A stretch of DNA of 64,000 nt, taken from the NCBI RefSeq assembly GCF_903064525.1, contig NZ_LR797830.1, positions 682,001 through 746,000 of the forward strand, given 5' to 3'. The position numbers and the translations under genes are program-made. The notes under the pieces were generated by a model that worked only from the letters and a program-made list of their open reading frames with translations, was not told the origin of the DNA and searched no databases. How positions within the stretch are numbered: the first letter of the stretch is position 1; each line of letters starts with the position of its first letter. Origin of the DNA: Methylacidimicrobium sp. AP8. Lineage in GTDB: Bacteria; Verrucomicrobiota; Verrucomicrobiia; Methylacidiphilales; Methylacidiphilaceae. Below are positions 1-64,000 of the stretch, piece after piece.

Positions 1-48
1 CGCTCGCTGGCCGATGAGATGATCCGGCGAATCGGAGAGCTTCGCTAG
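1..48 (+). CDS. C-terminal end of an unidentified protein (partial)
   Basis: Frame 1 is open from the first base and ends at a TAG at 46-48, giving the last 15 residues RSLADEMIRRIGELR. This looks like the amphipathic helical end of a real protein, and an inverted repeat follows directly. Too little is present to name a family. Confidence 0.4.
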   Translation, partial: RSLADEMIRRIGELR

Positions 49-54
49 AAGCCG

Positions 55-74
55 GCGAAGGAGGTCTCCTTCGC
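55..74 (+). terminator. Inverted repeat after the partial upstream gene, possible terminator
   Basis: GCGAAGGA at 55-62 pairs with TCCTTCGC at 67-74 around a 4-base loop. It lies seven bases after the stop codon of the truncated upstream gene. No T-run follows, so intrinsic termination is uncertain; it could instead be an mRNA 3' end or processing hairpin. Confidence 0.35.
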
Positions 75-115
75 GGCCGGAGGATCGGAACCGGACGCGG
101 GAGCGGGAGTGGAAT

Positions 116-133
116 TTGACTTTGAGAAGTCAA
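116..133. promoter_or_regulatory. Perfect 7+4+7 palindrome upstream of feoA, candidate operator
   Basis: TTGACTT (116-122) and AAGTCAA (127-133) are perfect inverted repeats around TGAG, 24 bases before the likely feoA ATG. The left arm includes a -35-like TTGACT. The position suits an iron- or redox-responsive repressor of the feo operon. It does not match the Fur consensus as I know it, nor FNR, whose TTGAT/ATCAA arms are 4 bases apart. The regulator is unknown. Confidence 0.5.
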
Positions 134-157
134 GAGCCAGAGCATAGATTGGCAACA

Positions 158-544
158 ATGCACGTGCGCCCGGAACAGCCCATCGGCACCGCTCCGCGAG
201 CCTTTCCTTTATCGGAAGCCTCGGTCGGGGCGCAGCTCCGGATTCATTCGGTTGCGGGCAACCCGTGCGAGTCCCATCGGCTCCACGAAATGGGCTTTTG
301 CCGGCGGGCCGAGCTCGTGAAGCTATGCCACGGAGCGATGACCGTCTGCTTGGTTTGCGGAGCGCGCGTCGGCTTAAGCGCTTCGGTCGCGCAGCGGATC
401 CTCGTCACCGCGTCTCCGGATGAATCGGGGAAGGAGGAAGGCCCCTCCGAGGTTGGTTCCCTTCGCTCTTTTTCCGGCGAAGGGACTTTCTTTTGCCGCA
501 TCCTGGACCGCTTTCGCCGAAACAAAGGCGGCCGAGCCGGATAG
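158..544 (+). CDS. feoA: FeoA-domain ferrous iron transport accessory protein
   Basis: A small SH3-like FeoA protein thought to assist FeoB at the cytoplasmic face of the Fe(II) transporter. Residues about 17-85 carry the FeoA pattern: an LSEASVGAQLRI start, a central HRLHEMGF element (family: L..MG) and a V.....VGLSASVAQRI end. At 128 residues it is longer than the usual ~75; the last ~45 residues are a charged tail without recognised domain. I prefer the ATG at 158 because the earlier TTG at 116 sits inside a palindromic operator; the Shine-Dalgarno before 158 is weak. feoB starts four bases after its stop, so the two are co-transcribed. Confidence 0.85.
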   Translation: MHVRPEQPIGTAPRAFPLSEASVGAQLRIHSVAGNPCESHRLHEMGFCRRAELVKLCHGAMTVCLVCGARVGLSASVAQRILVTASPDESGKEEGPSEVGSLRSFSGEGTFFCRILDRFRRNKGGRAG

Positions 545-547
545 GAG

Positions 548-2656
548 ATGAAGCCTGCGCCCGGGGCCCGAGAGCCTCCTCGACTCGCAGTGCCGAAGAA
601 CATCGCCCTGGTCGGCAATCCGAACAGCGGCAAGACCACGATCTTCAACGCGCTGACCGGGTTGAGGCAGAAGGTCGCCAATTATCCCGGCGTCACGATC
701 GAGAAGAAGATCGGATTTTTCTTCGACCTGCACGGCCGGAAGTGCCAGCTGATCGACCTTCCGGGCACCTACTCCCTGCTGCCGAGCGCTCCGGACGAAG
801 AAATCACCTGCGAAGTCCTCTTCGGAGCGCGGCCCGACACCCCGGCGCCCGACGCGGTGATCTGCGTGATCGACGCGACCCATCTGGAGAGGAGCCTTTA
901 TCTTGTCGCTCAGGTTCTCGACTTGGGCCTTCCCGCGATCGTCGCGCTCAACATGATGGACCTTCTCGAGGAGGGCGGGAGCCATGTGGACGTTGCTGCT
1001 CTCTCGGCGAGGCTGGGCTGCCCCGTGATTCCTTGCCAGGCATCCAAGCGCAAGGGATTGACCGAGCTTCGCGCCGCCCTCTCGCTCCAGACTTCCTGGG
1101 CGGGCCCGATCTGCCGGCGGTTGCCGGAGGCGGTCGAGGAAGCCCTCTCCCGCATCACGGCCGACTTTCCCGAAGCGAAGGTAGAGAGAAGGGCGCTTTG
1201 CTCGCTTGTCCTGGGGGCTCCGGATCCGCGGCGGCTGGCGGAGCTGCTGGCCGTCACGCACCTGCTGCCTTCTCTGGAAAGAGAGCAGCAAAGGCTCGAA
1301 AAAGAGCTTCCGGATTGGCGCCAGCAGACCATCGCCATGCGGCAGGGGCAGATCCGGGCGCTCCTAGCGGGCGTGTTTCGAGAGCCTCGGGTCATGACCG
1401 GGAGCGCAACAGACTGGCTCGACCGGTGGGTGACCCATCCTTTCTGGGGCTGGGTGATCTTTCTCGGGATCATGGGGGCGATGTTCCTCGCCGTCTTTCA
1501 AATGGGCGCGGGTCCGAAGGATGCGATCAACGGCCTATTCTCGGCGCTGGCGGCGAAGATCGACAAGCTGCTTCCCGCCGGCGATCTTCGGGACTTGCTG
1601 ACCCATGGAGTGATCGGCGGAGCCGGGAACGTCATCGTCTTTTTGCCGCAAATTCTCGTTCTCTTCTTTTTCTTGGGGTTGTTGGAAGAAAGCGGCTACA
1701 TGGCGCGGGCCGCCTTTCTCATGGACAAGCTGATGAGCCGGGTCGGGCTGCAAGGCAGGGCGTTTATCCCCCTGCTGGCCAGCCATGCGTGCGCTATCCC
1801 CGGCATCCTCTCCGCACGAACGCTTTCCGATCCGCGGGATCGGATGGTCACGATCCTGGTGGCTCCCTTCGCCAGCTGCTCCGCGCGGCTGCCCGTCTAC
1901 GTGCTCATGATCGCCGCCTTCTTCGGCGGCGGCCGGAGTGCCGGAATCGCCGAGGCGGGGATCGTAATGGCCCTCTATCTGCTGGGTTTGGCGGCCGCAT
2001 TCGGGTTCGCCTGGATTTTTAAGAGGAGCCTTTTCCGGGGCAGGCCGGCGCCGCTGGTGCTCGAGCTGCCTCCGTACCGGCGGCCTTCGCTCCGTGTGAT
2101 CGCGACGCAGATGCTCTTCCGGGCAGGAGCCTTTCTCCGCCGGGCGGGGACCACGATTGTCGCCATCTCGGTGATCCTCTGGTGGCTGACCGCCTATCCG
2201 AAAACGACCGGCGGAGATCGGGCGGCGCAGCTGGCGGGGAGCTTCGCCGGACAAATCGGCCATTGGATCGAACCGGTCATCCGGCCGCTCGGGTTCAATT
2301 GGAAGATCGGCATAGGCTTGCTCAGCGCGCAGGCCGCGCGGGAAAACTTCGTCAGCACCATGGGGGTACTCTATGCGGGCCAGCCGGATCCCGAAGGAAA
2401 AGCCGGGCCGGTATCTCTTTCTCGGGCGCTGCTGGCCGATCGCTGGCCCGACGGGCGCCCCGTCTTCACGCCGCTTGTCTGCGTGACCATCCTCCTCTTC
2501 TTCGTCTTTTCACTGCAGTGCGTCAGCACCGTGGTCACCGTCCGCCGGGAGACCGGCTCCTGGAGGTGGGCGTTTTTTCAATTTGGCTATATGACTCTCT
2601 TTGCTTATACTATTTCGCTGGCTGTGTATCAGGCGGGCCGGGCGTTTGGCTTTTGA
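548..2656 (+). CDS. feoB: Ferrous iron transport protein FeoB
   Basis: An inner-membrane Fe(II) transporter with an N-terminal GTPase. The P-loop GNPNSGKTT lies near residue 23, switch/G3 DLPGTYSL near 70, and a NMMD G4 motif near 135. The C-terminal half (about residues 290-702) has the two Gate-type hydrophobic blocks, including EESGYMARAAF and a conserved Cys in APFASCSARLPVY. Length 702 is normal for FeoB. It is the core gene of a feoA-feoB-small Cys-rich protein operon. Confidence 0.97.
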   Translation: MKPAPGAREPPRLAVPKNIALVGNPNSGKTTIFNALTGLRQKVANYPGVTIEKKIGFFFDLHGRKCQLIDLPGTYSLLPSAPDEEITCEVLFGARPDTPAPDAVICVIDATHLERSLYLVAQVLDLGLPAIVALNMMDLLEEGGSHVDVAALSARLGCPVIPCQASKRKGLTELRAALSLQTSWAGPICRRLPEAVEEALSRITADFPEAKVERRALCSLVLGAPDPRRLAELLAVTHLLPSLEREQQRLEKELPDWRQQTIAMRQGQIRALLAGVFREPRVMTGSATDWLDRWVTHPFWGWVIFLGIMGAMFLAVFQMGAGPKDAINGLFSALAAKIDKLLPAGDLRDLLTHGVIGGAGNVIVFLPQILVLFFFLGLLEESGYMARAAFLMDKLMSRVGLQGRAFIPLLASHACAIPGILSARTLSDPRDRMVTILVAPFASCSARLPVYVLMIAAFFGGGRSAGIAEAGIVMALYLLGLAAAFGFAWIFKRSLFRGRPAPLVLELPPYRRPSLRVIATQMLFRAGAFLRRAGTTIVAISVILWWLTAYPKTTGGDRAAQLAGSFAGQIGHWIEPVIRPLGFNWKIGIGLLSAQAARENFVSTMGVLYAGQPDPEGKAGPVSLSRALLADRWPDGRPVFTPLVCVTILLFFVFSLQCVSTVVTVRRETGSWRWAFFQFGYMTLFAYTISLAVYQAGRAFGF

Positions 2657-2695
2657 ACGGAAGCCGCGGCGACGGCTGGTGCGCAGGAAAGAAAG

Positions 2696-2860
2696 ATGGG
2701 CGGAAACTGGCAACAGTGGGTGGCGCTGCTCCTGGTCGGAGCCAGCCTCCTATACATCGCTCGGGATCTTGTGCGCGGCGTGCGGGGGCGGAAGAGCTGC
2801 TGCAGCGCCTGCTCTTCCCCGGTCCATCCCGCGAAGAAACCGGCTGCGGAAAAGACATAG
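2696..2860 (+). CDS. FeoB-associated Cys-rich membrane protein
   Basis: A 54-residue protein starting 39 bases after feoB. It has an N-terminal membrane helix (about residues 7-21, WVALLLVGASLLYIA), a basic stretch, then a Cys cluster KSCCSACS at about 33-40 and a Lys/Pro/Ala tail. This layout (one helix plus a CxxC-type cluster directly after feoB) is typical of the small FeoB-associated Cys-rich family (PF12669 type). A GGAAAG lies just before the ATG. Its role is not established; iron handling or FeoB stabilisation is inferred from context. Confidence 0.75.
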   Translation: MGGNWQQWVALLLVGASLLYIARDLVRGVRGRKSCCSACSSPVHPAKKPAAEKT

Positions 2861-2944
2861 CCCGACCGATCCCGGCTCCCCGCCGATCGGCGGCGCCGTT
2901 CGGATTCGCGGGAATCGTTTCTGAAAAGAAGGAAATTGAAAGGC

Positions 2945-4621
2945 ATGGAGCAAGGATTGTTGGCATCCCTTCCGGTGTTTACGGAAGGCAGTCTGGTAAA
3001 GGGCCGGGTGGTCGAAAAGAACCCGAAGACGGTCCTGATCGATATCGGCTACAAATCGGAGGGGCTCGTCCCGCTGGAGGAGTTCGAGGACCCGGAGGCG
3101 GTTCAGGTCGGCGACGAAGTGGAGGTGCTGCTCGAGCAGCTCGAAGATGAAGAGGGCAACGTCGTCCTTTCCAAGCAGAAGGCAGCGCAGAAGCAGAACT
3201 GGGACAAGGTCGTCAAGATCTTCCAATCGGGTGGCACCGTCGAAGGGAAAGTTCGGGGAATCGTCAAGGGCGGCCTGATGCTCAACATCGGCGTGGAGGC
3301 CTTCCTTCCGTCCTCGCAGATCGATATCACTCCTCCGAAGAACCTGCGCGATTTCGAAGGGAAGACTTTGACGTGCAAGATCGTTAAGCTCAACGAAGAG
3401 CGGCGCAACGCCGTCCTTTCCCGGCGCGAGCTGGTGGAAGCGGAGAGGGCCGAAAAGCGCGCCCGGTTTCTCGAAACGGCGAAAAAGGGGCAGATGGTCA
3501 AGGGAATCGTCAAGAACCTCACCGACTTCGGGGCGTTCATCGACTTGGACGGGATCGACGGGCTCCTGCATATCACCGACATGAGCTGGCGGCGCCTCTC
3601 CCATCCGTCGGAGATGTTGTCCGTAGGGCAGGAAGTCGAGGTGATGGTGATCGAAGTCGATCGGGAGAAGGAAAGAATATCCTTGGGCCTCAAGCAGAAG
3701 TCCGAAAATCCCTGGGAGAGGATCGCCGAAAAGTTTCCGATTCAATCGAGGGTGAAAGGGAAGGTGACGAATTTGACGGCCTACGGAGCCTTCGTGGAGC
3801 TTGAGCCGGGAATCGAGGGGCTGGTCCACGTTTCGGAAATGTCCTGGACAAAACGGATCACCCGTCCGGCGGAGCTGCTATCCGTGGGGCAGGAGGTCGA
3901 GGTTGTCGTTCTCGACATCAATCGGGAGGAGCAGAAGATTTCCTTAAGCCTCCGGGCACTGGAGCCGAATCCCTGGGAGAAGGTCGCCGAGCAATATCCG
4001 GTCGGCTCGATCGTCAAGGGAACGGTACGCACCTTTACCGCCTACGGAATCTTCGTCGAGCTGCAAGAGGGGATCGATGGCTTTGTCCACATCAACGATC
4101 TGTCTTGGACGCGAAAGATCAGCCATCCTTCCGAGGTGTACAAGAAGGGGGACCCGGTCGAGGCGAAAGTGCTGGAGATCGACTGGCCGAATCAAAAGAT
4201 CCTCCTGGGGATCAAGCAGCTTTCCGAAGACCCCTGGAAAAGCCTCGTCTCCCGATATAAGGTCGGCGAGATCGTGACCGGGAAGGTGAGCAAGATCGCC
4301 AGCTTCGGTGCCTTCGTCCAGTTGGACGGAGAGATCGACGGGCTGGTGCACATTTCGCAGATCAGCAACGATCGGGTGACGAAGGTGAAGGACGTGCTGA
4401 AGCTCGGCCAGGAGGTTCGGGCGCGGATCATCAAGATCGAGCAGGAGGAGAGGCGCATCGGCCTATCCATCAAGGCGCTGGCCTATTCGGACGAGCAGCT
4501 CGAGAAGGAGCGGGAGCGGATGGACCTCTCTTCCCATTCGGGCGAGGAGCTCGGCTCGATGGAGGACGCCTTCTCGCGCGCCGAGGAAGATTACCGCCCC
4601 GGCGACTCCCGGCGCGGCTGA
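2945..4621 (+). CDS. rpsA: 30S ribosomal protein S1
   Basis: The mRNA-binding ribosomal protein S1. Six S1/OB-fold repeats are visible in 558 residues, opening with GSLVKGRV, GGTVEGKV, GQMVKGIV, QSRVKGKV, GSIVKGTV and GEIVTGKV; repeats 3-6 show the strong FGAFV/GLVHIS pattern. Length equals that of the E. coli protein. The ATG at 2945 is preferred over the TTG nine bases earlier because a purine-rich ribosome site precedes it. The gene follows the feo operon in the same direction; a functional link is unlikely. Confidence 0.96.
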   Translation: MEQGLLASLPVFTEGSLVKGRVVEKNPKTVLIDIGYKSEGLVPLEEFEDPEAVQVGDEVEVLLEQLEDEEGNVVLSKQKAAQKQNWDKVVKIFQSGGTVEGKVRGIVKGGLMLNIGVEAFLPSSQIDITPPKNLRDFEGKTLTCKIVKLNEERRNAVLSRRELVEAERAEKRARFLETAKKGQMVKGIVKNLTDFGAFIDLDGIDGLLHITDMSWRRLSHPSEMLSVGQEVEVMVIEVDREKERISLGLKQKSENPWERIAEKFPIQSRVKGKVTNLTAYGAFVELEPGIEGLVHVSEMSWTKRITRPAELLSVGQEVEVVVLDINREEQKISLSLRALEPNPWEKVAEQYPVGSIVKGTVRTFTAYGIFVELQEGIDGFVHINDLSWTRKISHPSEVYKKGDPVEAKVLEIDWPNQKILLGIKQLSEDPWKSLVSRYKVGEIVTGKVSKIASFGAFVQLDGEIDGLVHISQISNDRVTKVKDVLKLGQEVRARIIKIEQEERRIGLSIKALAYSDEQLEKERERMDLSSHSGEELGSMEDAFSRAEEDYRPGDSRRG

Positions 4622-4773
4622 AGCCTTCCGGGGCCTACATCTCGACGAAGCCGGCCTGGATCGGACGAACGGACCGCCGCAAAGGGTGGGCGCCGCTCCG
4701 GCGCGCGCGGGCTCCGTGTGCAGCTTGTGTCCGGATGGATCGAGAGCGCGGAACGGTGAGAGAATCTTTCTGC

Positions 4774-4803
4774 TTGTCCGCTTTTCCTAGTTGTAGCTAC
4801 AAT
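4774..4803 (+). promoter_or_regulatory. Candidate promoter of the ba3 oxidase operon with a palindrome over the -10
   Basis: TTGTCC (4774-4779), an 18-base spacer and TACAAT (4798-4803) resemble a sigma70-type promoter. A perfect 12-base palindrome TTGTAGCTACAA (4791-4802) overlaps the -10 box. The predicted start, about seven bases downstream, falls on the ATG at 4810, so the first gene may be translated from a leaderless mRNA. The palindrome would be well placed for a repressor; none is encoded nearby. Confidence 0.5.
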
Positions 4804-4809
4804 GTGGAC

Positions 4810-5073
4810 ATGAACGTGCAGCCGGTGCGCGAGGAGCAATCGGAAGGCCGGCTGCTGGGAATTTTAGCCGTTTTTTTAATCCTTACGGCGTCCGTCGTCT
4901 TCTCGGGATGGGGATATCTCAATGCCTGCCTGGAAGCCAGCGGGGGGATCGGCGACGGGATCGGCTCTCTGGTCTGCCTTGGGCTTTTTCTCTTACTGGC
5001 GCAGCTTTTCGGGCAGTTTCTTCTTCGATATGCGGAGGCTGGCGATGAATTCCGACGAAGGCAAGAAGGGTAA
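4810..5073 (+). CDS. Small two-helix membrane protein of the oxidase operon, unknown family
   Basis: An 87-residue protein with two predicted membrane helices (about residues 17-37, LLGILAVFLILTASVVFSGW, and 54-74, GSLVCLGLFLLLAQLFGQFL) and a charged C-terminus AGDEFRRRQEG. I do not recognise the family. It is first in the ba3 oxidase operon and overlaps the subunit IIa gene by 29 bases, so an assembly or accessory role in the oxidase is a reasonable inference. No Shine-Dalgarno precedes the ATG. An in-frame ATG at 4735 would add 25 residues, but a candidate promoter lies between the two. Confidence 0.65.
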   Translation: MNVQPVREEQSEGRLLGILAVFLILTASVVFSGWGYLNACLEASGGIGDGIGSLVCLGLFLLLAQLFGQFLLRYAEAGDEFRRRQEG

Positions 5074-5188
5074 GGAGATGCCGGAGGCGGTTCCGCCTCC
5101 TCTGGGCACCATGTTCGTTCTTATCCTCTTTCTGTCTGTGCTCGCCGGGATGTGGGCCTACCTCTACAAGGAAATGGTGACACGCTAG
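5045..5188 (+). CDS. Cytochrome c oxidase subunit IIa-like single-helix protein
   Basis: A 47-residue protein with a short charged N-terminus, the motif PPPLGTMFVLILFL and one membrane helix ending AYLYKEMV. The PxGTxFVL start of a lone helix is typical of the small subunit IIa of ba3-type oxidases (PF08113 type), which supplies the helix missing from the one-helix subunit II. It lies immediately before the subunit II gene, as in Thermus. The start could instead be the ATG at 5078 (36 residues), closer to the usual family length. Confidence 0.75.
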   Translation: MNSDEGKKGKEMPEAVPPPLGTMFVLILFLSVLAGMWAYLYKEMVTR

Positions 5189-5199
5189 CTGGGGACCGG

Positions 5200-5694
5200 A
5201 TGGAGACGCTGGCCGAGAAGCTGGAGAAGGGATACGTCTGGCTGTCGGTGATCGTGCTTGTCGCGTTCCTCGCGGCCCTGGTCTATTCGGCCATCGTCCT
5301 GGCAATCGTGGTTCCGGGCAACGACGGGCAGATCGTCCCCAGGAAAGGCGAGACGCTTTTCGCCGCCGTCGCCCGCACCAAGCCCTTCGATCAGCCGGGC
5401 GTGCACCGGACCGGGCCGAACCGTTTCGATGTCGTAGTGCTCGGCCAGGCCTGGATGTTCAATCCGCCCGCGATCGAGCTGCCGGTGGGGGCCGAGGTCA
5501 CCTTTTGGGGCACGTCGATCGATATCGACCACGGGCTGGAAATCCCCGGCACGACCGTGAACCTCATGCTGCTGCCCGGACAAATCGGGAAGCAGCAGTA
5601 CCGGTTCACCCGCCCGGGCGAGTACCGGATGATCTGCCATGAGTATTGCGGAATGCTCCATCACCAGATGACCGGGACGCTCACGGTCAAGTAG
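5200..5694 (+). CDS. cbaB: ba3-type cytochrome c oxidase subunit II (CuA)
   Basis: The electron-entry subunit of a B-type haem-copper oxidase: one N-terminal membrane helix (about residues 13-37) and a periplasmic cupredoxin domain. All CuA ligands are present: His111 (DIDHGLEI), Cys146, Cys150, His154 and Met157 in CHEYCGMLHHQM. Spacing matches Thermus thermophilus ba3 with a constant offset of three. The length of 164 residues and single helix are typical of the ba3 type. The ATG at 5200 starts just before the helix. Followed after 12 bases by subunit I. Confidence 0.93.
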   Translation: METLAEKLEKGYVWLSVIVLVAFLAALVYSAIVLAIVVPGNDGQIVPRKGETLFAAVARTKPFDQPGVHRTGPNRFDVVVLGQAWMFNPPAIELPVGAEVTFWGTSIDIDHGLEIPGTTVNLMLLPGQIGKQQYRFTRPGEYRMICHEYCGMLHHQMTGTLTVK

Positions 5695-5706
5695 GGAGGG
5701 CTCGCC

Positions 5707-7389
5707 ATGCCGACAGCCGAGGCCAGGGTTTCGATCGTCGAGGATCCTTCCGGATTCGCCTTGCCGGAGAGCCACCGGCGCTACATCCTCTGGAGCATCC
5801 TCCTCGGGTTCGCGGCGCTCGCCGTTGGTGTCTTCCAAGGCTTCGTCCAGGGCCTGAATTACGGCGGGATCAATATCTTCAGCAACCTCCCCGGGATGCG
5901 CACCTATTATCAGGGGCTCACCCTGCATGCGGTGTTCAACGTCTTCGTCTTCCCCTTCGCGGCGGCCAACGGCTGGCTGGCCTTGACGGTGGCCCGCAGC
6001 TTGGGAAGACCTCTGAGCGGCTTCCTGCTGGCCCTCTCCTTTTGGCTGCTGGTCGGCGGAACCTTGCTGAGCGGGTATTCGATCGCCGCCGGAAAGGCGA
6101 GCGTCCTCTACACCTTCTATCCGCCGCTCCGGGCGGAATGGACCTTCTACGCGGGAGCGGTGCTGCTCGTCTTGAGCACCTGGACGATCTCGGTCGCGCA
6201 GCTGCTGGCCCTTTCGGCCTGGAAGAAGGAGCACCGCGGCGAGAGGATTCCCTTGCTGGCCTTCGTCTCGATCGCCACCTACGTGATGTGGGACATCGCC
6301 TCCATGGGGGTGGCGATCGAAGTCCTGACGCTCCTTCTTCCGTGGTCGCTCAACCTTCTGCCGGGCTCCGACCCCCTGCTGAGCCGAGTCCTCTTCTGGT
6401 ACACCGGCCACCAGATCGTCTACTACTGGCTTCTCCCGATCTATGTCTCCTGGTACACGATGATTCCCCGGCAGGTGGGGGGGAAGCTCTTCAGCGACAC
6501 GCTGGCGCGGATCGCCTTCATTCTCTTCATCGTGCTGATGCCGGTCGGCTTCCACCACCAGTACGTCGATCCGGGGATTTCCGGGTATTTCAAATGGAGC
6601 GCCGGAATTCTCACCTTCGCGATCTTTTTCCCGAGCCTCCTCACGGCGTTTTCGGTCATGTACGCCCTTGAGATGGGGGGGCGGGCGCGCGGAGGAAAGG
6701 GGATGCTCGGCTGGCTTTGGCGTCTGCCTTGGGGCGATCCCTCGGTAAGCGCCCAGGTGCTGGCGATGATCACCTTCCTGCCGGGAGGGATCACCGGACT
6801 CATGAACGCAAGCATCGAGATGAACCGGATCATCCACAACACGACCTTCGTCCCCGGCCATTTCCATCTAACCGTCGGGAGCGCTGTCGCTCTCTCTTAT
6901 TTCGGGCTCGCCTACTGGCTCATCCCTTATCTGACGGGACGGGAGCTCTGGGGAAGGCGTTTGGCGGTCTGGCAATCTTGGCTCTATTTCGTCGGAGTGC
7001 TGATTTTCGCCCGCGGGGAGATATCCGGAGGGTTGCTGGGGATGCCGCGGCGGACCGCAATCTCCCTCATCAACTACGCGCCGTTGCCCGGCTGGAAGCT
7101 CGCGGGGGCGTTGACGGCGATCGGCGGCACGTTGATGTTCGCGGCCGCCCTGCTCTTCTTCCTGGTTCTGATCATGACCCTGCTGGCGGGCCGGAAGACC
7201 CGGCCGGTAGCCGATCTCCCTTTCTCCACCACCGTCCAAGGGGCGGCTCCGAGCGGGAATCAGCTCATTCTTGACCGGATCTCCTATTGGGTGGTTCTCT
7301 CGCTGGTTCTCGTGGGGCTCGTCTACGGGCCGTTCCTCTTGACCCATTTCCCGCCGACGCTCAGCGCGCCGCCCTTCATGGGCTATTGA
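5707..7389 (+). CDS. cbaA: ba3-type cytochrome c oxidase subunit I
   Basis: The catalytic subunit of a B-type haem-copper O2 reductase: multi-spanning, 560 residues. Ligands are His74 and His387 (low-spin haem b), His235, His283 and His284 (CuB) and His385 (high-spin haem). Tyr239, four residues after His235, is the cross-linking Tyr. Each is one or two residues from its Thermus ba3 counterpart. B-type oxidases usually have high oxygen affinity, which suits a microaerobic lifestyle. The operon order IIa-II-I is the standard one for ba3 enzymes. No haem-maturation genes follow. Confidence 0.95.
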   Translation: MPTAEARVSIVEDPSGFALPESHRRYILWSILLGFAALAVGVFQGFVQGLNYGGINIFSNLPGMRTYYQGLTLHAVFNVFVFPFAAANGWLALTVARSLGRPLSGFLLALSFWLLVGGTLLSGYSIAAGKASVLYTFYPPLRAEWTFYAGAVLLVLSTWTISVAQLLALSAWKKEHRGERIPLLAFVSIATYVMWDIASMGVAIEVLTLLLPWSLNLLPGSDPLLSRVLFWYTGHQIVYYWLLPIYVSWYTMIPRQVGGKLFSDTLARIAFILFIVLMPVGFHHQYVDPGISGYFKWSAGILTFAIFFPSLLTAFSVMYALEMGGRARGGKGMLGWLWRLPWGDPSVSAQVLAMITFLPGGITGLMNASIEMNRIIHNTTFVPGHFHLTVGSAVALSYFGLAYWLIPYLTGRELWGRRLAVWQSWLYFVGVLIFARGEISGGLLGMPRRTAISLINYAPLPGWKLAGALTAIGGTLMFAAALLFFLVLIMTLLAGRKTRPVADLPFSTTVQGAAPSGNQLILDRISYWVVLSLVLVGLVYGPFLLTHFPPTLSAPPFMGY

Positions 7390-7434
7390 CCGGCGGCTCG
7401 CCGCCTCGCAGCAAGCTGGGACCAGGGAAGAAAA

Positions 7435-7453
7435 TTGTCACCAAAATGTCACA
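7435..7453 (+). promoter_or_regulatory. Pho-box-like direct repeat upstream of the outer-membrane protein gene
   Basis: TGTCAC occurs twice with start points exactly 11 bases apart (7436 and 7447), separated by the A-rich CAAAA. The PhoB box is built from two TGTCA elements with 11-base periodicity and an A/T-rich middle, so this is a good match. It lies 111 bases before the ATG of the outer-membrane protein. The -10 that should follow is poorly defined. Phosphate regulation is inferred. Confidence 0.45.
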
Positions 7454-7563
7454 GAGTTCCCGCTTGTCTTACTCGACGCCGGCTGGGTAAAGTCCGCTTG
7501 CTGAGCATCGGTCAGTCCGTAGCCGCGGGCAAGGGGAGGCAACAGGTGAGGCGAGGAGGTCAT

Positions 7564-8640
7564 ATGACGCAAGTGCGCGAAAACCGAACCGCGAGCGCTC
7601 CTGACGGCGCGAACCGGAACAATGCTTGGATGGCATCGCTGGCTTTATTTTGCTTTTGGGCGCTCGCGCTAAACGGGGCGACGACCGCTCGGGCGGAAGA
7701 GTCTTCATCGGCTGCTCCGGAAGCGACGCCGGCGGGGTCGCCCGGGAGCGCCACGGAGCAAGGGGAACAGGCTTCCGGCTCCTCTCCGTCGGAGGCGACC
7801 GTATCGGGATCTTCGTCCGGCGCCGAGCCCGCGGCGGCACCGTCATCCGCTGCGGCTCCGGCAGGCAGAGGAGAGGCCGCCGCCCCGTCAAGCGAGGGAA
7901 CGACGGGAGCGGCGACGGCAGTCGGCGCGCAGGGGCCGAAGGAGGCCATGGCTCCGCAGGAGGCTTTCGGTCCCAAGACCGGGCTCTATTTCGGCATCTT
8001 CGGGGGCGCGGCCTTCGGCATGAGCAACGGGGTGAGCGCGCTCGACTCGCCTCCGCTTTTCTCCGCAGGCGGACGGGCGACGCCCGGAACCGCTGCGGTG
8101 GGCGGCGTGGAAGTGGGCTATAACTTTCGGAGCTTCGCCCTGGACAGCGCCAAGAGCTATTGGCTCCAGCCGGCGGCCCAGTTCGAGGCGTTCTACCTCG
8201 GACAAGCGACGGAAAGAGGTACCTTAACCGGGGGAGTGGCGGGAACACCCGCCATTGCACCCTACCAGTTCGGATCGAACTTGAACATGGGCGTCTTCCT
8301 CGTGGACGGAGTGGCGAAGTTTGTGACTCCGATCGGATTGGTCCCCTACATCGGGGGAGGGATAGGCGGAGCCTACCTTGCCTCCTCCGGAACGAGCTTC
8401 ACGGGACCCACCGGCAACCTCCTCACGACCGGCGGGTATGAACAAGGAGCCTTTGCGGGCCAGGGACTGGTCGGGCTTCAGTACAACATCAGCGAACACT
8501 GGAGCATCTTTGCGGAATATAAGATCCTCTACATCAAGGAGACGCAGTTTTCCTACCTGATGACCAGCGGCAACACGATGTTGATCAAGTATCCCGAGTA
8601 CTACAACATCGCGATTGCGGGGCTCCGCTTCAATTTTTAA
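7564..8640 (+). CDS. Outer-membrane beta-barrel protein with Ala/Ser/Gly/Pro-rich linker
   Basis: 358 residues. A signal peptide (hydrophobic SLALFCFWALALNGATTARA, cleavage about residue 42) is followed by ~95 residues of Ala/Ser/Gly/Pro/Glu-rich low-complexity sequence, then a Gly- and aromatic-rich domain (from KTGLYFGIFGGAAFG) with alternating strand patterns. It ends in GLRFNF, with a terminal Phe as needed for BAM recognition. This is the architecture of an OmpA/OmpW-sized eight-strand barrel. The start follows a strong GAGGAGG ribosome site, which rules out the longer frame from 7435. Linker function and substrate are unknown. Confidence 0.8.
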   Translation: MTQVRENRTASAPDGANRNNAWMASLALFCFWALALNGATTARAEESSSAAPEATPAGSPGSATEQGEQASGSSPSEATVSGSSSGAEPAAAPSSAAAPAGRGEAAAPSSEGTTGAATAVGAQGPKEAMAPQEAFGPKTGLYFGIFGGAAFGMSNGVSALDSPPLFSAGGRATPGTAAVGGVEVGYNFRSFALDSAKSYWLQPAAQFEAFYLGQATERGTLTGGVAGTPAIAPYQFGSNLNMGVFLVDGVAKFVTPIGLVPYIGGGIGGAYLASSGTSFTGPTGNLLTTGGYEQGAFAGQGLVGLQYNISEHWSIFAEYKILYIKETQFSYLMTSGNTMLIKYPEYYNIAIAGLRFNF

Positions 8641-8654
8641 CATCCGGCCGGGGA

Positions 8655-8706
8655 TCGGTCGGCGCCGTGCTGTGCATTGGGGGGGAAGTCCGACCCCGCC
8701 GACCGA
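8655..8706. terminator. Inverted repeat between convergent genes, possible bidirectional terminator
   Basis: TCGGTCGGCG (8655-8664) and CGCCGACCGA (8697-8706) are perfect 10-base inverted repeats, 32 bases apart, exactly between the stop codons of two convergent genes. No clear T-runs flank it, so the mechanism is uncertain. Confidence 0.45.
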
Positions 8707-8710
8707 CGGC

Positions 8711-9997
8711 TTACGAGTCGGCATCCTTTTCATAAGTAATTCGGTAGATAACGCCGTTGGCGTCGTCGGAGAAGAGGAGGCTGCCGTCGGGGAGGAAGAG
8801 AAGGCCGACCGGCCTTCCCCAGGTCTTGGGGTGCTCGCCTTCGGTTAAAAATCCGGTAAGAAAGTCTTCGTAAAAGCCCAGCGGCCGATAATTCTGTCCG
8901 AACGGAACGAAGACGATCTTGTAGCCTGTGGGCGCGCTGCGATTCCAGGAGCCGTGCAGGGCCACGAAGGCGCCGTGAAGATATCGCTCCGGAAATTGCG
9001 CTTTGCCCGAGGGAAACGCTAAGCCGAGCGGCGCCGAGTGCGCTTGGAAGAGCACGTCCGGGGTGCGGGTGGTATCAACTAGGTTCGGCTTCTGCACGCG
9101 GTGGTGGACGAGCAGCCGGGGATCGAGGAGACGGGGGGAAAGATAGGCATAAGGCCAACCGAAAAAATCCCCTTGCCGAATCCGCGTCAAATAGTCGGGC
9201 ACGAGATCATCCCCGAGTTCGTCCCGTTCGTTGACGACCGTATAGAGCGTGCCGGTGTTCGGCTCGAAAGCGAGGCCGACCGGGTTGCGCAGGCCCGAAG
9301 CGAAGAGCTCCGGCTTCCCTTTGGGCAGAGGAATCCTCATTACCGAAGCCCGTGGAGGCGGCTCCACGTCGACGTTGCTGCGAGAGCCGATGGAGACATA
9401 CAGCCAACGCTCGTCCGGGGAGAGGGCGAGCGCCCGGGTCCAATGCCCGCCTCCCGGAAAGGAAGCGATGCGCTCGCCACGGCCTCCCAGCCGCCGTTGG
9501 CCCCGCCGGTAGGGGAAGGAGAGGATCGAGTCGGTGTTGGCCACGAGGAACCGGTCGCCGACGAAAACCATTCCGAACGGGAGATGCAGGCCGTTTTCCG
9601 GAGTGGCGAAAACCGAGCTGTGCTCCGCACCCCCGTCTTCCCCCGGTCCTTCGAAGAGGCGGATTCGGCCTGCGTCGGATTCGGCCACGAGGACCCCACC
9701 CTCCGGGGTGAGCGCCAGCCATCGGGGGCCCTCGAGGTCGCGGGCGAAGACGGATACCTGAAAGCCGGCCGGCAGCCGGAGGGAAGGCCGTCTGGGCGGA
9801 GGCACGATCGGAGGCTCATAGGCGGCGCTCGGCGTGGCGAAGGGCTTGGGAAGATCGGCCAGGCGGATGGAAATCGGGGTAGGCGTGAACGGTTCGGTAA
9901 AGATCTCTGCGGCGCGGGCGGAAAGGACGGCGGCGATAGGAAGGGCTAGCGCTGCCGAAAATAGCGAGCGGAAGCGACGTGGGGACCAGAGGTTCAT
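8711..9997 (-). CDS. Secreted PQQ-dependent sugar (sorbosone) dehydrogenase-like beta-propeller
   Basis: 428 residues with an N-terminal signal peptide (LFSAALALPIAAVLSARA, cleavage about residue 30). The mature part resembles the soluble glucose/L-sorbosone dehydrogenase propeller family: LPAGFQVSVFARDLEGPRW opening, GLRNPVGLAFEPNTG, VVNERDELGDDLVPDYL, and HGSWNRSAPTGYKIV near the C-terminus. These enzymes oxidise aldose-type substrates in the periplasm with PQQ or are uncharacterised relatives. No PQQ synthesis genes are in the window, so the substrate and cofactor are inferred from family only. Convergent with the outer-membrane protein gene. Confidence 0.85.
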   Translation of the reverse strand: MNLWSPRRFRSLFSAALALPIAAVLSARAAEIFTEPFTPTPISIRLADLPKPFATPSAAYEPPIVPPPRRPSLRLPAGFQVSVFARDLEGPRWLALTPEGGVLVAESDAGRIRLFEGPGEDGGAEHSSVFATPENGLHLPFGMVFVGDRFLVANTDSILSFPYRRGQRRLGGRGERIASFPGGGHWTRALALSPDERWLYVSIGSRSNVDVEPPPRASVMRIPLPKGKPELFASGLRNPVGLAFEPNTGTLYTVVNERDELGDDLVPDYLTRIRQGDFFGWPYAYLSPRLLDPRLLVHHRVQKPNLVDTTRTPDVLFQAHSAPLGLAFPSGKAQFPERYLHGAFVALHGSWNRSAPTGYKIVFVPFGQNYRPLGFYEDFLTGFLTEGEHPKTWGRPVGLLFLPDGSLLFSDDANGVIYRITYEKDADS

Positions 9998-10039
9998 CGG
10001 AAGGTCGGCATGCGCCCGTGAGGGAAAGGCCTGCGGCCT

Positions 10040-10579
10040 TCAGCTGCCGCCCGCCGCGAACGTTCCCATCAAGGAGGCTTCGTCAAGGACGTGTCCTCTC
10101 ATGGCTTCTTCCAGCTCCCGGCGGCCGGCGCCCGGAGCCAGCGCGAGACGTTCGTCGAGCGCAAAGAGCCGAAAGAAGTAGCGGTGAGTTCCGCTCGGGG
10201 GGGCCGGCCCGTCGTAACGGTCGTTTCCGAAGTCGTTGCGTCCGGTGCGGGCTTCAGAAGGCAGCTTGCCCGGAAGAAGCTTGACTGTGGTCGGAGGCAG
10301 ATTCCAGACGAGCCAGTGGACGAAGGTGCCGCCGGGGGCGTCGGGATCCTCCATGATAAGGGCGAGCGACCGCGTGCCGCCGGGGACACGGGAGATCCGA
10401 AGCTCGGGATTTTGATTTTCTTCCCGATAACCGCAGGCGCGGGGCAGCGGATGACCGTCGGAAAAGGAGGGAGAGCTAAGTTTCATGGCAAAAGCACCGG
10501 ATGCGCAGAGGAAAACCAGCACGAAAGGGGCGATGAGAAGCCTGCCGGACATCGCACCGGCGATTGTGGGCAAAACCAT
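10040..10579 (-). CDS. YbhB/YbcL family PEBP-like (Raf kinase inhibitor-like) protein
   Basis: A phosphatidylethanolamine-binding-protein fold, seen in MEDPDAPGGTFVHWLVWNLP, the DYDGPAPPSGTHRY-like segment RYDGPAPPSGTHRY and FRLFALDERL. The N-terminus has a hydrophobic stretch (RLLIAPFVLVFLCASGAFA) that looks like a signal peptide, so the mature protein is probably periplasmic. The frame is open back to 10726; I chose the ATG at 10579 because it places the signal peptide at the N-terminus and leaves a promoter region before the divergent gene at 10735. The ATG at 10552 is equally possible. The molecular role of bacterial PEBPs is mostly unknown. Confidence 0.8.
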   Translation of the reverse strand: MVLPTIAGAMSGRLLIAPFVLVFLCASGAFAMKLSSPSFSDGHPLPRACGYREENQNPELRISRVPGGTRSLALIMEDPDAPGGTFVHWLVWNLPPTTVKLLPGKLPSEARTGRNDFGNDRYDGPAPPSGTHRYFFRLFALDERLALAPGAGRRELEEAMRGHVLDEASLMGTFAAGGS

Positions 10580-10734
10580 CCCGGAAGGCAATGCGCGGGC
10601 GATGCCGGCCGCCGCGGTCCCGCTTCGGTCTGATTGTTTATGAGTCAATTGGAAGGGGGAAGAGCAATCGATCTTCATCCTTGCGCCGGTCCCTCCGCCG
10701 GCGATAAGCTTTTGCTCCTTCACCAAGCAGCAAC

Positions 10735-11046
10735 ATGCGATGCCGAGGGTTGGCGGTTCTTCTGATGGCTCTGGCCTGGGTGCCGGAGCTTTTCGCCGGA
10801 CTGGTTCAGACGTCCAAGGGGCTCCGCTTATCCATCCTCTCTCCGCCTGAGGCTTCCGCCGCCGCGGGACGGGTGCCCGCCGATCCGGTCGCGGAGAAGG
10901 GTGGCCAGGACAAGCGGAGACCGCGTCTGGTCGCCACGAAAGGCGCTCCGAAGGGAAGGGTCAAGATTCAACCCATCGCTAGCGGCAGGGCTAGGAAAGC
11001 GCATCGGGCGGCGTCGGAGGCGAATCCGGTGGCCGCTCGGAAATAA
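10735..11046 (+). CDS. Small secreted basic protein, paralogue A (KGLRLxIL family, unknown)
   Basis: 103 residues with a signal peptide (GLAVLLMALAWVPELFAG, cleavage about residue 21) followed at the mature N-terminus by LVQTSKGLRLSILSP and a Lys/Arg/Ala-rich, apparently disordered tail. I recognise no family. The next gene (11193-11486) has the same plan and the matching segment NTTKGLRLTILP, so the two are tandem paralogues. Possible roles are a DNA- or polysaccharide-binding envelope peptide or an acid-stress protein; nothing in the sequence decides this. The ribosome-binding site is weak. Confidence 0.6.
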   Translation: MRCRGLAVLLMALAWVPELFAGLVQTSKGLRLSILSPPEASAAAGRVPADPVAEKGGQDKRRPRLVATKGAPKGRVKIQPIASGRARKAHRAASEANPVAARK

Positions 11047-11192
11047 TCGGCAATCCGGTCATCGGAGCAAAAAAGCCGTTCTTCTCGTGAGAATCCGCTT
11101 ACCGGAAAAGGGAGCAGGCGGGCGCAAACCTCGATTGCTTTCTTCACGGTCTATGCGTAGACTGAAATCAACGGCCGAAGAGGAAGGGAAAA

Positions 11193-11486
11193 ATGAAAAG
11201 ACAGCTTATGGCGCTTGGCCTTGCCTTGGCGATCGGGTTTCCGGCCGCCTTCGCGGAGGTGTCGGTGATGAACACCACGAAAGGCTTGCGGTTGACCATC
11301 CTTCCGGTGATGGGGGCAACGCGGGAAGAGAAGCCGGCGCCGACCGGCAGGGTGCGAGTCGCGCCGGTCGCTGTGAATAAGGCGGTTTCCGGACGACAGG
11401 TGGCGCATGGCGCCAAGCGTTCGAAGACGCGGCAGGTGTCCGCGCCGCGCAAGCCGCCTAAGCCGAACGTGCGGAATAAGGGCTGA
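11193..11486 (+). CDS. Small secreted basic protein, paralogue B (KGLRLxIL family, unknown)
   Basis: 97 residues: signal peptide MKRQLMALGLALAIGFPAAFA (cleavage about residue 21), then EVSVMNTTKGLRLTILPV and a basic Lys/Arg/Pro-rich tail ending KPPKPNVRNKG. Relationship to the preceding gene is clear in the KGLRL[ST]IL segment just after the signal peptide and in the strongly basic tail. The upstream GGAAGGGAAAA gives a good ribosome site. Its last 29 bases overlap the 3' end of the convergent DUF4242 gene. Function unknown. Confidence 0.7.
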   Translation: MKRQLMALGLALAIGFPAAFAEVSVMNTTKGLRLTILPVMGATREEKPAPTGRVRVAPVAVNKAVSGRQVAHGAKRSKTRQVSAPRKPPKPNVRNKG

Positions 11487-11736
11487 TCAGGTCCCGGATC
11501 TCGGAGATCCGATCGGCGGGGAATCCGCCTTTCTGGGCATGCTCGCGGATGGCTTGCTCGCTGGGAGCCAGGTAGACACAGTAGATCTTGTCGTCGGTGA
11601 CGTAGCTGTGTAGCCACTGGATCTGCGAGCCCATCTCGTTCAGAATCGAACACGACTTGGCGGAAATTCCCGCGAGCTCCTGGGGAGAGAGTTTTCCGGC
11701 GCCGGGGATTTCTCGTTCAATAAGGTAGCGTGGCAT
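11458..11736 (-). CDS. DUF4242 family protein (SCO4226-like, putative nickel-binding)
   Basis: 92 residues, starting MPRYLIEREIPGAG with LSPQELAGISAKSC and LHSYVTDDKIYCVYLAPSEQ, which is the DUF4242 pattern (PF14026), a small ferredoxin-like fold. One member, Streptomyces SCO4226, binds nickel; function is otherwise unknown. The stop lies inside the coding region of the convergent small secreted protein (29-base overlap). Confidence 0.8.
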   Translation of the reverse strand: MPRYLIEREIPGAGKLSPQELAGISAKSCSILNEMGSQIQWLHSYVTDDKIYCVYLAPSEQAIREHAQKGGFPADRISEIRDLISPYSARSA

Positions 11737-11997
11737 GGTCTCCTAGTTCTCGGTTTTCGTTTCCCCTCCCTTCTTCCGACGGTCGGGCCCCTGTTATATA
11801 ACGCCGCCGCGCTCCTGCTTGCCAAGCCTATTCGAGCGGGGCCGAAAGCGGCCGAGGTCCCGGCGGCCGACCGGCCCACCACTCCCTCATCGCCCGGGTC
11901 CGCCGCAGCCCTTTTCGCGCACCGCTTCCTTTCCTTTGCCTTCGAAAGGAGCGACGGACGCCCGAAGGAGGGGAGGAGCGAAAAAACGCGGCATTTC

Positions 11998-12013
11998 TGG
12001 CACGCCGCCTGCT
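11998..12013 (+). promoter_or_regulatory. Sigma54 (RpoN)-type promoter upstream of amtB
   Basis: TGGCAC-N5-CTGCT matches the -24/-12 consensus TGGCAC-N5-TTGCW at all but one position. The GC is at 12011-12012, predicting a start near 12024. An AGGAGG (12028-12033) and ATG (12041) follow at once. Nitrogen-responsive sigma54 control is classic for amtB. A near-identical element precedes the PII gene in this window. The rest of the 11737-12280 gap holds no other gene that I can support. Confidence 0.75.
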
Positions 12014-12280
12014 TTAAAAGGAGCCGCAGGAGGAAACGCGATGAGAAATGCGAATGCTGGGGAGGGATCGGAGACTGTCTTGGCCGGATCGACCGCGGTT
12101 GCCGGCGGAGCCCCCGGGGCGGCCGAACGGGAAGGCCGAAGAGCAGTTGCCGCCGGTAAGGAGGGGATCAGGCTTCGTACGTTCCCCTACGCTCCGCGCG
12201 GGAACGGCAGGCCGGATGCGGTCGGACTCGCGGAGCCGCGTCACAGAAAGCATTGGTTCGGGAACCAAAGGAGAATCAGA

Positions 12281-13815
12281 ATGGCGGGCGATTGGTTCCG
12301 GCGCTGCTGGCTCATGCCCGTTCTTTGCTTCCTGGCGGGCGGCGTGCTTCCGTCCCGAGCCGAAGCGGCGGGGGCATTCGGGATGGGTGACGGAATTCTT
12401 GGTCCGATAGGATGGCAGGGAATAGCCTTCTTCGCGGCGGAAGCGCCAAGCCTGGAAGCGCGGGTGAACGGGCTCGAGGCCTATATCCTCAACGCGGATC
12501 CTTCCGGGAGCAAGGTGAGCGGGGTGCCGGGACCGGGACACAACGCTTGGCTGATGACCTCTGCGGCCCTGGTGCTCTTCATGACACTGCCGGGCCTCGC
12601 TCTTTTTTACGGCGGCCTGGTCCGATCCCGGAACGTCCTGTCGGTCTTGGCGCAATGCCTGGGGATTGCGGGGCTCGTGACGATTCTCTGGTGGGCGGTG
12701 GGCTACAGCCTGGTCTTCGGGACCAACTTCAGCCAGAGCCCGATAGGCCCGTTTCTGGGCGGCACCGAGTTCTTTTTTCTCAAGGGCGTCGATTCGGTTC
12801 CCAACACCGGATACTCGATCTGGGTGTCGCAGAACGTCTTCTGCATGTTCCAGCTCATGTTCGCGATCATCACGCCGGCCCTGATCCTGGGCGCGATCGC
12901 CGAAAGGATGAACTACGGGGCATTGCTCCTCTTCATCGCCTTTTGGATGCTGGGGGTCTACTTTCCGCTCGCCCACATGGTCTGGGGAGCCACCGGCCTG
13001 ATGAACGGCGCGTTCAACGCGGCGGCCCGAATTCCCGCGATCGATTTCGCCGGAGGGACCGTCGTGCACATGTCCTCGGGCTGGTCGGGACTGGTTCTCT
13101 GCCTGCTGCTCGGGCGGAGGAACGGCTATGATAAGGAGCCGATCGTGCCGCACAGCATAGTTCTCTGCATGGCGGGAGCGGCGATGCTCTGGGTCGGATG
13201 GTACGGCTTCAATGCGGGAAGCGCCGGAGCGGCGGACGTAATTGCAGCCAATGCCTTCACCACGACGACCCTGGCCACCGCGGTGGCGTCGTTCACCTGG
13301 GGAATGCTCGAATATGCCTTGAAAGGAAAGCCAAGCGTCCTCGGGTTCAGCACCGGGGCCGTGGCCGGCTTGGTCTGCATTACGCCGGCCTGCGGGTATG
13401 TCGATTCGACTGGAGCGGTGATCATCGGAGTGGCGGCCGCGGTGGTTCCCTACCTAGCTTGCGTCAAGCTCAAGAAGGCCTTGGGATATGACGATGCGCT
13501 CGATGCGTTCGGAGTGCATGGGGTGGGGGGACGCTTGGGGCATTCCTGACCGGGGTCCTGGCGACGGCCAAGGTCAACGGCAACCTGAGCAACGAAGCCG
13601 TAGCGGGGAAGAACGGGCTGGCCGCCCTCGTCAGCCATCACGCGCTTTATTGGGCGCAGCTCAAGGCGATAGTGATCACGATCGGGCTGTCGGTGGGCAT
13701 GAGCTTGGTCTTGGCGCTGCTGGTGAGGCTCTTCGTAAGCCTGCGCGTGCCGGCCGAGATCGAGACGCAGGGCCTCGACATCGTGCAGCACGGCGAGCAG
13801 GGCTACGCGATGTAG
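12281..13815 (+). pseudogene. amtB: Ammonium transporter AmtB, frameshifted near the 3' end
   Basis: An Amt-family ammonium channel. After a signal peptide (MPVLCFLAGGVLPSRAEA) and a short periplasmic segment come membrane helices with the twin pore histidines in GGTVVHMSSGWSG and DAFGVHGVGG. The reading frame breaks in the G6 tract at 13525-13530: as written it ends at 13549 (422 residues), but the -1 frame continues without stop to 13815 with GILTG-type helix 11 sequence (LTGVLATAKVNGN) and the regulatory tail ETQGLDIVQHGEQGYAM. One extra G would restore a 511-residue protein. Sequencing error, mutation or slippage are all possible. The start at 12281 has an AAAGGAG; an in-frame ATG at 12041 with AGGAGG is the alternative. 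Confidence 0.88.
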
Positions 13816-14034
13816 AGCGTGGCGGGATCGTTTTCGGCGGATTCTTCGAGCGAGGTGCCGGGATCGGCCGGCGGTGTCGCCGCGCCGCTCCGGATTTGGC
13901 CGGCAGCCGGCTAAAAGATAGCTTTCTTCGCGGCCGCCATCCCGATAGAAAAGGGTAGCCAAAAATCCTGGAAATTACGTTATACTTCTGACTAATATTC
14001 GTTCCGCCCGTTGTAAAAAAAACGGGAAAAGAGA

Positions 14035-14065
14035 TTGACTCGGCGGGGGTACGATCGCCTGTAAT
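14035..14065 (+). promoter_or_regulatory. Candidate sigma70 promoter of nrdAB
   Basis: TTGACT (14035-14040) and TGTAAT (14060-14065) lie 19 bases apart, each one base from consensus. The predicted start falls within the first NrdR box. The spacer is slightly long. This sits in the 313-base gap between amtB and nrdA, which otherwise holds only the NrdR boxes and a short hairpin. Confidence 0.5.
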
Positions 14066-14066
14066 T

Positions 14067-14114
14067 GCCCAATATTTTGTGGTATAGGACCGACATAGGC
14101 ACAATATCTTGAAC
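14067..14114. promoter_or_regulatory. Tandem NrdR boxes upstream of nrdA
   Basis: Two 16-base elements, CCCAATATTTTGTGG (within 14067-14082) and CACAATATCTTGAAC (within 14099-14114), match the NrdR consensus acaCwAtATwTwGtg. Their start points are 32 bases apart, three helical turns, the arrangement NrdR needs. They lie over and just after the predicted transcription start and end shortly before the ribosome site of nrdA, fitting repression by NrdR-dATP/ATP. Confidence 0.8.
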
Positions 14115-14128
14115 ATCTGGAGGCAGCC

Positions 14129-16987
14129 ATGATTTCCCTGGAAGACCCCTGGCAGATGGAGTTGATCGGCATCGATCCTCTCCCGAAGAAGACCTTCACG
14201 GTTCGGAAGCGGAACGGCACGGTCGTCGCGTTCGAGCCCGAGCGCATCTCTTGGGCCATCGAACGAGCGTTTCGCGCCGAACAGGGAGTGCCGGCGGAAA
14301 AAGGCCTCTCGGAAGAGACAAGACAGGCGGTGGAGAAGGTGGCGCGGGCCGTGGTGCGGCGCGCCGTCGCCGCGGCCGTCGCCGGAGAGACGCTCGAAGT
14401 CGAATTGATCCAAGATTGGGTGGAGGCGGCTCTCATGGAAGCGGGCTACCACTCGGTGGCCCGGCGCTACATCCTTTACCGGGCGGAACGCCGGAGGGCC
14501 CGCACGTTGCGCGCGGCGACCCTATCCGGCACGGCTCCGCTTACCTTCGTGCTGCGATGCGGCGAACGGGTTCCCTTGGATCCGGAAGGCCTCAGGAGGG
14601 AGCTCGAGGATGCCTGTCGGGGCCTAGAGGATCGCTGCTCGTGGGAGAGCTTGGCCGAAGAAACGCTGCGGAGCCTGTACGATGGAGTAACCGAAGAAGA
14701 GATCGACCAGGCGATGATTCTGGCCGCCCGCTCCCGAGTGGAGCGGGAGCCGGCCTATACCTATGTCGCGGCACGGCTCCTGTTGGCCAAGATCTATCGG
14801 GAAGTCTTGCCCGAGATCCGCGCACGCGAAGAGCTGGAGGCGGTGCACAGGAAGTTCTTCCCGATCTCCGTCCGCCACGGCGTCGACGTCGGCCGACTTT
14901 CGCCCGATCTATTGGGCTTCGATCTCGAAAAGTTGGCCGGTGCCCTCCGGTTCGAGCGCGACCGGAACTTTACGTACATGGGCCTGCAGACCGTATACGA
15001 TCGCTACCTGCTCCACCACGAGGAGCGGAGGATCGAGACTCCGCAATACTTCTGGATGCGTGTGGCGATGGGGCTCGCCCTTGCCGAGAAGGAGAATCGC
15101 GAAGAGCGCGCTATCGAGTTCTACGAGCTGCTCTCCTCCTTTTTGTTCCTTTCTTCGACGCCGACCCTATTCAATGCGGGGACAAGGCATCCTCAGCTTT
15201 CGTCCTGCTACCTGCTCACCGTCTCCGACGATCTGGACGGAATCTTTCAAGTGATCTCCGACAACGCCCGGCTTTCGAAGTGGGCGGGAGGCTTGGGCAA
15301 TGACTGGACCAATGTCCGGGCCACCGGCTCCTTGATCCGGGGGACCAATGGGCGGAGCCAGGGAGTCATTCCCTTTCTCAAGGTCGCCAACGACACCGCT
15401 GTCGCCGTCAATCAGGGAGGGAAGAGGAAGGGCGCCCTCTGCGCCTACCTGGAAACCTGGCACCTCGACATCGAGGACTTCCTCGAGCTGCGGAGGAATA
15501 CGGGGGACGAGCGGCGCCGGACCCCGGACATGAATACGGCCAACTGGATTCCCGACCTCTTCATGAAGAGAGTCGCCGAAGGAGGGAATTGGACGCTCTT
15601 CAGCCCCAGCGACGTCCCGGATCTTCACGATCTCTACGGAAAGGCCTTCGAGCGGCGGTATTGCGAGTATGAGGCGATGGCGGATCGCGGGGAGATTCGC
15701 AACTTCCGGCGCGTCGCAGCCGTCGCTCTTTGGAGGAAGATGCTCACGATGCTCTTTGAGACGGGCCATCCGTGGATCACCTTCAAGGATCCGTGCAACA
15801 TCCGATCTCCCCAGGATCATGTTGGGGTGATTCACAATTCCAATCTCTGCACCGAGATCACGCTGAATACTTCGGCGGACGAAACCGCGGTCTGCAACTT
15901 GGGCTCGATCAATCTGGCCGCCCATGTGAAGGACGGCGAACTCGACGAGGATCGGCTGGCCAAAACGATTCGCGTGGCGGTCCGGATGCTCGACAACGTC
16001 ATCGATATCAATTTCTATCCGACCCCGGCGGCCAGGAACTCCAATCTGCGCCATCGGCCGGTGGGCCTCGGCTTGATGGGCTTCCAGGATGCGCTCTACC
16101 GCCTGAAGATCCCCTATGGGAGCCAAGAGGCGGTGGAATTTGCGGATCGGACGATGGAATCCATCGCCTACCATGCGCTTCTCGCATCGTCGGACTTGGC
16201 GAAGGAACGAGGAGCCTATGCCACCTTCCGGGGCTCGAAATGGGACCGCGGCCTCTTGCCTATTGATACGCTCTCTCTGCTGGAAGAGGAGCGCGGCGGG
16301 TATCTTGAAGTGGACCGAACGGTGCGGAAAGATTGGGAGAAGGTCCGGGCGGCGATTCGGCGGAATGGCTTGAGGAACAGCAATCTGCTCGCGATCGCGC
16401 CGACCGCGACGATTTCGAACATCTGCGGGGTCTCCCAATCGATCGAGCCGACCTATAAGAATCTTTTCGTGAAGTCGAACCTCTCCGGGGATTTCACGAC
16501 GATCAACAGCTATCTCGTCGAGGAGCTGAAGCAGGCGGGGCTGTGGGATCAGGAGATGGTGGACGATCTCAAGTTTTACGACGGGTCGGTTCTGCCTATC
16601 GAACGCATTCCCCGAGAGATCAAGGAAAGGTACCTCACGGCCTTCGAGCTCGATCCCTATTGGCTGATCGAGTGTGCCAGCCGGCGCCAGAAGTGGATCG
16701 ACATGGCGCAGTCGCTCAATCTCTACATCGCCGAGCCCAATGGGAAGAAGCTTTCCGACATGTACCTCCTGGCTTGGCGGAAGGGTCTCAAGACGACCTA
16801 CTACTTGCGGGCTGTGGCAGCGACCTCCGTGGAAAAATCGACCCTGGATATCAATGCTCGAGGGCTGCAACCACGGTGGATGAAGAGCGTCAGCCCCTCG
16901 TCCCGTGTCCGCATCGAGCGGGCGGCGGAGGAGCGCAACGGGAGGGCCTGCTCTCTCGATAATCCCGAATGCGAGAGTTGCCAATGA
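14129..16987 (+). CDS. nrdA: Class I ribonucleoside-diphosphate reductase alpha subunit
   Basis: The catalytic subunit that reduces ribonucleotides to deoxyribonucleotides. 952 residues, longer than E. coli NrdA because the N-terminus appears to hold two ATP-cone-like regulatory domains (about residues 18-115 and 130-230). The catalytic barrel shows [26 protein letters not shown] (active-site Cys and Glu) and [17 protein letters not shown]. The C-terminus ends in PECESCQ, the redox-active Cys pair that accepts electrons from thioredoxin. A CTGGAGG ribosome site precedes the ATG. It is followed after 131 bases by nrdB. Confidence 0.97.
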
Positions 16988-17118
16988 CCGGCAACGGGAC
17001 CCGGCCCGCTCGGCGGCGCACTTGAGCCCGCTCGATCCGAGCTCGGGAAGCGGGCATCGTCAGGTGGAGGAACGAAGAGAAAAAAGAGAACGGAAGGAAA
17101 GGAAGGAAAGGAGAAACC

Positions 17119-18180
17119 ATGTCCTGCTGCTACTCGTCGGAGAGAGGTCGGGAGCCCTACGACCTCACCAGGAGATTCAACGCGGAGGAAAAGCGGCTGA
17201 TCAACTGCCGGACGGTGGACGTGAATCAGCTCATGCCCTTGAAATACAAATGGGCCTGGGAGCACTACCTGAACGGGTGCGCAAACAACTGGCTGCCCTC
17301 CGAGGTGCCGATGCAGAGGGACATCGAACTCTGGAGGTCCGATAAGCTGAGCGCGGCGGAGAGGCGTGTGATCATGAGAAACCTCGGCTTTTTCGCCACC
17401 GGCGAGAGCCTTGTCGGCAACAATATCGTGCTGGCGATCTTCAAGCACATCACCAATCCGGAAGCGCGCCAGTACCTGCTGCGCCAAGCCTTCGAGGAGG
17501 CGGTCCATACTCATGCTTTCCTCTACATCGTCGAAAGTCTCGGCCTCGACGAGCGCGAGGTGTTCAACATGTACCACGAGATCAACTCGATCCGGAACAA
17601 GGACAGCTTCGAGATGGCCTTGACGGAGGACATCCTGCGCGAAGGCTTTTCGACCGAAACCGAGGCCGGGATTCGGCAATTTCTCAAGAACCTGGTGGGA
17701 TTTTACGTGATCATGGAGGGAATTTTTTTCTACAGCGGGTTTGTCATGATTCTCTCCTTCCACCGGCAAAATCGAATGACCGGAATCGGCGAGCAGTTTC
17801 AGTACATTCTCCGGGACGAGACGATCCACTTGAACTTCGGCATCGACTTGATCAACGGAATCAAGGAGGAAAACCCGGAGGTCTGGACCCCGGATTTTCA
17901 AGAGGAAATCAGCGAAATGATCGCGCAGGCGGTCGAGCTCGAGGCGCTCTATGCGCAGGACTGCCTGCCCAACGGGATTCTCGGATTGAACGCCGGCTTG
18001 TTTCGTGACTACGTCCAGTATATCGGAGATCGGCGATTGGAGCGGATCGGCTTGAAGGCCCGATACGGTTCGCGCAATCCTTTCCCGTGGATGAGCGAAG
18101 CCATGGATCTCCTTAAGGAGAAGAACTTCTTCGAGACCCGCGTCACCGAGTACCAGCACGGAGCGCTGCTTCAGTGGTGA
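17119..18180 (+). CDS. nrdB: Class Ic ribonucleoside-diphosphate reductase beta subunit (Phe at radical site)
   Basis: The radical-generating, metal-binding subunit. Ligands are Glu96 (GESLVG), Glu127 and His130 (EEAVHTH), Glu200 (IMEG), Glu234 and His237 (RDETIH). Four residues after His130, where class Ia has the radical Tyr, stands Phe134. All seven positions equal Chlamydia trachomatis R2 numbering plus seven (E89, E120, H123, F127, E193, E227, H230), and the first ligand is Glu, not Asp. This identifies a class Ic enzyme, which in Chlamydia uses a Mn(IV)/Fe(III) cofactor instead of a tyrosyl radical. Length 353 is typical. lysA starts four bases after the stop. Confidence 0.96.
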
Positions 18181-18184
18181 ATAG

Positions 18185-19531
18185 ATGCATCGCTTCCGTT
18201 ATCAAGGGGACGTTCTTTTCGTAGAGGAGGTCTCGACCGCCGTCCTTGCCGAGAAGTACGGCACTCCGCTCTACGTGTATTCGGCCGGCACGGTTCTCGA
18301 TCACTACGACCGGCTCGTCGCCTCCCTGCGCGCGCTCGATCCGCTGGTCTGCTACGCGGTCAAGGCCAATTCCAATCTGGCGCTGCTGCGCCTGCTCGCA
18401 GCTCGCGGTTCCGGTTTCGACCTAGTCAGCGGCGGAGAACTGTACCGTGTCCTTCAGGCCGGCGGGGATCCCGCCCGGTGCACGTTCGCCGGCGTCGGCA
18501 AGACGGACCGGGAGATCGAAGAAGCTTTGGAAGCCGGCATCTACAGCTTTATCGTGGAGAGCCGGGAAGAGCTGAGCGCTATCAATAGGGCGGCCGTGCG
18601 CTTGCGGAAGAAGGCCCCGGTCGCTCTGCGGGTCAACCCCGATGTGGGCGCCAGGACTCACGCCAAGATCAAGACCGGGGTGGCGGAGAGCAAGTTCGGC
18701 ATCCCGGCCGAAGAGATCGAAGAGGTCTATCGGGAACTGCCCCGTTTCTCCCATCTTCGGTTGCGCGGGATGCAAATCCATATCGGCTCGCAGATCCGCG
18801 ACGTTGAGCCCTTCGCGGAGGCGGTCGGCCGAGTGATTCCCTTGGTGGCGATGGCGCGCGATCGGTTCGGCGCGGAGTTTTTCGACATCGGGGGAGGGCT
18901 CGGAATCGCTTACGAGGAGGCGCTGCAGAGCGGAGATCCCGGCTGGTGGGAAAGCAAGACCGGTTGGGCCACCCCCGCCCGCTACGCGCAGCGGCTGCTT
19001 CCCTTGCTTAGCCCGCTCGGGCTACGCACCATTGTGGAGCCGGGCAGGCTGCTTGTCGGCAACGCGGGCATTCTCCTCACGAGGGTGCTCTATCGGAAAG
19101 ATGGGCCGAGCCGAAAGTTTGTGATCGTCGATGCGGGAATGAACGACCTGATCCGCCCGGCCCTGTATGGATCCTTTCACCAGATTGTACCGGTGATCCG
19201 GCGCGGGGGGGATCCGATCGAGGCCGACGTTGTGGGGCCCGTTTGCGAGTCGGGCGACCGGTTCGCCGAGTCGCGGCGGATGCCGCCGGTAACGGCGGGC
19301 GATCTTCTGGCGATATTCAGCGCGGGAGCATACGGATTCTCCATGGCTTCCCAGTACAACTCGCGGCCGAGGCCGGCCGAGGTTCTCGTGGAAGGGGCGA
19401 AGCACCGGCTGATCCGCCGGCGGGAGAGCTATGAAGATTTGGTCCGGGGCGAGCCGGGCGCAGAGGAAGAGCCCGGCGGCCCGCAAGGCGAACGGACACC
19501 AAAGGAGAGTCATGAGCTGGCGAATGGATAG
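18185..19531 (+). CDS. lysA: Diaminopimelate decarboxylase
   Basis: A PLP enzyme converting meso-diaminopimelate to L-lysine. The PLP lysine lies in CYAVKANSN near residue 60, with the family glycine-rich FFDIGGGLGIAYE segment and the C-terminal CESGDRF. Length is 448, slightly long because of a charged tail. Gene spacing to nrdB suggests co-transcription, although the pathways are unrelated. Its 3' end overlaps the next gene by 20 bases. Confidence 0.95.
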   Translation: MHRFRYQGDVLFVEEVSTAVLAEKYGTPLYVYSAGTVLDHYDRLVASLRALDPLVCYAVKANSNLALLRLLAARGSGFDLVSGGELYRVLQAGGDPARCTFAGVGKTDREIEEALEAGIYSFIVESREELSAINRAAVRLRKKAPVALRVNPDVGARTHAKIKTGVAESKFGIPAEEIEEVYRELPRFSHLRLRGMQIHIGSQIRDVEPFAEAVGRVIPLVAMARDRFGAEFFDIGGGLGIAYEEALQSGDPGWWESKTGWATPARYAQRLLPLLSPLGLRTIVEPGRLLVGNAGILLTRVLYRKDGPSRKFVIVDAGMNDLIRPALYGSFHQIVPVIRRGGDPIEADVVGPVCESGDRFAESRRMPPVTAGDLLAIFSAGAYGFSMASQYNSRPRPAEVLVEGAKHRLIRRRESYEDLVRGEPGAEEEPGGPQGERTPKESHELANG

Positions 19532-20045
19532 CCGGAAGGCGGGAATCGTTTTGGTGGATGTGCAAGAGCGGATCATCGCCGCTGTCGCCGCCGCCGGCGG
19601 AATTCTCGGGAAAATCGATCGCCTTCTCGATATCGGGAAACTTTTCTCCATTCCGGTCCACCTCACGGAGCTAGCTCCGCAGAAGCTCGGCCCGGTCTCC
19701 GCGCCGATTCTCGAGAAGCTCGGGAGCGGCATCCCCCGCTTCACGCGGAATGTCCTCTCGGCAGGCTCCGTATTGCCGAAAGAATTGCCGCAATTTCTCC
19801 TTCTTGCGGGAATGGAAACCCATGCAGCCGTCCGGCAGGTCGCCTACGATCTCCGGGAGCGAGGGCATCTGGTGTATCTGCTGGCGGATGCCGTCGGCTC
19901 CCGCAACTCCCTGGATCACCAGGTGGCCCTGGACGAAATGCGACAAGACCGTGTTGTGGTCACGACGCTCGAGGCAGCGGCCTGCGAGCTCGGAGCCGAG
20001 GCGGAGGAGCCGATTCTCGAGAAGCTGCTTCCTCCGCTACTGTAG
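19512..20045 (+). CDS. Isochorismatase-family protein lacking the catalytic Cys
   Basis: 177 residues with the isochorismatase-like Rossmann fold: GIVLVDVQERI (catalytic-type Asp16) and the conserved GMETHAAVRQVAYDL and LLADAVGSRNSLDHQVALDEM segments. In active relatives (ISOC/YcaC type) the motif reads GxExHVCV; here the Cys is Ala106. The usual Lys of the triad also seems to be Arg79 (FTRNVLS). It may be a non-catalytic relative. An AAAGGAG precedes the ATG inside the end of lysA, so the two are translationally coupled. The 3' end overlaps the convergent PII gene by nine bases. Confidence 0.8.
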   Translation: MSWRMDSRKAGIVLVDVQERIIAAVAAAGGILGKIDRLLDIGKLFSIPVHLTELAPQKLGPVSAPILEKLGSGIPRFTRNVLSAGSVLPKELPQFLLLAGMETHAAVRQVAYDLRERGHLVYLLADAVGSRNSLDHQVALDEMRQDRVVVTTLEAAACELGAEAEEPILEKLLPPLL

Positions 20046-20480
20046 AGTGGGGACCGCCTCCGCTTGCTGCTCCCCGGAACGGGCCGGGCTGCTGCCCGCC
20101 GGCATCGGCATGCCGCAGGGAGCGTCGATCGCGATGACCCGAAGCACCGGGCTCAGAACGATCCGGTCGTGGCGGCCTCGGATCCGGGCTGTTCGGAGGA
20201 TCGTCTGCACCACCGCGGGGACTTGGTCGACGGGAAGAATCAACTCGATCTTAGTCCGGGCCAGAAAGTCGGGGAAGTAGTCGTTGCCCAAGTAACGTTC
20301 GACGTCCTCCGGCTTTTTTTCGAGCCGTTTTACCCGACTAGCCAGGGCTCCTTCGATCCGGTAGTGTTGGGCTAGGGCCTCGCGGAGCTCGCCCAGACAA
20401 GACCGCGGAATGACCGCTTCGACTTTTTGAAAGCCTTTCAGGGAACGGAGCGGGTGGGATGTCGTCGGCTGATCCGGCAT
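20037..20480 (-). CDS. PII-family nitrogen regulator (GlnB/GlnK-like, divergent)
   Basis: 147 residues with PII landmarks: FQKVEAVIPRSCLGELREAL (beta1-alpha1), a T-loop-like region with ERYLGNDY (a Tyr where GlnB carries Tyr51), TKIELILPVDQVPAVVQTIL and IVLSPVLRVI. Compared with GlnB it has a ~15-residue N-terminal extension and a ~30-residue Pro/Gly/Ala/Ser-rich tail. PII proteins sense ATP/ADP and 2-oxoglutarate and close AmtB, among other targets. The ATG at 20480 follows AAGGA; a sigma54-type element lies 15 bases upstream. The frame is open further upstream to 20957, but that sequence is not PII-like. Confidence 0.82.
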   Translation of the reverse strand: MPDQPTTSHPLRSLKGFQKVEAVIPRSCLGELREALAQHYRIEGALASRVKRLEKKPEDVERYLGNDYFPDFLARTKIELILPVDQVPAVVQTILRTARIRGRHDRIVLSPVLRVIAIDAPCGMPMPAGSSPARSGEQQAEAVPTLQ

Positions 20481-20494
20481 GCTTCCTTGGGAGA

Positions 20495-20510
20495 AGCATC
20501 TCGCGTGCCA
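20495..20510 (-). promoter_or_regulatory. Sigma54 (RpoN)-type element upstream of the PII gene
   Basis: On the minus strand the sequence reads TGGCAC-N5-ATGCT, one mismatch to TGGCAC-N5-TTGCW. The first seven bases are identical to those of the amtB element in this window. The -12 GC predicts a start near 20484, only about four bases before the annotated ATG, which would split the Shine-Dalgarno. Either the mRNA is nearly leaderless or the true start point differs. Confidence 0.6.
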
Positions 20511-20615
20511 TTTTCCGCCGGCGGGAGAAGGGCCGAGTGGACCGGGGTGGTCGGCCTTGCGCAAGCAACGACTATGCGGCAGATTCCCTCCGTAACGCAA
20601 AATTCCTACCTTCCT

Positions 20616-20846
20616 ATGATCACCTATCTTTACGAGACGGTCCCCTCCGGAAACGGGGAAGAGCCCAAGGTCTACGAAATCCGGCAGCCGATGGGCGCTC
20701 CGGCATTGACGCACCATCCGGAAAGCGGAGAGCGGCTGCGCCGCATCATTGCGGGAGGAGCCGGCATCCGGACCACTCGGAAGAGCGAATCCGCTCGGCC
20801 GTCCGGTTCCTGCGGCTGCGGCCATGGCGGTTGCGGCTGCCATTGA
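20616..20846 (+). CDS. FmdB-like small protein with lost zinc ribbon and Cys-rich tail
   Basis: 76 residues beginning MITYLYETVPSGNGEEP, then YEIRQPMGAPALTHHPESG and RRIIAGGAGI. This follows the FmdB putative regulatory protein pattern (YxYxC..C, F...QSM.DAPLT.CP.CG, VRR.ISGG), but both CxxC pairs are absent. Instead a Cys-rich tail SCGCGHGGCGCH ends the protein. I recall this variant from PVC bacteria. Function unknown. No clear Shine-Dalgarno; an in-frame ATG at 20574 is an alternative start. Confidence 0.7.
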   Translation: MITYLYETVPSGNGEEPKVYEIRQPMGAPALTHHPESGERLRRIIAGGAGIRTTRKSESARPSGSCGCGHGGCGCH

Positions 20847-20878
20847 CTGGCGGCGGCGCGAGCGATTCGACCCGCAAA

Positions 20879-21340
20879 TCAGGAAGCCGGATCTTCCGCG
20901 AACTCGATCGAAGCCGCAAGGCTCACACCGCCCGAGAGCGAGGCGGTGATCAGACAACGTTCCTCGGCTTTACGAAGGAGTTGTTCGGCTTTTCCGGCAT
21001 CCGCCCCCTTGGGTAGCTTGAGGGTGGGGCGCAGGTAGAAGCGGGTGAAGCGGCGCTTGCCGTCGGCCATTTCAAGGATGCCTTCGGCGGGGCAGACGAT
21101 CTCGATCCAAGGCAGTCGGGAGAGCTCGGCGATGGTGTCGAAGGTCAGGATGAAGCAGCTGGCCACCGACGCCACCAGCAGTTCTTCCGGAGACCAGACG
21201 TTCCCCGGACCGCCGAATGGAGCCGGGGCAGCCGCCGCTAGAGTCGGCAGATTCTTCGCTGCGATCGAGAGAAGACCTGTCGGCCCTCCACGGGCGACGA
21301 CATCGTATCGATGCGGGAGCGGCTGCACCGGATCCAACAT
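20879..21340 (-). CDS. OsmC/Ohr-family peroxide-handling protein
   Basis: 153 residues of the OsmC-like thiol peroxidase fold. The two conserved cysteines are in LVASVASCFILTF (helix) and AEERCLITASL, and the PEELLVASVASC segment is diagnostic. Members reduce organic hydroperoxides or are uncharacterised. It lies downstream of murB on the same strand with a 76-base gap and is convergent with the FmdB-like gene. Confidence 0.88.
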   Translation of the reverse strand: MLDPVQPLPHRYDVVARGGPTGLLSIAAKNLPTLAAAAPAPFGGPGNVWSPEELLVASVASCFILTFDTIAELSRLPWIEIVCPAEGILEMADGKRRFTRFYLRPTLKLPKGADAGKAEQLLRKAEERCLITASLSGGVSLAASIEFAEDPAS

Positions 21341-21416
21341 AGCGGCTCGTTCTCTGTCATGACAAGCCCCATCGTGCTTCCGGGCGCCGAAAGGCTTTCC
21401 GAGACCGGTGGGTTAC

Positions 21417-22472
21417 CTACCGATCCCCGAAGCCGACGAATACGGGTTCCGGCTCGAGCCGGACCGCGAAGATCCGCTCGACGGCGCGTTGAATCTCGCC
21501 CATGAGGGCGAGGATTTCCGCCGCCGTCGCATCCCCCCGGTTGATGATCGCCAGTGCGTGACGGCGGGAAATTCCGACCGCTCCGCGGCGGAAGCCCTTC
21601 GGAAAACCGGCGTTTTCCACGAGCCAAGCGGCCGGGATCCTTCGCCTGCCGTCGCCCTGCGGGTAGGATGGCGGGACGAGCCCCAGCGCCTCGGCGCGCC
21701 GGCGCATCTCGGCGAAGGCCGCTGGTGCCAGAACCGGATTCTTGAAGAAGGAGCCTGCGCTTCGGGAGTCTTCCTCCTCCCCCGGCGCGATCATCCCCTT
21801 GGCCCGACGAATCCCGAGCACCGCTTCGCGGATCTCGGGCGCGGTGGGCGGACCTTCCTTTCGAGAGAAAAAGGAGACCAGGTCGGGGTAGCGAAGCTCG
21901 GGCGTTTCCTCTTCCGAGAGCGAATAGCAGACGGTCAGAATCAGATAACGGTCTTTCTGCTCCGTATTGAAGATGCTTTTCCGGTACCCGAACGAGCAGG
22001 CGGAGGCGGGCAGCTCCACGAAGCGACCGTCCCGTCGATCGATCGCCCGGACCGTTCGGATCGAGGTTGCGACCTCCGCACCGTAGGCACCCACGTTCTG
22101 GATCGGCGTTCCGCCGGCCGTCCCGGGGATTCCGCTCAAGAGGACAAGACCAGCCAAGCCGGCGGCGACGGTCCGGCCGACGAACGGGTCCCAGGGCTCT
22201 CCGGCCCCGACCCAAAAAAGGCGGCGCCCGTTATCGCGTCGCTCGTCGACGCCCGCAATCGATATCTTGAGGACGAGGCCCGAGAAGCCCCGGTCAGAAA
22301 TCACGACGTTGCTGCCGCCGCCGAGAACGAAGAGGGGGAGGTCGCGATCCGACGCCCACGCCAGCGCCTTGTGTGCTTCCGATTCCGACCGCGCTTCAAC
22401 GAAGTACCGGGCGTTTCCTCCCACCCCGAGCGTGGTCAGTGGAGCCAAAGGGACGTTTTCCTGAACGCGCAT
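21417..22472 (-). CDS. murB: UDP-N-acetylenolpyruvoylglucosamine reductase
   Basis: The FAD/NADPH enzyme forming UDP-N-acetylmuramate for peptidoglycan synthesis. 351 residues. The FAD-binding N-terminal part has NTTLGVGG-like APLTTLGVGGNARYFVEA and LGGGSNVVISD; the active-site Ser is in SAGSFFKNPV and a catalytic Glu is likely in the C-terminal EPEPVFVGF region. It is the long (E. coli-like) MurB form. Divergent from the mla operon, with a 213-base gap that shows nothing I can name. Confidence 0.93.
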   Translation of the reverse strand: MRVQENVPLAPLTTLGVGGNARYFVEARSESEAHKALAWASDRDLPLFVLGGGSNVVISDRGFSGLVLKISIAGVDERRDNGRRLFWVGAGEPWDPFVGRTVAAGLAGLVLLSGIPGTAGGTPIQNVGAYGAEVATSIRTVRAIDRRDGRFVELPASACSFGYRKSIFNTEQKDRYLILTVCYSLSEEETPELRYPDLVSFFSRKEGPPTAPEIREAVLGIRRAKGMIAPGEEEDSRSAGSFFKNPVLAPAAFAEMRRRAEALGLVPPSYPQGDGRRRIPAAWLVENAGFPKGFRRGAVGISRRHALAIINRGDATAAEILALMGEIQRAVERIFAVRLEPEPVFVGFGDR

Positions 22473-22685
22473 GAGCGGCTAAAGGGAGTCAACGGGCCCC
22501 GGAAAGGACATCCGGCCTGCCGATCGGGGGCCGGAGGAGGAACGGCAGGCGAAAGCCGTCGCCGCGAGAGGCTGCGGCCCCCGGCAAGGAAAAGGTTTGC
22601 TTGTTGCCGGACCCATTGGTTTTGATGAAGGCCGTCGGCTTTGGGCTCCGCGGAGGTTCCCTGCGGCTGGTGCGATCATATCCGT

Positions 22686-23468
22686 GTGAACCTACTTCGG
22701 CATCTGGTGAACAGCTGGGTGGGGCTCTTCGAAGCCACCGGCGCGCTCTGCTTTTTGTTCGCCGACGTGCTCTACAGTATTTTCCGCTACCGGCTCCGTT
22801 GGGAACTGTTTTTCGAGCAGATCGTCCGCATCGGGATGCGCTCCCAGGGCATCGTCTTGATCACCGGGGCCTTCACCGGAGCGGTCTTTGCCGCCCAGAC
22901 ACAGTTTCGCTTCGGCAAGCTGGGGCTTTCGTCCGCCACCGGACCGGTCGTGTCGATCGCCATGCTCCGGGAGCTGGGACCCGTCCTCTGCGCGCTGATG
23001 CTTTCCGGGCGCGTGGGATCGGCGATGGCGGCCGAACTCTCGACGATGCGCGTCACCGAGCAGATCGATGCGCTCCGGGCGCTGGCGGTCTACCCGACCC
23101 AATATCTAATCGCGCCTCGATTTCTCGCCGTGCTGGTCTCGATGCCCATACTGGTCGCCCTGACGAGTGGAACGGGCATCCTTCTCGGCTACTCCGTTTC
23201 GGTCTACCTGCTGGGCGTCGATCCCACGTTCTACTGGGAGAACACGGTCAAGTTTACGAGCGCCAAGGATATCTGGATGGGGGAAATCAAGGCGCTTTTC
23301 TTTGCGGTGATCATCGCCTTGATCAGCTGTTACCGCGGCCTCAACTGCCATCTGAGCGCCGAAGGGGTGGGAATCGCAGCGACCGAAGCGATGGTCTTCT
23401 CGGCGATCACCGTGTTGATTTCGAATTTCTTTTTTAGTTTCCTCATGAACCTCATCTTGTCTTCGTGA
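22686..23468 (+). CDS. mlaE: MlaE-type ABC transporter permease
   Basis: The permease of a phospholipid (MCE) transporter in the inner membrane. It has the hydrophobic core with GAFTGAVFAAQTQFRFGKLG, RELGPVLCALMLSGRVGSAMAAELSTMRVTEQIDALRAL (conserved cytoplasmic loop) and several C-terminal helices. About 260 residues from the GTG at 22686, the family length; the frame extends to a TTG at 22641, and neither start has a strong ribosome site. First gene of mlaE-mlaF-mlaD-ispD. Confidence 0.9.
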   Translation: MNLLRHLVNSWVGLFEATGALCFLFADVLYSIFRYRLRWELFFEQIVRIGMRSQGIVLITGAFTGAVFAAQTQFRFGKLGLSSATGPVVSIAMLRELGPVLCALMLSGRVGSAMAAELSTMRVTEQIDALRALAVYPTQYLIAPRFLAVLVSMPILVALTSGTGILLGYSVSVYLLGVDPTFYWENTVKFTSAKDIWMGEIKALFFAVIIALISCYRGLNCHLSAEGVGIAATEAMVFSAITVLISNFFFSFLMNLILSS

Positions 23469-24217
23469 TGGTGCTCCGTCTGGTGGAAGTGACCAAGACC
23501 CTGGGGAAGCAGCGGGTGTTGGAAGGAGTGTCGCTGGAGGTCGCCCGGGGCGAACGGCTCTGCATCGTCGGGCGGAGCGGGGCGGGAAAGAGCGTCCTTC
23601 TGCGATTAATATTGGGATTGATCAAGCCCGATTCCGGGGAAATCTGGTATGGAGATACCGACATGGTGCCGCTTTCCGAGCGGGAGCTGGCTCCTCTGCG
23701 GATCGAGATGGGCATGGTCTTCCAGAATGGGGCGCTCTTCGACTTCATGAGCGTGGAGGAGAACGTGGCCTTCCCATTGCGCGAAAGGAGGCTTCCGGAA
23801 GCGGAGATCCGCCAGAGGGTCGCCCGGATTCTCGAGCGGCTTTTCCTCAAGGGCCACGAGAAAAAGATGCCGGCGGAGTTGAGCGGCGGAATGCGGAAGC
23901 GGGTGGCGCTGGCACGCGCGATCATCTCGCGGCCGAAGCTGGTCCTCTACGACGAGCCGACCACCGGGCTCGATCCTATCGGGTCGGCCGAGATCACCGA
24001 GCTGATCCGGTGCCTGAACGAGGAGTTCGGCGCCACGACGATCGTCGTCTCGCACGACATGCGGAGCGTCGAGCAGATCGCGCAGCGGGTCGCCTTTCTC
24101 CACGGGGGGCGGATTTACAAGGTTTGCTCGCCGGAGGACTTCCTCTCCTCGAAGGAGCCTGTGGTCAATGCGTTTGTTCACGGGCGGATCGAGGAGTCCG
24201 CCCTCGGAACTTGTTGA
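23468..24217 (+). CDS. mlaF: MlaF-type ABC transporter ATP-binding protein
   Basis: The ATPase of the MCE lipid transporter. Walker A GRSGAGKSVLL, signature LSGGMRKRVALARAI and Walker B LVLYDEPTTGLDP are all present in 249 residues. The ATG overlaps the mlaE stop codon (TGATG); a GTG three bases earlier is an alternative. With the permease and MCE protein it should move phospholipids between the membranes. Confidence 0.94.
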   Translation: MVLRLVEVTKTLGKQRVLEGVSLEVARGERLCIVGRSGAGKSVLLRLILGLIKPDSGEIWYGDTDMVPLSERELAPLRIEMGMVFQNGALFDFMSVEENVAFPLRERRLPEAEIRQRVARILERLFLKGHEKKMPAELSGGMRKRVALARAIISRPKLVLYDEPTTGLDPIGSAEITELIRCLNEEFGATTIVVSHDMRSVEQIAQRVAFLHGGRIYKVCSPEDFLSSKEPVVNAFVHGRIEESALGTC

Positions 24218-24220
24218 ACT

Positions 24221-25036
24221 ATGGGAACCAAACACGCGGAGTTCCAGGTCGGCTTCTTTCTGCTGACGGGGCTGGTTGTGATCGGCGTCCTGATCGTCCT
24301 GTTGGGGCGGTACGGGGAGAAGTTTCGGCCGACCTACGAGATTACCGTCGAATTTCCGAACGCTTACGGGCTGGTGAAAGGGGCACCGGTTCAGTTCGCC
24401 GGAGCGCCGGTCGGCCGGGTAGCGGCGAGTCCCTACCCGATTCGCGAGGGAAGGGCGGTGGAAGTCCGGCTCAAGCTCTATGCGGATGCCAAGATCCGGA
24501 AGGATGCCCTCTTTCAAATCGTCGACGTCGGCATGCTCGGTGATAAGTCGATCGAGATCACCCCTCGGGGGACCTCGGCGCCCTTTCTCAAAGCCGGGGA
24601 TCATGTTCGTGGCAGCCGTCAAACGACGATCGTCGATCTGGCCGGAGAGTTCCGGCCGGTGGCGGAGTCGGCCGGGAAGGTCGCCGACGAGATCGGAACC
24701 CTGATGGGCCGGATCAACGAAGAGGTGCTCACCCCGGAGGTGGCCGCGGAGATCCGCGCGACGATCAAGGACCTGCACAGCGTCATCGCACGGACCGACC
24801 ACATCCTCGAAGAAGCGCAATACGGCCGGGGACCGATCTCCCGCCTCCTGAACGACCCCGCCCTCGCCACCGACTTGCGGGACTTCATCTACAACCTCAG
24901 GAGAAAAGGGGTTCTTTTCTATTCCGACGTGGCGGGGCGGCAGGAGCAGGAGGGGAAGCCGCTGCCGGTGCCCGCGACCCATCCGGTAAGCGCCCAGCGG
25001 CCGGGAACTCGTCCCGCTTCCTCGGGGCACCCATGA
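24221..25036 (+). CDS. mlaD: MlaD-type MCE-domain substrate-binding protein
   Basis: 271 residues: an N-terminal membrane anchor (FFLLTGLVVIGVLIVLLGRYG), the MCE domain (about 40-125, with GAPVQFAGAPVGRV and the strand pattern to IEITPRGTSAPFLKAGD), then a helical region and a Pro/Arg-rich tail. It presents lipids to MlaEF in the periplasm. Its stop overlaps the ispD start (ATGA). No mlaA, mlaB or mlaC is in the window. Confidence 0.88.
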   Translation: MGTKHAEFQVGFFLLTGLVVIGVLIVLLGRYGEKFRPTYEITVEFPNAYGLVKGAPVQFAGAPVGRVAASPYPIREGRAVEVRLKLYADAKIRKDALFQIVDVGMLGDKSIEITPRGTSAPFLKAGDHVRGSRQTTIVDLAGEFRPVAESAGKVADEIGTLMGRINEEVLTPEVAAEIRATIKDLHSVIARTDHILEEAQYGRGPISRLLNDPALATDLRDFIYNLRRKGVLFYSDVAGRQEQEGKPLPVPATHPVSAQRPGTRPASSGHP

Positions 25037-25758
25037 GCATGAGCGATCCGCCAGCAAGTGGAACCGGGGCCCGGAATGTCGGAGCGATTCTCGTCGCGGC
25101 GGGCCGGAGCCGGCGGATGGGCTTTGACAAGATCTTCCGTCCGTTGACCACGCGAAGCGCCCTTGAGCTCTGTCTGGAAAGGGTTTCGGCCTTTCCGCGT
25201 CTCTCCGAGATCGCGGTCGTCGTCGCGCGCCAACGGCTGGAGGATGCCCACCGGCTCCTCTCTCCTCTGGCGCTTCCCGTGCCTATCCGGATCGTGGCAG
25301 GGGGAGAGGAACGACAGGATTCGGTCGTGGCGGGCCTCGAGACGCTTTCGCCAAGGTCGGAATTCGCGCTCGTTCACGACGCCGCTCGTCCGTTCGCGAC
25401 GGTGGAGCTAATGGAAGCGATCTTCACGGTGGCTCAGCGGGAAGGTGCCGCCGCTTGCGGGAATCCGAGTTCGGACACCGTTAAGGAGGCGGACGAGCAA
25501 GGGAAGGTCGTGGCGACGCTCGACCGGCGGAGGGTCTGGAACGTGCAGACCCCGCAGGTGTTCCGACGGGAGCTGCTCCAGGAAGCCTATCGAAGACTAA
25601 GGGAGAGCGGAAAGATCGCCACGGATGATGCCGCCGCGGTGGAAGCCATCGGTCACCCGGTCCGTTTGGTTGCCTACAGCGGCTTTAACGGGAAGATGAC
25701 CCGGCCGGAGGACTGGGAACTGGCTCGCCAGCTTCTCCTCGGGAAACGGGTCTTGTAA
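25033..25758 (+). CDS. ispD: 2-C-methyl-D-erythritol 4-phosphate cytidylyltransferase
   Basis: The third enzyme of the non-mevalonate isoprenoid pathway (CTP + MEP to CDP-ME). Nucleotide-binding AILVAAGRSRRMGFDKIF is at the N-terminus, followed by HDAARPF and the C-terminal TDDAAAVEAIGHPVRLVAYS. 241 residues, usual size. Overlaps mlaD by four bases, so translation is probably coupled. Confidence 0.93.
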   Translation: MSMSDPPASGTGARNVGAILVAAGRSRRMGFDKIFRPLTTRSALELCLERVSAFPRLSEIAVVVARQRLEDAHRLLSPLALPVPIRIVAGGEERQDSVVAGLETLSPRSEFALVHDAARPFATVELMEAIFTVAQREGAAACGNPSSDTVKEADEQGKVVATLDRRRVWNVQTPQVFRRELLQEAYRRLRESGKIATDDAAAVEAIGHPVRLVAYSGFNGKMTRPEDWELARQLLLGKRVL

Positions 25759-25798
25759 AGCAGAACCCTCCGGCCAACGAACCGGATGCGTCGCCGCT

Positions 25799-25966
25799 TT
25801 ATTTGATCTCCCGGTGAAGCGTGTGCCGACGCAGGAAGGGGTTATACTTCCGGAACTCCAGGCGGCCTGTCTGGAGCTTCTTGTTCTTGGTGCCGAAATA
25901 CCGCGACGCGGGCTTCTTTTCCGCTTTGGCCTCCGTGCACTCCAAAATGACTTGTTCCCTGGGCAT
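25799..25966 (-). CDS. rpmG: 50S ribosomal protein L33
   Basis: 55 residues: [14 protein letters not shown], then [30 protein letters not shown]. The TKNK and RLEFRKYNP elements are typical of L33. Only one Cys is present, so it is a C-minus (zinc-free) form. The gene stands alone, convergent with ispD and divergent from the CHAD gene with a 31-base gap. Confidence 0.92.
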
Positions 25967-25997
25967 CCTCGCAAGAGAATAAAAAGGGAGAGGGTGG

Positions 25998-26876
25998 ATG
26001 TCAACGTGGTTCCCTGCCGTGGGGAGAAAGCCGGCCCTTCGGCCGGAGGAGGGCGGCGCGGGGGCGGATGACTTCCGGCAGCGCTGGATGGTGGTAGTCG
26101 GAAAAGCGACTCGCCTCGAAGAGGGCTTGTCCGAGGCTGAGGAGGTCCACCGGATCCGGGTCATCGTCAAGAGGCTCCGCGCATATCTTCGTCTCCTGCG
26201 CGGCAGTGTTCCGGAAAAGTTGCTCGTAGAAGAGGATAAGCGCATCAAGCGGATCGCGGTCGGCCTCAGCCCGGCGCGCGATGCGGTCGTCTGCCGCCAA
26301 ACCGTCGAGTGGCTGGCGGCCAGGGAAAAGAAGGAGAGCCGCCGGGAACGGCTGCGGGCCGTTCTGGCGCGCTTCGCCGATCGGGCCGGAAGCGGTGTGG
26401 ACCCGCGGAAGATCGCCCGCGCCCGAGCCGTGATCGAGGCGAGCCGCCGGCGGCTGCTCCACTGGATCGAGAAGCGGCCGCCGGAAGAAGAGACGGTCGA
26501 AGAACGGCTGAAGAGGGAATACGGGAAGGGCCGACGCGGGATGCGGGACGCCCTCCGGGAAGGCAGCCCGGAGGCTTTTCACCGTTGGCGCAAACGGGTG
26601 AAGCGGCTCGGCTACCAAGCGGAAATGTTCAGCGTCCCCTCCCGGCAAAGATTGTCGCGGTTGGAAAAGAGGCTCGTCCGGCTCGGCAGGCTTTTAGGCA
26701 GGCTGCAGGATCTGCAGATTCTAAAAAGCCGGATCGAAGCGCTTCCCGGACCGCCGGAGCGGGAGCTCCTCGGACGGATCGACGCCTGGACGGCTCGCTA
26801 CCGGAAAGAAGCCGAGAGGGAAGGAGACCGCTGCTTTCGGATGCCGAAGAGCGAGTTCCTCTCGCTTTTGCAGTGA
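25998..26876 (+). CDS. CHAD-domain protein
   Basis: 292 residues, strongly basic and helical. Two CHAD signatures are visible: [19 protein letters not shown] in the first half and [18 protein letters not shown] in the second, each with the conserved His followed by spaced Arg/Lys. CHAD domains bind inorganic polyphosphate. A PPK2 polyphosphate kinase is encoded 1.9 kb downstream, which makes a polyphosphate-related role plausible but unproven. Confidence 0.85.
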
Positions 26877-26936
26877 AAGGCGCATTTGCGCACCGGACGC
26901 AAGGACGCAAGCGGGGGGCGTTCCAAGCCGCGCAGG

Positions 26937-28292
26937 CTATTCCACTCGGGTCGACACGGGTATTGCGCGGGGGTAGCCCACCCCCGGTTCCCCCCGTGGG
27001 GAGTCGGGATACAGGAGGTAGGGCCGGCGTGCTTGCGCGAAGGCCTGTTCGAAACCGCGCCATTGCGCGGCGATCTCTCCCACGCTCCGGCGCCTGTTCA
27101 GCTCCGCCAGGATCGAGGAGTTCCCGTAGAGCTTGCAAAGCATCTCCTTGCCGCCGGCCGACGCCGTGCGCAACAGCGCCGGGTGGGAGGCCTGGTTGAG
27201 CCGGGAAGCTAGATAGACGCCCAGAGCGGTAAGATTGGTACTGGTCCGAGGGCTGATTTCCAGGCGCACCGCCCCGCCGCATCCTCCGTCGGGAATCGCC
27301 TGGACGCCGGCCAAGCCAAGCCGGTTGATCTCGGCGGCGAACGCAAAAGGGTCGACGCCGCGGCTACCCGCGTATTGGAATGGGTAGGCGGACGAGCCTG
27401 CCCCCGATTCGGCACCCAGGTCCCCCAGGAAGCCCGTCACCACGTAATAAACAGGGGAGGTCGGCCAAGGGATGTTCGGCGAGGTCTGCACCCAGCGCAG
27501 GCCGGTATCCTCCCACAGCATGCTCCGCCGCCATCCCTCCATGGCGATCACCCGGAGGGCGCACCGATGGGGTACCCATCCCTTTGCGTTAGCCATCCGA
27601 GCGATCTCTCCGGCGGTCATTCCGTGGACATAGGGGACCGGAATGCGCCCGACGAAGGATTGCCACTGGGGATGGACCGGCGGCCCTTCTACCCTCCGGC
27701 CCCCTAGCGGATTGGGCCGGTCGAGGACGAAGAAAGGAATGCCGAGCTCGCCGGCGGCGTCCATGGCTTCCACCATGGTGCTGATATAGGTGTAGCTACG
27801 GCAGCCGATGTCTTGCAGCTCGAAGACGAGCGCGTCGAGCCCGGCGAGCATCGATCGGGTTGGGCGGCGCGTGTCCCCATAGAGCGGAAAGACGGGCAGA
27901 CCCGTCAGCCGGTCGTGAACGAAGGAGACGCGCCTTCCCGCGCGGAGGTCTCCCGAAATCCCATGCTCGGGGGCGAAGAGGCGGACGAGCCGGACTCCCG
28001 GGGCGTGCAGCAAGACGAGCCGCGTCGGCCTCCCTGCCGAGTCGACGCTTGCCTGATTGGTGATGAGGCCGACGCGTTTCCCCTGCAAAGGCGCGAAGTG
28101 CGTCCGTTCGAGCACGTCGATCCCGAGCAGGACAGGGGCGGCTTCGGCATGCGCCGTCAGGAGGTGGGTGAGGATGAGGGCTAGGAGGAAGGCGGCCTTC
28201 TTGACAATCGAGGGTAGCGGGCGACTGCCCGCTCCGGATGCCGCCGACGGGAGCGCCCCGCCAAGCGCTTCGCCCTCGCTCCGTCTCACCAA
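26937..28292 (-). CDS. DUF1343 / NamZ-type exo-beta-N-acetylmuramidase
   Basis: About 451 residues with a signal peptide (KKAAFLLALILTHLLTAHAEA). The mature part matches the DUF1343/NamZ family: GKRVGLITNQASVD, LFAPEHGISGDLRAG, LVFELQDIGCRSYTYISTM, LDRPNPLGGRRVEGP and SPNIPWPTSP. The characterised Bacillus member removes terminal MurNAc from peptidoglycan fragments, so a cell-wall recycling role is likely. A GGAGG lies 5 bases before TTG (28292) and 8 before GTG (28289); GTG may be the real start. No ATG fits the signal peptide. Confidence 0.88.
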   Translation of the reverse strand: MVRRSEGEALGGALPSAASGAGSRPLPSIVKKAAFLLALILTHLLTAHAEAAPVLLGIDVLERTHFAPLQGKRVGLITNQASVDSAGRPTRLVLLHAPGVRLVRLFAPEHGISGDLRAGRRVSFVHDRLTGLPVFPLYGDTRRPTRSMLAGLDALVFELQDIGCRSYTYISTMVEAMDAAGELGIPFFVLDRPNPLGGRRVEGPPVHPQWQSFVGRIPVPYVHGMTAGEIARMANAKGWVPHRCALRVIAMEGWRRSMLWEDTGLRWVQTSPNIPWPTSPVYYVVTGFLGDLGAESGAGSSAYPFQYAGSRGVDPFAFAAEINRLGLAGVQAIPDGGCGGAVRLEISPRTSTNLTALGVYLASRLNQASHPALLRTASAGGKEMLCKLYGNSSILAELNRRRSVGEIAAQWRGFEQAFAQARRPYLLYPDSPRGEPGVGYPRAIPVSTRVE

Positions 28293-28737
28293 GCCCGCCT
28301 CCTATTCGTTCGAACACCCGCACTGGGCGAGCCGCCCGCGGCGGCGAATCCTCCGATCCTCTCGCCGGGATGTTCGGGGAATGCGCAGATCCTACCTCCC
28401 AAGGCCGATGGGAGGCCAGCGCAACTTCGCGGGCTTTTCCGAAGGGCCCGACCGGGTCTTGGGCCGGCATCCGGCTTTCCGGAACGCGTCCGCCGGCGCA
28501 ACGTCCCTTACACCAGTAAACCAGACTCCGGCGCTCGGCGGTGATGGGGAGGGCAGGCGTCTATGCGGGCGGGAGGCGAGGGGCATGCTCTGCCGCAGGC
28601 CCTCTGGCCCGGCGTAGAGGTTGTTGCCGGAGTGCCTGCTCCCGGACTATTTTTGGTCGCAGCGGCGAATGCCCAGCCGGTTTCGGCTTGCGAAAAGCGC
28701 CAGGTTGGGGAAAGCCCGAGACCGGATGGGAGCGAAG
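28293..28737. other. Gap without recognisable gene
   Basis: The 445 bases between the start of the NamZ gene and the chosen start of ppk2 hold short open frames on both strands, none with a plausible product or ribosome site. I see no tRNA, repeat or riboswitch. It must contain the promoters of the two divergent genes. The ppk2 frame itself is open back to 28621. Confidence 0.4.
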
Positions 28738-29610
28738 ATGCGTGCCGCCGATTTTGCCGTCAGTCCGAAGGAAGCGCATCCGCTGCGCGGGCGGAACCCC
28801 GGGGAGACGGCCGGCTTCCGATCGAAGGAGGAAGCCAGGGAAAAGCTGGAATCGGATGTCAGGAAGCTGGCGCAGCGGCAAGAGGTCTTTTTCGCCGCGC
28901 GGTCGTTCGCGCTGCTGATCATCCTTCAGGGAATGGACTCCTCGGGCAAGGACAGCCTCATCCGGCACGTGCTCACCGGGCTCAACCCGCAGGGGGTCGA
29001 GGTGTCGAGCTTCCGTCGGCCGACGGAGGAGGAGGCCGCTCACGACTACCTTTGGCGCTGCGCGAGGCGCCTCCCGGAACGGGGAAAGATCGGGATCTTC
29101 AACCGATCCTACTACGAAGAAGTGCTGGTCGTCCGGGTGCATCCGGGCCTCTTGGCCTCGGAGGGCTTGCGAAGGCGCGCGGCGAGCCCATCCTTCTGGT
29201 CGGAGCGATACGAGGATATTTTGGCCTTTGAGCGGCATCTCCTCCGGAACGAAACGATCATCGTCAAATTTTTTCTCCACCTCTCCCGGAGGGAGCAGGC
29301 CAAGCGCCTTCTCGATCGAATCGATCGACCGGAAAAGAGGTGGAAGTTTTCCCTGGCGGATATCCAAGAGCGCGAGCGGTGGTCGGACTACCAATCGGCT
29401 TATGAAGAGATGCTGGCGGCGACCAGCACCCGGGAGGCACCGTGGTATGTGCTGCCCGCCGATCATAAATGGTTTACCCAGCTGGCGGCGGCAGGCATCC
29501 TGCTCGAGCGGCTGGTGGAGCTGCCGCTCCGGTATCCGGAGCCGCGACCGGAGAGTGAGGCGGAGCTGCGCCGGGCGAAGGAGATCTTACAACGTGAACG
29601 GGACCGGTGA
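28738..29610 (+). CDS. ppk2: PPK2-family polyphosphate kinase
   Basis: Transfers phosphate between polyphosphate and nucleotides. The PPK2 Walker A GMDSSGKDSLIRHV, the lid-type FNRSYYEEVLVVRVHP and the C-terminal PWYVLPADHKWF are all seen. From the ATG at 28738, preceded by GGGAG, it has 290 residues, a one-domain PPK2. An ATG at 28726 is also possible. Direction (ADP/GDP/AMP phosphorylation) cannot be told from sequence. It is followed by fumC, which begins inside its last codons. Confidence 0.9.
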   Translation: MRAADFAVSPKEAHPLRGRNPGETAGFRSKEEAREKLESDVRKLAQRQEVFFAARSFALLIILQGMDSSGKDSLIRHVLTGLNPQGVEVSSFRRPTEEEAAHDYLWRCARRLPERGKIGIFNRSYYEEVLVVRVHPGLLASEGLRRRAASPSFWSERYEDILAFERHLLRNETIIVKFFLHLSRREQAKRLLDRIDRPEKRWKFSLADIQERERWSDYQSAYEEMLAATSTREAPWYVLPADHKWFTQLAAAGILLERLVELPLRYPEPRPESEAELRRAKEILQRERDR

Positions 29611-31024
29611 GAAGGCCGCGGAGGAAACCCCGACGCGCCAGGAGACAGACAGCTTGGGCTCGATCCCGGTCCCGGCCCATCGATACTACGGGGCCCAGAC
29701 CGCGAGATCGCTGATTCATTTTGCGATCGGCACCGAGCGGATGCCGATCGAGGTGATTCGCGCGCTGGCGCTGCTGAAGAAAGCAGCGGCGCTGGTCAAT
29801 CGAGACTTGGGAATCCTTTCCGAGGAGAAGGCCAAGTGGATCGTGGCGGCCGCCGAGGAGGTCGTGGCGGGAAAATTCGACGAGGAGTTCCCGTTGCGGG
29901 TCTGGCAGACGGGGAGCGGAACGCAATCCAATATGAATTGTAACGAGGTGATCGCCGGCCGTGCCAACGAGTTAGCGGTGGGGAGGAGGGGAGGAAAGTT
30001 TCCGATCCATCCCAACGACGATGTTAATCGCTCGCACTCCTCGAACGACGCGTTCCCTTCAGCTATGCATCTGGCTGTCGGGCTCGCCCTCCGCGACGGT
30101 CTCCTTCCGGAATTGGAAAGGATGCTCGATTGCCTGCGGCGACGGAGCCGGGAGTTCTCGGGAATCATCAAGATCGGCCGGACCCACTTGATGGATGCCG
30201 TGCCGCTCACCCTCGGGCAGGAGTTCGGCGGGTACGCAGGCCAGCTCGAGCTGGTCTTGGCCGACCTCCGCGGTCGGATGCCCGCTCTCTACGGCCTGGC
30301 GATCGGGGGCACGGCCGTGGGGACCGGGCTCAATGCGCCGGCCGGGTTCGCCCAGGGAGTCTGCGCCAAGCTGGCCGAGTGGACAGGGCTGCCCCTCTAC
30401 TCCGCTCCCAACAAGTTCGCCGCGCTCGCTTCCCATGAGCCCCTTTTGGGCGTCAGCGCATCCTTGCGCAACGTGGCGGCTGCGCTGTTCAAGGTGGCTA
30501 ACGACATCCGCTGGATGGCCTCGGGTCCGCGATGCGGCCTGGCCGAGCTGCGCTTGCCCGAAAACGAGCCTGGGTCCTCGATTATGCCGGGAAAGGTCAA
30601 TCCGACGCAATCGGAGGCGATGACGATGGTCTGCATCCAGGTCATGGCCGCGGACGCGGCGGTCGGCTGGGCCGGCTCTCAGGGGAATTTCGAGCTCAAT
30701 GTGTTCAAGCCGATGATCGTGTTCAACATCCTGAACGCCATCCGGCTTTTGCGCGACAGCTGCCGATCCTTCCGTGTTTTCTGCCTGGAAGGACTCCAAC
30801 CGAACCTCGAGGTGCTCCGCAGCGAAGTGGAGCGGTCGCTCATGCTGGTGACGGCGCTGGCGCCCCGGCTGGGTTACGATCGGGCGGCGAAGATCGCCCA
30901 GGAGGCCAATCGCCGGCAGAAGACCATTCGGGAGATCTGCGTAGAGGACGGCCATCTGTCCGCGGAGGAGTTCGACGCGCTGGTCCGGCCTGAAAGGATG
31001 GTCGGCAACGGAGGCGGGGCGTGA
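29594..31024 (+). CDS. fumC: Class II fumarate hydratase
   Basis: Interconverts fumarate and L-malate in the TCA cycle. 476 residues with WQTGSGTQSNMNCNEVI, HPNDDVNRSHSSND (substrate site), GRTHLMDAVPLTLGQEF and the superfamily signature GSSIMPGKVNPTQ with the catalytic Ser loop. I chose the GTG at 29594 because AAGGAG lies nine bases upstream and the first ATG would remove the conserved N-terminus. Overlaps ppk2 by 17 bases. Confidence 0.95.
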   Translation: MNGTGEKAAEETPTRQETDSLGSIPVPAHRYYGAQTARSLIHFAIGTERMPIEVIRALALLKKAAALVNRDLGILSEEKAKWIVAAAEEVVAGKFDEEFPLRVWQTGSGTQSNMNCNEVIAGRANELAVGRRGGKFPIHPNDDVNRSHSSNDAFPSAMHLAVGLALRDGLLPELERMLDCLRRRSREFSGIIKIGRTHLMDAVPLTLGQEFGGYAGQLELVLADLRGRMPALYGLAIGGTAVGTGLNAPAGFAQGVCAKLAEWTGLPLYSAPNKFAALASHEPLLGVSASLRNVAAALFKVANDIRWMASGPRCGLAELRLPENEPGSSIMPGKVNPTQSEAMTMVCIQVMAADAAVGWAGSQGNFELNVFKPMIVFNILNAIRLLRDSCRSFRVFCLEGLQPNLEVLRSEVERSLMLVTALAPRLGYDRAAKIAQEANRRQKTIREICVEDGHLSAEEFDALVRPERMVGNGGGA

Positions 31025-31503
31025 GGGCGGACCGGGCCCGAGTGGTTCCGATGGGGGAAGTTCCCCGCATTCGGAGAGAGCTGGAGGGCAAAAGGTTCGT
31101 CGCCACCAACGGCTGCTTCGACCTGCTGCACGTCGGCCATCTCCGCTGCTTGGCCTTCGCCCGGTCGTTGGGGGATCTGCTCTGGGTGGGAGTCAACGAC
31201 GACGAGTCGGTGCGGGCGCAAAAAGGAGAGAACCGGCCGATCCACCCCGATGTGGAAAGGGCGGAGCTTCTGGCCGGCCTGCGCGTAGTCGATCTGGTGA
31301 CCATCTTCTCGGGAAGGCGGGCGACCGCGTTTCTTCGGGCGGTCCGGCCGGCGGTTTATGTGAAAGGAGGGGATTATCGGCCGGAGACGCTCGATCCGGA
31401 GGAGCGCCAAGCCTTGGAAAGCATGGGAGTCGAGATACAATTCTTCCCGCTGGTTACGGGTAGATCGACCACCGCGGCCTGGGAAGCATGGCGGAAAGGA
31501 TGA
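31021..31503 (+). CDS. rfaE2: D-glycero-beta-D-manno-heptose 1-phosphate adenylyltransferase
   Basis: A 160-residue nucleotidyltransferase with VATNGCFDLLHVGHLRCL (HxGH motif), a VGVNDDESVR segment and YVKGGDYRPETL. It matches the C-terminal half of HldE (RfaE domain II), which makes ADP-heptose for LPS core. The kinase half (RfaE1) is not in the window. GTG start overlapping the fumC stop (GTGA). Confidence 0.88.
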   Translation: MRADRARVVPMGEVPRIRRELEGKRFVATNGCFDLLHVGHLRCLAFARSLGDLLWVGVNDDESVRAQKGENRPIHPDVERAELLAGLRVVDLVTIFSGRRATAFLRAVRPAVYVKGGDYRPETLDPEERQALESMGVEIQFFPLVTGRSTTAAWEAWRKG

Positions 31504-32111
31504 GCGAGGAGCCCAAAGCCACGCTGGGAATTCTCGGATCGGGACGAGGGAGCAACTTCGCCGCCATCCGGGATGCGATCGCCTCGGGGAGGCTTTCCGC
31601 CTCGATTGCCGTCGTCATCAGCGACCGGGAGGACGCGCGGATCCTGGAATTGGCCCGCCAAGCGAATATTCCGACGGTGGTCTTGCGCCGAGGGAAGTTC
31701 CGGACTCGGCTCGAGCCCGACATCGAGGAAGAGCTTGCCGAATGCCTCCGGCGCTTTCGGGTCGACTTGGTGATCCTGGCGGGATTCCTGCGGGTTCTCA
31801 AGGGTCCGCTCCTGGCCGCGTACGCGGGAAGAATCCTCAACATTCATCCTTCCCTCCTCCCGGCCTTCAAAGGGAAGGACGCCTGGAAGCAGGCTTTGGC
31901 GGCGGGTGTCGCCGAAGCGGGTTGCACGGTCCACTGGGTGGAGGCCGAGGTCGACAGCGGACCGATTCTCGGACAGGCGCGGGTCCCTGTTCTGCCCGGA
32001 GATACGCCGGAAAGCCTGCACGCGAGAATTCAGGAGGCCGAGCACCGCCTCTACCCGGAGGTGATCCAGCAAGTGATCGATCGGAAGCTATGGCAGCAGA
32101 TCCATTCGTAG
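31500..32111 (+). CDS. purN: Phosphoribosylglycinamide formyltransferase
   Basis: The folate-dependent GAR transformylase of purine synthesis. GSGRGSNFAAI at the N-terminus, ILNIHPSLLPAFKG (Asn-His catalytic pair) and GCTVHWVEAEVDSGPIL are diagnostic. 203 residues from the ATG at 31500, which overlaps the rfaE2 stop as ATGA; an ATG at 31488 would add four residues. Overlaps xseA by 22 bases. Confidence 0.94.
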   Translation: MSEEPKATLGILGSGRGSNFAAIRDAIASGRLSASIAVVISDREDARILELARQANIPTVVLRRGKFRTRLEPDIEEELAECLRRFRVDLVILAGFLRVLKGPLLAAYAGRILNIHPSLLPAFKGKDAWKQALAAGVAEAGCTVHWVEAEVDSGPILGQARVPVLPGDTPESLHARIQEAEHRLYPEVIQQVIDRKLWQQIHS

Positions 32112-33523
32112 AAGAGCAGGAGCTCGACCTTTGGAGGAAGCCCGAACCCGAAACGGCGGCCGCCGGCCGGAGCGCGGAAAGACCCCTTTCGGTCAGCGAA
32201 TTGAACCGGCGGGTGCGCTCCCTTCTGGAGGCGGGCTTTTCGCAAGTGTGGGTCGAAGGGGAGATATCGAACCTCCGGAGCCCGAGCTCGGGGCATGTCT
32301 ATTTCACCCTCAAGGACGAGCAGGCGGTCGTCCAGGTGGTCCTCTTCCGCGCCGATGCGGCTCGGCTGTCGATCCGGTTGCGGGAGGGGGCGGCCGTTGT
32401 GGTCCGCGGGCGGCTGACCGTGTTCGAGGCCCGCGGTCAGTACCAGATCATCGCAGCGGATGTGCAGGCACTGGGGGAGGGGGCGCTGCTCGAAAGGCTA
32501 GAGGCGCTGAAAAGAAGGCTGGCCGCCGAAGGGCTCTTTGACGCCTCCCGCAAGCGGCGGCTGCCGGAATTCCCGGAAAGAGTCGGTCTGGTCACTTCCC
32601 TCAAGGGTGCTGTCATCCAGGACTTTCTCCGTATTTTGCAACGCAGGGCGCCAGGAATCGAGATTTGCGTGAGGGATGTTCCGGTGCAAGGGGCTTCGGC
32701 GGCGAAGGCGATCGCCGGGGCGATCCGCGCCTTCGGCGGGCCGCCTCCGGTCGATGTTTTGGTTGTCGCCCGCGGGGGCGGCAGCCTGGAAGATCTTTGG
32801 CCCTTCAACGAAGAGGTCGTCGCACGGGCGTTGGCCGAATGCCCCGTGCCGACCGTGTCGGCGGTAGGCCACGAAACCGACTTTACGATCGCGGATCTGG
32901 CCGCCGATCTGCGAGCGCCCACCCCCTCCGCCGCTGCGGAGCTGATCGCCCGCGATTGGAACGACTGGCGCGCGGAGGTCGCCCAACTGCGGAGAAGGGC
33001 GGAGCGGGCCATGTCGCGGGTGCTCGAGCTGGCGCGGGAAAGGCTGGCGCGGCTGGCCGGCAGCCCGTTTTTCCATGAGCCCTCCCGCCTCATCCTCCGC
33101 TGGGAGCAGCTGGTCGATGAGGAGGAGGAGGCGCTCGGCCGCGCGCTCCGGCGAGCCGTGGAGATCAAGAGGGAGAGGTGGGAATCCTTCATGCGTCATT
33201 GGAGGGCGTTGCGATTCGACGAGCAGATCCGCCGCCGCTCGGAGCAGGTAGCCCAGTGGGCGGCGCGGCTGGCCGCCTTGAGTCCGGAGGCCACCTTGCA
33301 GCGCGGGTATGCCATCGCTTTCGATCGGCAAGGCCGTATCCTTCGCAGAGCCCATCCGGAGATGGTCGGCAGCGAGGTGCGGGTGCGGGTCGCCTCCGGA
33401 GGTTTCGGCGCGCAGGTCCTCCGCCTTTGTCCGGAGGAGCCGTGGACTCAGAACGCGGCGAATCGCGTGCGGGGCCAGGAGGCACCTGAGAATAATTCCG
33501 ATACGGAGTGTGGCGGGGCTTGA
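32090..33523 (+). CDS. xseA: Exodeoxyribonuclease VII large subunit
   Basis: The large subunit of the single-strand-specific ExoVII. N-terminal OB-fold (VWVEGEISNLRSPSSGHVYF), a central catalytic domain with RVGLVTSLKGAVIQDFL, VARGGGSLEDLWPFNEE and AVGHETDFTIADLAADLRAPTPSAAAE, then long coiled-coil helices (about residues 290-400). 477 residues. The ATG at 32090 lies inside purN. The small subunit gene xseB is not adjacent. Confidence 0.94.
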   Translation: MAADPFVEEQELDLWRKPEPETAAAGRSAERPLSVSELNRRVRSLLEAGFSQVWVEGEISNLRSPSSGHVYFTLKDEQAVVQVVLFRADAARLSIRLREGAAVVVRGRLTVFEARGQYQIIAADVQALGEGALLERLEALKRRLAAEGLFDASRKRRLPEFPERVGLVTSLKGAVIQDFLRILQRRAPGIEICVRDVPVQGASAAKAIAGAIRAFGGPPPVDVLVVARGGGSLEDLWPFNEEVVARALAECPVPTVSAVGHETDFTIADLAADLRAPTPSAAAELIARDWNDWRAEVAQLRRRAERAMSRVLELARERLARLAGSPFFHEPSRLILRWEQLVDEEEEALGRALRRAVEIKRERWESFMRHWRALRFDEQIRRRSEQVAQWAARLAALSPEATLQRGYAIAFDRQGRILRRAHPEMVGSEVRVRVASGGFGAQVLRLCPEEPWTQNAANRVRGQEAPENNSDTECGGA

Positions 33524-33548
33524 CATTCGGGGGCTGCCTGGCGATGTT
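33520..33548 (+). promoter_or_regulatory. Candidate promoter of the tRNA-Thr/tuf transcription unit
   Basis: A perfect TTGACA (33520-33525) overlaps the xseA stop codon. At 17 bases lies GATGTT (33543-33548), a poor -10; nearby alternatives such as TGTTTA are no better. It precedes tRNA-Thr by 55 bases, as expected for a strong translational-apparatus promoter, but the -10 makes the call moderate. Confidence 0.4.
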
Positions 33549-33603
33549 TATCGTTCTCTCACGGACGGGGTCTTGTACCAGGAAAGAAAGGGAAACGGCG
33601 AGT

Positions 33604-33676
<73 letters not shown>

Positions 33677-33739
33677 CGGCCGCAGCGAAGGCCGTGTAGC
33701 GAATCGGAAGGATTAAGGACAAAGAAGCGAGGAGTATTC

Positions 33740-34924
33740 ATGGCGAAAGACACTTTCGTGCGTTCGAAGCCGCATGTGAACGTAGGCACCATCGGACATG
33801 TGGATCACGGGAAAACCACGCTGACCGCGGCGATTACCTCTGTCCTAGCCAAGCAGGGTCTTGCGGAGAAGAAGGCATACGATCAGATCGACAACGCGCC
33901 GGAAGAACGTGAGCGCGGGATCACGATCAACACGACACATGTCGAATATCAGTCCGAGCATCGGCATTATGCGCACGTGGACTGCCCGGGCCACGCCGAC
34001 TACATCAAGAACATGATCACCGGTGCCGCGCAGATGGACGGAGCCATTCTCGTGGTGAGCGCTCCGGATGGTCCGATGCCGCAGACGCGCGAGCACATCC
34101 TGCTGGCCCGGCAAGTCGGGGTTCCGGCGATCGTGGTCTTCCTCAACAAGATCGACATGGTCGACGACGCGGAGTTGATCGATCTGGTCGAGCTCGAGGT
34201 CCGCGAGCTGCTCAGCAAGTATGAGTTTCCGGGCGACAAGGTTCCCATCGTCCGGGGGAGCGCGCTGAAGGCGCTGGAAGGAGATCCCGCGGAGGAGAAG
34301 AACATCCTGGCGCTCATCGCCGCGATGGACGAATATATTCCGATTCCGGAGCGCCCGAAGGACCAACCGTTCCTTATGCCGGTAGAGGACGTGTTCAACA
34401 TCGAAGGTCGCGGCACGGTGGTGACCGGCCGTGTCGAGCGAGGGGTCCTCAAGCGGATGGAAGAGGTCGAAATCGTGGGGATCCGGCCTACCACGAAGAC
34501 CGTGGTGACCGATATCGAAATGTTCCGCAAGCTGTTGGACTCGGCGGAGGCGGGCGACAACGTCGGCATTCTGCTCCGGGGCATCAAAAAGGAAGATGTC
34601 GAACGGGGGCAGGTCGTCGCCAAGCCCGGGACCATCACCCCGCATACGAAGTTCCGGGCGCAGGTCTACGTGTTGACCAAGGAAGAGGGTGGACGGCACA
34701 CCCCCTTCTTCTCGGGATACCGGCCGCAGTTCTACTTCCGAACGACCGACGTCACTGGCAATGTAAAGCTGAAGGAAGGGGTCGAGATGGTCATGCCGGG
34801 GGATAACGTCGAGATCGATGTCGAGTTGATCACTCCGATTGCGATGGAAAAAGCGATGCGGTTTGCGATCCGAGAAGGCGGCAAGACCGTGGGAGCCGGA
34901 AGAGTCGTTGAAATCCTGGCCTAG
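33740..34924 (+). CDS. tuf: Elongation factor Tu
   Basis: Delivers aminoacyl-tRNA to the ribosome. GHVDHGKTT (G1), the DCPGHADY G3, NKIDMVDD (G4) and RGSALKA (G5) are all present, followed by two beta-barrel domains. 394 residues. The ATG at 33740 follows GAGGAG. Flanked by tRNA-Thr and tRNA-Trp. Confidence 0.98.
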
Positions 34925-34989
34925 CCAAAGAAGGGAATTCTTTCGGCAATCGGCTTGCGGGTGTAAATTTTGAACAGGTTCTCGAAAAC

Positions 34990-35062
34990 AGGGCAGTAGC
35001 TCAATTGGTAGAGTAGCGGTCTCCAAAACCGTTGGTTGGGGGTTCGAGTCCCTCCTGCCCTG
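34990..35062 (+). tRNA. tRNA-Trp (anticodon CCA)
   Basis: A 73-base cloverleaf: acceptor AGGGCAG pairs with CTGCCCT, discriminator G, D arm AGCTCAATTGGTAGAGT, anticodon stem GCGGT/ACCGT (one G-T pair) around CTCCAAA, T arm with GGTTCGAGTCC. No CCA encoded. tRNA-Trp before secE is conserved in many bacteria. Confidence 0.97.
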
Positions 35063-35067
35063 CGGCT

Positions 35068-35373
35068 ATGCGAACCATTTCCTTAACAACGTGGGTTGCG
35101 CTGGGGCTCGCCATGGCGGGCCTCGTTGCGCTGGGATGGCTGTGGAGGCGGCACGGACAACGAGTGGTGGTCTTCCTCAACGAGGTCGTTGGAGAGCTCA
35201 AGAAGTGTTCGTGGCCATGGGAGCCGCAGGAAAAGGGAGCGCGTCGCTACCGGGAGCTGATCGATTCGACCGTGGTGGTGGCGATCTCTTCGGTCCTGCT
35301 GGCTGCTGTGGTCACGCTGGCGGACTTCTTGTTGGTGAAAGTGGTGGGATTCCTCACTAGGCTGCAGTTATAG
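35068..35373 (+). CDS. secE: Preprotein translocase subunit SecE
   Basis: Essential clamp subunit of SecYEG. 101 residues: an extra N-terminal membrane helix (about 7-24), the conserved amphipathic RVVVFLNEVVGELKKCSWP segment and the C-terminal membrane helix (VVVAISSVLLAAVVTLADFLL). The ATG starts five bases after the end of tRNA-Trp, leaving no room for a Shine-Dalgarno outside the tRNA. Followed by nusG after eight bases. Confidence 0.93.
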   Translation: MRTISLTTWVALGLAMAGLVALGWLWRRHGQRVVVFLNEVVGELKKCSWPWEPQEKGARRYRELIDSTVVVAISSVLLAAVVTLADFLLVKVVGFLTRLQL

Positions 35374-35381
35374 GACGCTCG

Positions 35382-36008
35382 ATGAAACCGCGGGAAGGGG
35401 CGCAAGGAACCGTGTTGACCGAGAAAGAGGGCCGCGAGGCGCAGCAGGCGCCCGAAGAGCAGGGGCAGTGGTATGTCCTTCATGTGCTTTCCGGCCACGA
35501 AGGGCGGGTCAAGAAGAGTATCGAAAAGCGCATTCAAACCGAGGAGATGGGGGATCTGGTCGGGCAGGTGGTGATCCCGGTGGAGCGGATCTCGGAGATC
35601 CGCAGGGGCAAGCGTGTCCAAATGGATCGGAAGATCTATCCCGGTTATGTGTTCGTCCGGATGCGGCTGCGCGACGCCCAGAACAAGCTGATCGAAAAGA
35701 GCTGGTACTTCATTCGCGAGACGCCGGGAGTGATCGGATTCGCCGGCGGCGAAAATCCGATGCCGATGCCGCCCGACCAGGTTAAAGATATCCTGCGCCA
35801 GATGGAAGAGGGGCGCGAACGCCCCACGCCCAAGACTTCCTTCGCCGTCGGCGATCGGGTGAAGGTCGGCGACGGCCCCTTCCTCAACTCGGAAGGCGTC
35901 GTGGAAGAGGTGGACCTCGAGCGCGGGAAGCTCTGGATTTCGGTCAACATGTTCGGACGCTCGACGCCGGTGGAGCTCGAATTCTGGCAAGTGGAAAAAG
36001 CGGCGTAG
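35382..36008 (+). CDS. nusG: Transcription termination/antitermination protein NusG
   Basis: 208 residues with an NGN domain (QWYVLHVLSGHEGRVKKSIEKRI, YPGYVFVRM, WYFIRETPGVIGFAG) and a C-terminal KOW domain (FAVGDRVKVGDGPFLNSEGVVEEVD). A ~28-residue charged N-terminal extension precedes the NGN domain. Couples RNA polymerase with Rho or ribosomal protein S10. Standard secE-nusG-rplK order. Confidence 0.96.
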   Translation: MKPREGAQGTVLTEKEGREAQQAPEEQGQWYVLHVLSGHEGRVKKSIEKRIQTEEMGDLVGQVVIPVERISEIRRGKRVQMDRKIYPGYVFVRMRLRDAQNKLIEKSWYFIRETPGVIGFAGGENPMPMPPDQVKDILRQMEEGRERPTPKTSFAVGDRVKVGDGPFLNSEGVVEEVDLERGKLWISVNMFGRSTPVELEFWQVEKAA

Positions 36009-36071
36009 GCCCGGTCGTGACCATGAGCCGGCGCTGAATGCGAAACGACGGGTGAGGGAGACGAGAAGAAG

Positions 36072-36497
36072 ATGGCCAAAGAAGTGCAGGCGATCGTCAG
36101 GCTGCAGATACCGGCCGGGCAGGCGAATCCCGCTCCGCCGGTGGGTCCGGCTCTCGGACAGCACGGCGTGAACATCATGGGGTTTTGCAAGGAGTTCAAC
36201 GCGAAGACGCAGAAGGAAGCCGGGATGCTCCTTCCGGTCGTGATCACGATCTATAAGGACAAGTCCTTTACCTTCGTCACCAAATCCCCGCCGGCGGCGG
36301 TGCTTTTGAAAAAGGCGGCCAACATTGCCACGGCCTCGAAGGAACCGAACCGCGTGAAGGTCGGGAAGGTCACCAAAGCGCAGGTGATGGAAATCGTCCG
36401 CTTGAAGAGGAAAGACTTGAACGCGGGCTCCGACGAGGCGGCTTTCCGCATCATCGCCGGAACGGCGCGGAGCATGGGAATCGACATCGAGGGATAG
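36072..36497 (+). CDS. rplK: 50S ribosomal protein L11
   Basis: 141 residues with [30 protein letters not shown] and the C-terminal [13 protein letters not shown]. Binds 23S rRNA at the GTPase centre together with L10-(L12)n. ATG preceded by GAGAAG. First of the rplK-rplA pair. Confidence 0.98.
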
Positions 36498-36551
36498 CCC
36501 GCCTATTGCGCCGGCCTTCGGGCCGGGTTCGAGAAACGAAGGGAGAGCGAG

Positions 36552-37253
36552 GTGAAGACGCGACGAAGCAAGCGCTACCGCGAGGCGGCAAAGCTGCTCG
36601 AGCCGGGGAAGTTCTACGGTATCGGCGAAGCGATCCAGGTTTTAGGCAAGATGCCCAAGACCCGCTTCGATGAGACGGTCGAGCTCTCGGTGCACCTCGG
36701 CGTCGATCCGAAGCAGGGCGATCAGATGGTGCGCGGCAGCCTTCGACTGCCGCACGGCTCGGGCAAGAAGGTGCGCATCGCCGTGTTCGCCCGCGGATCG
36801 GCGGCGGAGGCGGCCAAGGCGGCGGGCGCCGATTTTGTCGGCTTCGAGGATCTAATCAAAAAGGTCTCCGAGGGATTCACCGGATTCGATGTGGCGATCG
36901 CCACCCCCGACGCCATGCAGGAGGTGCGCAAGCTCGGCCGGGTGCTCGGGCCCCGGGGCCTGATGCCCAATCCCCGCACGGGAACGGTCACGGACGACGT
37001 GGCCGGCGCAGTGGCCGAATGCCGGGCCGGGCGAGTCGAGTTTAAGATGGATAAGAGCGCGAACCTGCACATCGTCATCGGCCGTCGTTCCTTCTCCGAG
37101 GCGGCGTTGCAGGAGAACGCCGCGCAGGCGATCGATGCGGTGCAAAAGGCGAAGCCGGCTGCGGCGAAAGGTCGCTTTATTGAGTCGTTGGTGCTTTCCG
37201 CGACGATGAGCCCGGGCGTTCCGCTCGATCTTGCGGCGCTGCATCGCAAGTAA
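36552..37253 (+). CDS. rplA: 50S ribosomal protein L1
   Basis: 233 residues beginning with a GTG after GGGAGAGCGAG. Typical segments: KMPKTRFDETVELSVHLGVDPKQGDQMVRG-type core, VLGPRGLMPNPRTGTVT and KMDKSANLHIVIGRRSF. L1 forms the L1 stalk and represses its own operon in E. coli. rplJ begins 18 bases after the stop. Confidence 0.97.
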   Translation: MKTRRSKRYREAAKLLEPGKFYGIGEAIQVLGKMPKTRFDETVELSVHLGVDPKQGDQMVRGSLRLPHGSGKKVRIAVFARGSAAEAAKAAGADFVGFEDLIKKVSEGFTGFDVAIATPDAMQEVRKLGRVLGPRGLMPNPRTGTVTDDVAGAVAECRAGRVEFKMDKSANLHIVIGRRSFSEAALQENAAQAIDAVQKAKPAAAKGRFIESLVLSATMSPGVPLDLAALHRK

Positions 37254-37271
37254 AAGGGAGAGGAGCAGATC

Positions 37272-37799
37272 ATGAGGCCGGAAAAAGTATTTCTATCGAA
37301 TGAGATCCGGGAGTGGCTGAACGGGTCCGACTACATTCTTTTCATCAACTACACGGGCCTGCGGGCGGAGGAGTTCCGGGAGCTGCGCGGACGGCTGGCC
37401 GCCGGCGGGGCGCGATGCCGGGTCGCCAAGAACCAAGCGCTGATCCGTGTCCTGCGGGAGACTCGAGAGTTGCCCGAAGAGTGGTCGATTAAGGGACAGG
37501 TTGCGGCGATCGCCCATGGCGACCCGGTGGCAGCCGCGAAAGTCCTCAAGAACTTTGCGGCCGAATTCAGCCGTCCCCAGCTCGTGGGCGGCATTCTCGA
37601 TCGACGGGTGCTGGGCGCCTCCGAGGCCGCGGCGCTCGCGGACCTCCCGGGGCGGGCGGAGCTGCGGGCGAAACTGCTCGGGCTGCTGCAGGCGCCGGCC
37701 GCCCGATTGCTCAGCGTCCTGGCGGAACCCTCGCGGGCCCTGGCGCGAACCCTGGCCGCCCGGGCGGAAAAGCTGGGAGGCGGCGCGTCGGAGGGGTGA
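37272..37799 (+). CDS. rplJ: 50S ribosomal protein L10
   Basis: 175 residues with FLSNEIREWLNGSDYILFINYTGL, the RCRVAKNQALIRVL RNA-binding region and an Ala/Leu-rich C-terminal helix that should bind L7/L12 dimers. ATG preceded by GGAGAGGAG. Separated from rplL by a 180-base region with two hairpins. Confidence 0.95.
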   Translation: MRPEKVFLSNEIREWLNGSDYILFINYTGLRAEEFRELRGRLAAGGARCRVAKNQALIRVLRETRELPEEWSIKGQVAAIAHGDPVAAAKVLKNFAAEFSRPQLVGGILDRRVLGASEAAALADLPGRAELRAKLLGLLQAPAARLLSVLAEPSRALARTLAARAEKLGGGASEG

Positions 37800-37842
37800 G
37801 CGGGAGGAGAGGGATCATCGGCGCATCTAGTGGAATAACAAG

Positions 37843-37881
37843 CTTCGGACAACGGCCGAAGAGGGCGATCCGGGATCGCCC
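37843..37881 (+). promoter_or_regulatory. Two hairpins in the rplJ-rplL intergenic region
   Basis: CTTCGG (37843-37848) pairs with CCGAAG (37856-37861), and GGGCGATC (37863-37870) pairs with GATCGCCC (37874-37881) over a three-base loop. A purine-rich single-stranded stretch follows, not a T-run, so it is unlikely to be an intrinsic terminator. It may be an mRNA processing or stability element that adjusts the L10:L12 ratio. Confidence 0.4.
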
Positions 37882-37979
37882 GAAGAGAAGAAAAAAAGAA
37901 AAGATCCTGCTAGCCTCGGAGCCCTCCGGGGAGAATCGCTGACGCGGGTGCGTCGCGCTACAGGATCGGAAAGGAAATC

Positions 37980-38375
37980 ATGGCGGACTTGAATGCGGTA
38001 GTGGAACAGTTGAGCAGCCTCACGGTTCTCGAAGTGGCCCAATTGGTCAAGCAGCTCGAAGAGAAGTGGGGCGTGAGCGCTGCGGCGCCCGTGGCGGTGG
38101 CGGCCGCCGCTCCGGCGGGCGGAGCGGGAGGCGAAGGCCAGAAGCCCGCGGCGGAAGAAAAGACGGCCTTCAACGTGATCCTCAAGCAAGTGGGCCCCAA
38201 TAAGATCGCGGTCATCAAGGAGGTCCGGGCCGCCGTGTCGGGTCTCGGCCTCGCGGAAGCCAAAGCCTTGGTGGAGAGCGCTCCCAAGCCGATCAAGGAG
38301 GGGGTCACCAAGGAGGAAGCCGAAGCGATCAAGAAGAAGATCGAAGCGGTCGGCGCGCAGGTAGAGATTCAGTAG
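37980..38375 (+). CDS. rplL: 50S ribosomal protein L7/L12
   Basis: 131 residues: N-terminal dimerisation domain, an Ala/Gly-rich hinge (about 36-60) and the C-terminal domain with [25 protein letters not shown] and [20 protein letters not shown]. Recruits translation factors. GGAAAGGAA precedes the ATG. Confidence 0.98.
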
Positions 38376-38465
38376 GAGAACCGGGCGGTACCGGGATGGG
38401 CATCGGAGCCCGAGGGGGAAACCGGTCGGGCTGGCCGGATCAGTCGGGACAATGCGGATAATGGC

Positions 38466-41400
38466 ATGAGCACAAGAGGTTGGCAGCGGATAAACTTCGG
38501 TAAGATCGTGGAATCGGTGCCCCTGCCGAATTTGATCTCGCATCAAATTCGGTCCTATGAGGAATTTCTCCAGCTGGGAGTTCCTCCCGAGGAACGGAAG
38601 CCGGAAGGCCTGCATGGCGTCTTCCTGGAAGTCTTCCCCATCGAGAGCTATGACGGCAAGGTCTGTCTGGAATATGTTTCCTATGACATAGCCCCGCCCA
38701 AGTTTTCGCCTCTTTATTGCCTGCGAAACGGCGAGACGTATGCCGCGGCGCTCTACGTGACATTCCGCCTGCGAGACGAAAACGGGATCAAGCAGGAGCG
38801 GGTCTACATGGGCGAGCTGCCGTTGATGACCGAGCACGGGAGCTTCGTCATCAACGGAGCCGAACGTGTGATCGTCAGCCAGCTGCACCGTTCTCCCGGA
38901 ATCTGTTTCGAATCAAGCCTCCACCTCAACGGCAAGGTTCTCTATTCCTTCCGCGTCATCCCGGATCGGGGCACCTGGCTCGAAGTCGCTTTCGACACCA
39001 GCGATCTCCTTTACGTCCACCTGGATCGCAGAAAGAAGCGGAGAAAGTTTCTCGTGACGACGCTGCTCCGGGCGCTGGGGCATGGGAGCGACGAGGAGAT
39101 CCTGGGGCTGTTCTATCCGATGGAGGACCTCGATCTCGAAGCCGCCCCGCCGCGCGACGAGGATCTGCCCAATACGGTCCTCGTGGGCGAGGTGCGCGAC
39201 CCCCGTGATGCGGGCAAGGTGCTGGTGCGGGGGCTCGAGCCCCTCACCAAGACGGCTGTCCGCCTGCTCCGCGAGGCCGGCGTCAAAAACATCCGAGTGG
39301 TCAACATCCGGGAGGACGATACGATCGTCAAATGCCTGCGGCGCGATACGGCTCGCGATCAGAGCGAGGCTCTCAAGGAAATCTACCGGCGCCTGCGACC
39401 CGGGGATCCGCCGACCGAGGCCAACGCGAAGCTCCTGCTCAAGAGGCTTCTCTTTGATCCCAAGCGCTACGACGTGGGAAGAGTCGGAAGATACAAGCTC
39501 AATCAAAAGCTGGGGATCGAGGCGAGCTTAGACACGCGCACGCTTACTCCGGAGGACATCGTCGCGGCCACGCGCTACTTGATCTCCCTCCAGCATGGGG
39601 AGGGGACGACCGACGACATCGACCATCTGGGCAACCGGCGCGTGCGGAGCGTCGGGGAGCTGGTGGCCAGCCAATGCCGGATCGGCTTGGCTCGGACCGA
39701 GCGGCTCGTCAAGGAGCGGATGACTCTTTTCGACGTCAACGCGGAGGGAATGACGCCGCAGAAGCTCATTAATCCCAAGGCCCTTTCGGCGACGATCCGC
39801 GATTTCTTCGCCCGCAGCCAGCTCTCCCAGCTAATGGATCAGATCAATCCGTTGTCGGAGATCACCCACAAGCGGCGCCTTTCTGCGCTCGGGCCGGGCG
39901 GTCTGTCCCGGGAACGGGCCGGTTTCGAGGTGCGCGATGTTCATCCTTCCCATTACGGGAGGATCTGCCCGATTGAGACTCCGGAGGGGCCGAATATCGG
40001 GTTGATCGCCTCGATGGCCTGCTTCAGCCGCTTCAATGAGTACGGCTTCCTGGAAACTCCCTACCGGAAGGTGGTCAACGGCAGGGTGACGAACGAGATC
40101 GTCTACTTGTCGGCCGATCAGGAGGAGAACGTGATCATCGGCATGGCGACCACTCCTGTGGACGAGAACGGGCTCATCCAGGCCAAGCGGGTCGCTGTCC
40201 GCTTTCGCGGAGAGTTCATGGAGGTCGATCGCGAAAAGGTCAACTATCTGGACGTCTCCTCCAAGCATATGGTTTCGGTCGCGGCGGCTCTCATTCCCTT
40301 TCTGGAGCACGACGACGCCAACCGGGCCCTCATGGGCTCGAACATGCAGCGGCAGGCGGTGCCGCTCTTGAATCCCGAGGCTCCGATCGTGGGGACGGGG
40401 ATGGAGCGCCGCGTCGTGGAAGACGTGGGCGCTGTGCTCCTCAGCGACGTGGACGGGAAGGTGATTTCGGTCACCAGCACCGAAATCGTCATCGAGCCTT
40501 CGCCCGCCGCCGGCGAAGCCGAGAGGAAGACGAGCGAGAAGCCCGAGAACGGGCTGCGAATGTATTCCCTGCGGAAGTTCATGCGTTCGAACGCGGGCAC
40601 CTGCATCAACCAGAAGCCGATCGTCCGCAAAGGGGATGTCGTCAGGCGGGGAGAGCCGCTGGCCGACGGCCCCTCCACCGCCAACGGCGAGCTGGCCCTG
40701 GGGCAGAATCTGCTGGTCGCCTTCATGCCCTGGAACGGGTACAACTTCGAGGACGCCATCGTCCTCTCCGAGCGCTTGGTCAAGGAGGACCTGTTCACCA
40801 GCGTCCACATCGACGAATTCGAGATCGTCGCGCGCGACACCAAGCTGGGATCCGAGGAGATCACCCGCGATATTCCGAACGTGGGGGACGAGGCTCTCAA
40901 GAATCTGGGGAGCGACGGCATCGTGCGGATCGGAGCCGAGGTCAAGCCGGGCGACATCCTGGTCGGCAAGATCAGTCCGGTCAGCGAGACCGAGCTGGCT
41001 CCGGAGGAGCGGCTGCTGCGCGCCATCTTCGGCGATAAGGCTGCCGACGTGAAGGACTCGTCCTTGCGGGTGCCTTCCGGCACCAGCGGGATCGTCATGG
41101 ACGTCCGGGTGAGCAGCCATCAGTCGAAGGCGGACAAGGAAAAGCTGGGCCTGGGCGAGGCTAAGCAGAAGATCAAGGAGATCGAAAGCCGCTACGAGCA
41201 GAAGGAGAACGAGCTCAAGGAGGAGTTGACCCAGGCCCTCTCCAACATTCTTCTCAACGAGAAGATTCCGCTGGATGTCGTGGATGCGGAAACCGGAGAG
41301 ATCCTGATTCCGGCGAACCGCAAGATCACCAAGACCCTTCTGCGGAAGATGGCGTCCTGCTGGGACCATATCGAAATCGATCCCAGCCCGATCCGCACCA

Positions 41401-42308
41401 AGATCTTCGAGATCATCGGCGGCTTCGAATCGAAGTTCGAGCAGCTGCGCAACGACAAGGAAACCGAGCTCGACCAGGTAGAAAGCCGGGAGGATATCGA
41501 GCCGGGAATCGTCAAGCAGGTCAAGGTCTACATCGCCAGCAAGAGAAAGATCTCGATCGGCGACAAGATGGCCGGACGTCACGGGAACAAAGGGGTCGTC
41601 TCCCGTATCGTCCCTGTCGAGGATATGCCTTTCCTGCCGGACGGAACCCCCGTTGACATCGTGCTCAATCCGCTGGGTGTGCCATCCCGGATGAATGTCG
41701 GCCAGGTGCTCGAGACGCACCTGGGCATCGCCGCCCGCAAGCTGGGCTTCGCGGTCGCCACCCCCGTTTTCGACGGCGTGAAAGAGGAGGAGATCCGGAA
41801 ATTCCTTCGGGAGGCCGGCCTCGCCGAGGACGGCAAGACCTATCTTTACGACGGCCGCACCGGAGACCGTTTCGATCAGCGGGTGGTCGTAGGCGTCATC
41901 TACATGATGAAGCTCAACCACATGGTAGCCGACAAGATTCACGCCCGCGCGGTAGGTCCCTACGCGCTGGTGACCCAGCAGCCCCTAGGGGGTAAGGCGC
42001 AGTACGGCGGGCAGCGCTTCGGCGAGATGGAAGTATGGGCGATGGAGGCCTATGGCGCGGCGTATACTCTTCAGGAAATGCTCACTGTGAAATCGGATGA
42101 CGTTTCCGGGAGGACGAGGATCTACGAGGCGATCGTGAAGGGGGAGAACTACCTCGAGCCCGGTCGACCGGAGTCGTTCAACGTTCTGATCAAGGAGCTG
42201 CAGGGCCTCTGCTTGGACCCGAAGATCGGGGTTGTTCGGAGCACACCCGAGCTCGGCCTGGCGGACGGCGCGGCCCCCAGGGCCGCCGCCGGTCCGGAAG
42301 CGGCTTGA
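38466..42308 (+). CDS. rpoB: DNA-directed RNA polymerase beta subunit
   Basis: 1280 residues with standard beta-subunit regions: rif region around [77 protein letters not shown] and the C-terminal [17 protein letters not shown] clamp. The ATG has no strong Shine-Dalgarno and overlaps an out-of-frame ATG five bases upstream. Cotranscribed with rplJL and rpoC. Confidence 0.98.
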
Positions 42309-42380
42309 TCCCGGGCGGCCCGGGCCCGATGGCAGAGGAATTGCGACCGCAAAAAAGGCGGAACGCTGTGGAGGCATAGT

Positions 42381-45300
42381 ATGGTTAGCGAAAGCATGAC
42401 GGCTCGAGAAATTCTCGGGTTGGAACGGTCGAGCGATTTCAACGAAGCCTGCATTACAATCGCTTCGCCGCAGACCATCGAATCGTGGAGCAAAGGCGAG
42501 GTCAAAAACCCCGAGACGATCAATTACCGGACCTTCAAGCCCGAAAAAGGAGGCCTCTTCTGCGAGCGGATCTTCGGCCCGACGAAGGATTGGGAGTGCG
42601 CCTGCGGGAAGTACAAGCGGATCAAGTATAAGGGTGTGGTTTGCGATCGATGCGGCGTCGAGGTGACCCTTTCCCGCGTCCGGCGACAGCGGATGGGGCA
42701 TATCCGGTTGGCCGTGCCTGTGGCGCACATCTGGTTCCTCAAGTGCATGCCGAGCCGGCTCGGGCTTATGATGGACATGACCGCCCGCGACCTCGAGCGG
42801 GTGATCTACTACGAGGATTATCTCGTCGTCGATCCGGGGCGGACCCAACTCCGCCACAAGCAGCTTTTGACCGAGCAGGAGCACCGGGAGGCGGTGGCCC
42901 AATACGGGGAGGGCTCCTTCGTGGCCAAGATGGGAGCCGAGGCCGTCAGGGACTGTCTCAAGCAGATCGATCTGGAGGCGCTCGCCAGAGAGCTCACCCA
43001 GGCCATGGATCAGACCCGGAGCAAGCAGCTCCGGAAGAAGATGGCGAAGCGGCTGAAGCTGATCCAGGGATTCTTGAGCGTCGGCACGCGTCCCGAGTGG
43101 ATGATCCTGGAGATCCTTCCGGTGATTCCGCCGGATCTGCGCCCGCTCGTTCCCTTGGAAGGGGGGCGCTTCGCGACCTCCGATCTCAACGATCTCTACC
43201 GGAGGGTGATCAATCGGAACAACCGCCTCCGCACCCTTCTGCAGCTCAAGACTCCGGAGGTGATTATCCGGAATGAGAAGCGGATGCTGCAGGAAGCCGT
43301 CGACGCCTTGCTCGACAACGGCAGGCACGGCAGGGCCGTGACCGGGGTGGGGAACCGGCCGCTCAAGTCGCTCTCGGACATGCTGCGCGGGAAGACGGGC
43401 CGCTTCCGCATGAACCTTTTGGGCAAGCGGGTCGATTACAGCGGCCGCTCGGTGATCGTGGTCGGGCCGGAGCTGAAGCTCAACCAGTGTGGCTTGCCCA
43501 AGAAGATGGCACTGGTGCTTTTCGAACCGTTCATGATCCGGCGGCTCCGGGAGCTGGGGCATGTGCACACGGTGCGCAGCGCCAAGAAAATGATCGAAAA
43601 ACAGGATCCCCTTGTCTGGGATATCCTCGATCAGGTTACCCAGGGGCATCCAGTGCTCTTGAACCGGGCTCCGACGCTACACCGCCTCTCGGTGCAAGCT
43701 TTCGAGCCGGTCCTGATCGAAGGGGACGCCATCCGGATCCATCCGCTGGTCTGTACCGCCTACAATGCGGACTTTGACGGGGATCAGATGGCCGTTCACG
43801 TCCCTCTTTCGATCGAGGCGCAGCTCGAGGCGCGCCTGCTCATGCTCTCTTCCCAAAACATCTTTTCGCCTTCGAGCGGGCGTCCGATCATGACGCCTAC
43901 GCAGGACATCACGCTCGGCTGCTACTACCTCACCCAGGCGCCTCATCGGCTCCCGCCGGGCTCCCCGCCGTCCAGGCGGCCCATCTTCGCGGACGCCGAC
44001 GAGGTGCTCTTTGCCTTGGCCGAGGGAGTGATCCGGACCCACGACCCCATTCTCTTTGCCAATCCCGACTTCGGGCGGGATACGCCGTTCGGAGACAAGG
44101 AGAAGAAGCTCATCGAAACGACTCCGGGAAGGGTGATCTTTAACCAGATCTGGCCGAAAGGCTTGGGGTTCTATAACAAGACGGCGGGAAAGAAGCAGCT
44201 CGGCGAGATCATCCTCCGTTGCTATCAGCTTGTGGGCCGGGAAGAGACGGCAGCGTGCCTCGACCGGTTGAAGCAGGTAGGCTTCCAGGAAGCGACGCGG
44301 GCGGGCATTTCCATCGGAATGAGCGACATGATCATTCCGGAAGAGAAGGCCCGGGTCGTGGCCAAGGCCCAGGAGCGCGTGGCCGTCGTGGAGCGCCAAT
44401 ACCGGTCGGGCGCGGTCACCGACGGAGAGCGCTACAACAAGATCGTCGACATTTGGACACAGGCCACCGACGAAATCTCCAACATGATCTTCCGGACCCT
44501 GGAAAGCAGCCGGGATCGAGGCGAATTCAACCCGCTTTACCTGATGGTCGATTCGGGCGCGCGGGGAAACCGCCAGCAGGTACGCCAGTTAGCGGGGATT
44601 CGGGGACTGATGGCTAAGCCCTCCGGAGAAATCATCGAGCGTCCGATCACCTCGAACTTCCGGGAAGGGCTTTCGGTCCTCGAATACTTCATCAGCACCC
44701 ACGGGGCGCGGAAAGGGTTGGCGGACACCGCGCTCAAGACGGCGGACGCCGGCTACATGACGCGGAAGCTCCACGACGTGGCGCAGGACGTGGTGGTTAC
44801 CGAGGAGGATTGCGGAACGACCAACGGGCTGATCGTCCAGGCGATCTATGAGGGAGACGAGGAAATCGTCAAGCTGAGCGATCGGATCTACGGTCGGATC
44901 TCGTGCGAGGACATCACCGATCCGGTTACTCGGAACAAGCTGGTGGCGAGCGGGGAGATGATCGACGACGCCAAGGCACGCGCCATCGAGCAGCTCGGTG
45001 TGGAGAAAGTCCGCATCCGCTCGGTCCTCACCTGCGAAAGCAAGTGGGGGGTATGCGCTAAGTGCTACGGGCTCAACCTGGCAACCAACCGGATGGCGAA
45101 GCTGGGCGAGTCGGTCGGGGTGATCGCCGCGCAATCGATCGGAGAGCCGGGCACGCAGTTGACGATGCGAACGTTCCACATCGGGGGGACCGCTTCGCAG
45201 ATCTTCAAGCAGCCGCAGATCCGCGCCAAGAACGACGGGATTGTCCAGTACTCGGACTTGCGGGTGGTACGCTCGCTCGACGGCAATTTCGTCGTCCTGA

Positions 45301-46565
45301 ACAAATCCGGATTCCTTTCGGTCGTCGATCGGTCCGGCCGCGAGCTCGAGCGCCATACGATCGTCATGGGCAGCCTCATCTCCGTGCCGGATGGAGGCGA
45401 GGTGAAGAAAGGCCAGGTCTTCGTGCAATGGGATCCGTACAACGTGCCGGTGTTGACCGAGAAGGCGGGCATCGTCGAGTTTCACGACATCATCGAAGGA
45501 GTGACGGTCAAGAGGGAGCTCGACGAGGCGACCAAGCAGATCGGAACGGTCGTCATCGAGCATAAGCACGACCTCCACCCGCAGATCGTAATTCGCGATC
45601 CGAAGACCGGGGAGGCCCTCGCCTTCTACGGCATTCCGGCGGGAGCCCGAATCGAGGTCAAGCCGCAGGAGGAGGTCGCCGCCGGGCAGCGAATCGCCCG
45701 GACCCCGCGCAAGCTCGTCAAGACCAAGGACATCACCGGGGGCCTGCCCCGCGTGGCCGAGCTCTTCGAAGCGCGGCGCCCGAAAGATTCGGCGGAAATC
45801 GCCCGAATCGACGGGGTCGTCGAGGACGGCGGCATCGTCCGCGGCAAGCGGCGCCTCTTGATACAGGACCCGCAAACAGGGCAGGAAGAAGAGCACCTGA
45901 TCCCGCTCTCCAAGCATCTGATCGTCTTCAAGGGCGACGTGGTGCGCAAGGGGCAGCAGCTCACCGAGGGTCCTATCGTCCCGCAGGAGATTCTGGAGGT
46001 AGGCGGAGTGCAGGAGCTCCAGGAGTATCTTCTCAACGAGGTGCAGGAGGTCTATCGGCTCCAAGGTGTCGAAATCAACGACAAGCATATCGAGATCATC
46101 ATCCGGCAGATGCTGCGCAAGGTGAAGATCCTCGACGCGGGGGACACCCCGTTCCTTTGGGGGGAGCAGGTCGAGCGGCTGGAGTTCGAACGGGTCAACC
46201 GGGAAGTGGAGGCCAAGGGCGGCAAGCCGGCCGAAGGGATCCCCGTGCTCCTCGGCATCACCAAAGCCTCGGTGGAGACCGAAAGCTTCATTGCGGCGGC
46301 GAGCTTCCAGGACACCACCCGTGTCCTTACCGAGGCCGCCACGCTCGGGAAGATCGACAAGCTCCGCGGCTTCAAGGAAAACATCATCATGGGCCGCTTG
46401 ATTCCGGCGGGGACGGGATTCCAAAAGTACCGCCATCTCCGGCTGATCGAGCATGGCGAGCCGCCCGCGCAGCAGCCCGCGCTCGAGGAGGAGGCTTCCT
46501 CCGATCGGCCGCAGTGGAGTCAGCTTCTCCAACGGGCTTCCGCCGGCCGCTCGGGCAGCGAGTAG
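42381..46565 (+). CDS. rpoC: DNA-directed RNA polymerase beta' subunit
   Basis: 1394 residues. N-terminal zinc site [20 protein letters not shown], the catalytic [14 protein letters not shown] with three Asp ligands of Mg2+, bridge-helix/trigger-loop region with [14 protein letters not shown], and a second zinc cluster [13 protein letters not shown]. The C-terminus ends in [12 protein letters not shown]. 72 bases after rpoB. Confidence 0.98.
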
Positions 46566-46576
46566 CGGATGGCCCG

Positions 46577-46613
46577 CCTCGGTTTGCCGCCGGAAGCGCG
46601 GCAGCGGCCGAGG
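46577..46613. terminator. Composite hairpin between rpoC and folD, possible bidirectional terminator
   Basis: CCTCGG (46577-46582) pairs with CCGAGG (46608-46613), and inside it GCCGC pairs with GCGGC. It sits between the convergent stops of rpoC and folD. Flanking T-runs are weak, so factor-independent termination is uncertain. Confidence 0.45.
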
Positions 46614-46630
46614 TCCGGTTCCCGGCGGGA

Positions 46631-47518
46631 TCAACCGGCGAGCCGCTCGGCGGCCTCGACCGTGTTGGCCAGGAGCATCGCGATGGTCATGGGGCCGACT
46701 CCTCCCGGATTCGGGGTGAGCCAGGCGGCGATCCGAACCGCTTCGGAGAAATGCACGTCGCCGACGATCCTGCTTTTTCCCGGGACCGAGGGGAGCGGCA
46801 GTCGGGTGACGCCCACGTCGACGACGACCGCCCCCGGCTTGATCATCGAACCCCGGACGAATTCGGCTTTGCCGATAGCGGCGATCAGAAAGTCCGCCCG
46901 CCGGCAGTGCTCCGCTATGTGCCGGCTCTGCGAGTGGAGCACCGTGACGGTCGCATCGCCTTGCGATCCTCTGGCCAGCAGGAGAGCCGCAAGCGGCTTT
47001 CCCACGATGTTGCTCCGCCCCAGGATCACGACTTCGGCTCCGGACGTCACGAGGCCGTAGTGCCGGAAGAGCTCGCAGATCCCCGCGGGCGTGCACGGAG
47101 CGAATCCCGACGGATCGCCGAGAAGCAGCTTCCCGGCGTTGACGGGATGAAAGCCGTCGATATCCTTCGCCGGATGGATCGCTTGGCAGACGGCCTCCGC
47201 GCGGATCTGCTGGGGAAGGGGCATTTGCACGAGGATGCCGTGGATCCCGGGATCGCGGTTCTTCTCCTCGATGCGATCGAGGAGCTCCCGTTCCGTGCTC
47301 GGTGCGGGCAGGACGACGGTTTCCGAGCGGATACCGAGTTCCCGGGCCTGCTTTTCCTTCCTGCGGACATAGAGTTCCGAGGCGGGGTCGTCGCCGACCC
47401 GGAAGAAAACAACCGCCGGTTCGATCCCTCGGGCGCGCAGCTTCCGGACTCGAGCCCGGGTCCGCTCATGAACGGCGGCCGCCGCCTGCCGGCCGTCGAG
47501 CAATTTGGCCTGATGCAT
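46631..47518 (-). CDS. folD: Bifunctional methylenetetrahydrofolate dehydrogenase/cyclohydrolase
   Basis: One-carbon enzyme interconverting 5,10-methylene-THF and 10-formyl-THF. 295 residues: YVRRKEKQARELGI (Lys of the YxxxK site), GILVQMPLPQQI, HPAKDIDGFHPVNAGKL, VVILGRSNIVGKPLA (NADP site) and LTPNPGGVGPMTIAMLL. The ATG at 47518 follows AAAGGAG. Starts 11 bases after the SDR gene on the same strand. Confidence 0.96.
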   Translation of the reverse strand: MHQAKLLDGRQAAAAVHERTRARVRKLRARGIEPAVVFFRVGDDPASELYVRRKEKQARELGIRSETVVLPAPSTERELLDRIEEKNRDPGIHGILVQMPLPQQIRAEAVCQAIHPAKDIDGFHPVNAGKLLLGDPSGFAPCTPAGICELFRHYGLVTSGAEVVILGRSNIVGKPLAALLLARGSQGDATVTVLHSQSRHIAEHCRRADFLIAAIGKAEFVRGSMIKPGAVVVDVGVTRLPLPSVPGKSRIVGDVHFSEAVRIAAWLTPNPGGVGPMTIAMLLANTVEAAERLAG

Positions 47519-47529
47519 CGTGCTCTCCT

Positions 47530-48411
47530 TTAGGATGGCTTCGGCAGGACCCGCCCGCGTACGAGGGGAAGCAGACCCTCCCGGAACGACGGGTAGAGCG
47601 GCTTCCACCCCAAAGCGTGAGCCTTGGCGTTGGACACCCGCTTGTGTGTTCGTTTCCGCTTTCGACCGGGAAAGTCGGATTCTCCTCCGGGGGGAGGTGT
47701 CGGCATCGCCAATGTGTCGGCCAACCAGCCGTAAAACTGGCTCTCCCTGACCGGGGCATCATCCACGATGTTGACCGTTTCGCCCCGAAGAGGCAAGGAG
47801 AGGAAATGCAGGATGGCGGAGACGATGTCGTCGCGGTGGACCTGGTTGATCCACCGGTCGACGGCCGAGATCGTCGCTTCCCCGCGCAAGAACCGGTCGA
47901 GAAGATGCGTCCGGCCCGGACCGTAGATCCCGGCGATCCGAAGAACGACTCCGCCGGCCTCGAGCACCATCCGCTCGGCCTGCCGGAGGATTCGGCCGGT
48001 TTCCGATTCGGGCTCGGCGACGGATCGCTCGTCGACGAGCTCGCCCGTCACCTGGCCGTAAACCGAGGTCGAGGAGAGAAAGAAAAGAGGCGATCCCGGA
48101 AAGCGTCGAAGAGCGTGGGCGAGCCCGTCGACGAAGACGTTTTGGAACTCCTTAGGTCCGCCGCGGGAGGAAGAGGGGCCGTAGATCAGGAAATCGGGAG
48201 CGGCGGCCGGCCTCTCCCACGCCGCGCGGGAGCCGACGTCTCCCGCCAGCGCCGGGATGCCCAGAGAGACCAGCCGCGCCCGGCTCTCCTCGCTTCGGAC
48301 CCACGCGCGGACTCGAGCCCTTCGATCCCGGAGGCTCAGCGCGAGGCGCGTGCCCACGTAGCCGCAGCCGACCAGAAGAATTTCTGCGGGAAGCTCCGCG
48401 TCGGGCGTCAT
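47530..48411 (-). CDS. NAD-dependent epimerase/dehydratase-family (SDR) protein
   Basis: 293 residues. N-terminal dinucleotide site ILLVGCGYVGTRLA, FLSSTSVYGQVTGE with a Ser-Tyr pair, LRIAGIYGPGRTHLLDRF and VHRDDIVSAILHFL, as in extended SDRs of the YeeZ type. The YxxxK Lys is not obvious (YGQVT), so it may not be a classical oxidoreductase. In an apparent operon with folD. Substrate unknown. Confidence 0.8.
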   Translation of the reverse strand: MTPDAELPAEILLVGCGYVGTRLALSLRDRRARVRAWVRSEESRARLVSLGIPALAGDVGSRAAWERPAAAPDFLIYGPSSSRGGPKEFQNVFVDGLAHALRRFPGSPLFFLSSTSVYGQVTGELVDERSVAEPESETGRILRQAERMVLEAGGVVLRIAGIYGPGRTHLLDRFLRGEATISAVDRWINQVHRDDIVSAILHFLSLPLRGETVNIVDDAPVRESQFYGWLADTLAMPTPPPGGESDFPGRKRKRTHKRVSNAKAHALGWKPLYPSFREGLLPLVRGRVLPKPS

Positions 48412-48689
48412 GGAGCCAATCTGCCTCGATTCGGCGGAGGAGAAAAGGGCGCTTTTCCAGGGACGCTCCTCTCAGGGAGGGAAGTGACATCCGGGCTGCA
48501 CCCGGCCCGGAAGGACAAAGCCGTTGCGGGAAGGCGGGCGAGCATCCATATATGAATGATAACGATGCGTCGGATGTTCCCTGCGGGCCGTGTCCGCCCA
48601 AGGCCTGCGGTTCTCCCGAAGGAAGAACGGGAGGTAAGGAGGGCGCCCCGGGCGGCTCGCACGGCCTTCGAGCGCACGGCAGGGTGCGT

Positions 48690-49502
48690 ATGACCGAACC
48701 GGGCGGGGAAAAGGCGCGGGCGGGACGGGTGCATCCGCGTTGGGTGGTCAAGCTCGGGACCGGGGTTCTGAGCACCCCCGAGGGCGACCTGGATTTGCCG
48801 CAGATTCGCAGGCTGGTTGAACAGGTTGTCGGGCTCAAGAAGGACGGTTGGGAGATCGTCTTGGTCAGTTCCGGCGCCATCGGCAGCGGCATGGGCCTTT
48901 TAGGCTATGGCCGCAGGCCGACGGCGATCGAGGAGCTGCAAGCCTGCGCGGCGGTCGGGCAGCCGCAGCTCATGCGCTTGTACGAAGAACTCTTCGCCGA
49001 ATGCGGCTATCATGTCGCGCAGTTTTTGCTGACCTACCTCGATCTGGATAGTCGCACCCTCTACGAAAACGCGCGCAAGACGATGGAGCATCTGCTCTCG
49101 AGGAAGATTTTCATTCCGGTCATCAATGAAAACGACGTGGTTTCCTATGAGGAGATCAAATTCGGAGACAACGACCGGCTCTCGGCCCATGTTGCCTCGA
49201 TGGTGAACGCGGACAAGCTGATCATCCTCTCGAACGTCCCCGGCCTGCGGGAACGCGACCAGGAAGGAGGAAAGATCATCCCGCTAGTCGAAGAGATCAC
49301 AGAGGAGATCGAGGCCATGGCGGGACAGACCCGTAGCGAGCGTTCGGTGGGCGGCATGGTGACCAAGGTGGAAGCGGCCCGGATCGCCGGGAGCGCAGGA
49401 ATCCCTATGCAGATCGCCGACGGACGGGCCAAGGCGGTTCTCCGGAGAATCGCCGCCGGGGAGCCCGTCGGTACGCTTTTTCTTGCGCGGGGACAGCGAT
49501 GA
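48690..49502 (+). CDS. proB: Glutamate 5-kinase (short form without PUA domain)
   Basis: First step of proline synthesis. WVVKLGTGVLS, LVSSGAIGSGMGLLGY, PVINENDVVSYEEIKFGDNDRLSAHVA and GGMVTKVEAARIAGSAGI are the amino-acid kinase motifs. 270 residues from the ATG at 48690 (GCAGGGTG upstream), so the C-terminal PUA domain of E. coli ProB is missing. The frame extends to 48552, but that sequence is low-complexity. Overlaps proA as ATGA. Confidence 0.93.
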   Translation: MTEPGGEKARAGRVHPRWVVKLGTGVLSTPEGDLDLPQIRRLVEQVVGLKKDGWEIVLVSSGAIGSGMGLLGYGRRPTAIEELQACAAVGQPQLMRLYEELFAECGYHVAQFLLTYLDLDSRTLYENARKTMEHLLSRKIFIPVINENDVVSYEEIKFGDNDRLSAHVASMVNADKLIILSNVPGLRERDQEGGKIIPLVEEITEEIEAMAGQTRSERSVGGMVTKVEAARIAGSAGIPMQIADGRAKAVLRRIAAGEPVGTLFLARGQR

Positions 49503-50761
49503 ATACCTTGGAAGCGCAGATCGAAGCGGTCTGCCGGAAGGCGAAAGAAGCCGCCCGGAAGGTTGCGCGGCTCTCCGCGGGGGAGATCGACGGGGCTCTC
49601 GCCGCGATCGGAGAGGCCCTAGAAGAGTCACGGCCGCGGATCGAAGAGGCCAATCGGCTCGATCGGGAGCTTGGGTGCACCCAGGGACTTTCCCCCGCGC
49701 TGCTCGACCGCCTGACGCTTTCGCCGAAGGCGTTTTCGACGATGCAGCGCGGGATCGAGGAGGTCCGGAGGCTGCCCAGCCCGCTCGGCCGGGTCCTCGA
49801 AGAGCGGATCCGCCCGAACGGACTTCGGATTCGGAAGGTGCGGGTTCCCATCGGCGTCATCGGGGTGATCTACGAGAGCCGTCCCAACGTCACGGTCGAC
49901 GTAGCGGCGCTCTGCCTGAAAGCCGGCAACGCGGTCGTGCTCCGCGGCGGCAGCGAAGCCTTTTACTCCAACACGGCGCTCGCGCAAGCCGTGCGGAACG
50001 GCCTCGATCGGGCGGGACTCCCGCCGGAGGCGGTTCAGCTGCTCCCCACGGTCGACCGGGCTTCCATTCCCATCCTCTGCCGGCAGCGCCGCTATCTCGA
50101 TCTCCTGATCCCTCGGGGGGGCCCCGGCCTCATCGAGGCGGTTGTCACGCACGCCCAAGTGCCGGTCATCAAGCATTTTCAGGGCATCTGCCATGTTTTC
50201 GTGGAAGCGGCCGCCGATTTGGAGATGGCGCGGAAGATCGTGCTCAACGCGAAATGCCAGCGCCCTGCGGTCTGCAACGCGATGGAAACCCTGCTGGTCG
50301 ACCGGAGGATCGCCCGCGCGTTCCTCCCCGGAATGGTGCGGGAGCTGCGCGCGCGCGGCGTGGAGGTCCGCGGCGACGAGGAGACGCAACGCCTTGGGGG
50401 AGCCGAGGTGGTTCCGGCGTCACCGGAAGATTGGGCGACCGAATACCTCGACATGATCCTCTCCGTGCGGGTGGTGGATGGGTTGCCCGAGGCGCTCTCC
50501 CACATCGAGCAGTTCGGTTCGAGCCATTCGGACGCCATCGTGACCGAGGATCGGGACGCGGCGGAAGAGTTCCTCCGCTCGGTCGATTCGGCGGTGGTCT
50601 ACTGGAACAGCTCCACTCGCTTCACCGACGGAGGAGAGTTCGGCTTGGGCGCCGAAGTCGGGATCAGCACCGACAAGATCCACGCACGAGGCCCGATGGG
50701 GGTCGAGGAGCTGACTTCGTACAAGTACGTCGTGGTCGGCTCCGGCCAGATCCGAGAGTAG
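49499..50761 (+). CDS. proA: Gamma-glutamyl phosphate reductase
   Basis: Second step of proline synthesis, NADPH-dependent. 420 residues of the aldehyde-dehydrogenase superfamily: VPIGVIGVIYESRPNVTVD, LCLKAGNAVVLRGGSEA, the active-site NAKCQRPAVCNAMETLLV and EFGLGAEVGISTDKIHARGPMGVEELTSYKYV near the C-terminus. Translationally coupled with proB. Confidence 0.96.
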   Translation: MNTLEAQIEAVCRKAKEAARKVARLSAGEIDGALAAIGEALEESRPRIEEANRLDRELGCTQGLSPALLDRLTLSPKAFSTMQRGIEEVRRLPSPLGRVLEERIRPNGLRIRKVRVPIGVIGVIYESRPNVTVDVAALCLKAGNAVVLRGGSEAFYSNTALAQAVRNGLDRAGLPPEAVQLLPTVDRASIPILCRQRRYLDLLIPRGGPGLIEAVVTHAQVPVIKHFQGICHVFVEAAADLEMARKIVLNAKCQRPAVCNAMETLLVDRRIARAFLPGMVRELRARGVEVRGDEETQRLGGAEVVPASPEDWATEYLDMILSVRVVDGLPEALSHIEQFGSSHSDAIVTEDRDAAEEFLRSVDSAVVYWNSSTRFTDGGEFGLGAEVGISTDKIHARGPMGVEELTSYKYVVVGSGQIRE

Positions 50762-50785
50762 CCTGCCGCCCACGGACGGGCTTGC

Positions 50786-51406
50786 CTATCCCCCTTCCGG
50801 CGGAGGGTCTTTCCTCTTCGATTCTTCCTCGGAGCCCGGCTCTTCCCGGAGGGACGGGTCGCAAGTCCGGTCGTCCTCTTCGGTGAAGCCTTCCTCCTCG
50901 TATTCATCGAGAATCTCGTCTTCTCGAGCCTCCCCGGGCTCCTCGTCCTCGTCGAAGAGCCCCAGCGCTTCATGTTTGAGGGCGTTGATCATCAATTCGT
51001 TGAAGTTGGAAAATTCCGCGGCCGGCTCCAGGGTGTCGGCGTCCAGGGCATAGTATTTCCGCTCCGGATAACAATAGGCGTAGCGAAAGAGGTCCGAATG
51101 GCCCAGTAGGAGATACTCGGGCGGCTTCTGAAGGCCCTGCGCCGTTAGATTTTCCGCGATCAGGCCGGGAAGAAATTGGTCCTCCTCTTCTTCTTGGTCC
51201 ATCGCGTAGAAGACGACCCCGTTATGCGCAATGCCGTCGGCCAGCAGCAGAAAATCGAGATAATCCGGGGGAATCACGATTCCGTACCGTTCTTCCGCCT
51301 CTTGCGCAAAGGCCGTCACCCGGGACGCCGGGCGTCCAACGAAGGGTTGAAAGCCTGCCGCTTGCTCTTCCTCATTGATCAGGGCGACATAGGTTTTGTA
51401 GTTCAT
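50786..51406 (-). CDS. SMI1/KNR4 (SUKH)-family protein, candidate immunity protein
   Basis: 206 residues. The N-terminal ~140 residues fit the SUKH/YrhA pattern: FAQEAEERYGIVIPPDYLDF with a following LLLADGIAHNGVVFYAM, YLLLGHSDLFRYAYCY and FSNFNELMINAL. A ~55-residue, very acidic tail (EDEEPGEAREDEILDEYEEE) follows. SUKH proteins often neutralise nuclease toxins encoded next to them. Here the gene is 46 bases downstream of an HNH-nuclease-like gene on the same strand, the usual toxin-immunity order. The ATG at 51406 has no clear Shine-Dalgarno; translation coupling with the upstream gene is possible. Confidence 0.72.
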   Translation of the reverse strand: MNYKTYVALINEEEQAAGFQPFVGRPASRVTAFAQEAEERYGIVIPPDYLDFLLLADGIAHNGVVFYAMDQEEEEDQFLPGLIAENLTAQGLQKPPEYLLLGHSDLFRYAYCYPERKYYALDADTLEPAAEFSNFNELMINALKHEALGLFDEDEEPGEAREDEILDEYEEEGFTEEDDRTCDPSLREEPGSEEESKRKDPPPEGG

Positions 51407-51452
51407 AGGGAAACTGGCGGTTTCTGTTCGTTGGTGCGTTGACCGTTGACGC

Positions 51453-52577
51453 TCAGCGCTGGAGGGATCGGCCGTCAGGGTTCTGGTAGGATCTGCCTGT
51501 CGAAGCGGGCGTGCTCCCGGGCTTGCCGAGAACATTGCCACGAGCGGGTAGGATCGGCAATCGGAATCTCGGCGCATGGTCGAAGGGAAGGGCCTTGCCC
51601 TCGACCCGGGCTCCGGCGGGCAGAAACCAGCGGGCGAGCACCGCCCCTTCGGCGGCCGCCTCGGTCCTGGCTCTTTGCTCTTGTTCCGGCCTCCGGTTTT
51701 CCGGCTGGTAATAGATGTTTTGATAGGTGCGCACCGCCGACCGGCACTCCTCGGGCACCTCATACGGCAGCTTGCCCGCGGCACGAGAGAAAGCGACCAG
51801 GCGCCTCTGCCAGCTCGGCGGAAGCTCGGCCTTCGGATCGAGCCTCTTCAGCTCCTGCCGGACTTCTTCCACGCTCGCGAAGGCTTTCCGAGTCGGAGGG
51901 TAAAACGGGAAGAGCGGACGGGGGATGTACGCATCGGTCACCGAGCCCGGAGGAAGATGAAGCTGTGGATGCAGAATGGCGGCGTGGAGAAAATGGTGGG
52001 CGTTCTCCCGATTGTTTCCGCTCGTGAAGGTCGAGATCACCACGAGGTTGCTCGGGTCATTCGGATTTCCCCCGTCGAGCGGGAGAGCGCTTTTTTGGAC
52101 GACGTGGTGGCAATTCCACCGGTCAGCCGGTTTCTCGAGCGCGGCGGCAACGCGGCGCACGCTTCGGGGAAGGATCGCTCGAACCTGAAAGAGCGTGGTC
52201 CGGTCGCGCAAGACCCCGTCCCGGTCGACCGCCTCTCCCCACTTCCTCTTGGGCACCTGTCCGCGCTCCATCATCTCCACTCCTTCCTTGCCGACGGAGA
52301 GCAGGGCGAGCGCGCGCGTGGTCGGGTTCTTGGCCAGAGCAGCGAGGAATTCCGGCCGGATCCGGTTGTATTCCCGGACGATTCTCCTGTAGGCCTTCCC
52401 TTCCCGGTCCAGGGTCTTCACGCGCACTCGTTCTAACGCGATTCCGGGCGCCTCGGGCGGGGTTTCGAGGATCCGTTCGACGGTGCCGACCCGTTCGAGC
52501 ATCTCCACCATCGCCGCGACCCGCCCTTGCATGGCCGGGGACGGACGGACGGAACGGCGGCGGGGGGTCTTGCTCAT
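51453..52577 (-). CDS. HNH-nuclease-like protein, candidate toxin partner of the SUKH protein
   Basis: 374 residues, basic, no signal peptide. A compact His-rich motif sits in the middle: CHHVVQKSALPLDGG (His157/158), NDPSNLVVI and NRENAHHFLH (His194/195/198), which reads as an HNH/EndoVII-type metal-dependent nuclease core. Before it GVEMMERGQVPKRKW resembles the stretch in front of HNH toxin domains. The ~175 residues after the motif are Pro/Arg-rich with no known domain. It could be a polymorphic-toxin-like effector or a house nuclease; the adjacent SUKH gene favours the first. No secretion marker is seen. Confidence 0.6.
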   Translation of the reverse strand: MSKTPRRRSVRPSPAMQGRVAAMVEMLERVGTVERILETPPEAPGIALERVRVKTLDREGKAYRRIVREYNRIRPEFLAALAKNPTTRALALLSVGKEGVEMMERGQVPKRKWGEAVDRDGVLRDRTTLFQVRAILPRSVRRVAAALEKPADRWNCHHVVQKSALPLDGGNPNDPSNLVVISTFTSGNNRENAHHFLHAAILHPQLHLPPGSVTDAYIPRPLFPFYPPTRKAFASVEEVRQELKRLDPKAELPPSWQRRLVAFSRAAGKLPYEVPEECRSAVRTYQNIYYQPENRRPEQEQRARTEAAAEGAVLARWFLPAGARVEGKALPFDHAPRFRLPILPARGNVLGKPGSTPASTGRSYQNPDGRSLQR

Positions 52578-52764
52578 GACCGGACGTGGGCTCTTCCCGT
52601 CTCCTTGTTAGGCGATCGGGTCGTTGTTTGCACCCGGTGCGCGCTTGCGCGATCTTTGGGCTCGACTTCCCCGCCGGAAGATCGTTGATGGTCGCGGTTG
52701 GAGAAGAGGACGACGAGGGGCGGAGCCGGGAAGCGAGGACCAATAGGCTCGGAAAAGAGGAGCG

Positions 52765-53538
52765 ATGGCGGCGGAATCGGAGGAGCGGGGGCGGATGCTC
52801 TCGGCGGGATCGGGAACGCATGCCGGGCCCGGAGCGGTCTGGCCGTGGTTGCGCGGGAAGTTTCTCGCGGGGCTTTTCGTCCTGCTCCCCGCCGTGGTGA
52901 CCCTTTGGGTCATCCAGCTGGTCTACGGCATCGTCAACGGACCGGCGGACGCGTTTCTCACCCTTCTGGTCCGGGCACGCCTTCTGCCCGGGTCGAACTT
53001 CCTGCGGGAACACTTCGGAGGGCATATTCCGGGAGCCGGCTTCGTGATCAGCCTGCTTATCGTCCTCCTGGTCGGATTCGCGGCGGGGAACTTCGTCGGC
53101 TCCTCTCTTCTTCGGGCCGTCGAGCGGATCGTCCGGCGGGTTCCGTTCGTCAGCCCCATCTATCAGACGGCCAAGGAGGCTGTCGAAGCGCTCCGCAACC
53201 TGGGAAGATCGGATGCCCGGGCCTTCCAATCGAGCCCGGTCGTCTACGTTTCTCTCTCGGAGAGGGGACCGAGGGCGCTCGGCTTCGTCACCGGTCGGTT
53301 GCCGGTCGAGTCCGGCGAAGGAAGCCTCTGCACCGTGTTCATCCCCACCTCTCCCACTCCTTTCAGCGGGTTCCTGGTGGTGGTTCCGGAGGCGGAGCTG
53401 ACGACCGCTCCGGGGCTCACCTACGAGAGCGTCCTCAAGCTCTGCTTTTCGTACGGTCTGCTTAGCTCTTCCAAGGAAAACCGAGCAGCGCGACCAGCGC
53501 AGAACCCAGGGCAAGCCGGTACCAGGCAAAAGGGATGA
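52765..53538 (+). CDS. DUF502 membrane protein
   Basis: 257 residues with two N-terminal membrane helices (FLAGLFVLLPAVVTLWVIQLVY and FVISLLIVLLVGFAAGNFVG) and the DUF502 core: RVPFVSPIYQTAKEAVEAL, FVTGRLP and FIPTSPTPFSGFLVVVP. Function unknown; members are common in Gram-negatives. Divergent from the HNH gene (187-base gap). Its last 77 bases overlap the convergent uppP gene. Confidence 0.88.
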   Translation: MAAESEERGRMLSAGSGTHAGPGAVWPWLRGKFLAGLFVLLPAVVTLWVIQLVYGIVNGPADAFLTLLVRARLLPGSNFLREHFGGHIPGAGFVISLLIVLLVGFAAGNFVGSSLLRAVERIVRRVPFVSPIYQTAKEAVEALRNLGRSDARAFQSSPVVYVSLSERGPRALGFVTGRLPVESGEGSLCTVFIPTSPTPFSGFLVVVPEAELTTAPGLTYESVLKLCFSYGLLSSSKENRAARPAQNPGQAGTRQKG

Positions 53539-54262
53539 AGGTGTGGCTCTGCACGTAGCGCAGCAGCCAGCGGACCGCGGCGAAGCCGGTGATTCCGGAG
53601 ACGAGGAAGCCGAGCAGCAGCGTTTCCCAGGAATCGGAGGGAAGGTCGCGGAAAAAATGGGTCTCCCGGACGAAAGAAAATGCGCTGGCGGCGAACATGG
53701 TCGGAATGCCCAGCAGGAAGGCGAACTCCGTCGCCGCCGGACGCTCGACGCCGAAGAGGAGGGCGGTGAGGATGGTGGCCCCGGAACGGGAGAGGCCGGG
53801 AAAGACGCCGGCGAGCACTTGCGCGATCCCTACGGCGCACGCGGTCGACCAGCCGATGCGGTCGGTCGGCTTAATCAAGCGCAATCGCCTCTCCGCCAGA
53901 AAGATCCAAACCGCTCCGGCGAAGACGGCCAACAGCACGGGAGCGAGCTGGTCGGGCAGCTTCCAGCCCGCTTTCTTCGCGGCGAGCCCGAGGATCGAGG
54001 TGAGCGCGAAGGCCGCTGCGAGCTTGAGCACGTAATCGAGGTTCTGCGGCTGGTCGATGCCCGTGATCAGGCCGGCGATCTTCTGCCGATACAGCAGCGT
54101 GACCGCGAGCACGGCACCCAGCTGGATGAAAATGTTGAAGGTTTCCGAGCGGGCGCCGAGCCAGTGTTCCGCGATCAGCAGGTGGCCGGTGCTGGAAACG
54201 GGAAGGAACTCGGTGAGGCCTTCTATGATCCCTAAAAGTATGCTGGCCAGGACCTCATTCAT
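53462..54262 (-). CDS. uppP: Undecaprenyl-diphosphate phosphatase
   Basis: Inner-membrane enzyme recycling C55-PP to C55-P for wall synthesis; confers bacitracin tolerance. EGLTEFLPVSSTGHLLIAE and PGLSRSGATI are the two catalytic motifs, with about eight membrane helices in 266 residues. The 3' end overlaps DUF502 by 77 bases. dacA lies 46 bases upstream on the same strand. Confidence 0.95.
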   Translation of the reverse strand: MNEVLASILLGIIEGLTEFLPVSSTGHLLIAEHWLGARSETFNIFIQLGAVLAVTLLYRQKIAGLITGIDQPQNLDYVLKLAAAFALTSILGLAAKKAGWKLPDQLAPVLLAVFAGAVWIFLAERRLRLIKPTDRIGWSTACAVGIAQVLAGVFPGLSRSGATILTALLFGVERPAATEFAFLLGIPTMFAASAFSFVRETHFFRDLPSDSWETLLLGFLVSGITGFAAVRWLLRYVQSHTFIPFAWYRLALGSALVALLGFPWKS

Positions 54263-54308
54263 AGCCTGTGCGTCTGCGCGATTGCGCCCGGCCGCAGGAA
54301 GCTTGCGC

Positions 54309-55271
54309 TCAAAGCGGTCGATAGGAGGGCGCGGTCACGGTGCCGGATTTGACCTGTCCGAAGCCGTAGTTGAAAAGGACCATGGCGTCCTTCCACTTGT
54401 CCGGGCTGTGCAGGAGGATTAGCAGAAGGGGGTGGCCGTCCCGTTGGCAGGCCGCGGCGTAGGTGTGGCGCGCTTCGCGAGTCCATCCGGTCTTGGCCGG
54501 ACCCATCCCCGTATACTTTCCGAGCAGGCGATTGTGGTTGTGGAGAATCCGCAGTTGATTCCCGCTCCGGGTGGCTACGGTGCGGGTCATGAGGATCTGG
54601 CGCAGGGAGGGCACGTTCAACACCGCCTGAAAGATGCGCAGCAGGTCCCGGGCGGTGGTCACCTGGCCTTGCCGGAGCGAAGCCAGACCGTGGGGGTCGA
54701 CGAAGTGGGTGTGCAGGCATCCCATCTCCCACGCCCTCCGGTTCATCTGGTGGACGAAAGCCGGAACCGATCCGCAGGTCGACCGGGCGAGGGCGAGGGC
54801 GGCATCGTTGCAGGAGCCGACGAGCAGATCCTGGACGAGCTCGGAGACGGAGATCCGCTGTCCGATCCGTAACGGGACGTGCGAGGGTTCGACCGCGGTA
54901 TCCGGGGGCAGAACGGTCACGAAGCCTTGCAGCCCGGTCAGTTCGTAAACCAGGAGAGCGGTCATGAGCTTGGTCGTGCTGGCGGGGGCCAGCGGCATGT
55001 CGAGGTTGCGCGCAAAGAGGATGCGGTTGGCGACCGGATCGAAGAGGAGCGCGGCGGTGGCCTCCACCAACCGGTCGGCCTCCCATGCGGTGGGCACGGC
55101 CGTGTACAGGGAAGCTGCTCTCGGGTGGCGATGATGGCGGGCCGCCTGGAGGTCGTGCCCGCCGAGGAGCCAAGGCACCATTGCGCAACAAGCAAGGAGC
55201 CCCAGCGCGCGCCGGATGCGCGCTGCGGCGTTCGGACGATCGCCTCTAGGTCGGGAAAATAACCCGCGCAT
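54309..55271 (-). CDS. dacA: D-alanyl-D-alanine carboxypeptidase (PBP5-type)
   Basis: A serine peptidase trimming peptidoglycan pentapeptides. SxxK is S98-T-T-K101 in APASTTKLMTAL, SxN is S153-C-N155 (GSCNDAA), and KTG is K260-T-G (AKTGWTREAR). A signal sequence (ALGLLACCAMVPWLLGG) precedes. About 320 residues from the ATG at 55271, with GAGG upstream; the frame is open to 55379. The C-terminal amphipathic anchor of E. coli PBP5 is missing. Beside uppP, so wall metabolism is clustered. Confidence 0.9.
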   Translation of the reverse strand: MRGLFSRPRGDRPNAAARIRRALGLLACCAMVPWLLGGHDLQAARHHRHPRAASLYTAVPTAWEADRLVEATAALLFDPVANRILFARNLDMPLAPASTTKLMTALLVYELTGLQGFVTVLPPDTAVEPSHVPLRIGQRISVSELVQDLLVGSCNDAALALARSTCGSVPAFVHQMNRRAWEMGCLHTHFVDPHGLASLRQGQVTTARDLLRIFQAVLNVPSLRQILMTRTVATRSGNQLRILHNHNRLLGKYTGMGPAKTGWTREARHTYAAACQRDGHPLLLILLHSPDKWKDAMVLFNYGFGQVKSGTVTAPSYRPL

Positions 55272-55434
55272 TCCGGCCTCGCTGCGTCCCACGGCTCTCC
55301 GGAGAGCTGGGTTCGGACGTCCCACATGCTGCTGGGTCGATTCGGGTCTGTCGAGGAAATTCTCCAATAGGCCTGTCATCCTCCGGGCTATGCGATCCTC
55401 CTGCGGACGCTCGTCGCCGGGCTTCGCTTCCCGC

Positions 55435-55542
55435 TCAGCCGACCTTGTAACGCAGCCTCTTCTTGTGGCGATGCTGGCGCCTGCGCTTGCGGCGCTTGTG
55501 CTTGTTCATCTTCGCCTTGCGGCGTTTTTTGAGGGAACCCAT
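55435..55542 (-). CDS. bS22 / AURKAIP1-COX24 (mS38)-like small ribosomal protein
   Basis: A 35-residue, extremely basic protein opening MGSLKKRRKAKMNKHKRRKR and ending KKRLRYKVG. The MGS[LV].KKRRKKM.KHKRRK pattern is that of the AURKAIP1/COX24-domain family; the mycobacterial homologue is bS22 of the 30S subunit and the mitochondrial one mS38. AAGGA lies nine bases before the ATG. It stands between dacA and hisG on the same strand, 31 bases after hisG. Confidence 0.85.
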   Translation of the reverse strand: MGSLKKRRKAKMNKHKRRKRRRQHRHKKRLRYKVG

Positions 55543-55573
55543 TCCGGCAATCCTTCTTCGCGCTTCCCGCTGG

Positions 55574-56452
55574 TCAATAAATGACCTTGTTGAGCGGGTA
55601 TTCGATAATCCCCTCCGCGCCCAGCTCCTTCAATCTCGGGATCAGGTCGCGGACCTGGCTTTCGTCGAGGATGGTTTCCACGGCGAGCCACTCCCCATCG
55701 GCCAGAGGAGAGACCGTCGGCCTCCGGAGGGCGGGCAAGACCTTCAGCACCGGCTCGATGCGGTCCTTGGCTACGTTCATCTTGAGGCCAACCTTTTCTT
55801 CGGCGCGCAGGGCGGCTAAGAGGAGCAAGGCCAGAGACTCGATCTGTTTCCGCCGTTCCGCGTCCGCCCAGACGGAGTGGGAGCAGAGAAACTGCGGATA
55901 GCTCTGCAGGACGGTGTCGATGACCCGCAAATTGTTGGCTTGGAGAGAGGAGCCCGTCTCCGTAATGTCGACGATGGCGTCGACCAGCTCGGGGACCTTG
56001 ACTTCCGTAGCTCCCCAGGAGAACTCCACCTCCGCCTTGACACCGTGCCGCTCCAGGTAATGGCTTACCAAGCGAACCGCCTCGGTGGCGATTCGTTTGC
56101 CTTCCAGGTCTTTCACATTCCGGATGGGCGAGCTCTCGTGGACGGCGAGCACCCAGCGCACGGGAAGCCGGGTGGAGCGATTATACGGCAGCTCGCATAC
56201 GAGCTGGACGGAGGCCTCGTTTTCCAGGATCCAATCCATTCCGGTGATTCCGCAATCGAGGAATCCCTGCGAGACGTAGCGGGCCAGTTCTTGAGGCCGG
56301 ACGAGGCGGACTTCCATTCCCGGATGATCGATATAGGGCCGGTAGCCGCGGGAGGAGCGGCTGATGACGTAGCCGGCGCGACGGAAAAGCTCGACGGTCG
56401 CTTCCTCCAAGCTGCCCTTGGGGAGTCCAATGCGGAGCTTTTTGTCACTCAT
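55574..56452 (-). CDS. hisG: ATP phosphoribosyltransferase (long form)
   Basis: First step of histidine synthesis. [23 protein letters not shown] at the N-terminus, [32 protein letters not shown] and [17 protein letters not shown] (PRPP site). 292 residues, so it has the C-terminal regulatory domain (about 215-292) that binds histidine and does not need HisZ. No other his gene is nearby. Confidence 0.94.
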
Positions 56453-56507
56453 CGGAAAAGAGGGGCGATGCTACGAAGGATAGTGCAGCTCTGTAAAGAG
56501 ATTTTCT

Positions 56508-57044
56508 TCACGGCGGTGACCCGGAAGAACGGGAGGATTCCGGCGCGGGAAATGCGGGGTCTTCCGGATGGAGAGCTTCATAAAGCAACCGGTAGACGGT
56601 CTCCAGATCCGACGGATGGACCCGGGTCCCGGCGGTGGTCGTCATGAAGTTCGCATCGTGGCTCCAACGGGGAACCAGGTGCCAGTGGAGGTGTCCTTCG
56701 ATGCCCGCTCCGGCGGCCGCTCCTTGATTGAGCCCGACGTTGAAGCCGTGCGGGGCCAATACCCGCTCGATGGCGACCAGGAGCTTCCGGAGCATCGCCA
56801 TCGCTTCGAGCAGCTCGGTTTCCGTCAGCGCATCGAGGCGGGCGACGGAGCGGTAGGGAACCACCATCGAATGGCCGACGTTGTAGGGGAAGCGGTTGAG
56901 CAGGCCGAAGGTCGTGCGGCCGCGCAAAAGGACGAGGTTCTCACGATCTCTGGATTCCCTGGCGATCTCCTCGAAGAGGGTCCCCCTCGGCGGCGTCGGC
57001 TCATCGAGATAAGCCTTGCGCCACGGTGCCCACAAGTGTTCCAT
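56508..57044 (-). CDS. HIT-family nucleotide hydrolase/transferase
   Basis: 178 residues. The histidine-triad GIEGHLHWHLVPRW (HxHxH) follows a GFNVGLNQGAAAGAG strand; MEHLWAPWRKAYL at the start and FPYNVGHSMVVPYR fit the Ap4A-phosphorylase-like HIT branch common in PVC and Chlorobi. Substrate unknown. The start lies only 22 bases from the divergent holA start. Confidence 0.88.
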   Translation of the reverse strand: MEHLWAPWRKAYLDEPTPPRGTLFEEIARESRDRENLVLLRGRTTFGLLNRFPYNVGHSMVVPYRSVARLDALTETELLEAMAMLRKLLVAIERVLAPHGFNVGLNQGAAAGAGIEGHLHWHLVPRWSHDANFMTTTAGTRVHPSDLETVYRLLYEALHPEDPAFPAPESSRSSGSPP

Positions 57045-57066
57045 TGCCTCGAATGATCTTATTGCA

Positions 57067-58170
57067 ATGACGCCTCTTGCCGGCAAGAGTAAAGCGATTC
57101 ATTTCTTCGGCGGGGAAGACGAATACGAAGCCAAGCGCCTGGCCCGGCTCTTCCTGGAAGAGGAAGGGTTGCTCGAGGATCCTTCCTTTGAAAGCGTCCC
57201 GGGGGACGGGCAGACCGCAGCCGAGGCGTGCGCGCAGATCGGCCGTCTGCAGGAGAGCCTGCAATCCGGGTCTCTTTTCGGGGGGCGGAAGGTGGTGTTT
57301 TGGAAGGATGTCCATTGCCTCGGCTCGACGGGAGCCGGCCGGGACCAGAAGGTGTCCGCTTCGCTGGCGAGCCTGCTCGCGGTGCTGCGCAACCTGGTTC
57401 CCGAAGAAGTGATCCTGGTGATTCAAGCGGGTGCGGTCGATGAGCGGAGGCAATTCCTGCGGGCGCTGCGCGAAATCGCTTCGGTTCATCTCTTCGCCCC
57501 TCTGGGGGCGGATCGGAACGAAGACAAGGCCTTGGGCGAGATCGCCGAGCGGTTGCGGAGCCGCGGCCTGACCCCCACGGGCGAGCTTTGCGAGCGGCTG
57601 CTCGCCGCGTGCGGAGGGGATCGCCAACGGCTCGATTCCCAAATCGAGAAGCTGGCCCTCTATCTGGCCGATGGAGGACCCATCGCCCCGGAGGATCTCC
57701 GGTTGCTTTTGGGCGGCGGGGACGCCGGAGGGGTCTGGGACTTCTGCGATGCCGTCGTGGCGGGAAGAGCCGCCGAGGCGTTGCAGGATCTGCGCGCGCT
57801 TCTGCGCCAGGGAGAGAGCGAAATGGGCCTCCTCTTGGCGCTGGCGCAGAAGATTCGCTTGGCGGCTTTGGGCCTCCTCTTGTGGGAAAAGGGCCGGGTG
57901 CGCTTGGGCGGCTCCGGGCGCTTCGCCAAGGCGGAGGTCGCTCCGGAGGCCCTGGATTACTTTCCGAAAAAGAAGAGCGGTGGCTCCGTAAGCGCCTGGC
58001 AACTGGGCATGACGGTCTGCGCCGCGAAAAAGCGGAGCGTGCGGTTCTGGGTAAAGGCTCTCCTCCTCCTTTCGGAGGCCAACCGGCGGATGCTGCGCGT
58101 AGGCGGAAAGCAGATCGGCCTCGAGCTGGCCCTCCTCCATCTTTTCGGAGAGCAGCCCTCCTTGCCATGA
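57067..58170 (+). CDS. holA: DNA polymerase III delta subunit (clamp-loader)
   Basis: 367 residues resembling HolA: FFGGEDEYEAKRLARLF at the N-terminus, SLFGGRKVVFWKDVHCLG (domain I), an AAA-like C-terminal lid with CERLLAACGGDRQRLDSQIEKLALY and a helical collar domain (LRALLRQGESEMGLLLALAQKIRLAALG). Opens the sliding clamp. Sequence identity to E. coli HolA is low, as is usual. The stop overlaps the next start (ATGA). Confidence 0.87.
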   Translation: MTPLAGKSKAIHFFGGEDEYEAKRLARLFLEEEGLLEDPSFESVPGDGQTAAEACAQIGRLQESLQSGSLFGGRKVVFWKDVHCLGSTGAGRDQKVSASLASLLAVLRNLVPEEVILVIQAGAVDERRQFLRALREIASVHLFAPLGADRNEDKALGEIAERLRSRGLTPTGELCERLLAACGGDRQRLDSQIEKLALYLADGGPIAPEDLRLLLGGGDAGGVWDFCDAVVAGRAAEALQDLRALLRQGESEMGLLLALAQKIRLAALGLLLWEKGRVRLGGSGRFAKAEVAPEALDYFPKKKSGGSVSAWQLGMTVCAAKKRSVRFWVKALLLLSEANRRMLRVGGKQIGLELALLHLFGEQPSLP

Positions 58171-58907
58171 AAGACGACCCGGGGAACGCCGGGGCGCCCG
58201 AATTTTCCGTGGTGGTCCCCTTTTACAACGAATCGGAAAATCTGCCGCAGCTCCTTTCGGAGATCGATCGCGCGCTGGAGAAGCTTGGCTGGAGGGCCGA
58301 GATCCTCCTCGTCAACGATGGCAGCACCGATCGCTTCGACCGCCCGTCGGCCAGCCCGCACTTCTCGGTGCGCTGGCTCGATCTGACGGTCCGATCCGGC
58401 CAGAGCGCGGCGATCTACTACGGGATGCAGGAAGCCGCGGGACGATGGATCATCCTCATGGACGCCGATCTCCAAAACGATCCGGCCGACATCCCGGCGC
58501 TTTGGGCGCATCTGGAGAGAGAAAAGCTCGACCTGGTAACCGGTTTTCGCGTGAGAAGGCAGGACAGCTGGCAGCGGCGGTGGATGAGCTGGGTCGGCAA
58601 TCAAGTGCGCGCGCGGCTCCTCGCCGACTGCACGCGGGACTCGGGCTGCTCGCTCAAGATCCTCCGCAGGGAGCTGGCGCGGCGGTTGCCGGGATGGAAT
58701 GGAATGCACCGGTTCATCCCCGCCCTGGCGCAGGCCATGGGATATCGGACCGGGGAAGCACCCGTGCACCATCGGCCTCGGCATGCCGGCGTCAGCAAGG
58801 TTCGTCCCTGGCGGCGGGCTGTCGCGGCGACGATCGACCTTCTTGGTATGATCTGGCTCGTCCGGCGCCAATTCCGCGGGCGGCTCCGGGGACCGGATTC
58901 CGGGTGA
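58167..58907 (+). CDS. Family 2 glycosyltransferase (dolichol-phosphate mannose synthase-like)
   Basis: 246 residues of GT-A fold: FSVVVPFYNESENLPQLL, ILLVNDGSTD, GMQEAAGRWIILMDADLQNDP (DxD-type) and GCSLKILRRELARRL. It resembles DPM1/polyprenyl-phosphate glycosyltransferases; no strong C-terminal membrane pair is present. Acceptor probably a polyprenyl phosphate, sugar unknown. Coupled to holA by a four-base overlap. Confidence 0.85.
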   Translation: MKDDPGNAGAPEFSVVVPFYNESENLPQLLSEIDRALEKLGWRAEILLVNDGSTDRFDRPSASPHFSVRWLDLTVRSGQSAAIYYGMQEAAGRWIILMDADLQNDPADIPALWAHLEREKLDLVTGFRVRRQDSWQRRWMSWVGNQVRARLLADCTRDSGCSLKILRRELARRLPGWNGMHRFIPALAQAMGYRTGEAPVHHRPRHAGVSKVRPWRRAVAATIDLLGMIWLVRRQFRGRLRGPDSG

Positions 58908-58937
58908 TCCCGCGGCGGTCCGAAGCCGCCGGACCGG

Positions 58938-59513
58938 CTACGGCAAATGGATGAGAATCTGCCGGAGCACCTGGTAGGGCAGCTGGTCGGCATTGATGTC
59001 ATGGATCCGGTCCGGGGGGATCTTCTCCAGCAGCGGCCTCGTCTCCGTCTCGTAGACGGCGATCCTCTCCAAGATCACCTTGGGATCGAGGTCGTCGGCC
59101 CGGTTCGCCTGCCGGGCTCGTCCCGCGACGCGCTGCACCAGGATTTCCCGATTCGGACAGCTGAGATGGAAGACGTGGATGATGTCGATCAGGGAGGAAA
59201 GCCTCGCGAGCTGGTTCACGTTGCGGGGGATGCCGTCGAGGACGAGGAAATCCGCCGAGGGACGGAAACGGCCGGAGGCGACCAGCCATTCGACATGGTC
59301 CTGCCAGATGCGGATCGTCAAGTCGTCGGGAACGAGCTGCCCGCGATCGGAATACGCGCGAAAGAGCCTGCCGGGCTCCGAATGCGGATCGAGGGATCGG
59401 AAGAGATCGCCGGAGGATACGTGAACGAAGCCGGGGATTCTCGCGAGGATCTGACCTTGTGTCCCTTTGCCGGAACCGGGAGCTCCCAGGAGGAGCAGAG
59501 AACGAAATTTCAT
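58938..59513 (-). CDS. adk: Adenylate kinase-family nucleoside monophosphate kinase (short form)
   Basis: 191 residues. P-loop LLLLGAPGSGKGTQGQIL, HVSSGDLFRS and FLVLDGIPRNVNQLARL follow the Adk pattern; RVAGRARQANRADDLDPKVILERI is the short-lid region with R..R..D. The zinc/large LID insertion is missing, as in the short (AK1-like) type. Some of the usual DGFPR is DGIPR. Convergent with the GT2 gene (30 bases). A perfect palindrome lies just upstream. Confidence 0.85.
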   Translation of the reverse strand: MKFRSLLLLGAPGSGKGTQGQILARIPGFVHVSSGDLFRSLDPHSEPGRLFRAYSDRGQLVPDDLTIRIWQDHVEWLVASGRFRPSADFLVLDGIPRNVNQLARLSSLIDIIHVFHLSCPNREILVQRVAGRARQANRADDLDPKVILERIAVYETETRPLLEKIPPDRIHDINADQLPYQVLRQILIHLP

Positions 59514-59521
59514 GGGCTAGC

Positions 59522-59533
59522 CGATACGTATCG
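59522..59533. promoter_or_regulatory. 12-base palindrome upstream of adk
   Basis: CGATACGTATCG is a perfect palindrome eight bases before the adk start. In this position it could be an operator, or it could be chance. The rest of the adk-exbB gap (203 bases) has a GCCGGG/CCCGGC hairpin and AT-rich sequence near the exbB start that may be a promoter. Confidence 0.3.
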
Positions 59534-59716
59534 AATTCCTGCGGATTTGTCCCGCATAAGCCGCGGCTTTGCGGCAAGACTTCGCCGGGACCGGAAGGCC
59601 CGGCACGGGAGAAGCCGTTCCTCCGCCTCCCGGGATCGCAAGACGACTTGGCAAGGGTGGCGCAAGTTCAGTAAGTTTGGGGTGTTTCATTTTTTCCATA
59701 CACCGTTTCTTTCTTT

Positions 59717-60478
59717 ATGAACCACCTCCTATTCGCCATGCACACGGTCCTTCTCTTCTCCGCGGCGGCCTCTCCTGCGCAGCCGCCCGCGTTGACGGTC
59801 TGGGGGCTGCTCCAGTCTGGCGGATGGGTGATGCTCCCGCTGCTGCTCGCTTCGGTCATCGCCCTCTGGCTCATCTTCTACTGCCTGGCTTCGATCCGGC
59901 AGGGCGTCGTCTGGAGCCGGGATCTGGAACGCAGGCTCGAGGCCGTCTTCCGCCGCGGGGACCTCGTCCTTCTCGGCGAGCTGGTCCGGAAGAGAAATGA
60001 AGGGGTCGCCCGCGTCCTGCGGGAGGCGATCGGAATCTATCAGCGCCATCCCGCCGCGGACGCAGAGGCCGTACGTTCCGTGGCCCAAGTGGTCGGCAGC
60101 GGGATCGCCGCCGGGCTCAACCAGAGGATCCTCTATCTATTGGACGTCGGGGTCATCGCGCCGATGCTCGGGCTTTTCGGCACGGTGGTGGGAATTCTGC
60201 GTTCCTTCGGCTCGATTGCGGCCGATCCCTCCCCGATGCGGACGATGTTGCTGGCCGGGGGGGTCTCGCAAGCTCTGATCGCCACGGCGGTCGGCCTCAT
60301 CGTCGGCATCTGCTCGATGATGTTCTATTCGTTCTTCCGCGGGCGGCTGCAAGGGTTGCTGACGGTATTCGAGGAGCGATCGGCGATCTGGATCCAGGAG
60401 TTGATCCTCCTTCAGAGCTCCCGGGGCGTCGAGGGCGGGGCGAAGGAGCCCGAAAGCGGAGTCGTCGAATCGGCATGA
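59717..60478 (+). CDS. exbB: ExbB/TolQ/MotA-family proton channel subunit
   Basis: 253 residues with three membrane helices: an N-terminal one (VMLPLLLASVIALWLIFYCL) and a C-terminal pair with the diagnostic LLDVGVIAPMLGLFGTVVGIL and GGVSQALIATAVGLIVGICSMMFY. Forms the proton-driven motor with ExbD for TonB- or Tol-type energy transfer. A short signal-like segment precedes the first helix. exbD overlaps its stop by four bases. Confidence 0.92.
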   Translation: MNHLLFAMHTVLLFSAAASPAQPPALTVWGLLQSGGWVMLPLLLASVIALWLIFYCLASIRQGVVWSRDLERRLEAVFRRGDLVLLGELVRKRNEGVARVLREAIGIYQRHPAADAEAVRSVAQVVGSGIAAGLNQRILYLLDVGVIAPMLGLFGTVVGILRSFGSIAADPSPMRTMLLAGGVSQALIATAVGLIVGICSMMFYSFFRGRLQGLLTVFEERSAIWIQELILLQSSRGVEGGAKEPESGVVESA

Positions 60479-60909
60479 ACTTCCGGAGGCGCGTATCCAA
60501 CGAGCAGATCGGGCTCCAATTGGCGCCAATGATCGACGTGATCCTCTTTCTGCTCTCTTTTTTCCTGCTTACTTGGAACTTGGCGCGGTACGAGGCGGAT
60601 CTCGACGTGCGGGTCCCCAAGGCCAAGCATGGGGAGGTCCCCAAACGGCTTCCCGGCGAGGTGGTGTTGAACATCACCAAGGACGGCAGGATCACCTTGA
60701 ATCGGAGAACGGTTTCGGCTTCGGAGCTGGAGGAAATCCTTCACGGCGTGATCCAGCAGTATCCGGATCAGGCGGTCGTGATCCGAGCCGACGAGAAGAC
60801 CAGCTATGAGCACGTCGTCCGTGCCCTGGATGTTTGCCGTGCCGCCAATGTCTGGAATATCGCCTTCGCGACGGTCGGGCCTGACCTTGCGGCTCCGCCG
60901 GCCCCGTGA
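60475..60909 (+). CDS. exbD: ExbD/TolR-family biopolymer transport protein
   Basis: 144 residues with a single N-terminal helix carrying the essential Asp (LAPMIDVILFLLSFFLL), followed by a periplasmic domain with VVLNITKDGRITLNRR and VVIRADEKTSYEHVVRALD. The Asp in LxPxIDVxxxLL is the proton carrier. Overlaps exbB as ATGA. Confidence 0.93.
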   Translation: MNFRRRVSNEQIGLQLAPMIDVILFLLSFFLLTWNLARYEADLDVRVPKAKHGEVPKRLPGEVVLNITKDGRITLNRRTVSASELEEILHGVIQQYPDQAVVIRADEKTSYEHVVRALDVCRAANVWNIAFATVGPDLAAPPAP

Positions 60910-61051
60910 CGAGGCAGGGCCCGGGAAGGGTGCAGCCGAGCTCGTGCGGGCCGTCGATCCGCCATGGCGGGGGCTTGCAGGAAAGCCGAGCTTGAACGAA
61001 AGAGAAGAGAAGCGATTCGGTCGGCGGGCGGCGGAGGAAAGGCGCAGAGGG

Positions 61052-63436
61052 ATGGCTTCGAGTGGTCGGCACCCTGTGAGAACATCCTTCGGATTGCTTG
61101 GGATGGGCCGTTTGCTCGCTGTTTGGGGCTTATGCCTCTGCCTGTTCGGGCCAAGCCAGACGGCCCGGCCGGCGGCTGCGGCGCGGAACCCGGGAGAGGG
61201 GCTCGAGCTGCTCCCGCAAGCGGAGGCGCAGTTCGAGCAGGCAGTGGACCTCTATCGCGAGCATCAATACCGGGCGGCTTTGCGCCTCCTTTCCGAAGTG
61301 TTGCCTTCCCTCCCTCCGCTGAAAAAAGAAGAAGCCCTCTTCGACATCGGCGAGTGCTATCGACTCCTGGGCCGCCCGAAAGACGCCCTCTCCGTCTACC
61401 GGACGCTCACGGAGAACAACCCGAAGAGCCTCTATGCTCCGGCCGCCTGGTTCTGGCAGGGCAAGATCCTGATGGAGCAGGAGCACTATGGCGAGGCGCT
61501 CCCCGTTCTGCAGCTGGCGATCGACCAGGGGACCGGGGAGACGTCCGAGGCCGCTCGCTACCTTGCCGCCCTCTGCGAGTTTCACGTGGGGAATGAAACA
61601 TCCGGGGCGGAACGGCTCCGGTTGCTCGCCTCCGGTTCCTCGCCGTATCGCGGGGAGGCGACCCGGCTGCTTGCGATCTACATGGAGAAGAAGCGGGATT
61701 GGGCCGGCGCGCTCCGCTACTGGCGGGCCCTGGCGGATCAGGCGAAGGATCCCTCCCAGAAATGGCAGGCGACTGCCCGGGCGGGTTGGGCGGCGCTCCG
61801 GGGCGGGGATGCGAAGACCGCGGAAGACCTCTTTCGCCGCTGCCTGGCTCCCGATGTCCCCGCCCAATGGCGAAATCTGGCCTCCGAAGGTCAATTCCAA
61901 GAGGCGCTTTCCCAGAAGCGGTTCGAAGACGCCTTGACGCTCCTCCAGGCCCGTTCGGCGAGCTTCCCTGTGGAACGCAAGATCGCGCTGCTTTTGCAGC
62001 TAGGCGATCTCTCCCTCCAAGGGGAGCAGCCGGGGATCGCCTTCGAGGCGTTCGAACAGTGCCTCTCGCTCAACCCGCCCGCAGCCGCGGCCGCCGAAGC
62101 GGCGTACGGTAGGCTGGTCGCCCAGGCGGCGCTCAACCAGAAGGGAGTTCTCGAGGAGGCAAACGCCTATTTGGATCAGTTCGGCCCGTCCAGCCCGTAC
62201 GCGGCCCGCGTCCGCTTCATTCAGGCCCAGGCGCTTTCGGCGCGGGGCCGCTTCGCCGACGCGCTCCCGATCTGGGAAGGGCTCGTATCGCAAAAGCCCT
62301 CCGGGGTCTCCCGCTCCACAGCGTTGCTGGGCCTGGGACGCGCGTATTTGGAGTGCGGGAGGTGGAAGGATGCGGCCGAAACCTTGGAGCGCCTCGGAGC
62401 GGAATGCCCGGATGCCCCCGACCTGTTGACCGCGCGGATGACGGAAGGAGCGGCTTGGGACAAAGCAGGAAACGTCTCCAAGGCGCTCGAAGCCTGGAAG
62501 CAGGCGCTTGCCCTTGCGCCCCGCGGCAGCCCCGAGCGGGAAGCTGCGTTGGGCCAGGTGGCGCTGCTCGCCCGGCAGATGAAGCAGCCCAAGGAGATGG
62601 AGCAGGCCTTGCGGGCCATGGTCGAGGAGTATCCGAAGGCGAAGCTCCGTCCGCTCGGCTGCCTGCTGCTCGGCAAGGCGGAGCTTGAGGAGAAGAAATA
62701 CGCCGAGGCGGAAAAGCATCTTTTGGAGGCGAGGGAAGGCGAGCCGGCGCAGTTCTTCGGCCCGGCGACCACGATGCTGGTCTGGGTCGCCTACAGCGAA
62801 AAAAATCTGGAAAAAACGAGCCGGTATTTGGGAGAGCTCGAAGAGAAGGCTCCGGATGCCGCCGCTCAGATCCCGGCTGCGCTCTACTACTGGGTCGGGG
62901 TCTCCTGGGCCAAGGAGAACCGGTTGCTTCTGGCGAAGAACGCGCTCCAGAAGGTTTGCTCGCGAAAGGACGCGGGCCGCTATCTGGCGTCGGCGTATTG
63001 GGAATTGGCCGAAGTCGAACGGAAGCTCCACGAATGGTCCGATGCCGTGGCCTGCTACCGGGAATTCCGAAAGCTCGATCCCGGGGCTGCGGATAACAGC
63101 CCGGTTCTTCTGGGAATTGCGGAGGCCGAGACCGGAGTGGGTGACTATGCGGAGGCGCAAAAACACCTGGAGCAGGTGCTCCTGCAAGAACCCGAGGGGC
63201 GCAGGAACGCCGAAGCGCGGATGCTGCTCGGAAACCTCTATTGGGCCCAGAAAAACTACGCGGAAGCCGCCAAGACCTACAGCACGCTAAGCCTCATCTA
63301 CCAGGACAACGAGATCACGCCGCGCGCCATGGACAAAGCCGCGTCGAGCTTCGCCCGCTGCGGAAACGAGGAGCAAGCGGCCGATTGGCGGAGGCGGCTG
63401 AAGGAAAAATACCCGGACTTTAAGCCCGATGCCTGA
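61052..63436 (+). CDS. Exported tetratricopeptide-repeat protein of the exbBD operon
   Basis: 794 residues: an N-terminal signal sequence (MGRLLAVWGLCLCLFGPSQT, about residues 18-37) and then helical repeats of TPR type over nearly the whole length (e.g. AEAQFEQAVDLYREHQYRAALRLL, ALFDIGECYRLLGRPKDAL, LGNLYWAQKNYAEAAKTYSTL). The plan resembles YbgF/CpoB-like or gliding TPR proteins next to Tol/Exb systems. The ATG at 61052 is preceded by a purine-rich GGAAAGGCGCAGAGG; an ATG at 61103 is possible. The next gene starts within its last codons. Confidence 0.8.
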   Translation: MASSGRHPVRTSFGLLGMGRLLAVWGLCLCLFGPSQTARPAAAARNPGEGLELLPQAEAQFEQAVDLYREHQYRAALRLLSEVLPSLPPLKKEEALFDIGECYRLLGRPKDALSVYRTLTENNPKSLYAPAAWFWQGKILMEQEHYGEALPVLQLAIDQGTGETSEAARYLAALCEFHVGNETSGAERLRLLASGSSPYRGEATRLLAIYMEKKRDWAGALRYWRALADQAKDPSQKWQATARAGWAALRGGDAKTAEDLFRRCLAPDVPAQWRNLASEGQFQEALSQKRFEDALTLLQARSASFPVERKIALLLQLGDLSLQGEQPGIAFEAFEQCLSLNPPAAAAAEAAYGRLVAQAALNQKGVLEEANAYLDQFGPSSPYAARVRFIQAQALSARGRFADALPIWEGLVSQKPSGVSRSTALLGLGRAYLECGRWKDAAETLERLGAECPDAPDLLTARMTEGAAWDKAGNVSKALEAWKQALALAPRGSPEREAALGQVALLARQMKQPKEMEQALRAMVEEYPKAKLRPLGCLLLGKAELEEKKYAEAEKHLLEAREGEPAQFFGPATTMLVWVAYSEKNLEKTSRYLGELEEKAPDAAAQIPAALYYWVGVSWAKENRLLLAKNALQKVCSRKDAGRYLASAYWELAEVERKLHEWSDAVACYREFRKLDPGAADNSPVLLGIAEAETGVGDYAEAQKHLEQVLLQEPEGRRNAEARMLLGNLYWAQKNYAEAAKTYSTLSLIYQDNEITPRAMDKAASSFARCGNEEQAADWRRRLKEKYPDFKPDA

Positions 63437-64000
63437 ATCCACTCTCGACTCCCGGGAGCGGCGGGGGAAGATCGCCCTCGCCGCGCTTCTCCTTTCCCTG
63501 TTCGTTCATGCCGCCGTCCTGGGTGTCGTGGGTCCGCTTCCGGTGAGGGGGCGGATGGTGCTCGCCTCCCAAGTCAAAGAGATGTCGCGCACCTTCCATC
63601 TGCGCCGGGCGGAGTTGCCGAGCTCCCTTTTCCAGGCGCGTGCCCAATCGAGCACGCCCACGACGGCTCCGGTCCCCGACTTGGAGGTTCCCAAGGAGGT
63701 CAAGGGGGAGGAAGCTATCGTGCAAAAGCTGGCCCAGCAAAATCCGGTCCGGGTGCCGCTCTCCGACACGATTCCCGGAGGGGCTCCCGAGGTGGCGGTA
63801 CTGGCTCCGACCCCGCCGAGCGAGACGAGCCCTTATGCGCCGGACCTGCAGGCGGAGGTGGAAAATGCGACCTCGCGGACCAACGTCGGTCCTGCGGTCC
63901 TGGGCACGCCGAGCGACGCCATTGTGCTCCCTTCGGGGATCGGGCCGGATCCGCGATCCGGCGCAAGTGCGGCGGGGCAGGCGGGCACCCATCCGGAAGA
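63429..64000 (+). CDS. TonB/TolA-like energy transducer, truncated by the window end
   Basis: Open frame from ATG 63429 to the last base (190 residues, no stop). Short basic N-terminus, one membrane helix (IALAALLLSLFVHAAVLGVVG) and then a long Pro/Ala/Glu/Val-rich periplasmic stretch (VPDLEVPKEVKGEEAIV, LAPTPPSETSPYAPD). This is the architecture of TonB or TolA. It overlaps the TPR gene by eight bases and completes an exbB-exbD-TPR-tonB-like operon. The C-terminal receptor-binding domain lies beyond the window. Confidence 0.78.
   Translation, partial: MPESTLDSRERRGKIALAALLLSLFVHAAVLGVVGPLPVRGRMVLASQVKEMSRTFHLRRAELPSSLFQARAQSSTPTTAPVPDLEVPKEVKGEEAIVQKLAQQNPVRVPLSDTIPGGAPEVAVLAPTPPSETSPYAPDLQAEVENATSRTNVGPAVLGTPSDAIVLPSGIGPDPRSGASAAGQAGTHPE

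Follow-up and report, generated by a model that had tools for sequence, protein, structure and literature searches.

The nrdAB locus and its ribonucleotide reductase

The window analysed here (the whole stretch of 64,000 nucleotides from Methylacidimicrobium sp. AP8) contains the ribonucleotide reductase (RNR) genes nrdA and nrdB and, directly upstream of nrdA, two palindromic boxes that are set between promoter-like hexamers and the ribosome-binding site (Table 1).

Table 1. Features of the nrdAB region, with positions counted from the first nucleotide of the window
Feature	Position	Strand	Basis
-35-like TTGACT	14035-14040	+	read from sequence; conservation of AGATTGAC region
-10-like TGTAAT	14060-14065	+	read from sequence; conservation
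NrdR box 1 (predicted), GCCCAATATTTTGTGG	14067-14082	+	pattern and matrix scans, genus alignment
16-bp inter-box spacer	14083-14098	.	genus alignment
NrdR box 2 (predicted), GCACAATATCTTGAAC	14099-14114	+	pattern and matrix scans, genus alignment
Ribosome-binding site GGAGG	14119-14123	+	read from sequence
nrdA, 952 aa, ATP-cone 1, weaker ATP-cone 2, RNR all-alpha and barrel domains	14129-16987	+	ORF, domain and structure matches
nrdB, 353 aa, class Ic-type radical subunit (Phe134)	17119-18180	+	ORF, domain and structure matches

The best structural match of NrdA is 5im3 (1195.5 bits, aligned over 24-952), which we take to be the NrdA of Pseudomonas aeruginosa. Three ATP-cones are found genome-wide, of which NrdR carries one (78.7 bits) and NrdA two (71.5 bits for the first and 34.3 bits for the second; cut-off 25.8). 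These profile scores bear out the two ATP-cones that had been proposed for NrdA from the letters alone, the second being weak (34.3 vs 71.5 bits). The cone motif reads VRKRNG in the first copy and VLRCGE in the second, from which the KRNG-like motif has been lost. In P. aeruginosa NrdA the second cone copy is reported, in an extract of PMC9669993, not to bind ligand. The weak, motif-changed second cone, taken together with this precedent, suggests that dATP most likely controls the enzyme by way of the first cone only.

NrdB matches 1syy at 1.6e-176, and its Phe134 is aligned to chain residue Phe127 of this structure, which is the Chlamydia trachomatis class Ic subunit according to part of PMC5794259. 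Class Ic is recognised by a Phe replacing the radical Tyr in NrdB, and the presence of Phe134 at the radical site, together with the alignment to 1syy, supports the assignment of the enzyme to class Ic made in the sequence-only reading. An enzyme of this class would also be expected to have a Mn/Fe cofactor. Comparison of NrdA with the genome gave one match, with no second class I or class II RNR, and a class III RNR was not found when the genome was searched for it; one RNR is detected in the genome.

Some features of the neighbouring genes were also observed. An ORF at 18185-19531, diaminopimelate decarboxylase-like by eye, starts 4 bases past the end of nrdB and may share its transcript. 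The gene lying upstream of nrdA resembles an ammonium transporter by eye and shows a frame change near a G run (window positions ~13515-13550); the corresponding stretch stays in one frame in a relative (locus L003), and the change here is either a real frameshift or a sequencing error.

The box pair and the NrdR protein

The two boxes at nrdA have a start-to-start distance of 32 bp and a spacer of 16 bp; box 1 starts one base after the -10-like TGTAAT, and 14 bases separate the end of box 2 from the nrdA ATG (14129). These coordinates agree with the initial description of two NrdR boxes with starts 32 bases apart lying between TGTAAT and the nrdA ribosome site. The same description called them near-consensus, which holds for the core, since CWATATNTNG is complete in both boxes, and is generous for the flanks: against the NrdR box consensus, ACWCWATATNTWGTGT, box 1 matches at 13/16 positions and box 2 at 12/16 by hand count. 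Each box matches its own reverse complement at 10/16 positions. Besides, C 14070 and G 14079 in box 1, and C 14102 and G 14111 in box 2, fit the conserved GC pairs nine positions apart described in PMC9110341. A full-length search for box pairs allowing up to 3 mismatches returned zero matches and missed the nrdA pair itself, because this pair carries 7 mismatches in all.

Related to uniqueness, the core pattern CWATATNTNG-N19-23-CWATATNTNG occurs once in the 2,300,970 bases of the genome (its backward control gave 0), and a pair pattern with a looser core again gave one genome match only, at nrdA. The search for other box pairs that had been suggested as a check thus returned none besides the nrdA pair in the 2.30-Mb genome with the core pattern. 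No box pair was found in the ~500 bases upstream of nrdR, where the best summed score was 0.98 vs 1.69 at nrdA.

The regulator on which the proposal depends, and whose absence the sequence-only reading had named as fatal to it, is encoded by a single nrdR gene in the genome. Its zinc ribbon (G000:C1:1156280-1156405) scores above the Pfam cut-off, and the protein of 160 aa also exceeds the cut-off of the NCBIfam NrdR model TIGR00244 (175.7 bits, cut-off 124.65). Residues 1-147 align without gaps with the solved NrdR chain 9fvr. In Streptomyces coelicolor NrdR the DNA contacts are made by D15, R17 and arginines 12, 26-29 and 37 (PMC9110341), and by hand count the translation keeps D15, R17, R12, R26-R29 and R37.

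Palindromic core boxes, their spacing, a place upstream of an RNR gene and an nrdR gene in the genome are the sequence features by which a tandem NrdR operator is recognised, and all of them are found here. The pair is very probably (about 0.93) the operator through which NrdR acts on nrdAB. Two palindromes could also bind another dimeric nrdAB regulator, given that further regulators of RNR operons exist, Fur being named beside NrdR in the abstract of PMC4898720; such a regulator is nevertheless a very improbable occupant of this site, as the core sequence and length of the boxes, like their spacing and position, are those expected for NrdR, a full NrdR is encoded in the genome and no second such pair was found there.

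Conservation, chance and the promoter

Sixty genomes (its own included) were searched with NrdA, giving a match in 54, and 30 of the matching loci (L002-L031) were examined. Six of the seven same-genus loci (L002-L007) extend far enough upstream, and the contig of the seventh, L008, ends at the gene. The shuffle count leaves aside L008 and L030, whose contigs stop at the gene or close to it, and L029, which was scanned later from a guessed start. The pair scan used a weight matrix written by hand from the NrdR consensus.

The best pair in the 400-base region before nrdA is reached by 0/300 dinucleotide shuffles. The pair stands at the same place in 6/6 same-genus loci, ~61-62 bases before the ATG (0/300 shuffles in each), with a box step of 32 in the present locus and of 31 in each of the remaining five. 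Over these six loci 9/16 columns are invariant in box 1, 12/16 in box 2 and 0/16 in the spacer. The strict core pattern is present in 3/7 same-genus genomes; the other same-genus genomes having upstream sequence carry more diverged boxes at the same place. A chance AT-rich resemblance within a promoter region would agree with the behaviour of single boxes, which are not enriched in the window when up to 3 mismatches are allowed (8 found vs a shuffle mean of 6.56, with 34/100 shuffles reaching 8). It is hardly credible for the pair, whose score none of the 300 shuffles attains and whose boxes are conserved across six genomes while the spacer between them has no invariant column.

The other genera of the family have a pair upstream of nrdA in 5/6 loci (0 or 1 of 300 shuffles), and the sixth, L014 (genome G008), shows one good box and no clear partner (16/300 shuffles). 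For L019-L031 the rows of 400 bases are no test, because those bases fall inside a longer gene, and 17 loci were rescanned from guessed starts; among them only L017 and L018 score at least 1.5 at a step of 30-33. These two are likewise the only more distant loci with a pair in the 400-base shuffle scan. Spacers of 24-27 bp, scanned in the same 17 loci, gave a best score of 1.44 (L014). No pair score above 1.2 at a step of 30-33 was found in the upstream regions of L019-L029. On the other hand, nrdR was found in 56 of the 60 genomes searched. Many of the more distant loci show no pair above nrdA, and therefore a pair visible to the matrix cannot be predicted from the occurrence of nrdR; this mismatch in the distant loci counts against a simple order-wide reading.

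Other observations were made in these relatives. Single good NrdR-like boxes that have no clear partner at the usual distance lie at ~-118 in L014 (0.82) and ~-201 in L017 (0.91), counted from guessed starts. In family f4 (L019-L029) the NrdA frames open several hundred bases further upstream (1045-1135 aa) and may hold an extra N-terminal cone. One same-family genome has a second nrdA-like gene in pieces, one of them with an internal TAA (G007:C1:1256676-1258042), just upstream of its intact nrdA (1259724-1262501).

The promoter beside the boxes is proposed from reading and conservation. Position 14035, where the sequence-only reading began its feature, is the first base of TTGACT, a hexamer that its text did not mention. 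The spacer from TTGACT to TGTAAT is 19 bp here and, by reading, 18 bp in L003. In the AGATTGAC region (14032-14039) 7/8 columns are invariant over the six same-genus loci, and in the TGTAAT hexamer 4/6 are invariant in the genus. A fixed-rule promoter scan gave 0 promoters in the nrdA upstream region; its rules accept spacers of 16-18 and require the second hexamer to have A as its second base, which excludes both the 19-bp spacer and TGTAAT, and for this reason the promoter call rests on reading and conservation. A transcription start about seven bases past the -10-like hexamer would sit within box 1.

A second promoter is possible at TTATAC (13980-13985), which takes the form T(T/A)ATAC across the six same-genus loci, ~147 bases before nrdA. 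If this upstream promoter drove nrdAB, the boxes would still be real and NrdR would act as a road-block instead of occluding the start site. The conservation of the hexamer near -147, with 6/11 columns invariant at 13980-13990, speaks for this arrangement; it is unlikely all the same, for no convincing -35 accompanies the hexamer in this genome and the TTGACT beside the boxes is better conserved (7/8 columns).

Predicted control of nrdAB and comparison with known systems

NrdR binding, DNA bending, the nucleotide response and repression are extrapolated here from studied NrdRs. In the published model, as given in part of PMC9110341, NrdR loaded with ATP forms dodecamers unable to bind DNA, and with dATP plus ATP it forms a tetramer, which occupies both boxes and introduces a bend in the DNA. 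Four tested NrdRs bind spacers of 14-17 bp (in an extract of PMC12051234), a range that includes the 16-bp spacer found here. NrdR, encoded elsewhere in the genome, would become a tetramer when its ATP-cone holds ATP and dATP, and each box would be bound by one pair of zinc ribbons, three helical turns apart. Because box 1 begins one base past the -10-like hexamer, the tetramer on both boxes would bend the DNA over the start region. With plentiful dATP, NrdR on the boxes would block transcription and lower nrdAB expression, and with ATP alone in NrdR it would be released from the DNA; dATP may separately inhibit the enzyme via the first ATP-cone of NrdA.

This arrangement is textbook and ordinary, is found in many bacteria and brings no new principle; that the ATP-cone both controls RNR expression and regulates RNR activity is already stated in the available text of PMC9110341. 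The local particulars are the single detected operator and the lack of a detected box pair at nrdR itself. A tentative further reading, given slightly less than even odds, is that NrdR is a single-target regulator in this organism: it would act at a single operator and on a single RNR, with its own gene lacking a box pair and the detected ATP-cones confined to NrdR and NrdA. If this were true, dNTP supply would be governed by a single closed dATP loop that acts at two points, transcription and the enzyme, with neither autoregulation nor alternative RNRs, and would be simple for measuring how control is shared between both. With one operator and one RNR detected, the organism is convenient as a simple study case. 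A literature search combining NrdR with Methylacidiphilum found no paper, and the predicted NrdR control of a class Ic RNR, with its clear footprint, is documented here for one more lineage.

The operators of S. coelicolor nrdRJ and nrdAB consist, as here, of two palindromes separated by about three turns of the helix; the distance between boxes is 31 bp there (in part of PMC9110341) and 32 here. In both systems each box has conserved G-C pairs at a distance of nine positions (PMC9110341). However, nrdR itself is under an operator in S. coelicolor (nrdRJ), whereas no pair was found upstream of nrdR here. Chlamydia has a class Ic NrdB and an NrdR ortholog, as does the present organism; the chlamydial class Ic nrdAB and its NrdR, CT406, were reportedly treated by Case et al. 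in 2011. The NrdA of C. trachomatis has three ATP-cones (in an extract of PMC9669993) and the present one two. In Escherichia coli the operators of nrdAB, nrdHIEF and nrdDG are pairs 15-16 bp apart that overlap the polymerase site, according to excerpts of PMC12176259, and the same would apply here; E. coli has three RNR operons, and here one RNR is detected. P. aeruginosa NrdA (5im3) shares with this protein the possession of two ATP-cones, whereas its RNR is of class Ia (in part of PMC9669993) and the NrdB described here is class Ic-like.
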